Source: Deltaproteobacteria bacterium (lineage in GTDB: Bacteria; Desulfobacterota; Syntrophobacteria; Syntrophobacterales; Syntrophobacteraceae). From it: 36,942 nucleotides of DNA. This document shows positions 1 through 36,942 of this stretch, piece after piece. The stretch's first letter is position 1. Each line of letters opens with the position of its first letter. The stretch covers positions 1 to 36,942 of the forward strand of contig JAJYDE010000040.1 in the NCBI GenBank assembly GCA_021777755.1, written 5' to 3'. Under the pieces are notes generated by a model. That model searched no databases. It was given only the letters and a program-made list of their open reading frames with translations, and had not been told where the DNA came from. Position numbers and translations under genes: made by a program.

Positions 1-200
1 GACAGGATGGTTGGTAAGTGGCGTGCGCTATCAATTCCTGTTAATTCAATGACTTGCTTAAGTTAATGGCATTGGGTCGGACCAAGCAAGATGCTTGATT
101 GACGCGGATTTAGGCCAGATACAATGCGGTTTTTTGGCCTTAGAACGCTGTTTTTAGCCATGAAAAGACCCATTTAAGCCGGAGTGAAGAGTAAAATGCG
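1..200. other. Non-coding stretch with short inverted repeats
   Basis: No convincing gene is seen. The stretch is more A+T-rich than the rest of the window. It holds small dyads, for example CAAGCA/TGCTTG at 83-97 and AGGCCA/TGGCCT at 112-140. It could be the edge of a decayed mobile element lying to the left, but no transposase or clear terminal repeat can be recognised. Confidence 0.3.
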
Positions 201-201
201 A

Positions 202-375
202 CAGGATCGGCCGCACCGGATTCGCTCTGGCCTGACCACACGCACACCCCGAGGTGTCCTCTATGGTCCGCTACCATGGAATATCCCTCAGGAAAATCCG
301 GTGTGCTTCCTTAGGTTCAGGCAGCCCTGAGGCATCCCCGGTGGTCTCAACCATGGAATAGCCCCCAGGAGGGGC
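202..375. repeat. Left copy of a ~170-bp diverged direct repeat flanking the toxin-antitoxin pair
   Basis: Three blocks recur in the same order and orientation at 1162-1330: CAGGATCGG (202 and 1162), GTGTGCTTCCT (301 and 1250) and CCCCGGTGGTCTCA (336 and 1284). The offset falls slightly, from 960 to 948, so there are small indels. Inside this copy a shorter unit of the form TGGTC...CCATGGAATA-CCC-CAGG occurs twice, at 264-292 and 342-369, about 78 bp apart. On the minus strand the unit reads as a PGGY-x2-ETTGD-x2-G-like peptide, but stops interrupt it, so it is more likely a DNA repeat or a relic than a gene. Confidence 0.6.
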
Positions 376-388
376 AGAGGATGGTCCT

Positions 389-805
389 CTATTTCGTTTT
401 TCCATAGCTTTGCAGTCTTCCAGGCAATTGAACCGGAATGGTCGAGTGCTTGAAGTCGGCGATATTCCGAGTGACAATCATATTGATGTTGGCGAGCGCG
501 GCGGCTTCATGCAGCACGGCGTCCTCGAAGTCCTTAAACGGCAGTCGTAGCGCCCTTTCCAGAACTGTCTTGTTGACCGGCGCAATCTCGAAGATAGTAA
601 GCAGAAGAGAAATACCATCAAGCGCGCCTCTAACTCCCGCCGACTTTCTGATTAAATAGTGGAGCGTTGTCACCGTTGATGCGCACAACCAACCTTCGAT
701 CTCACCGGACTCAACCATCGAGAGGCAGACGGCAGCGTCCTGTGAAAAGGGCTCCCTGTCAAGCAGGAGGTCCAAGATCACGTTGGTGTCAAAGAGCACT
801 CTCAA
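389..805 (-). CDS. vapC: PIN-domain toxin (VapC family ribonuclease)
   Basis: This 138-residue protein has the length and layout of a type II VapC toxin, a Mg2+-dependent PIN-domain ribonuclease that usually cleaves tRNA or rRNA. The first acidic residue is in the N-terminal LFDTN motif (D6), further acidic residues lie in the FKDFEDAVLHEA segment near residue 93, and a TRNIADF motif near residue 113 completes the usual quartet. The start overlaps the stop of the upstream antitoxin by four bases, the coupling normal for such pairs. VapC identity rests on motif and context. The RNA target cannot be read from sequence. Confidence 0.88.
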   Translation of the reverse strand: MRVLFDTNVILDLLLDREPFSQDAAVCLSMVESGEIEGWLCASTVTTLHYLIRKSAGVRGALDGISLLLTIFEIAPVNKTVLERALRLPFKDFEDAVLHEAAALANINMIVTRNIADFKHSTIPVQLPGRLQSYGKTK

Positions 806-1041
806 AGGTGTTTCTCCTCAAGATATCCATGGTAGTCTTCTTTCCTGGCCCCGCTCTCCTTGAGCAGGCCTTTGAGTGAAGCAATTTTTGGCGTGATCTC
901 GATCTCATCGGAAAGAGGCGAATCGAGTTTTTCAAAGTAATCAGCCACTATCTTGGAGACCGATTTCCCAGCCTTCTTTGAAAATCTCTTCGCTTTCCTG
1001 ATAAGCACTTCATCCAGACGCAACGTCAGCTTAGTCTGCAC
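802..1041 (-). CDS. Antitoxin of the VapBC-type pair (DUF6364-like)
   Basis: This 79-residue protein opens with a ribbon-helix-helix-like segment (KLTLRLDEVLIRKAKRFSKK, then SVSKIVADYFEKL) that should dimerise and bind the operator. The acidic and basic C-terminal tail would wrap the PIN toxin. The start is GTG at 1041, with GGAG seven bases upstream. It precedes and overlaps the toxin by four bases. A sigma-70 promoter at 1078-1106 is overlapped by an inverted repeat at 1060-1087, the expected autorepression site. DUF6364 is the closest family from memory. The antitoxin role follows from order and size. Confidence 0.82.
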   Translation of the reverse strand: MQTKLTLRLDEVLIRKAKRFSKKAGKSVSKIVADYFEKLDSPLSDEIEITPKIASLKGLLKESGARKEDYHGYLEEKHL

Positions 1042-1059
1042 TAGTCATCTCCAGATTAA

Positions 1060-1106
1060 GACGTATAGGTATCATAATTTATACGTCATAAGTAAATTAA
1101 TGTCAA
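1060..1106 (-). promoter_or_regulatory. Promoter and operator of the toxin-antitoxin operon
   Basis: On the minus strand a perfect TTGACA (1101-1106) is followed after 17 bases by TATAAA (1078-1083), placing the start of transcription near 1071. A perfect 8-bp inverted repeat, GACGTATA and TATACGTC separated by 12 bases (1060-1087), covers the -10 and the start point. This is the arrangement expected for an operator bound by the RHH antitoxin or by the toxin-antitoxin complex. Confidence 0.75.
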
Positions 1107-1161
1107 ATTTCAAAGAGGTGGCATGGGTGGGGATCTTTCGGCGGAGACCATTCGCATCGTG

Positions 1162-1330
1162 CAGGATCGGCGTAGTTCACGGGGTGTGGGCTTCATGCCC
1201 GAACCATCTCCGATGGTCTCGGCCCATTGGTATCCCCCAGCAAAACCACGTGTGCTTCCTGATCCACACCCTGCCTGTACTGTCCCCGGTGGTCTCAGTC
1301 ACGTAGTATCCCCCGGGGATAAAAGAGGGC
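1162..1330. repeat. Right copy of the diverged direct repeat flanking the toxin-antitoxin pair
   Basis: This copy matches 202-375 block by block. It contains two internal units of the form TGGTCTC...GTATCCCCC, at 1214-1240 and 1290-1316, about 76 bp apart. Read on the minus strand, both give PGGY..ETTGD/ETIGD..SG-like peptides, in different frames. The two copies bracket the toxin-antitoxin genes, so the pair may have arrived or moved as a unit, or the repeat family may simply be dispersed in this genome. Confidence 0.6.
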
Positions 1331-1804
1331 GTTCCGTGAAACCGCCTGCTGAGATTCAGATGATTGCCATGCTCAAACTCATAGTCCCGCATGCCGCGCC
1401 AAGCCTCTGTCCCGCCTGGAAACCGATGCTTATCACTGGAAAGGGAGAGGAACTCATGATCTGGAAAAATGGCGTCTTCATGATTCCTAGGGGAATCAGC
1501 CAATACCTTCTAGCCCGGACCGACAGAGGAGCATATTTTGACTGATCTTCTCCACCGACCCCAAAGTATCCAAGCGGTCTGAGCCGCGCCAAGCGACTGC
1601 TCGGCGTATTGTGAAAGAAATTTCGGGAAAGCGATATCAGCATGATGGACGCCGGCTCCAAAAGCCTTGTTCTGGCGGCTTTCGAAGTTTTTGGATTACC
1701 TCGAAAAGAAGGGCGTAAGCGACGTTTACTCCATCACCGGGGATGTCATCTCATCCAAGCGCAATATAATCGGCAACCAGGAACGGGAAAAAGGGACAAG
1801 AAGC
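1331..1804. other. Intergenic stretch with no recognisable gene
   Basis: Open frames here are short, overlap on both strands, and resemble no family I recognise. A plus-strand frame from about 1667 reads a plausible peptide (FLDYLEKKGVSDVY...) but runs straight into the antisense of the sigma-54 activator, so it may be the relic of a gene end. No promoter, terminator or RNA gene could be supported. Confidence 0.4.
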
Positions 1805-3196
1805 TCAACCGGCTTTTTCGGGCTCGATATTGAGTCGTTTGATTTTTCGCCGCAGAGTGTTTTTGTCTATCCCCAGTTCGCGCGCCGTGGCCATACGCCG
1901 CCAGCCGTTGCGATCGAGGGCGCACAAGATCGTGTTGCGCTCGAAATCAACAAGTGTCAGGCCCCCGGTATGCGCCGCCGGGCAGGCTTGATCCTTCTGG
2001 AGATAGTCGGGCAGGCATCGGGGTTGAATGAGCCCCTGGCGGCACAGGATGAAGGCATACTCGATCGCGTTTTCCAACTCGCGGATGTTGCCCGGCCAGT
2101 CATGGCGCATGAAAACGGCCAAAACTTCCTGGCTGAGTCCGGCAACCTCCTTGTTCCTCACCCGGTTGAGCCGCTCGATGAAATGGGCGGCAAGGAGCGG
2201 AATGTCTTCCTTTCGCCGGGCAAGAGGGGGCAATTCCAGCTTCACGACATTTATGCGGTAATAGAGGTCTTTTCTAAAAAGGCCTTCATCGACCAGTCGC
2301 GAAAGGTCCCTATTGGATGCCGCAACTATCCTGGCGTCGGTCTTTACGGTCCGGGAGGAGCCAAGCGGCTCGTAGGTGCGCTCTTCGAGCACCCTCAGAA
2401 GGCGGACCTGCATGGCGGGGGAAATGTCACCGATTTCATCGAGGAAAAGCGTTCCCCCTTCGGCCATTGCAAACCGTCCGAAGCGGGTGCGCTTGGCATC
2501 GGTGAAAGCTCCCGCCACATGGCCGAAGAGTTCGGATTCCAAAAGCGTGTCGGGAAGTGCGCCGCAGTTGATTGCCACAAAGGGCTTGGAGGCCCGCGGG
2601 CTCAGGTTGTGGATCGCGCGGCTAACCAGTTCCTTTCCGGTGCCGCTCTCACCATGGATCAACACCGTGCTCTCGCTTCGGGCCACTTCGGGAAGTATCG
2701 AAAACAGGCGCATCATGGCCGGTGATTTCGAAATAATGTCCTTGAAGCTGTACCGCCGGTCGATTTCCTTGCGCAGACTTTCAACAACGCTCAAATCCCG
2801 GAAGGTTTCCACTCCGCCGATAACCTTGCCCGACTCATCCTTTAGCAAAGCACTGCTGACGCTGATCGGAACTTCCCTGCCGTCGGCGCGAAGAATCAAA
2901 ACCGGTCGGTTTACGACCGGCTTCTTTGTCTCCATGGTGGATTTCAAAGCACACACGGATTCACAGATGTTGGCCCGGAAGACTTCGCAACAAGGCCGCC
3001 CCAGGGCCTGCGAGGCGGAAATGCCGGTGATCGACTGGGCCGCGCGATTAAAGGAGGTGATCCGCCACTCGGAATCGACGGTGAATACGCCGTCCGCGAT
3101 GCTGTTCAATATGATTTCAGTCTGAGGCGATACAGCCGATTGCACGACTGTCTTCTTTGCGGCCATCATAGAATTTCCGTTTCGTCCGGCCTTCAC
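1805..3196 (-). CDS. PAS-domain sigma-54-dependent transcriptional activator
   Basis: This 463-residue enhancer-binding protein has an N-terminal PAS sensor (about 24-135), a central AAA+ domain (about 150-385) and a C-terminal Fis-type helix-turn-helix (about 420-463). Walker A is GESGTGKE (182-189) and Walker B is LFLDEIGD (250-257). The sigma-54 contact loop reads GAFTDA (229-234), a known variant of GAFTGA. The PAS domain carries a cysteine cluster (C69, C70, C78, C82) that could bind metal or sense redox state. There is no receiver domain, so the signal is probably read directly by PAS. The GTG start overlaps the stop of the MBL-fold gene by four bases; an ATG at 3171 is an alternative. 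Its targets are unknown, and no good sigma-54 promoter was found beside this operon. Confidence 0.9.
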   Translation of the reverse strand: MKAGRNGNSMMAAKKTVVQSAVSPQTEIILNSIADGVFTVDSEWRITSFNRAAQSITGISASQALGRPCCEVFRANICESVCALKSTMETKKPVVNRPVLILRADGREVPISVSSALLKDESGKVIGGVETFRDLSVVESLRKEIDRRYSFKDIISKSPAMMRLFSILPEVARSESTVLIHGESGTGKELVSRAIHNLSPRASKPFVAINCGALPDTLLESELFGHVAGAFTDAKRTRFGRFAMAEGGTLFLDEIGDISPAMQVRLLRVLEERTYEPLGSSRTVKTDARIVAASNRDLSRLVDEGLFRKDLYYRINVVKLELPPLARRKEDIPLLAAHFIERLNRVRNKEVAGLSQEVLAVFMRHDWPGNIRELENAIEYAFILCRQGLIQPRCLPDYLQKDQACPAAHTGGLTLVDFERNTILCALDRNGWRRMATARELGIDKNTLRRKIKRLNIEPEKAG

Positions 3197-3951
3197 CCGG
3201 CATGACCATCCTTGAGCCCGTCTCCATTGACCTGGAGTCGGGGAATTCTGCCCGATTTTCCCACCGAAAGTTCATGCAGCGGCACTATTATGTCGGCCAT
3301 CTCCCGAATCTTTTTGGCGCTCTCATATGCCGCGATCGCATCAGTGTGGACCCCGGAAGGCACGCTCGGACCACCGGGCGGAAAGTTCAGCCCGTTGCAG
3401 CAAAAGCCCGTGATAATCGCTTTTCCCGCAGCCGTGTTAACAGCAACCGACTGACCTCCCGGAGTGTGGCCCGGGGAATGGATCAGATCGATTCCTTCCA
3501 TCAAATTCACGTCGCCTTCCACCAGTTCGACATTCAAACCGTCCAGGATGTCCGAATAATAGCGGTGATCGAGAGGATGAGGGTTGAGGAAAAAATCGTA
3601 TTCCGCCCTTTGCACGATGATTTTAGCCCGCGCACACTTCGGGTCGTTTTCGCAGTGATCGTTATGCAAATGGGTATGAATGATAATATCCACATCCTCG
3701 GGCCGCAGCCCGTGATCGCCAAGCGCCTCTTCGAATTCCTGGATTTTGAGACCGTGGTCACGCCCGACGTGCTCGGGTACGACAAACTGCTCCAGGCCGC
3801 TATCGACCAGGATAACCTCTTGGGCCCCCTTTATGAGGAAGACGTAAATGGGTATCCAGATGCGCTTGCCGTATCCCCGCAGATAGGTCATGATCCCCTG
3901 ATCGGTCTCATTGGCCCCGATTACCAGAGGGTAAATGACATATTCTCTCAT
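3193..3951 (-). CDS. MBL-fold metallo-hydrolase (N-acyl homoserine lactonase-like)
   Basis: This 252-residue metallo-beta-lactamase-fold protein has the metal motif HTHLHNDH (92-99), a later ligand in SPGH (H162) and a C-terminal H226. The general plan is that of lactonase-like MBL hydrolases. The aspartate that usually bridges the two metals is not apparent. The equivalent segment reads TGFCC (181-185), offering two cysteines instead, so the metal site may be altered. The gene lies 24 bp after the DUF134 gene and overlaps the sigma-54 activator by four bases, so the three are very probably cotranscribed. The substrate is unknown, and calling it a quorum-quenching lactonase would go beyond the evidence. 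Confidence 0.82.
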   Translation of the reverse strand: MREYVIYPLVIGANETDQGIMTYLRGYGKRIWIPIYVFLIKGAQEVILVDSGLEQFVVPEHVGRDHGLKIQEFEEALGDHGLRPEDVDIIIHTHLHNDHCENDPKCARAKIIVQRAEYDFFLNPHPLDHRYYSDILDGLNVELVEGDVNLMEGIDLIHSPGHTPGGQSVAVNTAAGKAIITGFCCNGLNFPPGGPSVPSGVHTDAIAAYESAKKIREMADIIVPLHELSVGKSGRIPRLQVNGDGLKDGHAG

Positions 3952-3975
3952 CTCCTCCTCCTCTCACCGCGCAAT

Positions 3976-4296
3976 TCAACCGGAGCAGAAACTCCCTCCG
4001 GAAATCTTCCTGGCGCCCCCTTCGCCCTCGATTCGAAGAGCGAGCCCTCTGGCCAGCACCCTGGCCACCTTGTTTCTGGCCGATTCGAGGATCCTGCCGA
4101 AAGTCTGGCGGGAAATTCCCATCTTTTCCGCCGCCTGCCCATGATAGAGCCGTTCCAGATCAGCCAGCCGAATCGCTTCGAATTCGTCCATCGACAAGAC
4201 CACTTCCTCAAGGGAGGCGATCGGGACCCCAGCGGGCTTGAAAATTCTGCAATCGGGCTCACAATCGATTTTGCGACAGCATTTCGGGCGGGCCAT
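3976..4296 (-). CDS. DUF134 family putative DNA-binding protein
   Basis: This 106-residue protein matches the DUF134 pattern: a MARPKCCRKI start, a cysteine-rich N-terminus (C6, C7, C12, C16), then a sigma-70-region-4-like helix-turn-helix (DEFEAIRLADLERLYHGQAAEKMGISRQTFGRIL split over about 37-70). The family is predicted to bind DNA, and the cysteines suggest a metal or Fe-S site. The ATG at 4296 was chosen over one 21 bp upstream because GAGG lies 7-8 bases before it and the family starts MARP. It heads an operon with the MBL-fold gene and the sigma-54 activator. A 22-bp dyad overlaps its promoter, which suggests autoregulation. Confidence 0.88.
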   Translation of the reverse strand: MARPKCCRKIDCEPDCRIFKPAGVPIASLEEVVLSMDEFEAIRLADLERLYHGQAAEKMGISRQTFGRILESARNKVARVLARGLALRIEGEGGARKISGGSFCSG

Positions 4297-4316
4297 AATC
4301 CAACCTCGTTCTTTCA

Positions 4317-4345
4317 ATTATGAGCATATGCCCACAATATGGCAA
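4317..4345 (-). promoter_or_regulatory. DUF134 operon promoter with overlapping 22-bp operator dyad
   Basis: On the minus strand TTGCCA (4340-4345) is followed after exactly 17 bases by CATAAT (4317-4322), giving a start near 4310, just ahead of the DUF134 ATG. Over the spacer and -10 lies an imperfect palindrome at 4317-4338, centred on GCATATGC (4324-4331) with flanking TG/CA and ATT/AAT pairs. In all, 18 of 22 positions are symmetric. A repressor bound here would block RNA polymerase. The DUF134 protein is the obvious candidate, by inference. Confidence 0.65.
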
Positions 4346-4435
4346 ACTAAAAATCCGGCGGCCAAAGATCGAACGATGAAAATGGCGAAAGAGCATCCTT
4401 TGGACGTCAATCATATTTGCCCGACTGTTTCCCGA

Positions 4436-4453
4436 CCTTATTTTTCAATAAGG
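4436..4453 (+). other. Small hairpin upstream of cobO
   Basis: CCTTATT and AATAAGG form a perfect 7-bp stem with a TTTC loop. It ends six bases before the GGGAG that probably serves as the ribosome-binding site of cobO (4459-4463). It may affect translation. It is too small to be a cobalamin riboswitch, and no B12-box-like sequence was seen. Confidence 0.35.
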
Positions 4454-4471
4454 AGCAAGGGAGAAACCGAA

Positions 4472-5071
4472 ATGACTTACGATGAGCGGAAAATGACCCG
4501 GCCGCACCCCCGGATTCCCATGACCACACTTTCACCCGCAAAGCGAGTGGGGCTTGTCGTGGTGCTCACCGGATACGGGAAAGGCAAAACCACCTCGGCC
4601 ATGGGCATGGTGCTTCGCGCCCGCGGCCATGGCATGAAGGTCTAGGTGGTCCAGTTCATGAAAGGCGATATCTTCACGGGCGAATGGGAGGCGATAAAGA
4701 AATTGGACTGCGACGTGGAGATGGCGGCAACCGGGATGGGGTTTTGCGGAATCCAGGGCAACCCCTACCCCTACAGAGCGCACAGGGAGTCCGCCCGGCA
4801 GGCGCTAAATCTTGCAAATGCCCGGATTACATCCAACGCGTACGATCTCGTAGTCCTCGATGAAATCAATAACGCGATCCATCTGAAACTGGTCGATCTC
4901 GAGCAGGCGACCCGACTCATTCGAAACAAGCCCCCGCTACCGCACCTGGTACTCACCGGCCGGGACGCGGCCCCCGAAATCATCTGCCTCGCCGATACGG
5001 TAAGCGAGGTAAAAGAGATCGCCCACGCTTATCGAAAAGAAATAGAACCCCAACCCGGCATCGACTATTGA
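4472..5071 (+). pseudogene. cobO: Cob(I)yrinic acid a,c-diamide adenosyltransferase, interrupted by an in-frame amber codon
   Basis: The product would transfer the 5'-deoxyadenosyl group of ATP to cobalt in corrinoid synthesis or salvage. The first part holds the P-loop GYGKGKTT. The second part continues VVQFMKG, the ATGMGF segment, VLDEIN and the family's terminal IDY, so together they align end to end with CobO/BtuR at about the normal length of 200. A single TAG at 4643-4645 falls between GHGMKV and VVQFMKG in the same frame, with no frameshift. Start choice: ATG 4472 with GGGAG about eight bases upstream; an in-frame extension upstream exists but is not family-like. Possible explanations are a recent nonsense mutation, a sequencing error, or readthrough. 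TAG is the ordinary terminal stop of several genes here, which argues against routine recoding. Confidence 0.85.
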
Positions 5072-5102
5072 AAACAGGCGGGGCGCCAAATCGAAGCCCA
5101 CC

Positions 5103-6014
5103 TTAGCGGGGCGGATTGTTTCTTTTCTCATTTGCGGTTTGTACTGAAAAATCCAGCAGAGCCGAACTTTCCCGGTAGGCTTGCGCACAAAAATCGCCCA
5201 AATGCAGGGCGCTTCGCTTGAAATCTTCCACAATCCCCTCCATGTTTTCCGATTTGTAGAGCCCTTCGTAGACTTCGAGGCTTTCCTTAAGCTCGGAAAA
5301 AATTCGCCCCGTATTGGGATTCATCTGGGTAATGGCGGCATAGAGTTCCGGGTTTTGGGCAAAAATCCTGCCCACCAGATTCATTTCGATCCGGTAGCTC
5401 GGGCTTGTGTACTCCATGGTTTCGTGAATATCTATTCCCAGTTCCCGGAGGGTGCGGCCCATGAGCATCGTGGTGAGATGAAACAGCACCTGTATGATGC
5501 TCATCATCCGGTCGTGTTCCTCGGGGCTGCATTCCTTTACCCGGATGCCGCTCGAAGTAAACAGTCGGCGAAGAGATTGCCACTCTTGACTGGATATGCG
5601 AACCGGGCAGGCGGCCAGAGTCTGGCCCGAAAAGCTCGAAACCCCGCCCCCGAACATGGGGTGCAAACCCACGACCCCGGCCTGAGATCGCAGCATCTCG
5701 GCCACGGTGGCGACTTTGAGGCTGGTAAGGTCCATAAGGAGCTGACCCGGCCGCGCAAAGGCGACAAGTTCCCGGATGATTTCAACCGACTTGTGAAGGG
5801 GAACGGCAAACAGGACGATATCGCATTCCCTCATGGCGCGCTCGGAGGTATAAACCGTCCCCAAATCCACGACGTTCACCCGGAAACCGCGCGAGCTGAA
5901 AAAATTGGAAAAAAGGCGCCCCATCTCCCCCTGTCCGCCGATTATGCCGACAGGGGACTGTTTGTTCCATTGGAGATCGGAACCCCGCGAGCCCGAAAAA
6001 CAAGAAAGCCCCAT
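5103..6014 (-). CDS. tyrA: Prephenate dehydrogenase
   Basis: This 303-residue protein oxidatively decarboxylates prephenate to 4-hydroxyphenylpyruvate on the tyrosine branch. It resembles the dehydrogenase half of enterobacterial TyrA: a Rossmann motif GIIGGQGEMGR near residue 20, LHPMFGGGVSSFSGQ in mid-protein, and the helical C-terminal part with EHDRMM, SPSYRIEMNLVGRIFAQNPELY and FKRSALHLGDF. There is no chorismate mutase domain. The ATG at 6014 has GAGG about ten bases upstream; a longer frame upstream lacks family similarity. It follows aroF by 86 bp on the same strand, with a strong hairpin in the gap, and is probably under the same attenuator. NAD preference and any arogenate activity cannot be told. 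Confidence 0.9.
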   Translation of the reverse strand: MGLSCFSGSRGSDLQWNKQSPVGIIGGQGEMGRLFSNFFSSRGFRVNVVDLGTVYTSERAMRECDIVLFAVPLHKSVEIIRELVAFARPGQLLMDLTSLKVATVAEMLRSQAGVVGLHPMFGGGVSSFSGQTLAACPVRISSQEWQSLRRLFTSSGIRVKECSPEEHDRMMSIIQVLFHLTTMLMGRTLRELGIDIHETMEYTSPSYRIEMNLVGRIFAQNPELYAAITQMNPNTGRIFSELKESLEVYEGLYKSENMEGIVEDFKRSALHLGDFCAQAYRESSALLDFSVQTANEKRNNPPR

Positions 6015-6054
6015 ATTTGATTCCTCGTGCGGCCAATTGGTGCAAAATGATCCC

Positions 6055-6079
6055 CCGGGCGGAGATGAACTCCGCCCGG
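6055..6079 (-). other. Perfect GC-rich hairpin between aroF and tyrA
   Basis: A 10-bp perfect stem (CCGGGCGGAG paired with CTCCGCCCGG) closes a 5-nt loop. No run of U directly follows on the minus strand, so it is not a standard intrinsic terminator. It may stabilise the aroF mRNA end, attenuate tyrA, or mark an RNA-processing point. Confidence 0.6.
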
Positions 6080-6100
6080 CAAAAGCTTGAACCAAGCCTC

Positions 6101-7114
6101 TCAGAGGGAGCGGCCCACCGCCTCGGCCACCCGCCGGCACTCCTCGATCATGGTGAGGAACGCATCGGGGCGAAGCGACTGGGGACCATCGCTCAAAGCC
6201 TCTTCGGGACGCACGTGGACTTCGACCAAAAGGCCGTCGGCCCCCGCGGCGATGGCCGCCTTGGACACCGCCGGAACCAGATCCACCCGGCCCACCGCGT
6301 GGCTCGGGTCGACGATCACCGGAAGATGGGTAAGTTTTTTCAAAAGAGGCACGGCGCTTATGTCCAGTGTGTTGCGGGTCTCGGTCTCAAAGGTGCGGAT
6401 TCCACGCTCGCAAAGGATTACATTCTCGTTTCCCTGCGCCATGATGTATTCGGCCGACATCAGGAATTCCTTTATCGTGGCGCACAGGCCGCGCTTCAGG
6501 ATGACCGGCTTGTCGATATTGCCCACTTCGGTCAGAAGCCGAAAGTTTTGCATGTTTCGCGTACCGATCTGGATAATATCGGCGTATTTGTAAAAGAGCA
6601 CGATGTCTCTGGGGTCCATGAGTTCGGTCACTATCTTCATGCCCGTCTTTTCGCGAACTCCGGCAAGAAACTTCAACCCCTTTTCGCCCCAGCCCTGGAA
6701 AGCATAGGGCGAGGTTCTCGGTTTGAAAGCTCCGCCGCGCAAGAAACGAACCCCCGCGGGCTCGACCGCCTCGGCTATCTCTTCGAGGATCTCCCGGCCC
6801 TCGACCGCGCAGGGCCCGGCAATGACCTGGATCCGCGGACCGCCAATTTCGAGCCCCTCCACGTTCACCACCGTGTTTTCAGGCTTGAATTCCCTGCTCA
6901 CCAGCTTGTAGGGTTTAAGAATCGGGAGCACCTTTTCCACTCCCGGAAAGGACTCCATCGGGATCTCGGCCAAAACTCGCTCATCGCCTATGGCGCCGAT
7001 TATGGTCCGCTGTTCGCCCTTGGAAATATGCGCCCTCAGACTCATGTCCTCAAGACGGCGTACAATCCTCGCCAAGTCCTCTTCCTGGTAATCGGGCCTC
7101 ATCACTATGATCAT
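6101..7114 (-). CDS. aroF: 3-deoxy-7-phosphoheptulonate synthase (DAHP synthase, type I-beta)
   Basis: This enzyme condenses phosphoenolpyruvate and erythrose 4-phosphate, the first step to chorismate. The 337 residues match the Thermotoga-type enzyme: an N-terminal ferredoxin-like regulatory domain (about 1-70, starting MIIVMRPDYQEEDL) that binds Tyr/Phe in homologues, then the TIM barrel with IAGPCAVEG, LRGGAFKPRTSPYAFQG, the LKRG lysine, and DPSHAVGR. With tyrA downstream it forms a tyrosine-directed pair. Two layers of control can be inferred: feedback through the N-terminal domain, and transcription attenuation by the Tyr/Phe-rich leader at 7240-7317 with its terminator at 7184-7220. The ATG at 7114 is preceded by GGGGG about ten bases upstream. 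Confidence 0.94.
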   Translation of the reverse strand: MIIVMRPDYQEEDLARIVRRLEDMSLRAHISKGEQRTIIGAIGDERVLAEIPMESFPGVEKVLPILKPYKLVSREFKPENTVVNVEGLEIGGPRIQVIAGPCAVEGREILEEIAEAVEPAGVRFLRGGAFKPRTSPYAFQGWGEKGLKFLAGVREKTGMKIVTELMDPRDIVLFYKYADIIQIGTRNMQNFRLLTEVGNIDKPVILKRGLCATIKEFLMSAEYIMAQGNENVILCERGIRTFETETRNTLDISAVPLLKKLTHLPVIVDPSHAVGRVDLVPAVSKAAIAAGADGLLVEVHVRPEEALSDGPQSLRPDAFLTMIEECRRVAEAVGRSL

Positions 7115-7183
7115 TGCAATTTACCCCCTTGCTTCCCTTGGTTGGAATTTCGGTGATTCGCAGATGCCGCTGTCCCGCAAAAC

Positions 7184-7220
7184 AAAAAAGCCGTGGGCGC
7201 TCCAGGCGCTCACGGCTTTT
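7184..7220 (-). terminator. Intrinsic terminator in the aroF leader (attenuator)
   Basis: On the minus strand AAAAGCCGTGAGCGC and GCGCCCACGGCTTTT form a 15-bp stem with one G-U pair around the loop CTGGA. TTTTTTGTTTT follows, making a strong Rho-independent terminator. It sits 19 nt after the stop of the Tyr/Phe-rich leader peptide and about 70 nt before aroF, so it would stop transcription before the structural genes unless disrupted. A plus-strand terminator reading is also possible, but no plus-strand gene ends here. Confidence 0.85.
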
Positions 7221-7264
7221 GTACGGACAATCTTGATTTTCAGTACCCGAGCATACCTGAAGCG
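7198..7264 (-). promoter_or_regulatory. Candidate antiterminator pairing in the aroF leader
   Basis: Leader RNA CGCTTCAGG (7256-7264), inside the leader peptide frame just after the Tyr-rich codons, can pair over nine positions, one of them G-U, with CCTGGAGCG (7198-7206). That second segment is the loop and upper stem of the terminator. A ribosome stalled on Tyr codons would leave the first segment free to pair, while one that reaches the leader stop would cover it in part. The lower 10 bp of the terminator are not directly competed, so folding should be computed. Confidence 0.5.
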
Positions 7265-7317
7265 GTCCCCCTCATGGGGTAATAATAGAAGCAATAAAAA
7301 TAAAGTCCGCCGTTCAT
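7240..7317 (-). CDS. Tyr/Phe-rich leader peptide of the aroF-tyrA attenuator
   Basis: This is a 25-residue frame, ATG at 7317 and TGA at 7240, with a GGGAG ribosome-binding site about five bases upstream. Residues 6-13 read YFYCFYYY: five Tyr and two Phe in eight codons, and a sixth Tyr is the last residue. It lies between a good sigma-70 promoter (7336-7364) and an intrinsic terminator (7184-7220) ahead of DAHP synthase and prephenate dehydrogenase, the layout of classical amino-acid attenuators such as trp, his and pheA. A small CCCC-ATGA-GGGG hairpin (7268-7279) follows directly after the Tyr codons. The peptide itself probably has no function beyond ribosome sensing. Too short for routine gene finders. 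Confidence 0.8.
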   Translation of the reverse strand: MNGGLYFYCFYYYPMRGTASGMLGY

Positions 7318-7335
7318 ACGCTCTCCCATCGGCCA

Positions 7336-7364
7336 AATAGACTTCATTGCAAACCGTTTGTCAA
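7336..7364 (-). promoter_or_regulatory. Sigma-70 promoter of the aroF-tyrA leader
   Basis: On the minus strand TTGACA (7359-7364, full consensus) is followed after 17 bases by TCTATT (7336-7341, four of six). The start of transcription would be near 7329, about a dozen bases before the leader-peptide ATG, giving an untranslated leader of roughly 215 nt before aroF. The gap to the preceding mazG stop supports an independent transcription unit. Confidence 0.7.
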
Positions 7365-7461
7365 GGGGAAAACAACAGGATAACAAGGATAATCCCCTGA
7401 AGGTTTCAAACCCCTTTGGAGGAATTTCATGCGATTGCCCTGATAGAGGCAAAGGAGCTGT

Positions 7462-8151
7462 TCATGCGCGCGGCCCCTCCGATTCAAATCTTCCAAGAAA
7501 GCCGTGCAGGAGGTCTTCGGCCCGGTAGCCTTTGAGGCGGGCAATATTTACCAGTCGGGCCAACAATCGGCCAAGCTCCTCGTCAAGGGCCTCCTCACTT
7601 TCCAGACGGCTTCCCAACTCATGGCCTTCCCGGGCGAATTGGCGCATCTGCAGGGACAGATCGCCCCAGTCCCTGGAAGTAGAACGGGAAAACATCCGGT
7701 AGGCCCGTATCAGGGCCGGAAGGGAATCGGGCACCGGTTGAACGGCTTTTCCACTTGCCCCCTTCTCCGAGGCCTTGATTTTTTCCCAGTTGTCTTTGAC
7801 CTCATTGGCCGAATTGACCTTCGTTTCGCCAAAAACGTGCGGATGCCTTCGGATCATTTTCTCGCTTATAAGCCGGCAGACATCCTCCAGGCGGAAATCC
7901 CCCCGCCCTTCATAAAGACGCACCAGAAAAAAGGCCATGAAGAGCACGTCGCCGAGTTCTTCGGCGACTTCCTCGACTCTTCCGGCCCTTACCGCCGCCG
8001 CGGCCTCGTGAGATTCCTCGACAAGATAGGTCTGAACGGTTTCGGGGGTTTGCTTGCGGTCCCACGGACAGCCGTTTTCACCAAGCAGCCGTTCGATAAT
8101 ATCCAGTATTTGCCCCAGTGCCTCAAAACGATCAGTTTTTGCCGCTTCCAC
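7462..8151 (-). CDS. mazG: MazG nucleoside triphosphate pyrophosphohydrolase
   Basis: This enzyme hydrolyses (d)NTPs to the monophosphate and pyrophosphate, a housecleaning role. The first MazG domain is clear: LLGENGCPWDRKQTPETV, then the metal-binding EESHE and EELGDVLF motifs, RRHPHVFG and the VKDNWEKIK segment. The second half (SLPALIRAYRMFSR..., DEELGRLLARLVNIARL) is the weaker C-terminal MazG repeat. GTG 8151 is preferred because AAAGGA lies about five bases upstream; ATG 8175 is an alternative, and the longer frame upstream is antisense-like sequence inside cvpA. It overlaps the end of cvpA by about 20 bp, so the two are cotranscribed. Confidence 0.9.
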   Translation of the reverse strand: MEAAKTDRFEALGQILDIIERLLGENGCPWDRKQTPETVQTYLVEESHEAAAAVRAGRVEEVAEELGDVLFMAFFLVRLYEGRGDFRLEDVCRLISEKMIRRHPHVFGETKVNSANEVKDNWEKIKASEKGASGKAVQPVPDSLPALIRAYRMFSRSTSRDWGDLSLQMRQFAREGHELGSRLESEEALDEELGRLLARLVNIARLKGYRAEDLLHGFLGRFESEGPRA

Positions 8152-8734
8152 CTTTTTCCTTTGAATCGGCCCCATGCCCGCCAAGGGAGCCCATAAGCCG
8201 CGCCGTCCTCTCGGAGACCATTTTGCGGATATCGCGCTGACGGCCTGCAAGCTCGCCTTGAACATTGGCGGGGGCCAGTTCGAACAACATTTGCGAAGCG
8301 TGCATGATGGGAGGCGCCAGTTTTGACTCGGCCACAAGCGAAGAGCCGCCGCCGAAGGAAAACAACGTCAGAATCGAAATCGCCACAACGGCGAAAAGCA
8401 TTGCCTTGCCCAATCCGATCATCGCGCCCCACAAACGGTCGATAAATCCCAGACCGACGCCGCGAAGGATTCTAACCACCCAAAACCCGACAACCGCAAT
8501 ACAGAACCATGTGAGCAAAAACAGCAGCACAAAACCAAGCGGGCGCGACACGGTCGAAATGGAAGGAAACCGGTTGGCAAGGTAAAAGCTCAGACCGTAA
8601 TACTGGTAGGAGGCCACCAGAAAGCCGGCCAAAATACCCGCGATTCCGAATATCTGGGAAACGGCCCCGCGTAGAAGGCCTCTAAGCACACAGAAGGCCG
8701 CCGCACAAATCAGTATCCAGTCCAGTATGTTCAT
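8132..8734 (-). CDS. cvpA: CvpA family inner-membrane protein
   Basis: This 200-residue membrane protein has the CvpA/colicin V production pattern: MNILDWILICAAAF at the start, RGLLRGAVSQIFGIAGILAG, and about four hydrophobic segments (around 5-20, 25-45, 65-90, 105-125). A soluble, charged C-terminal tail of about 70 residues follows. The molecular function is not established in general. Homologues affect envelope integrity, biofilm or purF-linked phenotypes. It overlaps mazG downstream and is divergent from phoH, with 145 bp between them. Confidence 0.85.
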   Translation of the reverse strand: MNILDWILICAAAFCVLRGLLRGAVSQIFGIAGILAGFLVASYQYYGLSFYLANRFPSISTVSRPLGFVLLFLLTWFCIAVVGFWVVRILRGVGLGFIDRLWGAMIGLGKAMLFAVVAISILTLFSFGGGSSLVAESKLAPPIMHASQMLFELAPANVQGELAGRQRDIRKMVSERTARLMGSLGGHGADSKEKGGSGKN

Positions 8735-8879
8735 AAGATTTGCCCACCGAGCAGGTAAGATAGTTTTTCTATCCTGGCAGTAATCCTGGCGACTTGCAAG
8801 AAAAAATGGAGCAAACGGGGATTTTGATCGCGAGCGATATTAAAGAGGCTGTTGTCAAGGCAAAATTTGCGTGATAATA

Positions 8880-9959
8880 ATGCTGGTTTCCAAAATTCGG
8901 AAGACCACCTTCTTCACCAGGAGCGAAACGACTTTGGCTCAGGCTCTTGACAACCGCGGAGTGAAATCGGAAAACCACTCCCTAAAGGTTGTCTTCGAAG
9001 ACAACACTTTGCTCCAGTTGCTTGCGGGAGAGCGAAACGCGCACCTCAAAACAATCGAGAGGCAACTTGGCGTTCAGCTCCACCTGCGGGGAAACCAGAT
9101 TACCGTCTCGGGGGCCGGGGCCGATGTGGAAATCGGCCAAAGACTGCTCCACGAGCTCTCGGGTCTTCTCAAGCGCGGCTATCCGCTCTATGAAAGCGAC
9201 ATACTGTTCGCGCTCCAAATCCTTCGCGACAACATCAACCGAAGGCTTGAAGAGATCTTTCTCGACCAGGTCTTCATTGCCTCCAACAAAAAAACCATCA
9301 GCCCCAAAAGTGTCAAGCAGAAGGAATATATTGAGGCCATACGCGGCTACGACATCGTGTTCGGCATCGGGCCGGCCGGCACGGGAAAGACCTACCTCGC
9401 CATGGCAACCGCGGTTGCGGCCCTTTCCAAAGAGCTTGTGCGGCGCATCGTGCTCGTTCGTCCAGCCGTTGAGGCCGGAGAAAAACTCGGGTTTTTGCCA
9501 GGAGACCTTGCCGAGAAGGTAAATCCCTATCTGCGGCCCCTCTATGACGCCTTGCACGACATGATGGACTTCGAGCGGGCAAACAACCTGATCCTCAAGG
9601 GCGTGATCGAAGTGGCCCCGCTGGCTTTCATGAGGGGGCGCACACTAAACGATTCCTTCGTGATCCTCGACGAGGCGCAAAACACTACCACAGAGCAGAT
9701 GAAGATGTTTCTGACCCGCCTGGGTCTGGGTTCCAAAGCGGTCGTAACGGGTGATATCACCCAGATAGATCTGCCCGAAAACAAGCCTTCCGGCCTGGTG
9801 GAGGCGATCGAATTGCTCCAGGGCGTAACGGGAATTCGCATGGTCCATTTCACAAAACGCGACGTGGTAAGGCACAAGCTCGTCCAGGACATAATCGAAG
9901 CCTACGAAAAGTCCGAGAAGGCTAAATCCTCCACCGCCAGGGACGCCGAGAGAAGCTGA
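8880..9959 (+). CDS. phoH: PhoH family ATPase
   Basis: This is a P-loop ATPase of about 359 residues in the PhoH (PhoL/YbeZ) family. A small N-terminal KH/RNA-binding-like region (LKVVFEDNTLLQLLAGERN onward) precedes the ATPase domain, which has FGIGPAGTGKTYLA as Walker A, VRPAVEAGEKLGFLPGDL, and FVILDEAQNTT as Walker B. YbeZ works with YbeY in ribosome and 16S rRNA quality control, and ybeY lies two genes downstream in the same operon. ATG 8880 and GTG 8871 are both possible starts, and the ribosome-binding site is weak. It is followed after two bases by the 7TM-HD gene. Confidence 0.92.
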   Translation: MLVSKIRKTTFFTRSETTLAQALDNRGVKSENHSLKVVFEDNTLLQLLAGERNAHLKTIERQLGVQLHLRGNQITVSGAGADVEIGQRLLHELSGLLKRGYPLYESDILFALQILRDNINRRLEEIFLDQVFIASNKKTISPKSVKQKEYIEAIRGYDIVFGIGPAGTGKTYLAMATAVAALSKELVRRIVLVRPAVEAGEKLGFLPGDLAEKVNPYLRPLYDALHDMMDFERANNLILKGVIEVAPLAFMRGRTLNDSFVILDEAQNTTTEQMKMFLTRLGLGSKAVVTGDITQIDLPENKPSGLVEAIELLQGVTGIRMVHFTKRDVVRHKLVQDIIEAYEKSEKAKSSTARDAERS

Positions 9960-9961
9960 CA

Positions 9962-12412
9962 ATGGACAGGGACAAACGGGAGTCCGGTCGAGCAGGCTTT
10001 GCATCCGCGGCCAAATTCCTTGAAGGGCTGGGGCCGTTCAGCCTGCAAAACCCTTTGTGGCAAAGGCGGCTCCTGCTGCTGGCGGTAAGCTTTGTAATAG
10101 CAATTCTGGCAAACCCCTGCTTCATGGTCCAAAATCCTCATTACCGGCCGGGCCAGATAGCCGATCGCAACATAAAGGCAAAACACGGTTTTTTGGTCGA
10201 AGATGAAGAGGCCACCGCCAAAAAACGCGATGAGGCTGTCCGGCAGTCCCCCTTGGTCTACGATTATGACCCAGCGGTTGCCAAAACCATTTTACAAAAG
10301 CTCCACACCTCGTTTCAAGCAATGCGCAATGCCGCGGCCTCGCCGGGCATCACCGCCTCGGGCGGGGCGGGGCTAAACCCTTCCCCGGCGGTTGCCCCCA
10401 CCACCGAAGACTATGTCCGGCGCATCCGCAGGCAACAACACGATTTTGAAAAGCAACTGGGCTGCCCGGTAGGCTGCGATGTTTTCAAATGCCTTGTTCA
10501 GGCGCAGTTTAGCAATGAGGTCGAAAAAAAAATTAAAAACCTCGTAACGGCCATGCTGGACCGGGGGATTGTATCCAGCAAGGCCTGGGGGCGAAGCGAG
10601 CGGAGCAGAAACATAATCGTCCGCAAGATGGGCACGCACAAGGAAACCGTGATGCAGCCCCCCTTTCCTTACACCGACATAAACGAGGCCCGCAAGATGA
10701 TCGTCATGCAGGCCCTCGAGCCCGGGCGGGACGTAAGAGAGCTGATGCTCATCTCCGCGGTCGTTTCTTCCCTGCTGAAACCCGACCTTACCTTCAACCT
10801 GAAAGCCACCGAACAAAAGCGCGCCGAGGCATACGACAATGTGAAGCCGGTCTTCATTAAAATCGCCCGCAACGAAATGCTCGTAAGGGAGGGGCAGATC
10901 ATCGGGCGCGAAGAAATGCTCAAACTCAAACACCGGTTCAAAACCTCGCCCGGCAATCGCTGGTTTATTGTGCTGCTTGCCACCTTCACCTTCTGCATTG
11001 TTTCCATCGGCATCGTTTCGCACGTGGTGGAAAAAAGCTTTCCTCATCTTCGAATGGAGTTGCGCGACTTTGTTTTCCTGGGCATTCTGCTGATTTTACT
11101 GCTTCTGGTCTCAAGACTGGGGATATGGTTTGGCGACAATATCGGGGCCGATTCCCGGATAATATCCACCAGCTCATTTATCTACGCGGTGCCTTTGAGC
11201 GCGGGGGCGATGATCGCCTGCATCTTTTTCGGGGTCACGGTTTCCATTATTTTTTCACTGCTTGTGACGCTTTTTTCCGGAATCGTTTTCGGAAAAGAAT
11301 TCGCCATGTTTTTTTATTTCATGATAGGGGCCTTCGTCGCCGCCCACGGCGTCTCCCAGTGCAAAAACCGGATGGTGCCGATAAAGGCCGGCCTGATGGT
11401 CGGAGGGGCAAACGTCGTCCTGATCGTATTGGGCTCGTTTTTACAGGGCCGGTGGGTATTTTTGAAGATCCTTGGCAACTCTTTCTACGGGCTGTTCGGC
11501 GGCGTATTCGCCGGAATTCTGGCGGCCGGTTTGACACCTCTTGCCGAGATGCTTTTCGGCTACACAACCGATATCAAACTGCTGGAACTTGCCACCATGG
11601 ACCAGCCGCTGCTGCGCGAACTCATGGTTGAAGCCCCCGGGACCTACCATCACAGCATCATAGTGGGCAACATGGTGGAGGCGGCGGCCAAATCGATAGG
11701 CGCCAATTCTTTGCTCGCCAAGGTCGCGGCCTACTATCACGACATAGGAAAGACCAAAAAACCTCTCTATTTCATCGAAAACCAGTTCCAGTGCGAAAAC
11801 CGCCATGAGAAGCTGGCTCCTTCAATGAGCAGTCTGATCCTCATTTCTCACGTCAAGGACGGCGTCGAGCTTGCCAGGCAGCACCGTCTGGGCAAGGAAA
11901 TAATCGATATCATCAAGCAACACCACGGGAAAAGCTTCATCTCCTTTTTTTACAACAAGGCCATGGAAGCGCGGGAAAAGGCCCAGAGCGCCAAGTCGGT
12001 GCCCCTTCCGCCGATCAATGCCGACGACTACCGATATCCCGGCCCCAAACCCCAGACCAAGGAAGCCGGGCTGGTGTTGCTCGCAGATGTTGTCGAGGCG
12101 GCCTGCCGCACCCTTACCGAACCCACTCCGGCCAGGATTCAGGGCATGGTGAACAAGCTGATCAACAGCATTTTCAGTGACGGCCAGCTCGATGAGTGCG
12201 AATTGACTCTCAAGGACATCCACCAAATCGCCAAACACTTCAATCAAATCCTGGCCACGATACACCATAAACGCATCGAATACCCGATAACCAATGGAAA
12301 GGCAAAAACGGATGGCCCGGATCCAGGTCGCGAACCAAAGCACGATAAAGATAAGGCGGGGACAACTAAAGAACGGGGCGAGCCTGGCCTTAAGCGCCTT
12401 GGGATACACTGA
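9962..12412 (+). CDS. pgpH: 7TM-HD domain membrane phosphohydrolase (PgpH/YqfF family)
   Basis: This 816-residue protein has one N-terminal membrane segment (about 38-55), an extracytoplasmic 7TMR-HDED-type domain (about 60-320), a block of membrane helices (about 330-505) and a cytoplasmic HD domain (about 530-740). The HD signature is HHS near 562 and HDIGK near 592. Family members such as Listeria PgpH hydrolyse cyclic di-AMP. Whether this host makes c-di-AMP cannot be judged here. A hydrophilic tail of about 38 residues after the KRIEYP segment is encoded in DNA that overlaps ybeY by about 100 bp in another frame, an unusually long overlap. The order phoH-7TM/HD-ybeY is conserved in many bacteria. 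Confidence 0.92.
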   Translation: MDRDKRESGRAGFASAAKFLEGLGPFSLQNPLWQRRLLLLAVSFVIAILANPCFMVQNPHYRPGQIADRNIKAKHGFLVEDEEATAKKRDEAVRQSPLVYDYDPAVAKTILQKLHTSFQAMRNAAASPGITASGGAGLNPSPAVAPTTEDYVRRIRRQQHDFEKQLGCPVGCDVFKCLVQAQFSNEVEKKIKNLVTAMLDRGIVSSKAWGRSERSRNIIVRKMGTHKETVMQPPFPYTDINEARKMIVMQALEPGRDVRELMLISAVVSSLLKPDLTFNLKATEQKRAEAYDNVKPVFIKIARNEMLVREGQIIGREEMLKLKHRFKTSPGNRWFIVLLATFTFCIVSIGIVSHVVEKSFPHLRMELRDFVFLGILLILLLLVSRLGIWFGDNIGADSRIISTSSFIYAVPLSAGAMIACIFFGVTVSIIFSLLVTLFSGIVFGKEFAMFFYFMIGAFVAAHGVSQCKNRMVPIKAGLMVGGANVVLIVLGSFLQGRWVFLKILGNSFYGLFGGVFAGILAAGLTPLAEMLFGYTTDIKLLELATMDQPLLRELMVEAPGTYHHSIIVGNMVEAAAKSIGANSLLAKVAAYYHDIGKTKKPLYFIENQFQCENRHEKLAPSMSSLILISHVKDGVELARQHRLGKEIIDIIKQHHGKSFISFFYNKAMEAREKAQSAKSVPLPPINADDYRYPGPKPQTKEAGLVLLADVVEAACRTLTEPTPARIQGMVNKLINSIFSDGQLDECELTLKDIHQIAKHFNQILATIHHKRIEYPITNGKAKTDGPDPGREPKHDKDKAGTTKERGEPGLKRLGIH

Positions 12413-12803
12413 GGCCGAACTGAGCATCCTGGTCGTCGATGATGAGGAAATGGCAAGACTAAATCTTCAATACCGCGGCATCGACCATGCCACCGACGTG
12501 CTCTCCTTTCCCATGCTGGAGGGCGAATTCGGAGGCGTTGCCTCGCATATGCTCGGAGACGTGGTCATTTCGGCTGAGACCGCGCGGATTATGAGCCGGG
12601 AAAGCGGCGCTCCGTTTGAATCGGTGCTGGACCTGCTGCTCATTCATGGTATCCTTCATTTGCTGGGACTAAACCATGAGGAGGGCCCAGCCCAAGCCCG
12701 AAAAGTCAAATTCAAGACCGAAGAGCTGCTTTCCATGCTCGGCCATGATGGAAAAGTATTCGAGTGGTTCTTCGAGGAGGAAAATTGCCAAGACTCGCTA
12801 TAA
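12312..12803 (+). CDS. ybeY: Endoribonuclease YbeY (16S rRNA maturation)
   Basis: YbeY is a zinc-dependent RNase that matures the 3' end of 16S rRNA and takes part in ribosome quality control. The 163-residue protein has [35 protein letters not shown] and the metal site [11 protein letters not shown]. The usual D in that motif is N here, leaving three histidines. ATG 12312 has GGAAAGG nine bases upstream. It overlaps the end of the 7TM-HD gene by about 101 bp in a different frame and overlaps pdxJ by 19 bp, so expression is probably translationally coupled. Confidence 0.93.
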
Positions 12804-13498
12804 ATGTCGATCATGTAGCCACGCTAAGACAGGCCCGGCTGGCTGCGGAACCCGACCCGGTGGCCGCGGCGATTTTTGCCGAGCTTGCCGGGGCACACGG
12901 GATAGTGGTCCACCTGCGCGAGGACCGGCGCCATATCCAGGATAGAGATGTGGCCGTCTTGCGTAAGACCGTCAAAACAAAGCTAAACCTCGAAATGGCC
13001 GCCACCAGGGAGATCGTCGAAATCGCCCAGAAAATAAAACCGGATGTGGCCACCCTTGTTCCGGAAAAGCGTCAGGAACTTACCACGGAAGGGGGCCTTG
13101 ACGTGACCGCCTTTGAAAGCTCGCTGGCGGATGTGGTTGAAACCCTTCACGGCAGCGGGGTCGCCGTAAGCCTTTTCATCGACCCCGAACCCAAGCAAAT
13201 CAAGGCCGCCCGCAGGCTTGAGGCCGACTATATCGAACTGCACACCGGGGCCTTTGCCGAGGCAAAGTCCTTTTCCGATCGCCAGGAGCAGTTCGAACGG
13301 CTCGTCACCGGAGCAAGGCTGGCCAAAAAACTCGAGCTGGGAGTTCATGCCGGCCACGGGGTTGATTACTTGAATATTCAATGGCTCAAAAACATTACCG
13401 AAATCGAGGAATTCAGTATCGGACACTCCGTGATCGCCCGGGCGGTCCTTGTGGGGATTGACCGCGCGGTTCGCGAAATGCTCCAGTTGATGGGCTGA
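12785..13498 (+). CDS. pdxJ: Pyridoxine 5'-phosphate synthase
   Basis: PdxJ condenses 1-deoxy-xylulose 5-phosphate with 3-amino-2-oxopropyl phosphate to make pyridoxine 5'-phosphate in the DXP-dependent vitamin B6 pathway. The 237 residues carry the family hallmarks: [16 protein letters not shown] at the N-terminus, [39 protein letters not shown] and HAGHGVDY. The start is a TTG at 12785: AGGAGG ends only four bases upstream and the family starts at this point. A GTG at 12764 would add seven unrelated residues. It overlaps ybeY by 19 bp. Confidence 0.95.
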
Positions 13499-13502
13499 GC
13501 CG

Positions 13503-13883
13503 GTGTCGATATTCGGGGTCGGTATAGATGTCGTGCGTATCGAGCGCCTTGGCGGGTCTTTGGATCGCTGGGGCGCACGGTTTGAAAAACGGGTGTTCAC
13601 CGATTCGGAACTGGAATACTGCGCGGCGGGGAAAAGACGCACCGCCTGTCTCGCCATGAGATTTGCGGCAAAGGAGGCGTTTGTCAAAGCCTTGGGGCTT
13701 GGGATACGAAAGCCGGTCATGTGGCGCGATATCGAAATCAGATCCGACGCGCTGGGGAAACCTCAAATCTTCCTCTCACCGGGAGCGCTGGGCTACTGCC
13801 GGGAAATGGGCATCCGGACCTGGCATCTCAGTCTCACCGATGAAGGCGAATACGCCGCGGCGGTGGTTATCGCCGAAATATGA
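13503..13883 (+). CDS. acpS: Holo-[acyl-carrier-protein] synthase
   Basis: AcpS transfers 4'-phosphopantetheine from CoA to apo-ACP for fatty acid synthesis. The 126-residue protein has the N-terminal GVGIDVVRIERL with the magnesium-binding aspartate, FTDSELEYC and FAAKEAFVKALG. The start is GTG, four bases after the pdxJ stop, and pdxJ-acpS is a common bacterial pair. It is the last gene of the phoH operon and converges on the hybrid kinase gene, with 36 bp between them and no clear terminator. Confidence 0.94.
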   Translation: MSIFGVGIDVVRIERLGGSLDRWGARFEKRVFTDSELEYCAAGKRRTACLAMRFAAKEAFVKALGLGIRKPVMWRDIEIRSDALGKPQIFLSPGALGYCREMGIRTWHLSLTDEGEYAAAVVIAEI

Positions 13884-13919
13884 AGGCAGGGGGTGGCGAG
13901 GCGCGACAGGACCTTGTTT

Positions 13920-16289
13920 CTATTTCCCCTTGACTTGATCGAGCGCCTTTCGAACTACGGTTGTGAGGTCCTCCATAGTCACCGGTTTCATCAAAAAACT
14001 GCTGATCCCCAAAGATTTTGCCAGTTCCGAGTCAATTTTGTTGCTAAAGCCGGTCATCAGGACCACGGGAAGCGACGGCCGAATTTCCAGGAGTTCACGG
14101 GCCAGTTCCGCCCCCGTGCAATGAGGCATTGTCATATCGGTTATCACCAGATCGAATCCTGTTTCCGAGGGCGGATTGCGGAATACCTCCAACGCCTCGA
14201 CTCCGTTGGTGCAACTGACCACATCATAGCCCTGTTTTTCGAGCATCTTTTTTATCATTTTGGCCAGCGCGGGTTCGTCATCTACGACCAGCACCCGCTC
14301 CCGCCCTCGCGGAACGCAAACGTCGGGCCGCTTTTTCTCCTGCTCCCCGGCGGTGTTCTCAAGAGCCGGAATCAGCACGGAAAACGTACTCCCCTCGCCT
14401 TTGACGCTCTCCACCCTGATCTCGCCGCCATGGCTTTTGACGATCCCGTGGACGACCGAGAGTCCGAGACCTGTTCCCTCCCCGACTTCCTTGGTGGTAA
14501 AGAAAGGATCGAAAATAAGCTCCATTATGGTCGGGTCGATGCCATTGCCGGTGTCTCCGACCGAAAGCTCGACGTATTTTCCTGGCGGTACGTTTTGCCG
14601 ATCGGAAATTTCGGCCATCTCGACATCACGAAGACGCACCATCAGCACTCCGCCATTATCCTGCATGGCATGAGCCGCATTGGTACACAGATTCATCAGT
14701 ACCTGATGCATCTGTGTGGGGTCGGCCAGTACACATGCCTTGCTGAGGGATTTCGAGTCGATCTCGATTGTCGAGGGCAACGACGGGCGCAGGATCCGCA
14801 TCGCCTCCTTGACCACCAGGCCCAACTGCAGGGCCATTTTTTGCTGCTCCGACCTTCGGCTGAATGCCAGGATTTGCTTCACCAGTTCCCGCGCCCGGTT
14901 GGAAGCCTTAAGAACCTCATCCAGACTTTCGACAAGGGGGCTTTGGGCATCCAGCGCCGACTTGGTCATTTCGGTATAGCCCAGGATAATTCCCAGGACA
15001 TTGTTGAAATCATGGGCAATACCTCCGGCAAGAGTGCCGAGGGCTTCCATTTTCTGCGCCTGCCGCAATTGGGCCCGCACGCGGGACTGCTCCTCTTCGA
15101 GCCGTTTGCGCTCGGTGATGTCCATGATGTTTCCATAGACCCTGACGACCCGACCATTCCGCTCCTCCGATTGGCCGATAGTGCGCACCCAGATTTTTTC
15201 CCCCGTTGCCTTCACCAGACTCAGCTCGAGATCGAAGGATTCGCCTTGGGCCACCACCCGCTTGAAAGCTTCGCGGACCGCCCTTTGGTCTTCGGGGGAG
15301 TAGAAGGCGAGATAGCGCTTGAAATCATTGGGATCATAGGTCGAGGATGAAACGCCGTGAATGCGGTAGACCTCCTCGGTCCAGCCCACACGTCGGGTCG
15401 CGCAGTCATACTCCCAGCCGCCGACCCTGGTGAGCCGCTCCATATCCTCCAGAAGCGCCCTGCTGTTTTTGAGTTTGTCCTCGGCTCGCCGCCTGTCGAT
15501 GACGTCATGGAAGACGAGCACCACTCCGATGAGGTTGCCCGAGCTGTCCTTTATGGGAGCGGCGCTGTCCTCGATCGGAATCTCCCGTCCATCCCGGGCC
15601 AATAGCACCGTATGATTGGCAAGATTGATCACACGGCCGTCGCGGAGCACCCGTTGAACAATGTTTTCCGCCGGCTTGCGACTCTTTTCATTTATGACCT
15701 GGAAAACTTCCCCCAGGGGTTTTCCCTCGGCCTGCTCCGGCAACCAGCCCGTCAGCTTCGCGCCAACTTCGTTGAGGAATGCGATAGCGCCCGAGGAATC
15801 GGTTGCTATGACCGCGTCGCCAATGCTTTGGAGGGTTACCTTGAACCACTCCCTGGCCTGGCGCAATTCCTCCTCCAATCGCCTCTGTTCCGTGATATCC
15901 CGGGCGATGGTTGCCGCTCCGACGACCTCCGCGGCCCTGTTCCTGATGGGAGAAACCGAGAGGGATACCCAGATGAGTTTCCCGTCTTTTCTTTTTCGCA
16001 ATGTTTCATAGTGATCAACACGTTCGGATCGTGCGATTTTCTCCAAAATCCGGGAAAAATCATCGGAGGTGTCAGGGGGCATGAGAATGGCAACCGATCT
16101 GCCGATGATCTCTTTGGCGCTGTACCCGTAGATTCTCTCGGCGGCACGGTTCCAGGACGTGATAGTCCCCTCGAGGGTCTTGCCGATGATGGCATCATCG
16201 GATGAATCGACAATCGCGGCCAGGTAGTCCGCGCTTTCTTCCGGCCGCACACGACTGTGCAAATTTGCCTGATTGGTAGGGTATGCCAA
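13920..16289 (-). CDS. PAS hybrid sensor histidine kinase with C-terminal receiver
   Basis: This soluble-looking protein has about 789 residues. Three PAS domains come first (about 20-135, 145-260, 275-395), the first followed by a TIARDITEQRR linker. Next come a HisKA domain with phospho-acceptor His in GGIAHDFNN (about 424), an HATPase domain (NLCTNAAHAMQ, DTGNGI, GTGLGLSVVHG) and a receiver with the Asp in VITDMTMP (about 717). No membrane segment or DNA-binding output is seen. TTG 16289 with GAGAGG upstream is the better start; another TTG at 16337 is possible. It is a close paralogue of the kinase at 22726 and resembles the tail of the giant kinase at 16611, suggesting local duplication. 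Confidence 0.88.
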   Translation of the reverse strand: MAYPTNQANLHSRVRPEESADYLAAIVDSSDDAIIGKTLEGTITSWNRAAERIYGYSAKEIIGRSVAILMPPDTSDDFSRILEKIARSERVDHYETLRKRKDGKLIWVSLSVSPIRNRAAEVVGAATIARDITEQRRLEEELRQAREWFKVTLQSIGDAVIATDSSGAIAFLNEVGAKLTGWLPEQAEGKPLGEVFQVINEKSRKPAENIVQRVLRDGRVINLANHTVLLARDGREIPIEDSAAPIKDSSGNLIGVVLVFHDVIDRRRAEDKLKNSRALLEDMERLTRVGGWEYDCATRRVGWTEEVYRIHGVSSSTYDPNDFKRYLAFYSPEDQRAVREAFKRVVAQGESFDLELSLVKATGEKIWVRTIGQSEERNGRVVRVYGNIMDITERKRLEEEQSRVRAQLRQAQKMEALGTLAGGIAHDFNNVLGIILGYTEMTKSALDAQSPLVESLDEVLKASNRARELVKQILAFSRRSEQQKMALQLGLVVKEAMRILRPSLPSTIEIDSKSLSKACVLADPTQMHQVLMNLCTNAAHAMQDNGGVLMVRLRDVEMAEISDRQNVPPGKYVELSVGDTGNGIDPTIMELIFDPFFTTKEVGEGTGLGLSVVHGIVKSHGGEIRVESVKGEGSTFSVLIPALENTAGEQEKKRPDVCVPRGRERVLVVDDEPALAKMIKKMLEKQGYDVVSCTNGVEALEVFRNPPSETGFDLVITDMTMPHCTGAELARELLEIRPSLPVVLMTGFSNKIDSELAKSLGISSFLMKPVTMEDLTTVVRKALDQVKGK

Positions 16290-16610
16290 TGGGAAACCTC
16301 TCTCATGAGAAGCTGGATAAGGGTTGCAAGGATCCAAATCGCTGATATCGGGAATGCCTTTTCAGGCCAAAGCAAAACATAATCCACCTCAAATATTGTG
16401 GCATTCATATCGGCGTCAAAATACATCTTCTTTAGTTAAATCGCAAACCGGGGCGGATACTCATGCCGGCAAAACTCGGTGGGTTGAACCTCAAGTTTTT
16501 TACCCGCAGAGCCGACATATATAATATAAAAGGTTTTTGTGCGCGCGAACCAAATCCATTTTATGCGCTTCATTGTCTGCTCCTCAGGTATCTGGGAAGG
16601 ATTTTCCAGG
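16290..16610. other. Divergent intergenic region between two hybrid kinase genes
   Basis: This roughly 320-bp gap contains no recognisable gene. A TATAAT at 16520-16525 within an A+T-rich run (16517-16530) could be the -10 of the giant kinase gene, but no good -35 lies 16-18 bases upstream. A TTGAAC at 16484-16489 is too far away. The minus-strand promoter was not resolved. Confidence 0.4.
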
Positions 16611-19600
16611 ATGCTGAAACCTGCAAGAAAAAGGGACGAGGTGGATGGTCGGCTACTGCGCGAACTATGCGGCGCACCCATGGAGCTTGCGAGCTTTCTG
16701 AGGTTGGCTGTCGAGATTACCCGGGCCTTGGCCGAACTTCACGAACAAAACATCGTGCATAGAGATATCCGGCCCGAGAACATCCTTGTCAACGTGGAAA
16801 CGGGCGCCGCGGCGATTGCGGACTCCCCCCCGGACTTTAACCCGGGGCATCGGAAAAGCTCCCCTCAGAGAACCGGAAAACTCCAGAATTCGCTTGCCTA
16901 TATGTCGCCCGAACAAATCGGGCGGTTGAACCTTCTGGTGGACCACCGCGCAGACCTTTATTCCCTCGGGGTCATTTTGTACGAATTGTTGACAGGGCGG
17001 CTACCCTTCAAGGCCGTCGATGCGCTGGAGTGGGTTCATTGCCATGTGGCCCGCGTGCCGTTGCATCCTACCGGCATATTCCCCTCGATACCCTCTGTGG
17101 TTTCAGACATTGTTATGAAGCTGCTGGCCAAAAACCCGGAAGAACGCTACCAGACCGCCATGGGCCTGGAATTCGATCTGGCCAAGTGTTTCGAACAATG
17201 GGAGGCGGTCAAGCTTATCGAGCCTTTTGAACTGGCCAACAAGTGGGATCTGTGCGATCGCTTGACGATACCTCGAAAGCTCTTTGGCCGCGCGCGGGAA
17301 ATTGAAGTCCTGCTAAAGGCCTTCGATCGCGTGCACAAGGAAGGAAATCCGGAACTGCTGATGGTGACCGGCCATTCGGGAACCGGCAAGACCTCGCTTG
17401 TGCGGGAATTATATAAACCCGTCGTTAGAAAACACGGCCGGTTCATCTGGGGGAAATTCGAACAGTTAAAGCGCGATATTCCTTACGCCACCATCGCTGG
17501 AGCTTTGCAGGAGTTGGTGGGGCAAATTCTGACCGAGTGCGAAGACCGGCTTGACGGATGGAGGCAACAACTCTTGGAAGCCTTGGGTCATCACGGCCAG
17601 CTGATTGTTGACTTGATTCCACAAGTGGAACTTATTATCGGAAACCAGCCCCCCGTGCCCGAGCTTTCTCTAACCGAAGCGGAAAACCGCTTCAACATGG
17701 TTTTTTTGAAATTCATTGAAGTCTTTACAAAAGAACGACACCCCCTGGTGTTTTTTCTCGATGACCTGCAGTGGGCCGACCCGGCAAGCCTCAGACTCAT
17801 GGAGCAAATCATAAGCTGCCCCGATACCAGGCACTTGCTTCTGATAGGCGCATATCGCGATAGCGAGATTTCCCCCGCCCATCCGCTGTCTTTGATGCTG
17901 GAACGCGTTTACAAGAGTCATTTTTTTCCCCAGGTTATTGCTCTCAATCCCTTGCCCTTCGAGGATGTCAAAAGCCTTGCCGCCCACACTTTCCGTTCCG
18001 AGCCCGCCAGGGTCGAACCCCTCGCCAGGCTGGTGCATGAAAAAACAGCCGGAAATCCTTTCTTTGTGGTTCAATTTCTCATGGCACTCCACACGGGCAA
18101 CTTTGTCAAATTCGACCCCACCGAATTCTGCTGGAAGTGGGATTTGTCCGGTATCCGGGCCAAGGGCTACACGGACAACGTCGTCGAACTCATGGTGGGC
18201 AAGCTGAAAGCACTCTTCCCCGAAACCCGGCGGTGCCTCATGTTGGCCTCATGCAACGGCAGCACCTTCGACCTGCGCGCGCTGGCCATTATAAGCGAGG
18301 CCTCCTTTGAGGAGACTCAGGAGGCTCTGCGGGTGGCCCTGGAGGAAGGGCTGCTGATTGCCGGTTCCTACGGCGGGTATACCTTCCTGCACGACCGGGT
18401 CCAGCAGGCGGCATATTCGCTCATTCCCGAAGAAAATCGTCCCGCGGTGCATCTTCGCATTGCCCGAATTCTGCTTGCTCGAACCCCTCCCGAGGCTGTC
18501 GATGAGAAGGTTTTCGATATAGTAAACCAGTTCAACCAGGGGGTCGGACTCATTTGCGACCCTGATGAGAAACACCTGGTGGCGGCCCTGGATCTCATGG
18601 CGGGAACCAAAGCCAAAGCTTCTACCGCTTATGCCTCGGCGCTCAACTATTTGGCAACCGGCGTATCGCTGCTCGACGATGACGCCTGGGACAGCAACTA
18701 TGAATTGATTTTTGGATTATACAAAGAACTTGCTGAAGTTGAATATCTGAATGCAAACTATACTCACTCTCAAGAGTTGATCGAATTTATTATCGGCATG
18801 GCGAAATCCAACATGGAAAAAGCCAAATTATATGGGATATTGATAGTTGTTCGCACACTGATGTCAAAATATGATGAAGCCATCGAGTATGGTAAAATTG
18901 CTCTTCGCTTATTAAATATTGACCTGCCTGAAAATAATTTGCAAAATGAATTAGATATTAGATTGGCTAATATCAAACACCTTCTTGGTGAAAATATAAT
19001 ATTGTCTTTGGTAAATCAACCTGAAATAAAGGATCCTGAGAAGAGAACGGTTATAGAAATACTCTCTGAAATGATGGTGCCGGCCCGATATTCAAATCAC
19101 CTTCTTTTCGAAGTAATAACGGTGATAACAATCCAGTTTTCGCTCAAATATGGCTCCATCTCAAAATCTCCTGTCGGATATTCCGCTTATGGAATGCTTC
19201 TCAGCTCCAGGAACAATTATAGCGAAGCTTATGAATTCGGCGAGTTGGCGCTCAAATTGAGCGAGAGATTCAATGATTTGGGACAAAAGTGTCGCGCCTC
19301 CTTTATACTCGGGCATTATCTGAACCACTGGGTCAGACATCTCAACCACGCCGACGCTTTTAATGATGATGCCTACAGAGCCGGACTTGCCTCCGGAGAA
19401 TTGCAATGGGCCGGCTATACGGTTGCCTATAAACTTTTTCCGCCCTTTTATAGCGGCGCGGGGCTCGATTCTATCCAGGCCGAGATACCGAACCTGTTGC
19501 TCTTCACCCGAAAGACCAGAAACGAGTGGGCTACCGACACTCTGCTCGGACTCCAGTTGGCCCTTTCCAAACTGGGGGAAGACCGATACTCCGCGGACCA

Positions 19601-22600
19601 ACCCGCGGCTTTTCTTGAGGGATTCGATCAGGACTACCTTGTGCAGTGCGGGGAACATCGCAGTTTCGGCGCCATTGGACGCTATGCGGTCTTAAAGGCC
19701 CAAATTTGCTATTTGTTCGATCAAACGGAGCAAGCTCTCGAAGCTGTCCGCATGGCCACCGATCTCAAAGGCTTTTTTTCGAGTTCCATTTCGATTGCCG
19801 CACTCACCTTTTACCATTGCCTCATACTGGCCGCTTTGCATGAGGATGCTTCGCCGGAAAAGAAACGCCGGTATGTGGATGTAATCAAAACAAATCAAGA
19901 ATCACTTAAAATCTGGGCGCAAAATTGCGAAGCGAACTTCAAGCACCAGTATCTTCTCGTGGAAGCCGAAATGGCTCGAATAAACGGGGAGGGGATCGAG
20001 GCCGGACGCCTCTACGAACAGTCGATCCAATCCGCCAGGGAAAACGGATTCATACAAAACGAGGCCATTGCCTGCGAACTGGCCTCCCGATTCTATTTGC
20101 AGCATGGCATGAAAACCGTTTCAGACGTCTACCTGCGAAAGGCCAGAGCCGGCTACGGGAAATGGGGCGCGCAGGCCAAGCTCAAGCAGTTGGACAGGCA
20201 ACACGCCTGGCTTCTGCAGGAAGGTCAAATCGCCTATGGTGATGGACTTGACGCCCAAATAGGGCACCTGGATGCAATTTCGGTTGTCAAGGCTTCGCAG
20301 GCCATCTCCGGCGAGATAGTTCTTTCCAGCCTGCTAGAGACCTTGATGCGGACCATGCTGGAGAATGCCGGCGCCCAGAGGGGCTCTCTAATCCTCACCC
20401 GAGGCGACGAACTGCTCGTTGAAGCAACCGCCAGGGTTGAAGGCCCGGAGATCATCGTCATGCAACTCGGCTCGGCCGCCATCCCGTCCGCGCTTCCAAT
20501 GTCCATCCTCAATTACGTCAGCCATACCAGGGAATCGGTCATTCTCAGCGACGTTTCCGACCACAACAGGTTTTCAAACGATGAATATATCGTCAAAAAC
20601 ATGCCTCTTTCCGTTATGTGCCTGCCCCTCATGCGCCAGGCCCAACTGATAGGAATGCTCTATCTTGAAAACAGCCTCATGAAGGGCGCTTTTACAGCCG
20701 GACGAGTCGCTGTTCTGGAGGTGCTTGCGGCCCAGGCGGCTGTTTCGCTGGAAAACGCCGCCCTTTATTTGGAGCGCAGTCGCACCGAGGTGGCCTTGCG
20801 GGAATCCGAGCAAAAATATCGCACAATTTTTGAAAATAGCGGGACGGCGATAATATTTATCGAAGACGATATGACCATCTCCATGTGCAACAAAGAGTTC
20901 GAAAATCTTAGCGGCTATGACCGGTCGGAATTGGAAGGCAAGGCGAAATGGACCCGATTCGTTGCAAGACGGGAAGACCTGGAACGGATGAGACGCTATC
21001 ACGCGTTGCGCCGAACCAAGCCGGAAGAAGTGCCTCACAGCTATGAATGTCAATTGATCGACCGTGAGGGCAGGCCGAAGGATGTTGTGGTCTCCGTTGC
21101 CTTGATGCCGGGCAGCAATCAGAGCCAGGCGGCCATATGGGATATAACGGAACGAAAGCGCGCGCGAGAAGAGCGCGCCCGACTGGTGACGGCGATCGAG
21201 CAGGCCGCTGAAGCCGTATTCATAACCGATACCGATTTCATCATCCAGTACGCCAACCCGGCCTTTGAGCGTATAAGCGGTTTTACCGCCGGGGAGATCA
21301 TCGGGCAACATACCGGCATTCTCAAAAGCGGCAGGCATGACGAGGCCTTTTACCGGAAGATACAGGACGCGCTCACGCGGGGAGAAGTCTGGTCCGGTCG
21401 TCTGACAAACAAGAAAAAAGACGGGACGTTCTATGAAGCGGAGGTCACCTCCTCGCCGGTGCGCGACAAATCGGGGGCCACGATCAATTATGTCTCCATT
21501 CATAGGGATATAACCCGGGAGGTGAGACTGCAAACAGCCCTTCGCCAGGCGCACAAGATGGAGGCCCTCGGCACTCTGGCGGGCGGGGTGGCTCACGATT
21601 TCAACAACATCCTCATGGCCATCATCGGCTATACCGAATTGGTCTGCTCCAAATTGGAAGCCGAAAGCATGGAAAAACACCAGCTCGAACAGGTGCTGAA
21701 AGCCGCTTTTCGCGCCAAGGATCTGGTGAGGCAAATCCTGGCTTTCAGCCGCCTTGGCGAATACCAGCGAAAACCTGTGCAGATCGTCTCTGTTGTCAAA
21801 GAGGCGCTGAATTTGCTTCGCTCTTCCCTGCCCTCAACGATTGCAATTCGAGAGGAGTTCATGATAAGCCCCGAAGAGAGCGTCGTGCTGGCGGACTCGA
21901 CCCAAATTCACCAGGTCTTGATGAACCTGGCTACCAATTCAGCCCATGCAATGCGCCTCGGGGGTGGCATCCTGAGCGTCAAGCTTACGGCCCTGAACGG
22001 GGATATGACCGCCCGTCATCAGGAGATGAGCGCCGGCCCCTGCTTGAGGCTTACCGTAAGGGATACGGGACATGGAATCGACCCCGAGGTCATGGAGAGA
22101 ATCTTCGACCCCTATTTTACCACCAAGGAAACCGGCGAAGGCTCCGGGATGGGGCTTGCGGTGGTCCAGGGCATTGTAAGAAGCCATGGCGGGGCAATCG
22201 AGGCCTTCAGCGAACCCGGCAAAGGAAGCACCTTCCATGTCTATCTGCCCGCAAGTCAGGCGCGGGCGGGCTCGAAAACCAAAACCGTCGGGGATATCCC
22301 CGGCGGGCGGGAACGAATATTATTTGTGGACGACGAAGATTTTCTGGCCTCTTTGGGAAAGGAAATACTGGAACCCTTCGGCTACAGTGTCACCGTCAAG
22401 ACCAGCAGCACAGAGGCCCTGGAGGTCTTTAACGCCAGGCCCGCCGATTTTGATCTGCTGATAACGGACATGACCATGCCGGGGCTTACGGGCATCGATC
22501 TGGCTCGAAAGGTAATGGCAATCCGTCCCGGAATTCCTGTTATTTTGTGCACCGGATTCAGTGAACTGATAAACGGGGAGCAATCAAAAAAAATGGGAAT

Positions 22601-22676
22601 CCGAGAGTTTATCATGAAACCTTATGATATCGCCTCATTTTCCAGGACAATCCGGAGGGTACTGGACGGGGCATGA
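16611..22676 (+). CDS. Giant hybrid kinase: Ser/Thr-kinase-like, AAA ATPase, GAF, PAS, histidine kinase, receiver
   Basis: At about 2021 residues this belongs to the family of combined Ser/Thr kinase, ATP-binding and sensor histidine kinase proteins. Order: kinase-like C-lobe (about 1-210; HRDIRPEN near 50, SPEQIGR, DLYSLGVILYELLTGRLPF), AAA_16-type NTPase (GHSGTGKT near 253, FFLDDLQWAD near 380), a long helical TPR-like segment (about 600-1210), GAF (about 1224-1387), two PAS (about 1397-1640), HisKA (GGVAHDFNN, H near 1661), HATPase and receiver (ITDMTMP near 1953). The kinase part lacks the glycine loop and ATP-binding lysine, the DFG is not recognisable (IADSPPDF), and HRDxK is HRDIR, so it is probably a pseudokinase. 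ATG 16611 has GGGAAGGA about ten bases upstream; a GTG at 16539 would not restore an N-lobe. The region around 18690-19190 is notably AT-rich. Confidence 0.88.
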   Translation: MLKPARKRDEVDGRLLRELCGAPMELASFLRLAVEITRALAELHEQNIVHRDIRPENILVNVETGAAAIADSPPDFNPGHRKSSPQRTGKLQNSLAYMSPEQIGRLNLLVDHRADLYSLGVILYELLTGRLPFKAVDALEWVHCHVARVPLHPTGIFPSIPSVVSDIVMKLLAKNPEERYQTAMGLEFDLAKCFEQWEAVKLIEPFELANKWDLCDRLTIPRKLFGRAREIEVLLKAFDRVHKEGNPELLMVTGHSGTGKTSLVRELYKPVVRKHGRFIWGKFEQLKRDIPYATIAGALQELVGQILTECEDRLDGWRQQLLEALGHHGQLIVDLIPQVELIIGNQPPVPELSLTEAENRFNMVFLKFIEVFTKERHPLVFFLDDLQWADPASLRLMEQIISCPDTRHLLLIGAYRDSEISPAHPLSLMLERVYKSHFFPQVIALNPLPFEDVKSLAAHTFRSEPARVEPLARLVHEKTAGNPFFVVQFLMALHTGNFVKFDPTEFCWKWDLSGIRAKGYTDNVVELMVGKLKALFPETRRCLMLASCNGSTFDLRALAIISEASFEETQEALRVALEEGLLIAGSYGGYTFLHDRVQQAAYSLIPEENRPAVHLRIARILLARTPPEAVDEKVFDIVNQFNQGVGLICDPDEKHLVAALDLMAGTKAKASTAYASALNYLATGVSLLDDDAWDSNYELIFGLYKELAEVEYLNANYTHSQELIEFIIGMAKSNMEKAKLYGILIVVRTLMSKYDEAIEYGKIALRLLNIDLPENNLQNELDIRLANIKHLLGENIILSLVNQPEIKDPEKRTVIEILSEMMVPARYSNHLLFEVITVITIQFSLKYGSISKSPVGYSAYGMLLSSRNNYSEAYEFGELALKLSERFNDLGQKCRASFILGHYLNHWVRHLNHADAFNDDAYRAGLASGELQWAGYTVAYKLFPPFYSGAGLDSIQAEIPNLLLFTRKTRNEWATDTLLGLQLALSKLGEDRYSADQPAAFLEGFDQDYLVQCGEHRSFGAIGRYAVLKAQICYLFDQTEQALEAVRMATDLKGFFSSSISIAALTFYHCLILAALHEDASPEKKRRYVDVIKTNQESLKIWAQNCEANFKHQYLLVEAEMARINGEGIEAGRLYEQSIQSARENGFIQNEAIACELASRFYLQHGMKTVSDVYLRKARAGYGKWGAQAKLKQLDRQHAWLLQEGQIAYGDGLDAQIGHLDAISVVKASQAISGEIVLSSLLETLMRTMLENAGAQRGSLILTRGDELLVEATARVEGPEIIVMQLGSAAIPSALPMSILNYVSHTRESVILSDVSDHNRFSNDEYIVKNMPLSVMCLPLMRQAQLIGMLYLENSLMKGAFTAGRVAVLEVLAAQAAVSLENAALYLERSRTEVALRESEQKYRTIFENSGTAIIFIEDDMTISMCNKEFENLSGYDRSELEGKAKWTRFVARREDLERMRRYHALRRTKPEEVPHSYECQLIDREGRPKDVVVSVALMPGSNQSQAAIWDITERKRAREERARLVTAIEQAAEAVFITDTDFIIQYANPAFERISGFTAGEIIGQHTGILKSGRHDEAFYRKIQDALTRGEVWSGRLTNKKKDGTFYEAEVTSSPVRDKSGATINYVSIHRDITREVRLQTALRQAHKMEALGTLAGGVAHDFNNILMAIIGYTELVCSKLEAESMEKHQLEQVLKAAFRAKDLVRQILAFSRLGEYQRKPVQIVSVVKEALNLLRSSLPSTIAIREEFMISPEESVVLADSTQIHQVLMNLATNSAHAMRLGGGILSVKLTALNGDMTARHQEMSAGPCLRLTVRDTGHGIDPEVMERIFDPYFTTKETGEGSGMGLAVVQGIVRSHGGAIEAFSEPGKGSTFHVYLPASQARAGSKTKTVGDIPGGRERILFVDDEDFLASLGKEILEPFGYSVTVKTSSTEALEVFNARPADFDLLITDMTMPGLTGIDLARKVMAIRPGIPVILCTGFSELINGEQSKKMGIREFIMKPYDIASFSRTIRRVLDGA

Positions 22677-22725
22677 GCCAGGACTGCGATCATCCTCAAC
22701 ATTGGTTTCACAATCCCCGGAGTAA

Positions 22726-25242
22726 ATGATGAGGGATGAAGATAAGCCCAAAGAGCAACTTTTATCCGAGCTGCGCGAGTTGCGCAGCCGGCTTGCCGCC
22801 TTGGAGACCGGCTACGAATCGTTCGAGCCGCGAAATCAAGAGAAAACCGACCATCCTGTAAGACTCCCTTCACACGACCCGAAAGCCTTGGAGCCCCCGG
22901 CGCAAACAGCCTCTCACCTCCCGAACAAGAGGAGCGAAAACGTGGTGGAGGAGTCCAGCGAAAGACTTTCGCAGATTCTCGACTTCCTGCCCGACCCGAC
23001 CTTTGCCATCGACCTGGAAGGCAAAGTCATCACCTGGAACAGGGCCTATGAAGAAATGACGGATATGAAGGCCGAAGACGTGGTTGGAAAGGGAGATTAT
23101 ATTTATGCCTTGCCCTTTTACGGGCGCCGCAGACCCGTTTTGATAGACGCGGCGATCAAGCAGGATCCTCAAATCCTGGAGAAGTATTCTTCCATCCAAA
23201 AACAGGGAGACATCCTCCTGGCCGAAACGGATTCACCCCTGAAAGGCGGGCAAATTCATGTGCTCTCGTGCAAGGCCAGGCCCCTTTATGACAGTAGCGG
23301 CAAAATTATCGGCGCCATTGAATCCATAAGGGACATCACCGAGATCAGAAAGACGCAGGAAATGCTTCGTGACAGCGAACAACGTTACAGAAGCGTGGTT
23401 GAAAACATACAGGACATTTTTTACCGCACGGATAAAAACGGCGTTATTACGATGATAAGCCCCTCCGCGGCCCAGATCTACGGGGCGCCACTGGAACAGA
23501 TATTGGGGATGAAGGTGGGCGATTTCTGGCTTAGCCCGTCCGAGCGCGGGGAAATGATCCGACAACTCCAGCTGAACGGCGTTGTGCGCGACTATGAGGT
23601 AACACTCAAAAGGCGTGACGGCTCAGCGATTTACGCTTCCTTTACGAGCAGTTTGCTAAGGGACGAACAGGGCGAAGTTACAGGAGATGAAGGAATCATC
23701 CGCGACATAGGCGAGCGAAAGCGGGCGGAGTTGGAACGTTCGCGCCTGGCGATGGCCGTCGAGCAGGCCGCCGAAGGGATCATAATCACTGACGCCAATT
23801 GGCGTATAGAGTATGCGAATCCGGCATTTGAGCGTATTACCGGATATTGCGGCGATGAGGTTGTGGGCAGGCGCGCCTGGATCTTCAAAGGCGACAAGAA
23901 CGACAAGGCCATGGACCGGAATTTGAACGAGGCCCTTTTGAACGGACAGGCCTGGTCCGGGCGCATGACCAACAGGAAAAAGAACGGCTCGCTCTACTAT
24001 TCGGATGTCACGGTTACGGCCATCCTGGACAACCGCGGCGCAGTCAGAAATTATGTCGCCGTTCACCGGGATATCAGCCGGGAACTGCTACTGGAAAAGG
24101 AACTGCGCCAGGCGCAGAAGATGGAAGCCCTGGGCACGCTCGCGGGCGGTATCGCCCATGACTTCAACAATATTCTCGGGGCCATCGTCGGATACACCGA
24201 ATTGGCCGGGCTGGACTTGGGGGAGCAAAGCCCGGTCAGAAAAAAGCTCTCTGAGGTGCTAAAAGCCACCAGTCGCGCCAAGGAACTGGTGCAGCAGATT
24301 CTGCTTTTCAGCCGAAGGTCCGAGCAGCAAAAAATCCCCCTCAGCCTCGGCAGTATCCTGAAGGAAGCGATGCGAATTCTGCGCCCCTCTCTGCCCTCGA
24401 CAATCGAGATCAAGAGCACGGTATCGAGCCGAAACTTCGTTTTGGCCGATCCCACCCAAATGCACCAGATCCTCATGAACCTGTGCACCAACGCGGCCCA
24501 CGCCATGCAGGACAAGGGAGGCGTTTTGGAGGTGAAGCTGGCCGACATCATGGTGGAAACCGGCGGGTCAAAGGCTCCGGAGGCCCCGGCCCCGGGCCTT
24601 TACGTCGAGCTGACAGTGGGTGATACCGGCAATGGCATAGAACCGCTTATCGCCGAGCTCATATTCGACCCGTTTTTCACCACCAAAGGCCCCAATGAAG
24701 GCACGGGGCTTGGACTATCGGTGGTTCACGGGATCGTAAAAAGCCACGGCGGAACGATCTGTTTTAAAAGCACTCCGGGCCGGGGGAGCACCTTTACAGT
24801 GCTGCTGCCTGCCATAGAAGCCAAAGGCGAGCCCGAAAACAGGGATGCCACCATGGTTTTTCCGCGAGGCCGGGAGCGCATCCTCGTAGTCGATGACGAA
24901 CAGATCCTGGCGGAAATGATTCAAGAGATGCTCGAAAGGCTGGGCTATGATGTGGTTTTCCGAACCGACGGCATGGAAGCCGTCGAGGTCTTCAGAGCCC
25001 AACCCGCGGGAAATTCTTTCGACCTGGTCATAACGGATATGACCATGCCCGGTCTTACAGGGGTGGAGCTTGCTCGCGAACTTCTAAAGCTCGCACCCGG
25101 GGTCCCGGTCATACTAATGACCGGTTTCAACAGGAAAATCCATGCGGGGACCGACGAATCGGGGATCAGGGAACTGCTTATGAAGCCCGTAACGCTTGAA
25201 AAACTCGCCCGAACGGTCCGAACGGTCTTGGACGGGGAATAA
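22726..25242 (+). CDS. PAS hybrid sensor histidine kinase with C-terminal receiver
   Basis: This 838-residue protein starts with a short coiled coil (KEQLLSELRELRSRLAALE). Three PAS domains follow (about 80-215, 220-340, 345-455), then HisKA (GGIAHDFNN, H near 477), HATPase (NLCTNAAHAMQ near 585, DTGNGIEP, GTGLGLSVVHG) and a receiver (VITDMTMPG, D near 769). There is no membrane segment. GGAG lies just ahead of ATG 22726, and the gene follows the giant kinase after 49 bp on the same strand, so they are probably cotranscribed. From the last PAS to the end it closely matches the minus-strand kinase at 13920-16289 and the tail of the giant. A partner regulator with a DNA-binding output is not in this window. 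Confidence 0.9.
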   Translation: MMRDEDKPKEQLLSELRELRSRLAALETGYESFEPRNQEKTDHPVRLPSHDPKALEPPAQTASHLPNKRSENVVEESSERLSQILDFLPDPTFAIDLEGKVITWNRAYEEMTDMKAEDVVGKGDYIYALPFYGRRRPVLIDAAIKQDPQILEKYSSIQKQGDILLAETDSPLKGGQIHVLSCKARPLYDSSGKIIGAIESIRDITEIRKTQEMLRDSEQRYRSVVENIQDIFYRTDKNGVITMISPSAAQIYGAPLEQILGMKVGDFWLSPSERGEMIRQLQLNGVVRDYEVTLKRRDGSAIYASFTSSLLRDEQGEVTGDEGIIRDIGERKRAELERSRLAMAVEQAAEGIIITDANWRIEYANPAFERITGYCGDEVVGRRAWIFKGDKNDKAMDRNLNEALLNGQAWSGRMTNRKKNGSLYYSDVTVTAILDNRGAVRNYVAVHRDISRELLLEKELRQAQKMEALGTLAGGIAHDFNNILGAIVGYTELAGLDLGEQSPVRKKLSEVLKATSRAKELVQQILLFSRRSEQQKIPLSLGSILKEAMRILRPSLPSTIEIKSTVSSRNFVLADPTQMHQILMNLCTNAAHAMQDKGGVLEVKLADIMVETGGSKAPEAPAPGLYVELTVGDTGNGIEPLIAELIFDPFFTTKGPNEGTGLGLSVVHGIVKSHGGTICFKSTPGRGSTFTVLLPAIEAKGEPENRDATMVFPRGRERILVVDDEQILAEMIQEMLERLGYDVVFRTDGMEAVEVFRAQPAGNSFDLVITDMTMPGLTGVELARELLKLAPGVPVILMTGFNRKIHAGTDESGIRELLMKPVTLEKLARTVRTVLDGE

Positions 25243-25314
25243 ATTCGATGAGCTTCAGCCGAGGGGGAAAAACCCATGTATGTTTGCTGGCTCAACAGTT
25301 GAAAGGGGGAAGGG

Positions 25315-25920
25315 ATGGAATACGACTTTCTTACGGATACCTATGAAACCGAACGGCTTAAGACCTTGAGCGTCTGGAGCACATTCAGTGATGAGGACAT
25401 CCCGGTTCGTCCTCACCCGCTTGGCGAAAATGACCGCAACGGCCTCGAGCACATGGTGCACCAGTGCATGAGCGAAAACCGATGGTTTTGCACGATGCTC
25501 CACATCGACGTGGGGGTTCCTCCGCTGCCCCGACCGGAAACCCGGATCGAGTTCATCAAAAGATATGCCCAAGACTCCGGGAAAAGGCTGGCCGTTCTAA
25601 GGGAGAAAGACAAAGCCTGGTGGGAAGAGATCGTGCCGTTTTTCGACGTTCAAAGAACGCGATCCTGGGTGATGGTCAGGCGGATGGCCCACACCGCCCA
25701 TCACCGCGCCGAACAGGGCATGCTGCTAAGGCTTCTGGGAAGAAAAAACTACAGCGTCTACGGTCCATCCATCGACTCGGGCTGTTTGGCCGACCAAGGG
25801 GCCGTGACGATTTACCCCTATCCGGACATCGAATCGCTGCTTGAAGGAGAATTGGCGGGCGGGCGCAAAAGGGATTTGCCCGGCCCCGGCAGTCCGTGCA
25901 CGGAGCGTCCCGAACGTTAA
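25315..25920 (+). CDS. DinB-like four-helix metalloprotein
   Basis: This 201-residue protein fits the DinB/YfiT-like helical-bundle superfamily. A His in LEHMVHQCMSENRWF (about 46-60) and an HTAHHRAEQGMLLRLLG segment (about 126-142) supply the usual metal-binding histidines. Members act as thiol transferases or have unknown roles. GGGGGAAGGG lies just upstream of the ATG. The C-terminal 30 residues are Gly/Pro/Arg-rich and probably disordered. It is followed 88 bp later by an acyl-CoA ligase on the same strand, and a functional link is not evident. Confidence 0.75.
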   Translation: MEYDFLTDTYETERLKTLSVWSTFSDEDIPVRPHPLGENDRNGLEHMVHQCMSENRWFCTMLHIDVGVPPLPRPETRIEFIKRYAQDSGKRLAVLREKDKAWWEEIVPFFDVQRTRSWVMVRRMAHTAHHRAEQGMLLRLLGRKNYSVYGPSIDSGCLADQGAVTIYPYPDIESLLEGELAGGRKRDLPGPGSPCTERPER

Positions 25921-26008
25921 AGCCGGTTGATGGACAATTTGCCGCACCCGGCGCCGCGTCGGTTCATTCAATAATGGCCCGCAGCCACTTGAGGGAGGTA
26001 TTTCAGAC

Positions 26009-27508
26009 ATGAATATCGCCGAGAATCTGGAACGTTCGTCCATTTATTTCCCCGATCGCCCGGTAATTCGCGACGGGGCAAGGGAACTCACCTACGCGCA
26101 GTTCAACGGCCTGGCAAACCGGGCGGCGACCGCCCTCGCCAGGCTCGGGGTGAAGGCCGGAGACCACGTCGGGCTCTGCGCCCCCAATTCCACGGACTGG
26201 TTGATCTTCTATTTTGGCGCCCTCAAAGCCGGCGCCGTGGCGGTAACTTTGCCGAGCCTCGTTGGAAGCGACGAACTCGAATCGTTGGTTGGTCTTTCAA
26301 AACCCGCGGTAATCTTTACAAATGAAGAAAAATTGGATCGTTTCCGCCGTTTACGCGGACCCGGGATCATCGAGCGCATCATCGGTGATGGCTGCGAGCT
26401 GGAAATGAAATCCTTCCTGGAGATGGGAGCCGATCTTTTCCGGGCCGTGGAGCGCGACAGAGCCGATACGGCGGCAATCCTTTTTACCGGCGGCACAACC
26501 GGCATCCCCAAGGGGGTCATGCTAAGTCACGAAAACATCAACACGGCCATCCACAATGTGGTTTTCAACGAAAGGTCCAACGAGCATGACCGGGCCTTGT
26601 GTTTTTTGCCCCTGCACCATGTCTTCGGCCAAATGCACATCATGAACGCGACCATCCTGAGCGGCGGGTCCTTGGAACTGCTTGCCTCCTTCAACCTGGA
26701 ACTTGTTCTGGAGGCCTTGTCGGCCGGCCGGATAACCAAACTCTACTGCGTGCCGACCGTCTATGCCCGACTGCTGAGCCTAGATAGTCTCAAGGAAAAA
26801 CTCGGGGCGGTTCGATACTGTTTTTCCGCCGCGGCCAGCATGGCCTCGGAGGTCGTCCGCCAATGGAAAGAGAAAACCGGACTGGCGATCCACGAGGCCT
26901 ATGGAATGACCGAAAGCGCTTCCATGGTTACCTTCAATCATTATCACCGGCATGTGGTCGGTTCGGTCGGCACGGCGGCAGGCACTGTGGAAGTGCAGAT
27001 CCGTGACTTCGACGGCCACCCGCTACCCGAGGGAGAAAAGGGAGAGATTTGCATACGGGCGCGCAACATCATGAAGGGTTACTTCAAGGCACCGGAAGAG
27101 ACTCGGTCGGCCTTTTGGGGGGAGTGGTTCAGAAGCGGAGACATCGGGCTGATCGGTGAGGCCGGACATCTCTACATTGTCGATCGGCTGAAGGATATGA
27201 TCATAACCGGCGGGGAAAACGTATACCCGCGGGAAATCGAAGAACTGCTCTACACGCGGCCCGAGATCCAGGAGTGCGCCGTTATCGGCCTTCAGGACAA
27301 GGAATGGGGGGAACGGGTCACCGCGGTTATCACCACCAGGCCCGGGCAGACCCTGGATACAAACGAGCTGAGACTTTTTCTAAAATCCCGGCTCTCGCCC
27401 TTCAAGGTTCCAAAGGAGTTCCACATGGTGGCCGATATCCCCAAGAGCCAGGCGGGAAAACTGTTGAAAAGGGAATTGAAGCGCAATATGGAACAAAGTC
27501 CTCCATAG
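26009..27508 (+). CDS. AMP-dependent acyl-CoA synthetase/ligase
   Basis: This 499-residue member of the ANL superfamily activates a carboxylate with ATP and transfers it to CoA. Core motifs are present in order: ILFTGGTTGIPKGVMLSH (ATP-binding, about 155-172), YGMTES (about 297), RSGDIGL (about 374), DRLKDMIITGGENVYPREIEE (hinge and C-domain, split over about 391-411), and the catalytic lysine in PKSQAGKLLKREL (about 480). It resembles fatty-acid/long-chain CoA ligases, but the substrate cannot be read. GGGAGG lies upstream of the ATG. The adjacent TauE permease starts 28 bp after its stop, so the two are probably cotranscribed. Confidence 0.9.
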   Translation: MNIAENLERSSIYFPDRPVIRDGARELTYAQFNGLANRAATALARLGVKAGDHVGLCAPNSTDWLIFYFGALKAGAVAVTLPSLVGSDELESLVGLSKPAVIFTNEEKLDRFRRLRGPGIIERIIGDGCELEMKSFLEMGADLFRAVERDRADTAAILFTGGTTGIPKGVMLSHENINTAIHNVVFNERSNEHDRALCFLPLHHVFGQMHIMNATILSGGSLELLASFNLELVLEALSAGRITKLYCVPTVYARLLSLDSLKEKLGAVRYCFSAAASMASEVVRQWKEKTGLAIHEAYGMTESASMVTFNHYHRHVVGSVGTAAGTVEVQIRDFDGHPLPEGEKGEICIRARNIMKGYFKAPEETRSAFWGEWFRSGDIGLIGEAGHLYIVDRLKDMIITGGENVYPREIEELLYTRPEIQECAVIGLQDKEWGERVTAVITTRPGQTLDTNELRLFLKSRLSPFKVPKEFHMVADIPKSQAGKLLKRELKRNMEQSPP

Positions 27509-27536
27509 CAACTCCGCGAACCTGGAGAAATGTGCG

Positions 27537-28379
27537 ATGGACATCACGACATTTTCCGCCCTCATATTTTCGGGGTCTCTTATCGCCGGCTTCCTCGGAT
27601 CGCTCACCGGACTTGGTGGCGGTGTCGTGATCGTCCCTCTTCTGACCCTGGGGTTCGGAGTGGATATCCGCTATGCGATCGGGGCCTCGCTTGTTTCGGT
27701 TATCGCCACCTCTTCGGGGGCCGCGGCGGCATATGTGAAGGAGGGCTTTTCAAATATTCGGCTGGGAATGTTTCTGGAGATGGCCACCACCTTCGGGGCC
27801 TATCTCGGCGCCGGCGCCGCGGCGCTGATTCCAACAAACGTAATAGCCGTCATATTCGGGATAGTGCTGCTCTACTCCGCATGGCTCTCCATTCGAGGAC
27901 AGGAGCCCGATCCTGGTTCCCGGCGGGATCCCCCCGACTTTCTGGCAGACTCCCTTCACCTCGACGGGTCTTATCCCGACGGCAAAAAGGCCGTCCCTTA
28001 TCGCGTCCACCATATCCCGACGGGCTTCAGCCTGATGTTTCTGGCCGGAGGCCTCTCGGGGTTACTGGGAATCGGCTCGGGGGCTGTAAAAGTGCTGGCC
28101 ATGGATCAGGCCATGCACATCCCGTTCAAGGTTTCAACCACCACCAGTAATTTCATGATCGGCGTCACCGCGGCCGCCAGCGCCGGGGTTTATTTGAGCC
28201 GCGGATACATCGATCCGGGACTGGCCATGCCGGTCATGCTGGGAGTGGTTGGCGGGGCGATTTCGGGCTCAAAGGTCCTAAAAAATTCCAGGCCGGCAGT
28301 TCTTCGCCTGCTTTTTGCCGTGATAATTCTCATCCTGGGAATCGAAATGATCTATAACGGAGCAACCGGAAAGATTTAG
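27537..28379 (+). CDS. TauE/SafE family membrane permease
   Basis: This 280-residue protein is very hydrophobic, with about eight predicted membrane segments in two related halves. The glycine-rich signatures are GFLGSLTGLGGGVVIVPLL near the start and GGLSGLLGIGSGAVKVLAM in the second half, separated by a hydrophilic loop (about 122-162). TauE/SafE proteins are proposed exporters or importers of small anions such as sulfite, sulfoacetate or other organic acids. The neighbouring acyl-CoA ligase hints at a carboxylate substrate, as inference only. TAG stop; the next gene begins five bases later. Confidence 0.88.
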   Translation: MDITTFSALIFSGSLIAGFLGSLTGLGGGVVIVPLLTLGFGVDIRYAIGASLVSVIATSSGAAAAYVKEGFSNIRLGMFLEMATTFGAYLGAGAAALIPTNVIAVIFGIVLLYSAWLSIRGQEPDPGSRRDPPDFLADSLHLDGSYPDGKKAVPYRVHHIPTGFSLMFLAGGLSGLLGIGSGAVKVLAMDQAMHIPFKVSTTTSNFMIGVTAAASAGVYLSRGYIDPGLAMPVMLGVVGGAISGSKVLKNSRPAVLRLLFAVIILILGIEMIYNGATGKI

Positions 28380-28384
28380 CCATA

Positions 28385-29161
28385 ATGAAAAGAAAGGATA
28401 CGGCATTGAAGATACTGGCGCTCAATTCGAGCCCGCGCACCGGCGCACTGAGTAAAACGGCATTGATGCTGGGCCGGCTTGTCGAGGGCATGCGCGAGGC
28501 CGGCGCCCTGGTTGAGGTAGTCAACCTCAGGGAGAAGAAAATCAAGAATTGCCTCGGCTGTTACACCTGCTGGACAAAGACTCCAGGCGTGTGCATTCAC
28601 AAAGACGACATGACCCGCGAACTTTTTCCCAAATGGTTGGAATCCGATATCGCGGTCTATGCCACCCCGCTTTATCACTATGGCATGACTGCTACTCTTA
28701 AAGCCTTTCAGGAGAGGACTCTGCCCGCCTCCATGCCTTTTTTTGAAATCCGCGGCGCCAGGATGCACCACCCGGACCGGGGCAAACGGCCGGCGATCGT
28801 AGTGCTCTCGGTTTCGGGCATGCCGGACGAGGCCCATTTCAGCGCCCTCTCCGCCCACATGAAATACTGTTTTGCCCACGACAACCGGCTTCTGGCCGAG
28901 ATCTACAGGCCCGCCGCCGAAGTAATGACCACCCCCTTCTTTAAAGAAAAAGCCGGGGACATACTCAACGCCGCCACCGAAGCGGGGCGGGAACTGGTCC
29001 GAAACAGGGGGATCTCGCCACAGACGATGGCGCGCATCACCCAGCCCCTCGCGGGTCCGGAGTTCTACACCGAGGTGGTGAATGTTGTCTGGAAGAGCTG
29101 CATTGAGGAGCGGATAACCCCTGGAGAACTAGAATTGAAAAGGGAACCACCTCGGGGCTGA
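28385..29161 (+). CDS. Flavodoxin-like NAD(P)H-dependent oxidoreductase
   Basis: This 258-residue protein has the FMN-binding flavodoxin-fold start LNSSPRTGALSKTALM (the FMN phosphate loop) and ATPLYHYGMTATLKAF (isoalloxazine region). A cysteine cluster, CLGCYTCWTKTPGVC (about 56-70), resembles the cluster motif of iron-sulfur flavoproteins. The redox partner and substrate are unknown. It may start at ATG 28385, or at an in-frame TTG at 28406 preceded by AAAGGA. It lies five bases after the TauE gene in the same transcription unit. Confidence 0.82.
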   Translation: MKRKDTALKILALNSSPRTGALSKTALMLGRLVEGMREAGALVEVVNLREKKIKNCLGCYTCWTKTPGVCIHKDDMTRELFPKWLESDIAVYATPLYHYGMTATLKAFQERTLPASMPFFEIRGARMHHPDRGKRPAIVVLSVSGMPDEAHFSALSAHMKYCFAHDNRLLAEIYRPAAEVMTTPFFKEKAGDILNAATEAGRELVRNRGISPQTMARITQPLAGPEFYTEVVNVVWKSCIEERITPGELELKREPPRG

Positions 29162-29190
29162 GCCAATTCATTTTCGTGGTAAGGGAATTT

Positions 29191-29772
29191 ATGGATACAT
29201 TGCTCGATATAGCCGGATTGCTGCTGGGATTTCTTCCCTGGATTCTTTTCCTGTTCCTGCCAACCGGGGGCTTTGAGCCCTTGCGAAGGGCCGTTCTCAT
29301 TTGCCTTGCCGCTTCGATTGTCTTTTCGCTGAAAGCCCTTCGACAGCGCTTCATATTGCAATGGACCACCGCGGGTTTTTTTCTATTCTGTGCCATAGCG
29401 TTTTACGGCTTCAGATGGATTTGGCTCGCCACACATATGTCGGTTATCGCCAACCTCGTCCTGGACGGAATTATCTGGCTGACCATTCTGGCCGGAAAAC
29501 CCTTTACCATGCAGTACGCGCAGGCCGAAGCGCCTCCGGAAGTCTGGAACACGGATGCGTTCATCAGGGGATGTCGGTCTATCGCGATATTCTGGGGCGC
29601 GCTGCTCCTGGTGCCCACGGCTTTCAGCATCTTTCGCATCTTCCGGCCCACCGCGCTGTCCGATGCCTTCTATTTCTTTCTCACCATCTTCTGCATGGTT
29701 TTCGGCGTAGCCGCCACCACCTTGTTCAAGCGGATGAAACGCGGACGGCGTTTGGCGATGAACCGGCAATGA
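29191..29772 (+). CDS. Conserved hypothetical membrane protein
   Basis: This protein of about 193 residues has around six hydrophobic segments, with a soluble loop at about 105-130 containing GKPFTMQYAQAEAPPEVW. I recall similar KPFTxQYA segments in conserved bacterial membrane proteins of unknown function, but I cannot name the family. The Arg/Lys-rich C-terminus (FKRMKRGRRLAM) suggests a cytoplasmic end. ATG 29191 with AAGGGA four bases upstream is preferred over GTG 29176. It sits 29 bp after the flavoprotein gene. Confidence 0.7.
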   Translation: MDTLLDIAGLLLGFLPWILFLFLPTGGFEPLRRAVLICLAASIVFSLKALRQRFILQWTTAGFFLFCAIAFYGFRWIWLATHMSVIANLVLDGIIWLTILAGKPFTMQYAQAEAPPEVWNTDAFIRGCRSIAIFWGALLLVPTAFSIFRIFRPTALSDAFYFFLTIFCMVFGVAATTLFKRMKRGRRLAMNRQ

Positions 29773-29869
29773 GGTCCGTGAGGCGGAACAGGCGAGGTGC
29801 TTGAAATGTTGCACTTGAAACGGACGGGCCAGCACCCCGCGGAGCAAACCAGCAGAGAAGGAGACGAGG

Positions 29870-30751
29870 ATGAAAACCGGATTCATAGGTCTGGGCCACA
29901 TGGGGTCGGGGATGGCGGCAAACCTTGTCAGGGCCGGCCATGAAGTAACCGTCTTCAATAGAACGGCGGCCCGGATGAAACCTCTTACGGACCTGGGGGC
30001 AATTGCCGCCGACCGGCCCTCGGAGGCGTGCCGGGGCGAGGCGGTGATAACCATGCTCGCAGACGATGGAGCCCTTGAAAGTACCGTTTTCGATCCCGGG
30101 GGCATTCTCGGAGCCCTTGGCCAAGGCGCGGTCCACATCTCCATGAGCACCATCGGCGTAGCTCTTTCCCAAAAGCTTGCCGAGGCCCATACAAAAGCCG
30201 GGCAGCTTTTTGTCTGCGCACCCGTTTTCGGTCGGCCGGATGCGGCCGCCGCGGCCAGGCTCTTCATCGCCGCCGCGGGCTCGCCGGAGGCGGTGGGAAA
30301 GAGCATGCCGTTACTCGAAGCCTTGGGGCAAAAGGTCTTCGATTTTGGCCCCACCCCCTGGACGGCAAACCTGATCAAACTCAGCGGCAATTTTCTGATA
30401 GCCTCGGTGATTGAAGCCCTGGGGGAAGCCATGGCTCTTGTAGGAAAAGCCGGGGTTGACCCCGGCCGCTATGTCGACTTTCTTACCTCGACTCTTTTCG
30501 GCGCGCCCGTCTACAGCACCTATGGCAGGCTTATCGCGGAAGGAAAATTCGAGCCGGCGGGCTTTGCCGCTCCGCTTGGCCACAAGGATATCGGCCTGGG
30601 GCTCGCGGCGGCCGACTCGCTGCGCGTGCCCATGCCCCTTGCAAGCCTCCTTCACGACCGGTTCCTGACGCTTCTTGCCAGGGGGAAAGAAAAACTCGAC
30701 TGGTCCGCGATCGCCCTGCTGGCCGCAAAAGACGCGGGCCTGGACGGCTAG
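29870..30751 (+). CDS. NAD(P)-dependent beta-hydroxyacid dehydrogenase family protein
   Basis: This 293-residue protein belongs to the 3-hydroxyisobutyrate dehydrogenase/6-phosphogluconate dehydrogenase-like family. The dinucleotide motif is GFIGLGHMGSGMAANL (4-19), with NRT after beta-2 suggesting NADPH preference. The substrate-binding segment reads HISMSTIG where many members have DxSTxxP. The catalytic lysine is in LIKLSGNF (about 169), and the C-terminal helical domain ends with HKDIGLGLAAADSLRVPMPL. Substrate unknown; glyoxylate or succinic-semialdehyde reductases are relatives. A GGAG site precedes the ATG and it ends with TAG. Confidence 0.87.
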   Translation: MKTGFIGLGHMGSGMAANLVRAGHEVTVFNRTAARMKPLTDLGAIAADRPSEACRGEAVITMLADDGALESTVFDPGGILGALGQGAVHISMSTIGVALSQKLAEAHTKAGQLFVCAPVFGRPDAAAAARLFIAAAGSPEAVGKSMPLLEALGQKVFDFGPTPWTANLIKLSGNFLIASVIEALGEAMALVGKAGVDPGRYVDFLTSTLFGAPVYSTYGRLIAEGKFEPAGFAAPLGHKDIGLGLAAADSLRVPMPLASLLHDRFLTLLARGKEKLDWSAIALLAAKDAGLDG

Positions 30752-30809
30752 AACCTTTAGGCAAGGGAAAAATCTCAAGGCAAAAATCCCCGGTTTTTTC
30801 CCGCAAAAC

Positions 30810-30825
30810 TGGTTTTTCTTTTGCA
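30810..30825 (+). promoter_or_regulatory. Possible sigma-54 (-24/-12) promoter ahead of the glutamate synthase operon
   Basis: TGG at 30810 and TTGCA ending at 30825 have exactly the GG-N10-GC spacing of sigma-54 promoters, with a good -12 element. The -24 lacks the usual CAC after TGG. No flanking enhancer dyad was recognised. It is a weak candidate beside the sigma-70-like site at 30911-30940. Confidence 0.3.
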
Positions 30826-30910
30826 AACGATATGTTATCTATTTTTATACCCGAATGAGCAAAAATCCGCCTTCGGAGCCCCCCTGGCGCTTCGAATTTC
30901 AGGAATCTAC

Positions 30911-30940
30911 TTGCTAAAAGCCACATTATTCTGATAGAAT
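30911..30940 (+). promoter_or_regulatory. Possible sigma-70 promoter of the glutamate synthase operon
   Basis: TTGCTA (30911-30916) and TAGAAT (30935-30940) are 18 bases apart, with four and five of six consensus matches. The start would be near 30947, about 50 bases ahead of the first ATG, which has its own AGGAG site. No attenuator or dyad was recognised in the leader. Confidence 0.45.
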
Positions 30941-30995
30941 CGGAGTTTTGGGCATCTGTCAATATGTGAAAATGAAAGCAGGAGAATAGAGCCTA

Positions 30996-32129
30996 ATGTG
31001 TCGTTTGATCGCGATGACGAGTAGCGAGCCTCTATCGCCAATTCTGGCCATGAGGGCCCTCGATGTGATGCGGGAGGGTCATGACGGCTCGGGGGTCGGC
31101 CTCTTTATGAGCGACCTGGGCGGGCCGTTCGAGGATCTGAAGGGACTGCCGATTCTGTCGGGCATTTGCACCGGCGAGGGCGTGAAGCGTCTCGATCAGT
31201 TCATGATGAACCTCGGGTTCATGACCAAGCACAAGGTATCCATGCGCACTGCCAAAAGAACGCCGCCTGCCGGCACTCCCCGGCGCGACGTTTATGTAAT
31301 CCGCGCCTATGAGTATCCCCATGCATGGGAGGGGCTGGAGCGCTCGGAAATCGAGTTCCGGCTCATGCTGGCTCGCCTCCAGCTCAGGCAGATGGGCGAG
31401 GAAAGCGAGGACATGATCATCTACAGCTTCTGGCCCGATGTGATCATGATCAAGGAGATCGGCGACCCTTTGAAGGTGGCCGAATACCTCCAACTCGACA
31501 GCGAAGAGCTGAGAGCCAGGGTGATTTTGGCCCAGGGCAGGCAGAACACCAATTATGCGATCAACCTCTACGCCTGCCATCCCTTTTTCATCCAGGGCAT
31601 CGCCTCGATGACCAACGGGGAAAACACGGCTTTCGTGCCCATTCGCGAATACCTCATGTCGCGGGGATTTCCCGGCTACATCGGCTACCAGTCGGACTCC
31701 GAGGTTTTCACCCATATAGCCCATTATATGCTTAACAGCCTCGGTTTGGGCATCGAAGCCTACAAGCATGTCATCACGCCGCTCCAGGACGGTGATTTGA
31801 AATCCCATCCGGACGCGGATTTTCTAACCCGGCTCAAACATTCCTGCCGAAGACTCATCATCGACGGCCCCAACTGCGTCATCGGACGCTTGCCCGACAA
31901 CTCCCTTTTCCTCGTCCAGGACCGCAAAAAACTCCGGCCCGCGGTTGTCGGGGGCAAAAAGGGCATGTACGCATTTTCCTCGGAGATGTGCGGCCTTGAG
32001 GCCGTCGTTCCCGATCGCGATAAAACCAAAGATTTTCAGCCGATGCATCTTGATACGGTCATCGTTGATTCTGACCGCTCGGAGGTCCGGATATGCTCAC
32101 AAACGGAACCATTGTCCCTTCTTCACTGA
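30996..32129 (+). CDS. Glutamate synthase, class II glutaminase subunit
   Basis: This 377-residue stand-alone glutamine amidotransferase corresponds to the N-terminal domain of large GltB. After removal of Met1 the nucleophile would be Cys2 (MCRLIA), as in class II (Ntn) amidotransferases. It would release ammonia from glutamine for the synthase subunit encoded next. AGGAG lies upstream of the ATG, and the stop overlaps the next start by 37 bp, so the three glt genes are coupled. In archaeal-type enzymes this domain is a separate polypeptide, as here. Confidence 0.87.
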   Translation: MCRLIAMTSSEPLSPILAMRALDVMREGHDGSGVGLFMSDLGGPFEDLKGLPILSGICTGEGVKRLDQFMMNLGFMTKHKVSMRTAKRTPPAGTPRRDVYVIRAYEYPHAWEGLERSEIEFRLMLARLQLRQMGEESEDMIIYSFWPDVIMIKEIGDPLKVAEYLQLDSEELRARVILAQGRQNTNYAINLYACHPFFIQGIASMTNGENTAFVPIREYLMSRGFPGYIGYQSDSEVFTHIAHYMLNSLGLGIEAYKHVITPLQDGDLKSHPDADFLTRLKHSCRRLIIDGPNCVIGRLPDNSLFLVQDRKKLRPAVVGGKKGMYAFSSEMCGLEAVVPDRDKTKDFQPMHLDTVIVDSDRSEVRICSQTEPLSLLH

Positions 32130-33751
32130 GCGTGAGCGACCTGCAGTGGCAGGTCGAATGGGATAAGGAAAAATGCACCCTGTGCGGCCGGTGCTGCGCT
32201 GTTTGCCCCGTTCAGGCAATCGAGCTGGGCGTGCACAGAAAACGATCGATTCAGATACCCTCGCTGGCCGAAATCGGGCCGCAGACGACTTCGAGCAATG
32301 TCTACCAGGTCTATCACGGCGTTAGGCAGAAGACCGATGCCGCCTACGCGTGCACGGGCTGCGGGATGTGCAACCTGGTGTGTCCCAACGGGGCCATAAG
32401 GTCGCTGCACTCCAGTGAAGTCGACAAGCAGCGGTTCCACACAAACCGCGGAGGCCAGCCCAGGAGGCGCGGAGGCAGGAGAAACGCACCCGATTCCCTG
32501 AATCTGGGGACCCTCGACCGCATAAAGTTCACTCGAATCTCCATGCTGACCGACCCGGCGCTCGACGCGGGCCGCCATGAGTTCGAGCTGCGAACTCTTC
32601 TCGGACGGGTTCTGCCCCCGGAGGAAAACCTCAGGCTCTACCGCGAAAACGGTTGGACTCCCCCGGTTCGCGAGATCTATCCCCTTATTATCGGCAGCAT
32701 GTCTTTCGGGGCACTTTCGCCCAACATGTGGGAAGGGCTGCAGATGGGGGTGGCCTATCTCAACGAGGAACTGGGAATGCCCGTAAGGATGTGCACGGGT
32801 GAAGGCGGCTGCCCGCCCCGGCTCCTTCGGTCGAGATTTCTGAAATATACCATCCTTCAGATAGCCAGCGGCTATTTCGGCTGGGACGAAATCATCCATG
32901 CCCTGCCCGAAATGAAGGAAGACCCGTGCGCCATCGAGATCAAATACGGCCAGGGGGCAAAACCGGGCGACGGCGGTTTGTTGATGTGGTCGAAGGTAAA
33001 CAAGCTGATCGCGGCCATTCGCGGAGTCCCGGCCGGGGTAAGCCTTCCCAGCCCTCCGACCCACCAGACCAAGTATTCGATCGAAGAATCGGTTGCCAAG
33101 ATGATCCAGTCGATGTACATGGCCTGGGGCTTCAGGGTACCGGTCTATCCGAAGATTTCCGGAACTTCGACCGCCCTTGCGGTCTTGAACAACCTCACAC
33201 GCAACGCCTATGCCGGCGGTCTGGCCATAGACGGTGAAGACGGCGGAACGGGAGCGGCCTACACCGTGTCCATGGACCACATGGGCCACCCGATAGCCAG
33301 TAACATTCGCGACTGCTATCTCAACCTGGCAAGGCTGGGCAAGCAGAACGAAGTGCCGCTTTTCGCTGGCGGCGGGGTGGGCAAAAACGGCAAGCTTGCG
33401 GCAAACGCCGCCGCGCTCATAATGCTGGGCGCAAGCGGGGTGCAGGTGGGCAAATACATGATGCAGGCCGCCGCCGGCTGCGTGGGCTCGGAGACCGACC
33501 GGTGCAATGTCTGCAACATCGGCCTTTGCCCCAAGGGGATCACCTCCCAGGACCCGCGCCTCTACAGGCGCCTTGATCCCGAGAAGGTGGCCGAGCGGGT
33601 CGTGGACATTTACCTGGCATTCGATACCGAGCTGAAGAAGATCGTCGCTCCCCTGGGGCGTTCGACCTCTCTTCCGATCGGCATGTCCGACGCCCTGGCC
33701 ATAGACGACAAGGATGCGGCCGACCGGCTTCAGATTAAATACGTTGTATAG
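32093..33751 (+). CDS. gltB: Glutamate synthase, central FMN/Fe-S synthase subunit
   Basis: This 552-residue protein carries two ferredoxin-type [4Fe-4S] motifs at its N-terminus (CTLCGRCCAVCP about 23-34; CTGCGMCNLVCP about 86-97). They precede the FMN-binding glutamate synthase barrel, with GEGGCPPRLLRS, EIKYGQGAKPGDGG, PTHQTKYSIEE, AIDGEDGGTGAA and AGGGVGKNGKLAANAAALIMLGAS (split) as landmarks. A later cysteine group, CNVCNIGLCPKGI, sits where GltB holds its 3Fe-4S cluster. It makes glutamate from 2-oxoglutarate and ammonia. GGAGG precedes the ATG. The N-terminal ferredoxin domain is typical of the archaeal-type enzyme and absent from enterobacterial GltB. Confidence 0.93.
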   Translation: MLTNGTIVPSSLSVSDLQWQVEWDKEKCTLCGRCCAVCPVQAIELGVHRKRSIQIPSLAEIGPQTTSSNVYQVYHGVRQKTDAAYACTGCGMCNLVCPNGAIRSLHSSEVDKQRFHTNRGGQPRRRGGRRNAPDSLNLGTLDRIKFTRISMLTDPALDAGRHEFELRTLLGRVLPPEENLRLYRENGWTPPVREIYPLIIGSMSFGALSPNMWEGLQMGVAYLNEELGMPVRMCTGEGGCPPRLLRSRFLKYTILQIASGYFGWDEIIHALPEMKEDPCAIEIKYGQGAKPGDGGLLMWSKVNKLIAAIRGVPAGVSLPSPPTHQTKYSIEESVAKMIQSMYMAWGFRVPVYPKISGTSTALAVLNNLTRNAYAGGLAIDGEDGGTGAAYTVSMDHMGHPIASNIRDCYLNLARLGKQNEVPLFAGGGVGKNGKLAANAAALIMLGASGVQVGKYMMQAAAGCVGSETDRCNVCNIGLCPKGITSQDPRLYRRLDPEKVAERVVDIYLAFDTELKKIVAPLGRSTSLPIGMSDALAIDDKDAADRLQIKYVV

Positions 33752-33774
33752 ATGAACTCTGGTGGAGTTTGAAT

Positions 33775-36114
33775 ATGTCACAGCAGCGGGGGTCAACAGT
33801 TCACCTTTCAGGATTTGAAAACGGTCAGCGTATCGAGTCGCGCATTCTTGAAGAAAGAATTCAGCAGGCCGTGGAGAAGGGCTGCCGGGTGTTGGAGGTC
33901 GAGGCGTTCGGCCAGCACGGCATAGGGGGCAGGCTCTGGAAGGGGGGCGGTGATAAGCTTCATGTCAAGGTTTTCGGCGCGCCCGGGCAGCGTGTGGGCT
34001 CGATGGGTTTTCCCAATACCCTGGTCGAGGTCTTCGGCTCGTCTTCCGACGATGTGGGCTGGCTTAACGCGGGGGCCGAAATCGTGGTCCACGGACACGC
34101 CACCAACGGGGTGGCCAACGCCATGGCCCAGGGCAAGGTCTATGTGGGCGGAAACATCGGCGCGCGCGGCATGACCATGACCAAGCACAATCCGCGCTTT
34201 TCGCCCCCGGAATTGTGGGTGCTGGGCTCGGCCGGCGATTATTTCGCCGAATTCATGGCCGGAGGCGTCGCGGTCGTGTGCGGACACGAGCCGCAGGACG
34301 CCGGCAATGTGCTGGGCTATCGGCCCTGCGTTGGGATGGTGGGCGGCAAGGTCTACTTTCGCGGCCCCCACAAAGGCTACAGCAAAGTCGATGCAAGGCT
34401 CATTCCAATCGGAGACCGCGATTGGCAGTGGCTTGACGAAAATCTCAAGGCCTTTCTGGCCGCGATCGGCAAATCCGAGCTCTACCCGAGTTTGAGCGAG
34501 CGCGAGGAATGGCAGGTTCTCAAAGCCCGCGGGCCTAGTGAGAAATACTCGAAACCCAGGCGTTCGATGGACGTTTTCCACCGGGAGGTCTGGGACGGCG
34601 AGTTGGGAAGAGGCGGCCTTATCGGAGACCTCGTGGACTTCGAAAGAACCGCCATCCCTCTTATAACCACCGGATTTCTCAGACGCTTCGTGCCCGTGTG
34701 GGAAAACAGAAAGTTCGCCGCGCCCTGCGAGGCGAGCTGCCCGACGGGAATACCCGTCCACGAGCGCTGGCGACTCATTCGGGAAGGCAGGGTGGACGAG
34801 GCCGTTGACCTGGCCCTTTCCTACACGCCTTTCCCGGCCGCGGTTTGCGGCTATCTTTGCCCCAATCTGTGCATGCAAAGCTGCACCCGGCAGGCGGCAA
34901 GAATGGTCACCCTCGACATCTCCATGCTCGGCAAGGCCAGTGTTGCCGCCAAGGCCCCGGAATTCCCCCCTCTTAGCGGCAAAAAGATCGCCATCATAGG
35001 CGGGGGACCCGCGGGCATATCGGTTGCCTGGCAACTGCGAAGGCGGGGCCATGAGGCGATCGTCTACGACATGCGACCCGAGTTGGGGGGAAAGATTTCA
35101 TCCATGATCCCCCGCTCCCGCATCCCCGACGAGGTGGTTCAGGCCGAACTGGCCCGTGTAAGGGAAGCGATTCCGCATGTAAACCTCAGCCGCAGGCTGG
35201 AAAAATCCGACCTCGAAGAACTGAGGGAAGATTTCGATTTTCTTGTGATCGCCTCGGGCACCCAAAAACCGCGCGTGCTGCCCATCCAGGGCAAGGAAAA
35301 ACTGATCCCGGCCCTCGAGTTTTTGCGGATGAGCAAGGCGGGCGAGGCCAAGGTCGGCGACCGGGTCCTGATCATCGGGGCCGGAAACGTCGGCTGCGAT
35401 GCGGCGACCGAAGCCCACAGGCTCGGGGCCAAAGATATCCTGCTCGTAGACATCCAGCCGCCCCTTTCCTTTGGCAAGGAGCGCAAGGAAGCCGAAGCGG
35501 CCGGCGCCAAGTTCCGCTGGCCCTGCTTCAGCAAGTCGGTAACCGACGAAGGGCTTGAGCTTACGACCGGGGAAGTGATCCCGGCCGATACGATCATCAT
35601 CTCCGTCGGAGATCTTCCCGAACTGGACTTTCTGCCTGAAACCGTGGATACCGAACGCGGCTTCATCAAGGTCGACGAGAATTTCCAGACAACCGACGCC
35701 AAGATTTTCGCCATAGGCGACACCGTCAAGCTGGGGCTTCTTACCGATGCCATCGGGGCAGGGAAGAAGACCGCCGAGAAAATATCGGCGATTTTATCCG
35801 GCAAGGAGTTGCAGACCGCCTCGCGTTCCAGGATCGACTACGAGCGCATAAAGCTCGAGTACTTCGATCCGCGCCTGTCGAGTTTTAACGGCATCGAATC
35901 GTGCGCTTCCCAGTGTTCTTCCTGCGGGACCTGCCGGGACTGCGGCATCTGTGCGACGGTGTGCCCGGAATCGGCCATATCGAGGCAGCCCCGCTCGACC
36001 GAGACGGGCTTTGAAATGGTCGTGGACCAGGAAAAGTGCATCGCTTGCGGATTTTGCGCCGGCGCATGCCCCTGCGGCGTCTGGAACCTGGTGCAAAACG
36101 AATCTATCGGCTAA
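33775..36114 (+). CDS. Fusion of the glutamate synthase GXGXG domain with a GltD-like FAD/NAD(P) oxidoreductase and ferredoxin
   Basis: About 779 residues. Residues ~1-240 form the beta-helical GXGXG domain that is the C-terminal part of normal GltB (GGRLWKGGG, GSMGFPNTLVEVFGSS, AMAQGKVYVGGNIGARG). Residues ~310-390 hold the cysteine-rich N-terminal GltD module (CEASCPTGIPVHERW; CGYLCPNLCMQSC). Then come the FAD site IAIIGGGPAGISVAWQL, the NAD(P) site VLIIGAGNVGCDAATEA, the second FAD motif KIFAIGD, and two C-terminal [4Fe-4S] motifs (CRDCGICATVCP; CIACGFCAGACP). It should feed electrons from NAD(P)H, or exchange them with ferredoxin, to the synthase subunit. ATG 33775 with GTGGAG seven bases upstream. 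A strong terminator follows. Confidence 0.9.
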   Translation: MSQQRGSTVHLSGFENGQRIESRILEERIQQAVEKGCRVLEVEAFGQHGIGGRLWKGGGDKLHVKVFGAPGQRVGSMGFPNTLVEVFGSSSDDVGWLNAGAEIVVHGHATNGVANAMAQGKVYVGGNIGARGMTMTKHNPRFSPPELWVLGSAGDYFAEFMAGGVAVVCGHEPQDAGNVLGYRPCVGMVGGKVYFRGPHKGYSKVDARLIPIGDRDWQWLDENLKAFLAAIGKSELYPSLSEREEWQVLKARGPSEKYSKPRRSMDVFHREVWDGELGRGGLIGDLVDFERTAIPLITTGFLRRFVPVWENRKFAAPCEASCPTGIPVHERWRLIREGRVDEAVDLALSYTPFPAAVCGYLCPNLCMQSCTRQAARMVTLDISMLGKASVAAKAPEFPPLSGKKIAIIGGGPAGISVAWQLRRRGHEAIVYDMRPELGGKISSMIPRSRIPDEVVQAELARVREAIPHVNLSRRLEKSDLEELREDFDFLVIASGTQKPRVLPIQGKEKLIPALEFLRMSKAGEAKVGDRVLIIGAGNVGCDAATEAHRLGAKDILLVDIQPPLSFGKERKEAEAAGAKFRWPCFSKSVTDEGLELTTGEVIPADTIIISVGDLPELDFLPETVDTERGFIKVDENFQTTDAKIFAIGDTVKLGLLTDAIGAGKKTAEKISAILSGKELQTASRSRIDYERIKLEYFDPRLSSFNGIESCASQCSSCGTCRDCGICATVCPESAISRQPRSTETGFEMVVDQEKCIACGFCAGACPCGVWNLVQNESIG

Positions 36115-36151
36115 AAAATCTTTCGCCCTGTTTTTCCACGGCAAAAGAGAC

Positions 36152-36194
36152 AAAACCGCGCCCGTCGGCTGCCGCCGACTGGCGCGGTTTTTTT
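36152..36194 (+). terminator. Intrinsic terminator after the glutamate synthase operon
   Basis: AAAACCGCGCC and GGCGCGGTTTT pair, and the stem continues after a one-base mismatch with GTCGGC/GCCGAC around a TGCC loop, followed by a T run. The flanking AGACAAAA and TTTTGTCT extend the dyad, so it could also work on the minus strand against the IS110 remnant. It starts 38 bases after the stop codon of the fusion gene. Confidence 0.9.
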
Positions 36195-36356
36195 GTCTTC
36201 AAGGCAAGGGCGATCGGATGAAATTTTTCGAAAGCCCCTATCCCCCCCTGATATGGGTGACAGATGCAAACACTTTTTTGCTTTTTCCGCCCGCACACGG
36301 TTAAGAAGCATATCGAGAGGACTCCGGAGTGGTGTCCTGAGCAACTGTCTTTAATG

Positions 36357-36821
36357 TCAAGTAGTTGATGACATTTCAGGGTTCCATGAGGTCGAGTTTT
36401 TGATCATGGCGTTGAGTATGGTCAAGAGCTTGCGCATGCACGCTGTGATCGCGACCTTTGGCTTCTTTCCGGCCGCGATGAGTCGTTGATAGAATACTTC
36501 GATGACCGGATTAAAACGGATGGCTACCACGGTACCCATATAAAGTTTCGTTCTTATATCGGCACGGCAGCCCCACACGAAGCGCTTGCCTCTAATCTTT
36601 CCGCTGTCGCAGTTGAGAGGGGCCACACCCACAAGGGCTGCAATCTTCTTTCTGTCCAAATTGCCCGGTTCGGGTAAACCACCGAGAAGATTGAGCGAAA
36701 GGACGGGGCCTACGTCAGGAACGCTTCGCGGCGGGGCGTCCTTTTCGCGCCAGACGGGAGACTTCTTTACGAGCTTTTCGAGGGAGCCCGAAAGCTCCCT
36801 CTGGCGCGATATCCGTCGCAC
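36357..36821 (-). pseudogene. IS110-family transposase, C-terminal fragment
   Basis: About 154 residues match the C-terminal (Transposase_20) part of IS110-family transposases: LVKKSPVWREKD, SVPDVGPVLSLNLLGGLPE, LDRKKIAALVGVAPLNCDSGKIRGKRFVWGCR (split), VIEVFYQRLIAAGKKPKVAITACMRKLLTILNAM. The N-terminal RuvC-like DEDD catalytic domain is absent. Homology fades at about residue 13, where the sequence joins an Arg-rich translation with a GAGGGAGC/GCTCCCTC hairpin (36780-36801) and, further upstream, an in-frame TAG. So this is a truncated, inactive copy, or one joined to another repeat. The apparent GTG start is unlikely to be real. Confidence 0.85.
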
Positions 36822-36942
36822 CCCACCACGGCTATTCCTTGGCGGGTCGCTCTCCAGCGTTGCCCGCCTCCGCTTCGCCGGGCACTATTGAATTTATGGC
36901 CTTTTATGGCCCGGTCAACTTGTGCCCTCGCTTTTAAAGATA
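36822..36942. other. Sequence abutting the IS110 fragment
   Basis: No gene is recognised. On the minus strand the stretch from about 36895 reads an Arg/Gly-rich peptide that is not IS110-like and begins after an in-frame stop. GCCCGGCGAAG and the adjacent GCGGGC suggest a small hairpin-bearing repeat. The window ends here, so an upstream transposase part beyond the edge cannot be excluded. Confidence 0.35.

Follow-up and report, generated by a model that had tools for sequence, protein, structure and literature searches.

Our analysis indicates that aroF-tyrA in the window, by which we mean the whole stretch of 36,942 nucleotides analysed, is preceded by a ribosome-mediated transcription attenuator that very probably senses charged tRNA-Tyr, a reading to which we assign a probability of roughly 0.88. 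At the sequence level, the leader has the main features by which a leader-peptide attenuator would be recognised, namely codons for the end product, a terminator and an antiterminator predicted to be exclusive with it.

The anatomy of the element and its conservation can be read directly from the genomes compared, and from these we infer ribosome stalling, the switch itself and the ligand. Transcription would begin a short way before the leader gene. With ample Tyr-tRNA, the ribosome would reach the leader stop and cover the leader end (7264-7248), so that the terminator (7220-7186) could form and aroF-tyrA would be left untranscribed. When Tyr-tRNA is scarce, the ribosome would stall in the Tyr run (codons 6-13) and open the 1:2 protector hairpin, freeing the leader end to pair with the upper part of the terminator stem, and RNA polymerase would then continue into the genes for DAHP synthase and prephenate dehydrogenase. 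Were the leader not translated at all, the protector hairpin would be expected to favour termination.

Anatomy of the leader region

The elements of the leader region all lie on the minus strand (Table 1), which the sequence-only reading had left unstated when it described a TTGACA-N17-TCTATT promoter; the promoter sequence is present, as are the 25-codon frame, the ribosome-binding site and the YFYCFYYY run at codons 6-13 that it also reported. The sequence-only reading thus holds in almost all particulars. This Tyr/Phe run is not a chance product. When the 348-nt spacer was dinucleotide-shuffled 2000 times, no stretch of 8 codons with 7 for Tyr or Phe arose, and an octapeptide of the YFYCFYYY type is unique among the 73,838 octapeptides encoded in the six frames of the window. 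A generic promoter/terminator scan flagged neither a promoter nor a terminator site here, the former because TCTATT has no A at position 2 and the latter probably because of a mismatch in the stem.

Table 1. Features of the leader region and of the two genes downstream, in window coordinates.
Feature	Position	Strand	Description	Basis
Leader region	7364-7179	minus	between mazG and aroF	
Promoter	7336..7364	(-)	-35 TTGACA 7364-7359, 17-nt spacer, -10 TCTATT 7341-7336	sequence and genus conservation
Leader ribosome-binding site	7321..7327	(-)	GGGAGAG	sequence; GGAGAG present in most genus members
Leader peptide gene	7240..7317	(-)	ATG at 7317, 25 codons MNGGLYFYCFYYYPMRGTASGMLGY and TGA	
Regulatory codons 6-13	7279..7302	(-)	Y F Y C F Y Y Y	sequence; Tyr enrichment over 29 leaders
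Protector (1:2) hairpin	7249..7323	(-)	7323-7316 with 7256-7249, 8 bp	minimum-energy fold
Antiterminator 5' strand	7248..7264	(-)	segments 7264-7256 and 7253-7248; codons for T-A-S-G-M-L	
Antiterminator 3' strand	7198..7212	(-)	segments 7206-7198 and 7212-7207; overlaps upper terminator stem and loop	
Intrinsic terminator hairpin	7186..7220	(-)	14 pairs and one A-C mismatch; U-rich run to 7179	
aroF	6101..7114	(-)	type I-beta DAHP synthase, ferredoxin-like regulatory domain, 337 aa	NF006421, TIGR01361, PF18152
tyrA	5103..6014	(-)	prephenate dehydrogenase; start likely	PF20463/PF02153; best NCBIfam matches are prephenate dehydrogenases

On the minus strand the terminator reads AAAAGCCGTGAGCGC-CTGGA-GCGCCCACGGCTTTT. 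It starts 19 nt after the leader stop and carries a U run, as had been described, but its stem is not the perfect 15-bp helix first proposed, being made of 14 Watson-Crick pairs and an A-C mismatch. The 9-bp alternative pairing put forward with it proved exact in its coordinates (7264-7256 with 7206-7198, one G-U included) and is extended, past a 2-nt bulge, by a further 6-bp helix (7253-7248 with 7212-7207). In the minimum-energy fold the protector hairpin pairs the leader end with the ribosome-binding site and start codon. The whole leader folds mildly better than its shuffles (z -1.5) and, with the window taken alone, the antiterminator is about 1.5 sd better than those formed with shuffled leader ends.

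Domain and family matches bear out the original naming of the two downstream genes as DAHP synthase and prephenate dehydrogenase, and tyrA is linked to aroF in all 30 aroF loci examined. The longest tyrA frame begins at 6140; the likely start is the ATG at 6014, with tyrA probably beginning about 86 nt past aroF.

To follow the predicted switch, the transcript was folded as far as the terminator loop under a ribosome mask; this model is crude and equilibrium-based. In the window, the antiterminator had a probability of 0.10 with no ribosome. Placing the A site at the first Tyr codon raised this to about 0.8, and at the next two codons it stood at 0.4; little was formed with stalls at codons 11-13, and the value fell to 0 at the stop, a zero that is mostly built in by the mask, whereas the rise over the ribosome-free state is not. 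Several relatives share this pattern, some of them going from 0 to above 0.9. Pairing of the terminator arm with anything upstream was also tried as a measure under the mask and was too noisy, and the named antiterminator pairs were used instead.

Conservation of the leader and of its alternative pairing

Orthologous aroF upstream regions were collected from the genus, the family and the order. Within the order, all 29 aroF-tyrA loci that could be assessed, from three families and counting that of the window, have a Tyr-rich leader (L047, cut by a contig end, was left out of the count), and each of these leaders is followed by a U-tailed terminator, mostly 18 to 30 nt past the stop. Conservation in relatives had been set beforehand as a check on the sequence-only reading, and Tyr codons, terminator and alternative pairing are all kept. 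Between families the leader peptides are very divergent, with Tyr retained (MNSGLYYYWFYYYPLGGTASGMLGN, MQALFYCSYYYYYGAYRSVQGMHRM, MHRFFTGFYFYYGWYCGPSGVSRPPC and MLCGGVYYYYYWLTYRTMEVARGR are examples from relatives). Among the 9 genus sequences CTTGACA is invariant and TCTATT is exact in 7, with TCTAAC and TCTATG in L037 and L038; the protector hairpin, in the window's form, is present in 5 of the 9, the closest only, and is not kept in L041-L044. The Tyr leader was not found at 4 aroF loci outside the order.

A side observation concerns L055 and L057, from another family of the same class, which have an aroF-tyrA pair without the Tyr leader. There, aroF is preceded by a frame which, judged by eye, resembles the end of trpA, and the pair may be under trp operon control instead.

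The composition of the leaders bears on what is sensed. Over the 29 leaders, 154 of 712 residues are Tyr, 51 are Phe and 16 are Trp. The leader-attenuator reading originally suggested stands, with Tyr, and not Tyr and Phe in equal measure, as the conserved signal. An attenuator with similar responses to Tyr and Phe, perhaps extending to Cys, would be in keeping with the two Phe codons and one Cys codon within YFYCFYYY, with the overall share of Phe and with the FYFYY motifs seen in one family (f2). We nevertheless regard such a joint aromatic sensor as unlikely, given that Tyr exceeds Phe three to one, that the run is without Phe in some leaders (YYYYY in L046 and L054, YYRYYY in L049, YYYYYY in L060) and that the DAHP synthase of the Phe branch is preceded by a separate leader.

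The alternative pairing can be followed in the same way. The terminator arm differs between families (GAGCGCCTGG, GGGTATCCTGAAC, GGGTATCCCAGTG, GGGCTAACCCC) and the leader end changes in step. When arms were swapped over all sequences they paired worse than the cognate arms, with none of 5000 permutations reaching the observed mean, and 71 of 5000 did so when swaps were confined within families. Pairing was not weakened by swaps within the genus only (4972 of 5000 permutations were at least as good), a test without power given a terminator arm that is nearly fixed and the omission of the top of the 3' arm. Within the genus, 94% of 135 antiterminator pair cells are kept, compared with 26-52% when the strands are slid, and three sequences carry a double substitution that turns one UA pair into CG. 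On the leader strand the substitution (GCT to GCC) leaves the encoded alanine unchanged, as selection on the RNA rather than the peptide would predict. In L043 and L044 the 9-bp helix has two or three broken pairs. An antiterminator joining the leader end to the terminator arm is well supported across families, and more weakly inside the genus. The covariation looked for by the sequence-only reading is likewise seen across families and in the one UA-to-CG double change, but not in the genus-only swap test.

These findings also weigh on two readings of the hairpin that differ more fundamentally from a tRNA-Tyr attenuator. With mazG upstream on the same strand and ending near 7462, the hairpin might be a mere mazG transcript-end or constitutive terminator and the leader frame incidental; we consider this very improbable, as a conserved promoter lies between mazG and the leader, the Tyr-rich frame is absent from shuffles and kept at 29 of 29 orthologous loci, and the terminator arm remains complementary to the leader end across families. 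We give equally little credence to an arrest peptide sensing free tyrosine, as TnaC does tryptophan, or to control at translation instead of transcription: ASGMLGY, the C-terminal half, is conserved in the genus, but the conserved stretch coincides with the antiterminator strand, and between genera the peptide sequence is lost while the RNA pairing persists; a U-tailed terminator between leader and aroF is a mark of transcriptional control.

Three DAHP synthases and three leaders

The Tyr leader does not stand by itself. It is one of three amino-acid-specific leaders, and the genome has three DAHP synthases of aroF's type, each behind its own. On contig 48, a DAHP synthase-prephenate dehydratase fusion of 637 aa has upstream of it a leader (FFFGFFF) ending FASFAGFFFGFFFMSAHPGS and a terminator; on contig 26, a DAHP synthase followed by trpE, trpG, trpD and trpC is preceded by the leader MIKPCFWYWWCNCGGARLTG (CFWYWWC) and a terminator. 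Relatives show the same set: a Phe-rich leader precedes 23 of the 25 fusion loci that could be assessed, and a Trp-rich leader 24 of the 29 such trp-type loci. Phe makes up 28% of the Phe leaders and Trp 15% of the Trp leaders, and for the latter none of 5000 permutations matched the cognate antiterminators.

Searches of the window's own genome found no TrpR, no TyrR-type HTH and no match to a T-box model, which agrees with the earlier suggestion of a solution independent of TyrR. None of the 38 genomes searched had a TrpR above cut-off, and a TyrR-type HTH was above cut-off in 10 of the 38; in those 10 relatives the domain sits in long open frames of about 500-650 aa. In E. coli, too, three DAHP synthases (aroF-tyrA, aroG and aroH) are divided among Tyr, Phe and Trp, but control there is by the protein repressors TyrR and TrpR. 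Since each of the three branch-tied DAHP synthases here has a cognate leader, with no TrpR, TyrR-type HTH or T-box found in the genome, the same isozyme split appears to have been reached by another route, with RNA attenuators in place of repressors. If so, the textbook division of DAHP synthases can be achieved with RNA switches, and the paralogous operons form a natural series in which to study changes in the amino acid that an attenuator senses. The Tyr leader is of greater interest as one of three such attenuators than as a single element.

To our knowledge, tyrosine is not among the amino acids usually listed as sensed by leader peptides. The mechanism is of a known kind and its Tyr version has no Rfam family: against Rfam 15 the window leader gave no gathering-level match and no believable permissive match (Phe_leader, RF01859, scored 14.8 bits with a cut-off of 55), and the Tyr, Phe and Trp leaders of relatives were without a believable match at gathering or permissive level. 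The pheA and pheST attenuators of enterobacteria (RF01859) resemble the present leader in having a short aromatic-rich leader, a protector, an antiterminator and a terminator before an aromatic operon, but here Tyr codons replace Phe, the target is aroF-tyrA and there is no sequence-structure match. The E. coli trp attenuator (Rfam Trp_leader) follows the same logic, and a Trp-rich leader stands here before DAHP synthase-trpEGDC; the Tyr leader would, however, sense another amino acid, and this lineage's Trp leader also covers a DAHP synthase and is unmatched by Rfam.

A tyr attenuator is not entirely without precedent, as earlier computational listings exist. Putative attenuators are listed before Vibrio aroAIalpha_Y-tyrA, Thermus aroAIbeta-tyrA, Desulfovibrio vulgaris aroA' and others (Merino database; PMC1173090, Table 7), and Shewanella aroF is annotated as 'Attenuator sensing tyr-tRNA', with an older E. 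coli paper cited (PMC2659441, Table 3). These tables share with our case a predicted attenuator before DAHP synthase or tyrA genes, but they are computational and describe no Tyr-run leader peptide, and the Vibrio aroAIalpha_Y named there is another type of DAHP synthase than this aroF. The novelty first supposed is tempered by these hints from other lineages, although it holds in that no described Tyr-run leader peptide was found in the open-access literature, the scope of our search.

Tandem hairpins and a shared terminator core

A core CCGTG(A/G)G...CCCACGG is common to the Tyr terminator (window 7191-7215) and the Trp terminator (C26:118622-118652), and the two attenuators are possibly of common origin. 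We rejected the notion that the shared CCGTGGG core is simply a common terminator of this genome, since its occurrences with a T run are confined to the Tyr leader, the Trp leader and C29:63646. The last of these has no proper U tail and no leader, and was judged to be chance.

A broader and more tentative proposal, which we hold to be plausible if somewhat doubtful, is that in this order all entry into the synthesis of aromatic amino acids is governed by three parallel leader attenuators, one for each DAHP synthase, several of them with domino-coupled tandem hairpins. The three-leader set is well supported by the sequences compared; for the domino coupling the evidence is complementarity, whereby the arms of neighbouring hairpins could pair and one antitermination event would disarm a second terminator. 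The Phe leader on contig 48 (L002) and its relatives (L069-L087, L122-L125) have two tandem hairpins. Their leader end (strand 1) pairs with strand 2, the hairpins are 2:3 and 4:5, and strands 3 and 4 are complementary; the exclusive states {1:2, 3:4} and {2:3, 4:5} would make this a five-strand attenuator. The first hairpin of the Phe leader itself carries the U run in L077, L080 and L086. At the Trp locus on contig 26 (L003) and at L088, L094, L097-L099, L101, L106, L107 and L113-L117, the first terminator is followed by a second whose 5' arm complements the 3' arm of its predecessor, giving a duplex of about -18 to -23 kcal/mol; antitermination at the upstream terminator could therefore disable the downstream one. 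A second, similar hairpin is also present at the Tyr leaders of family f2 (L062-L065, L108, L109).
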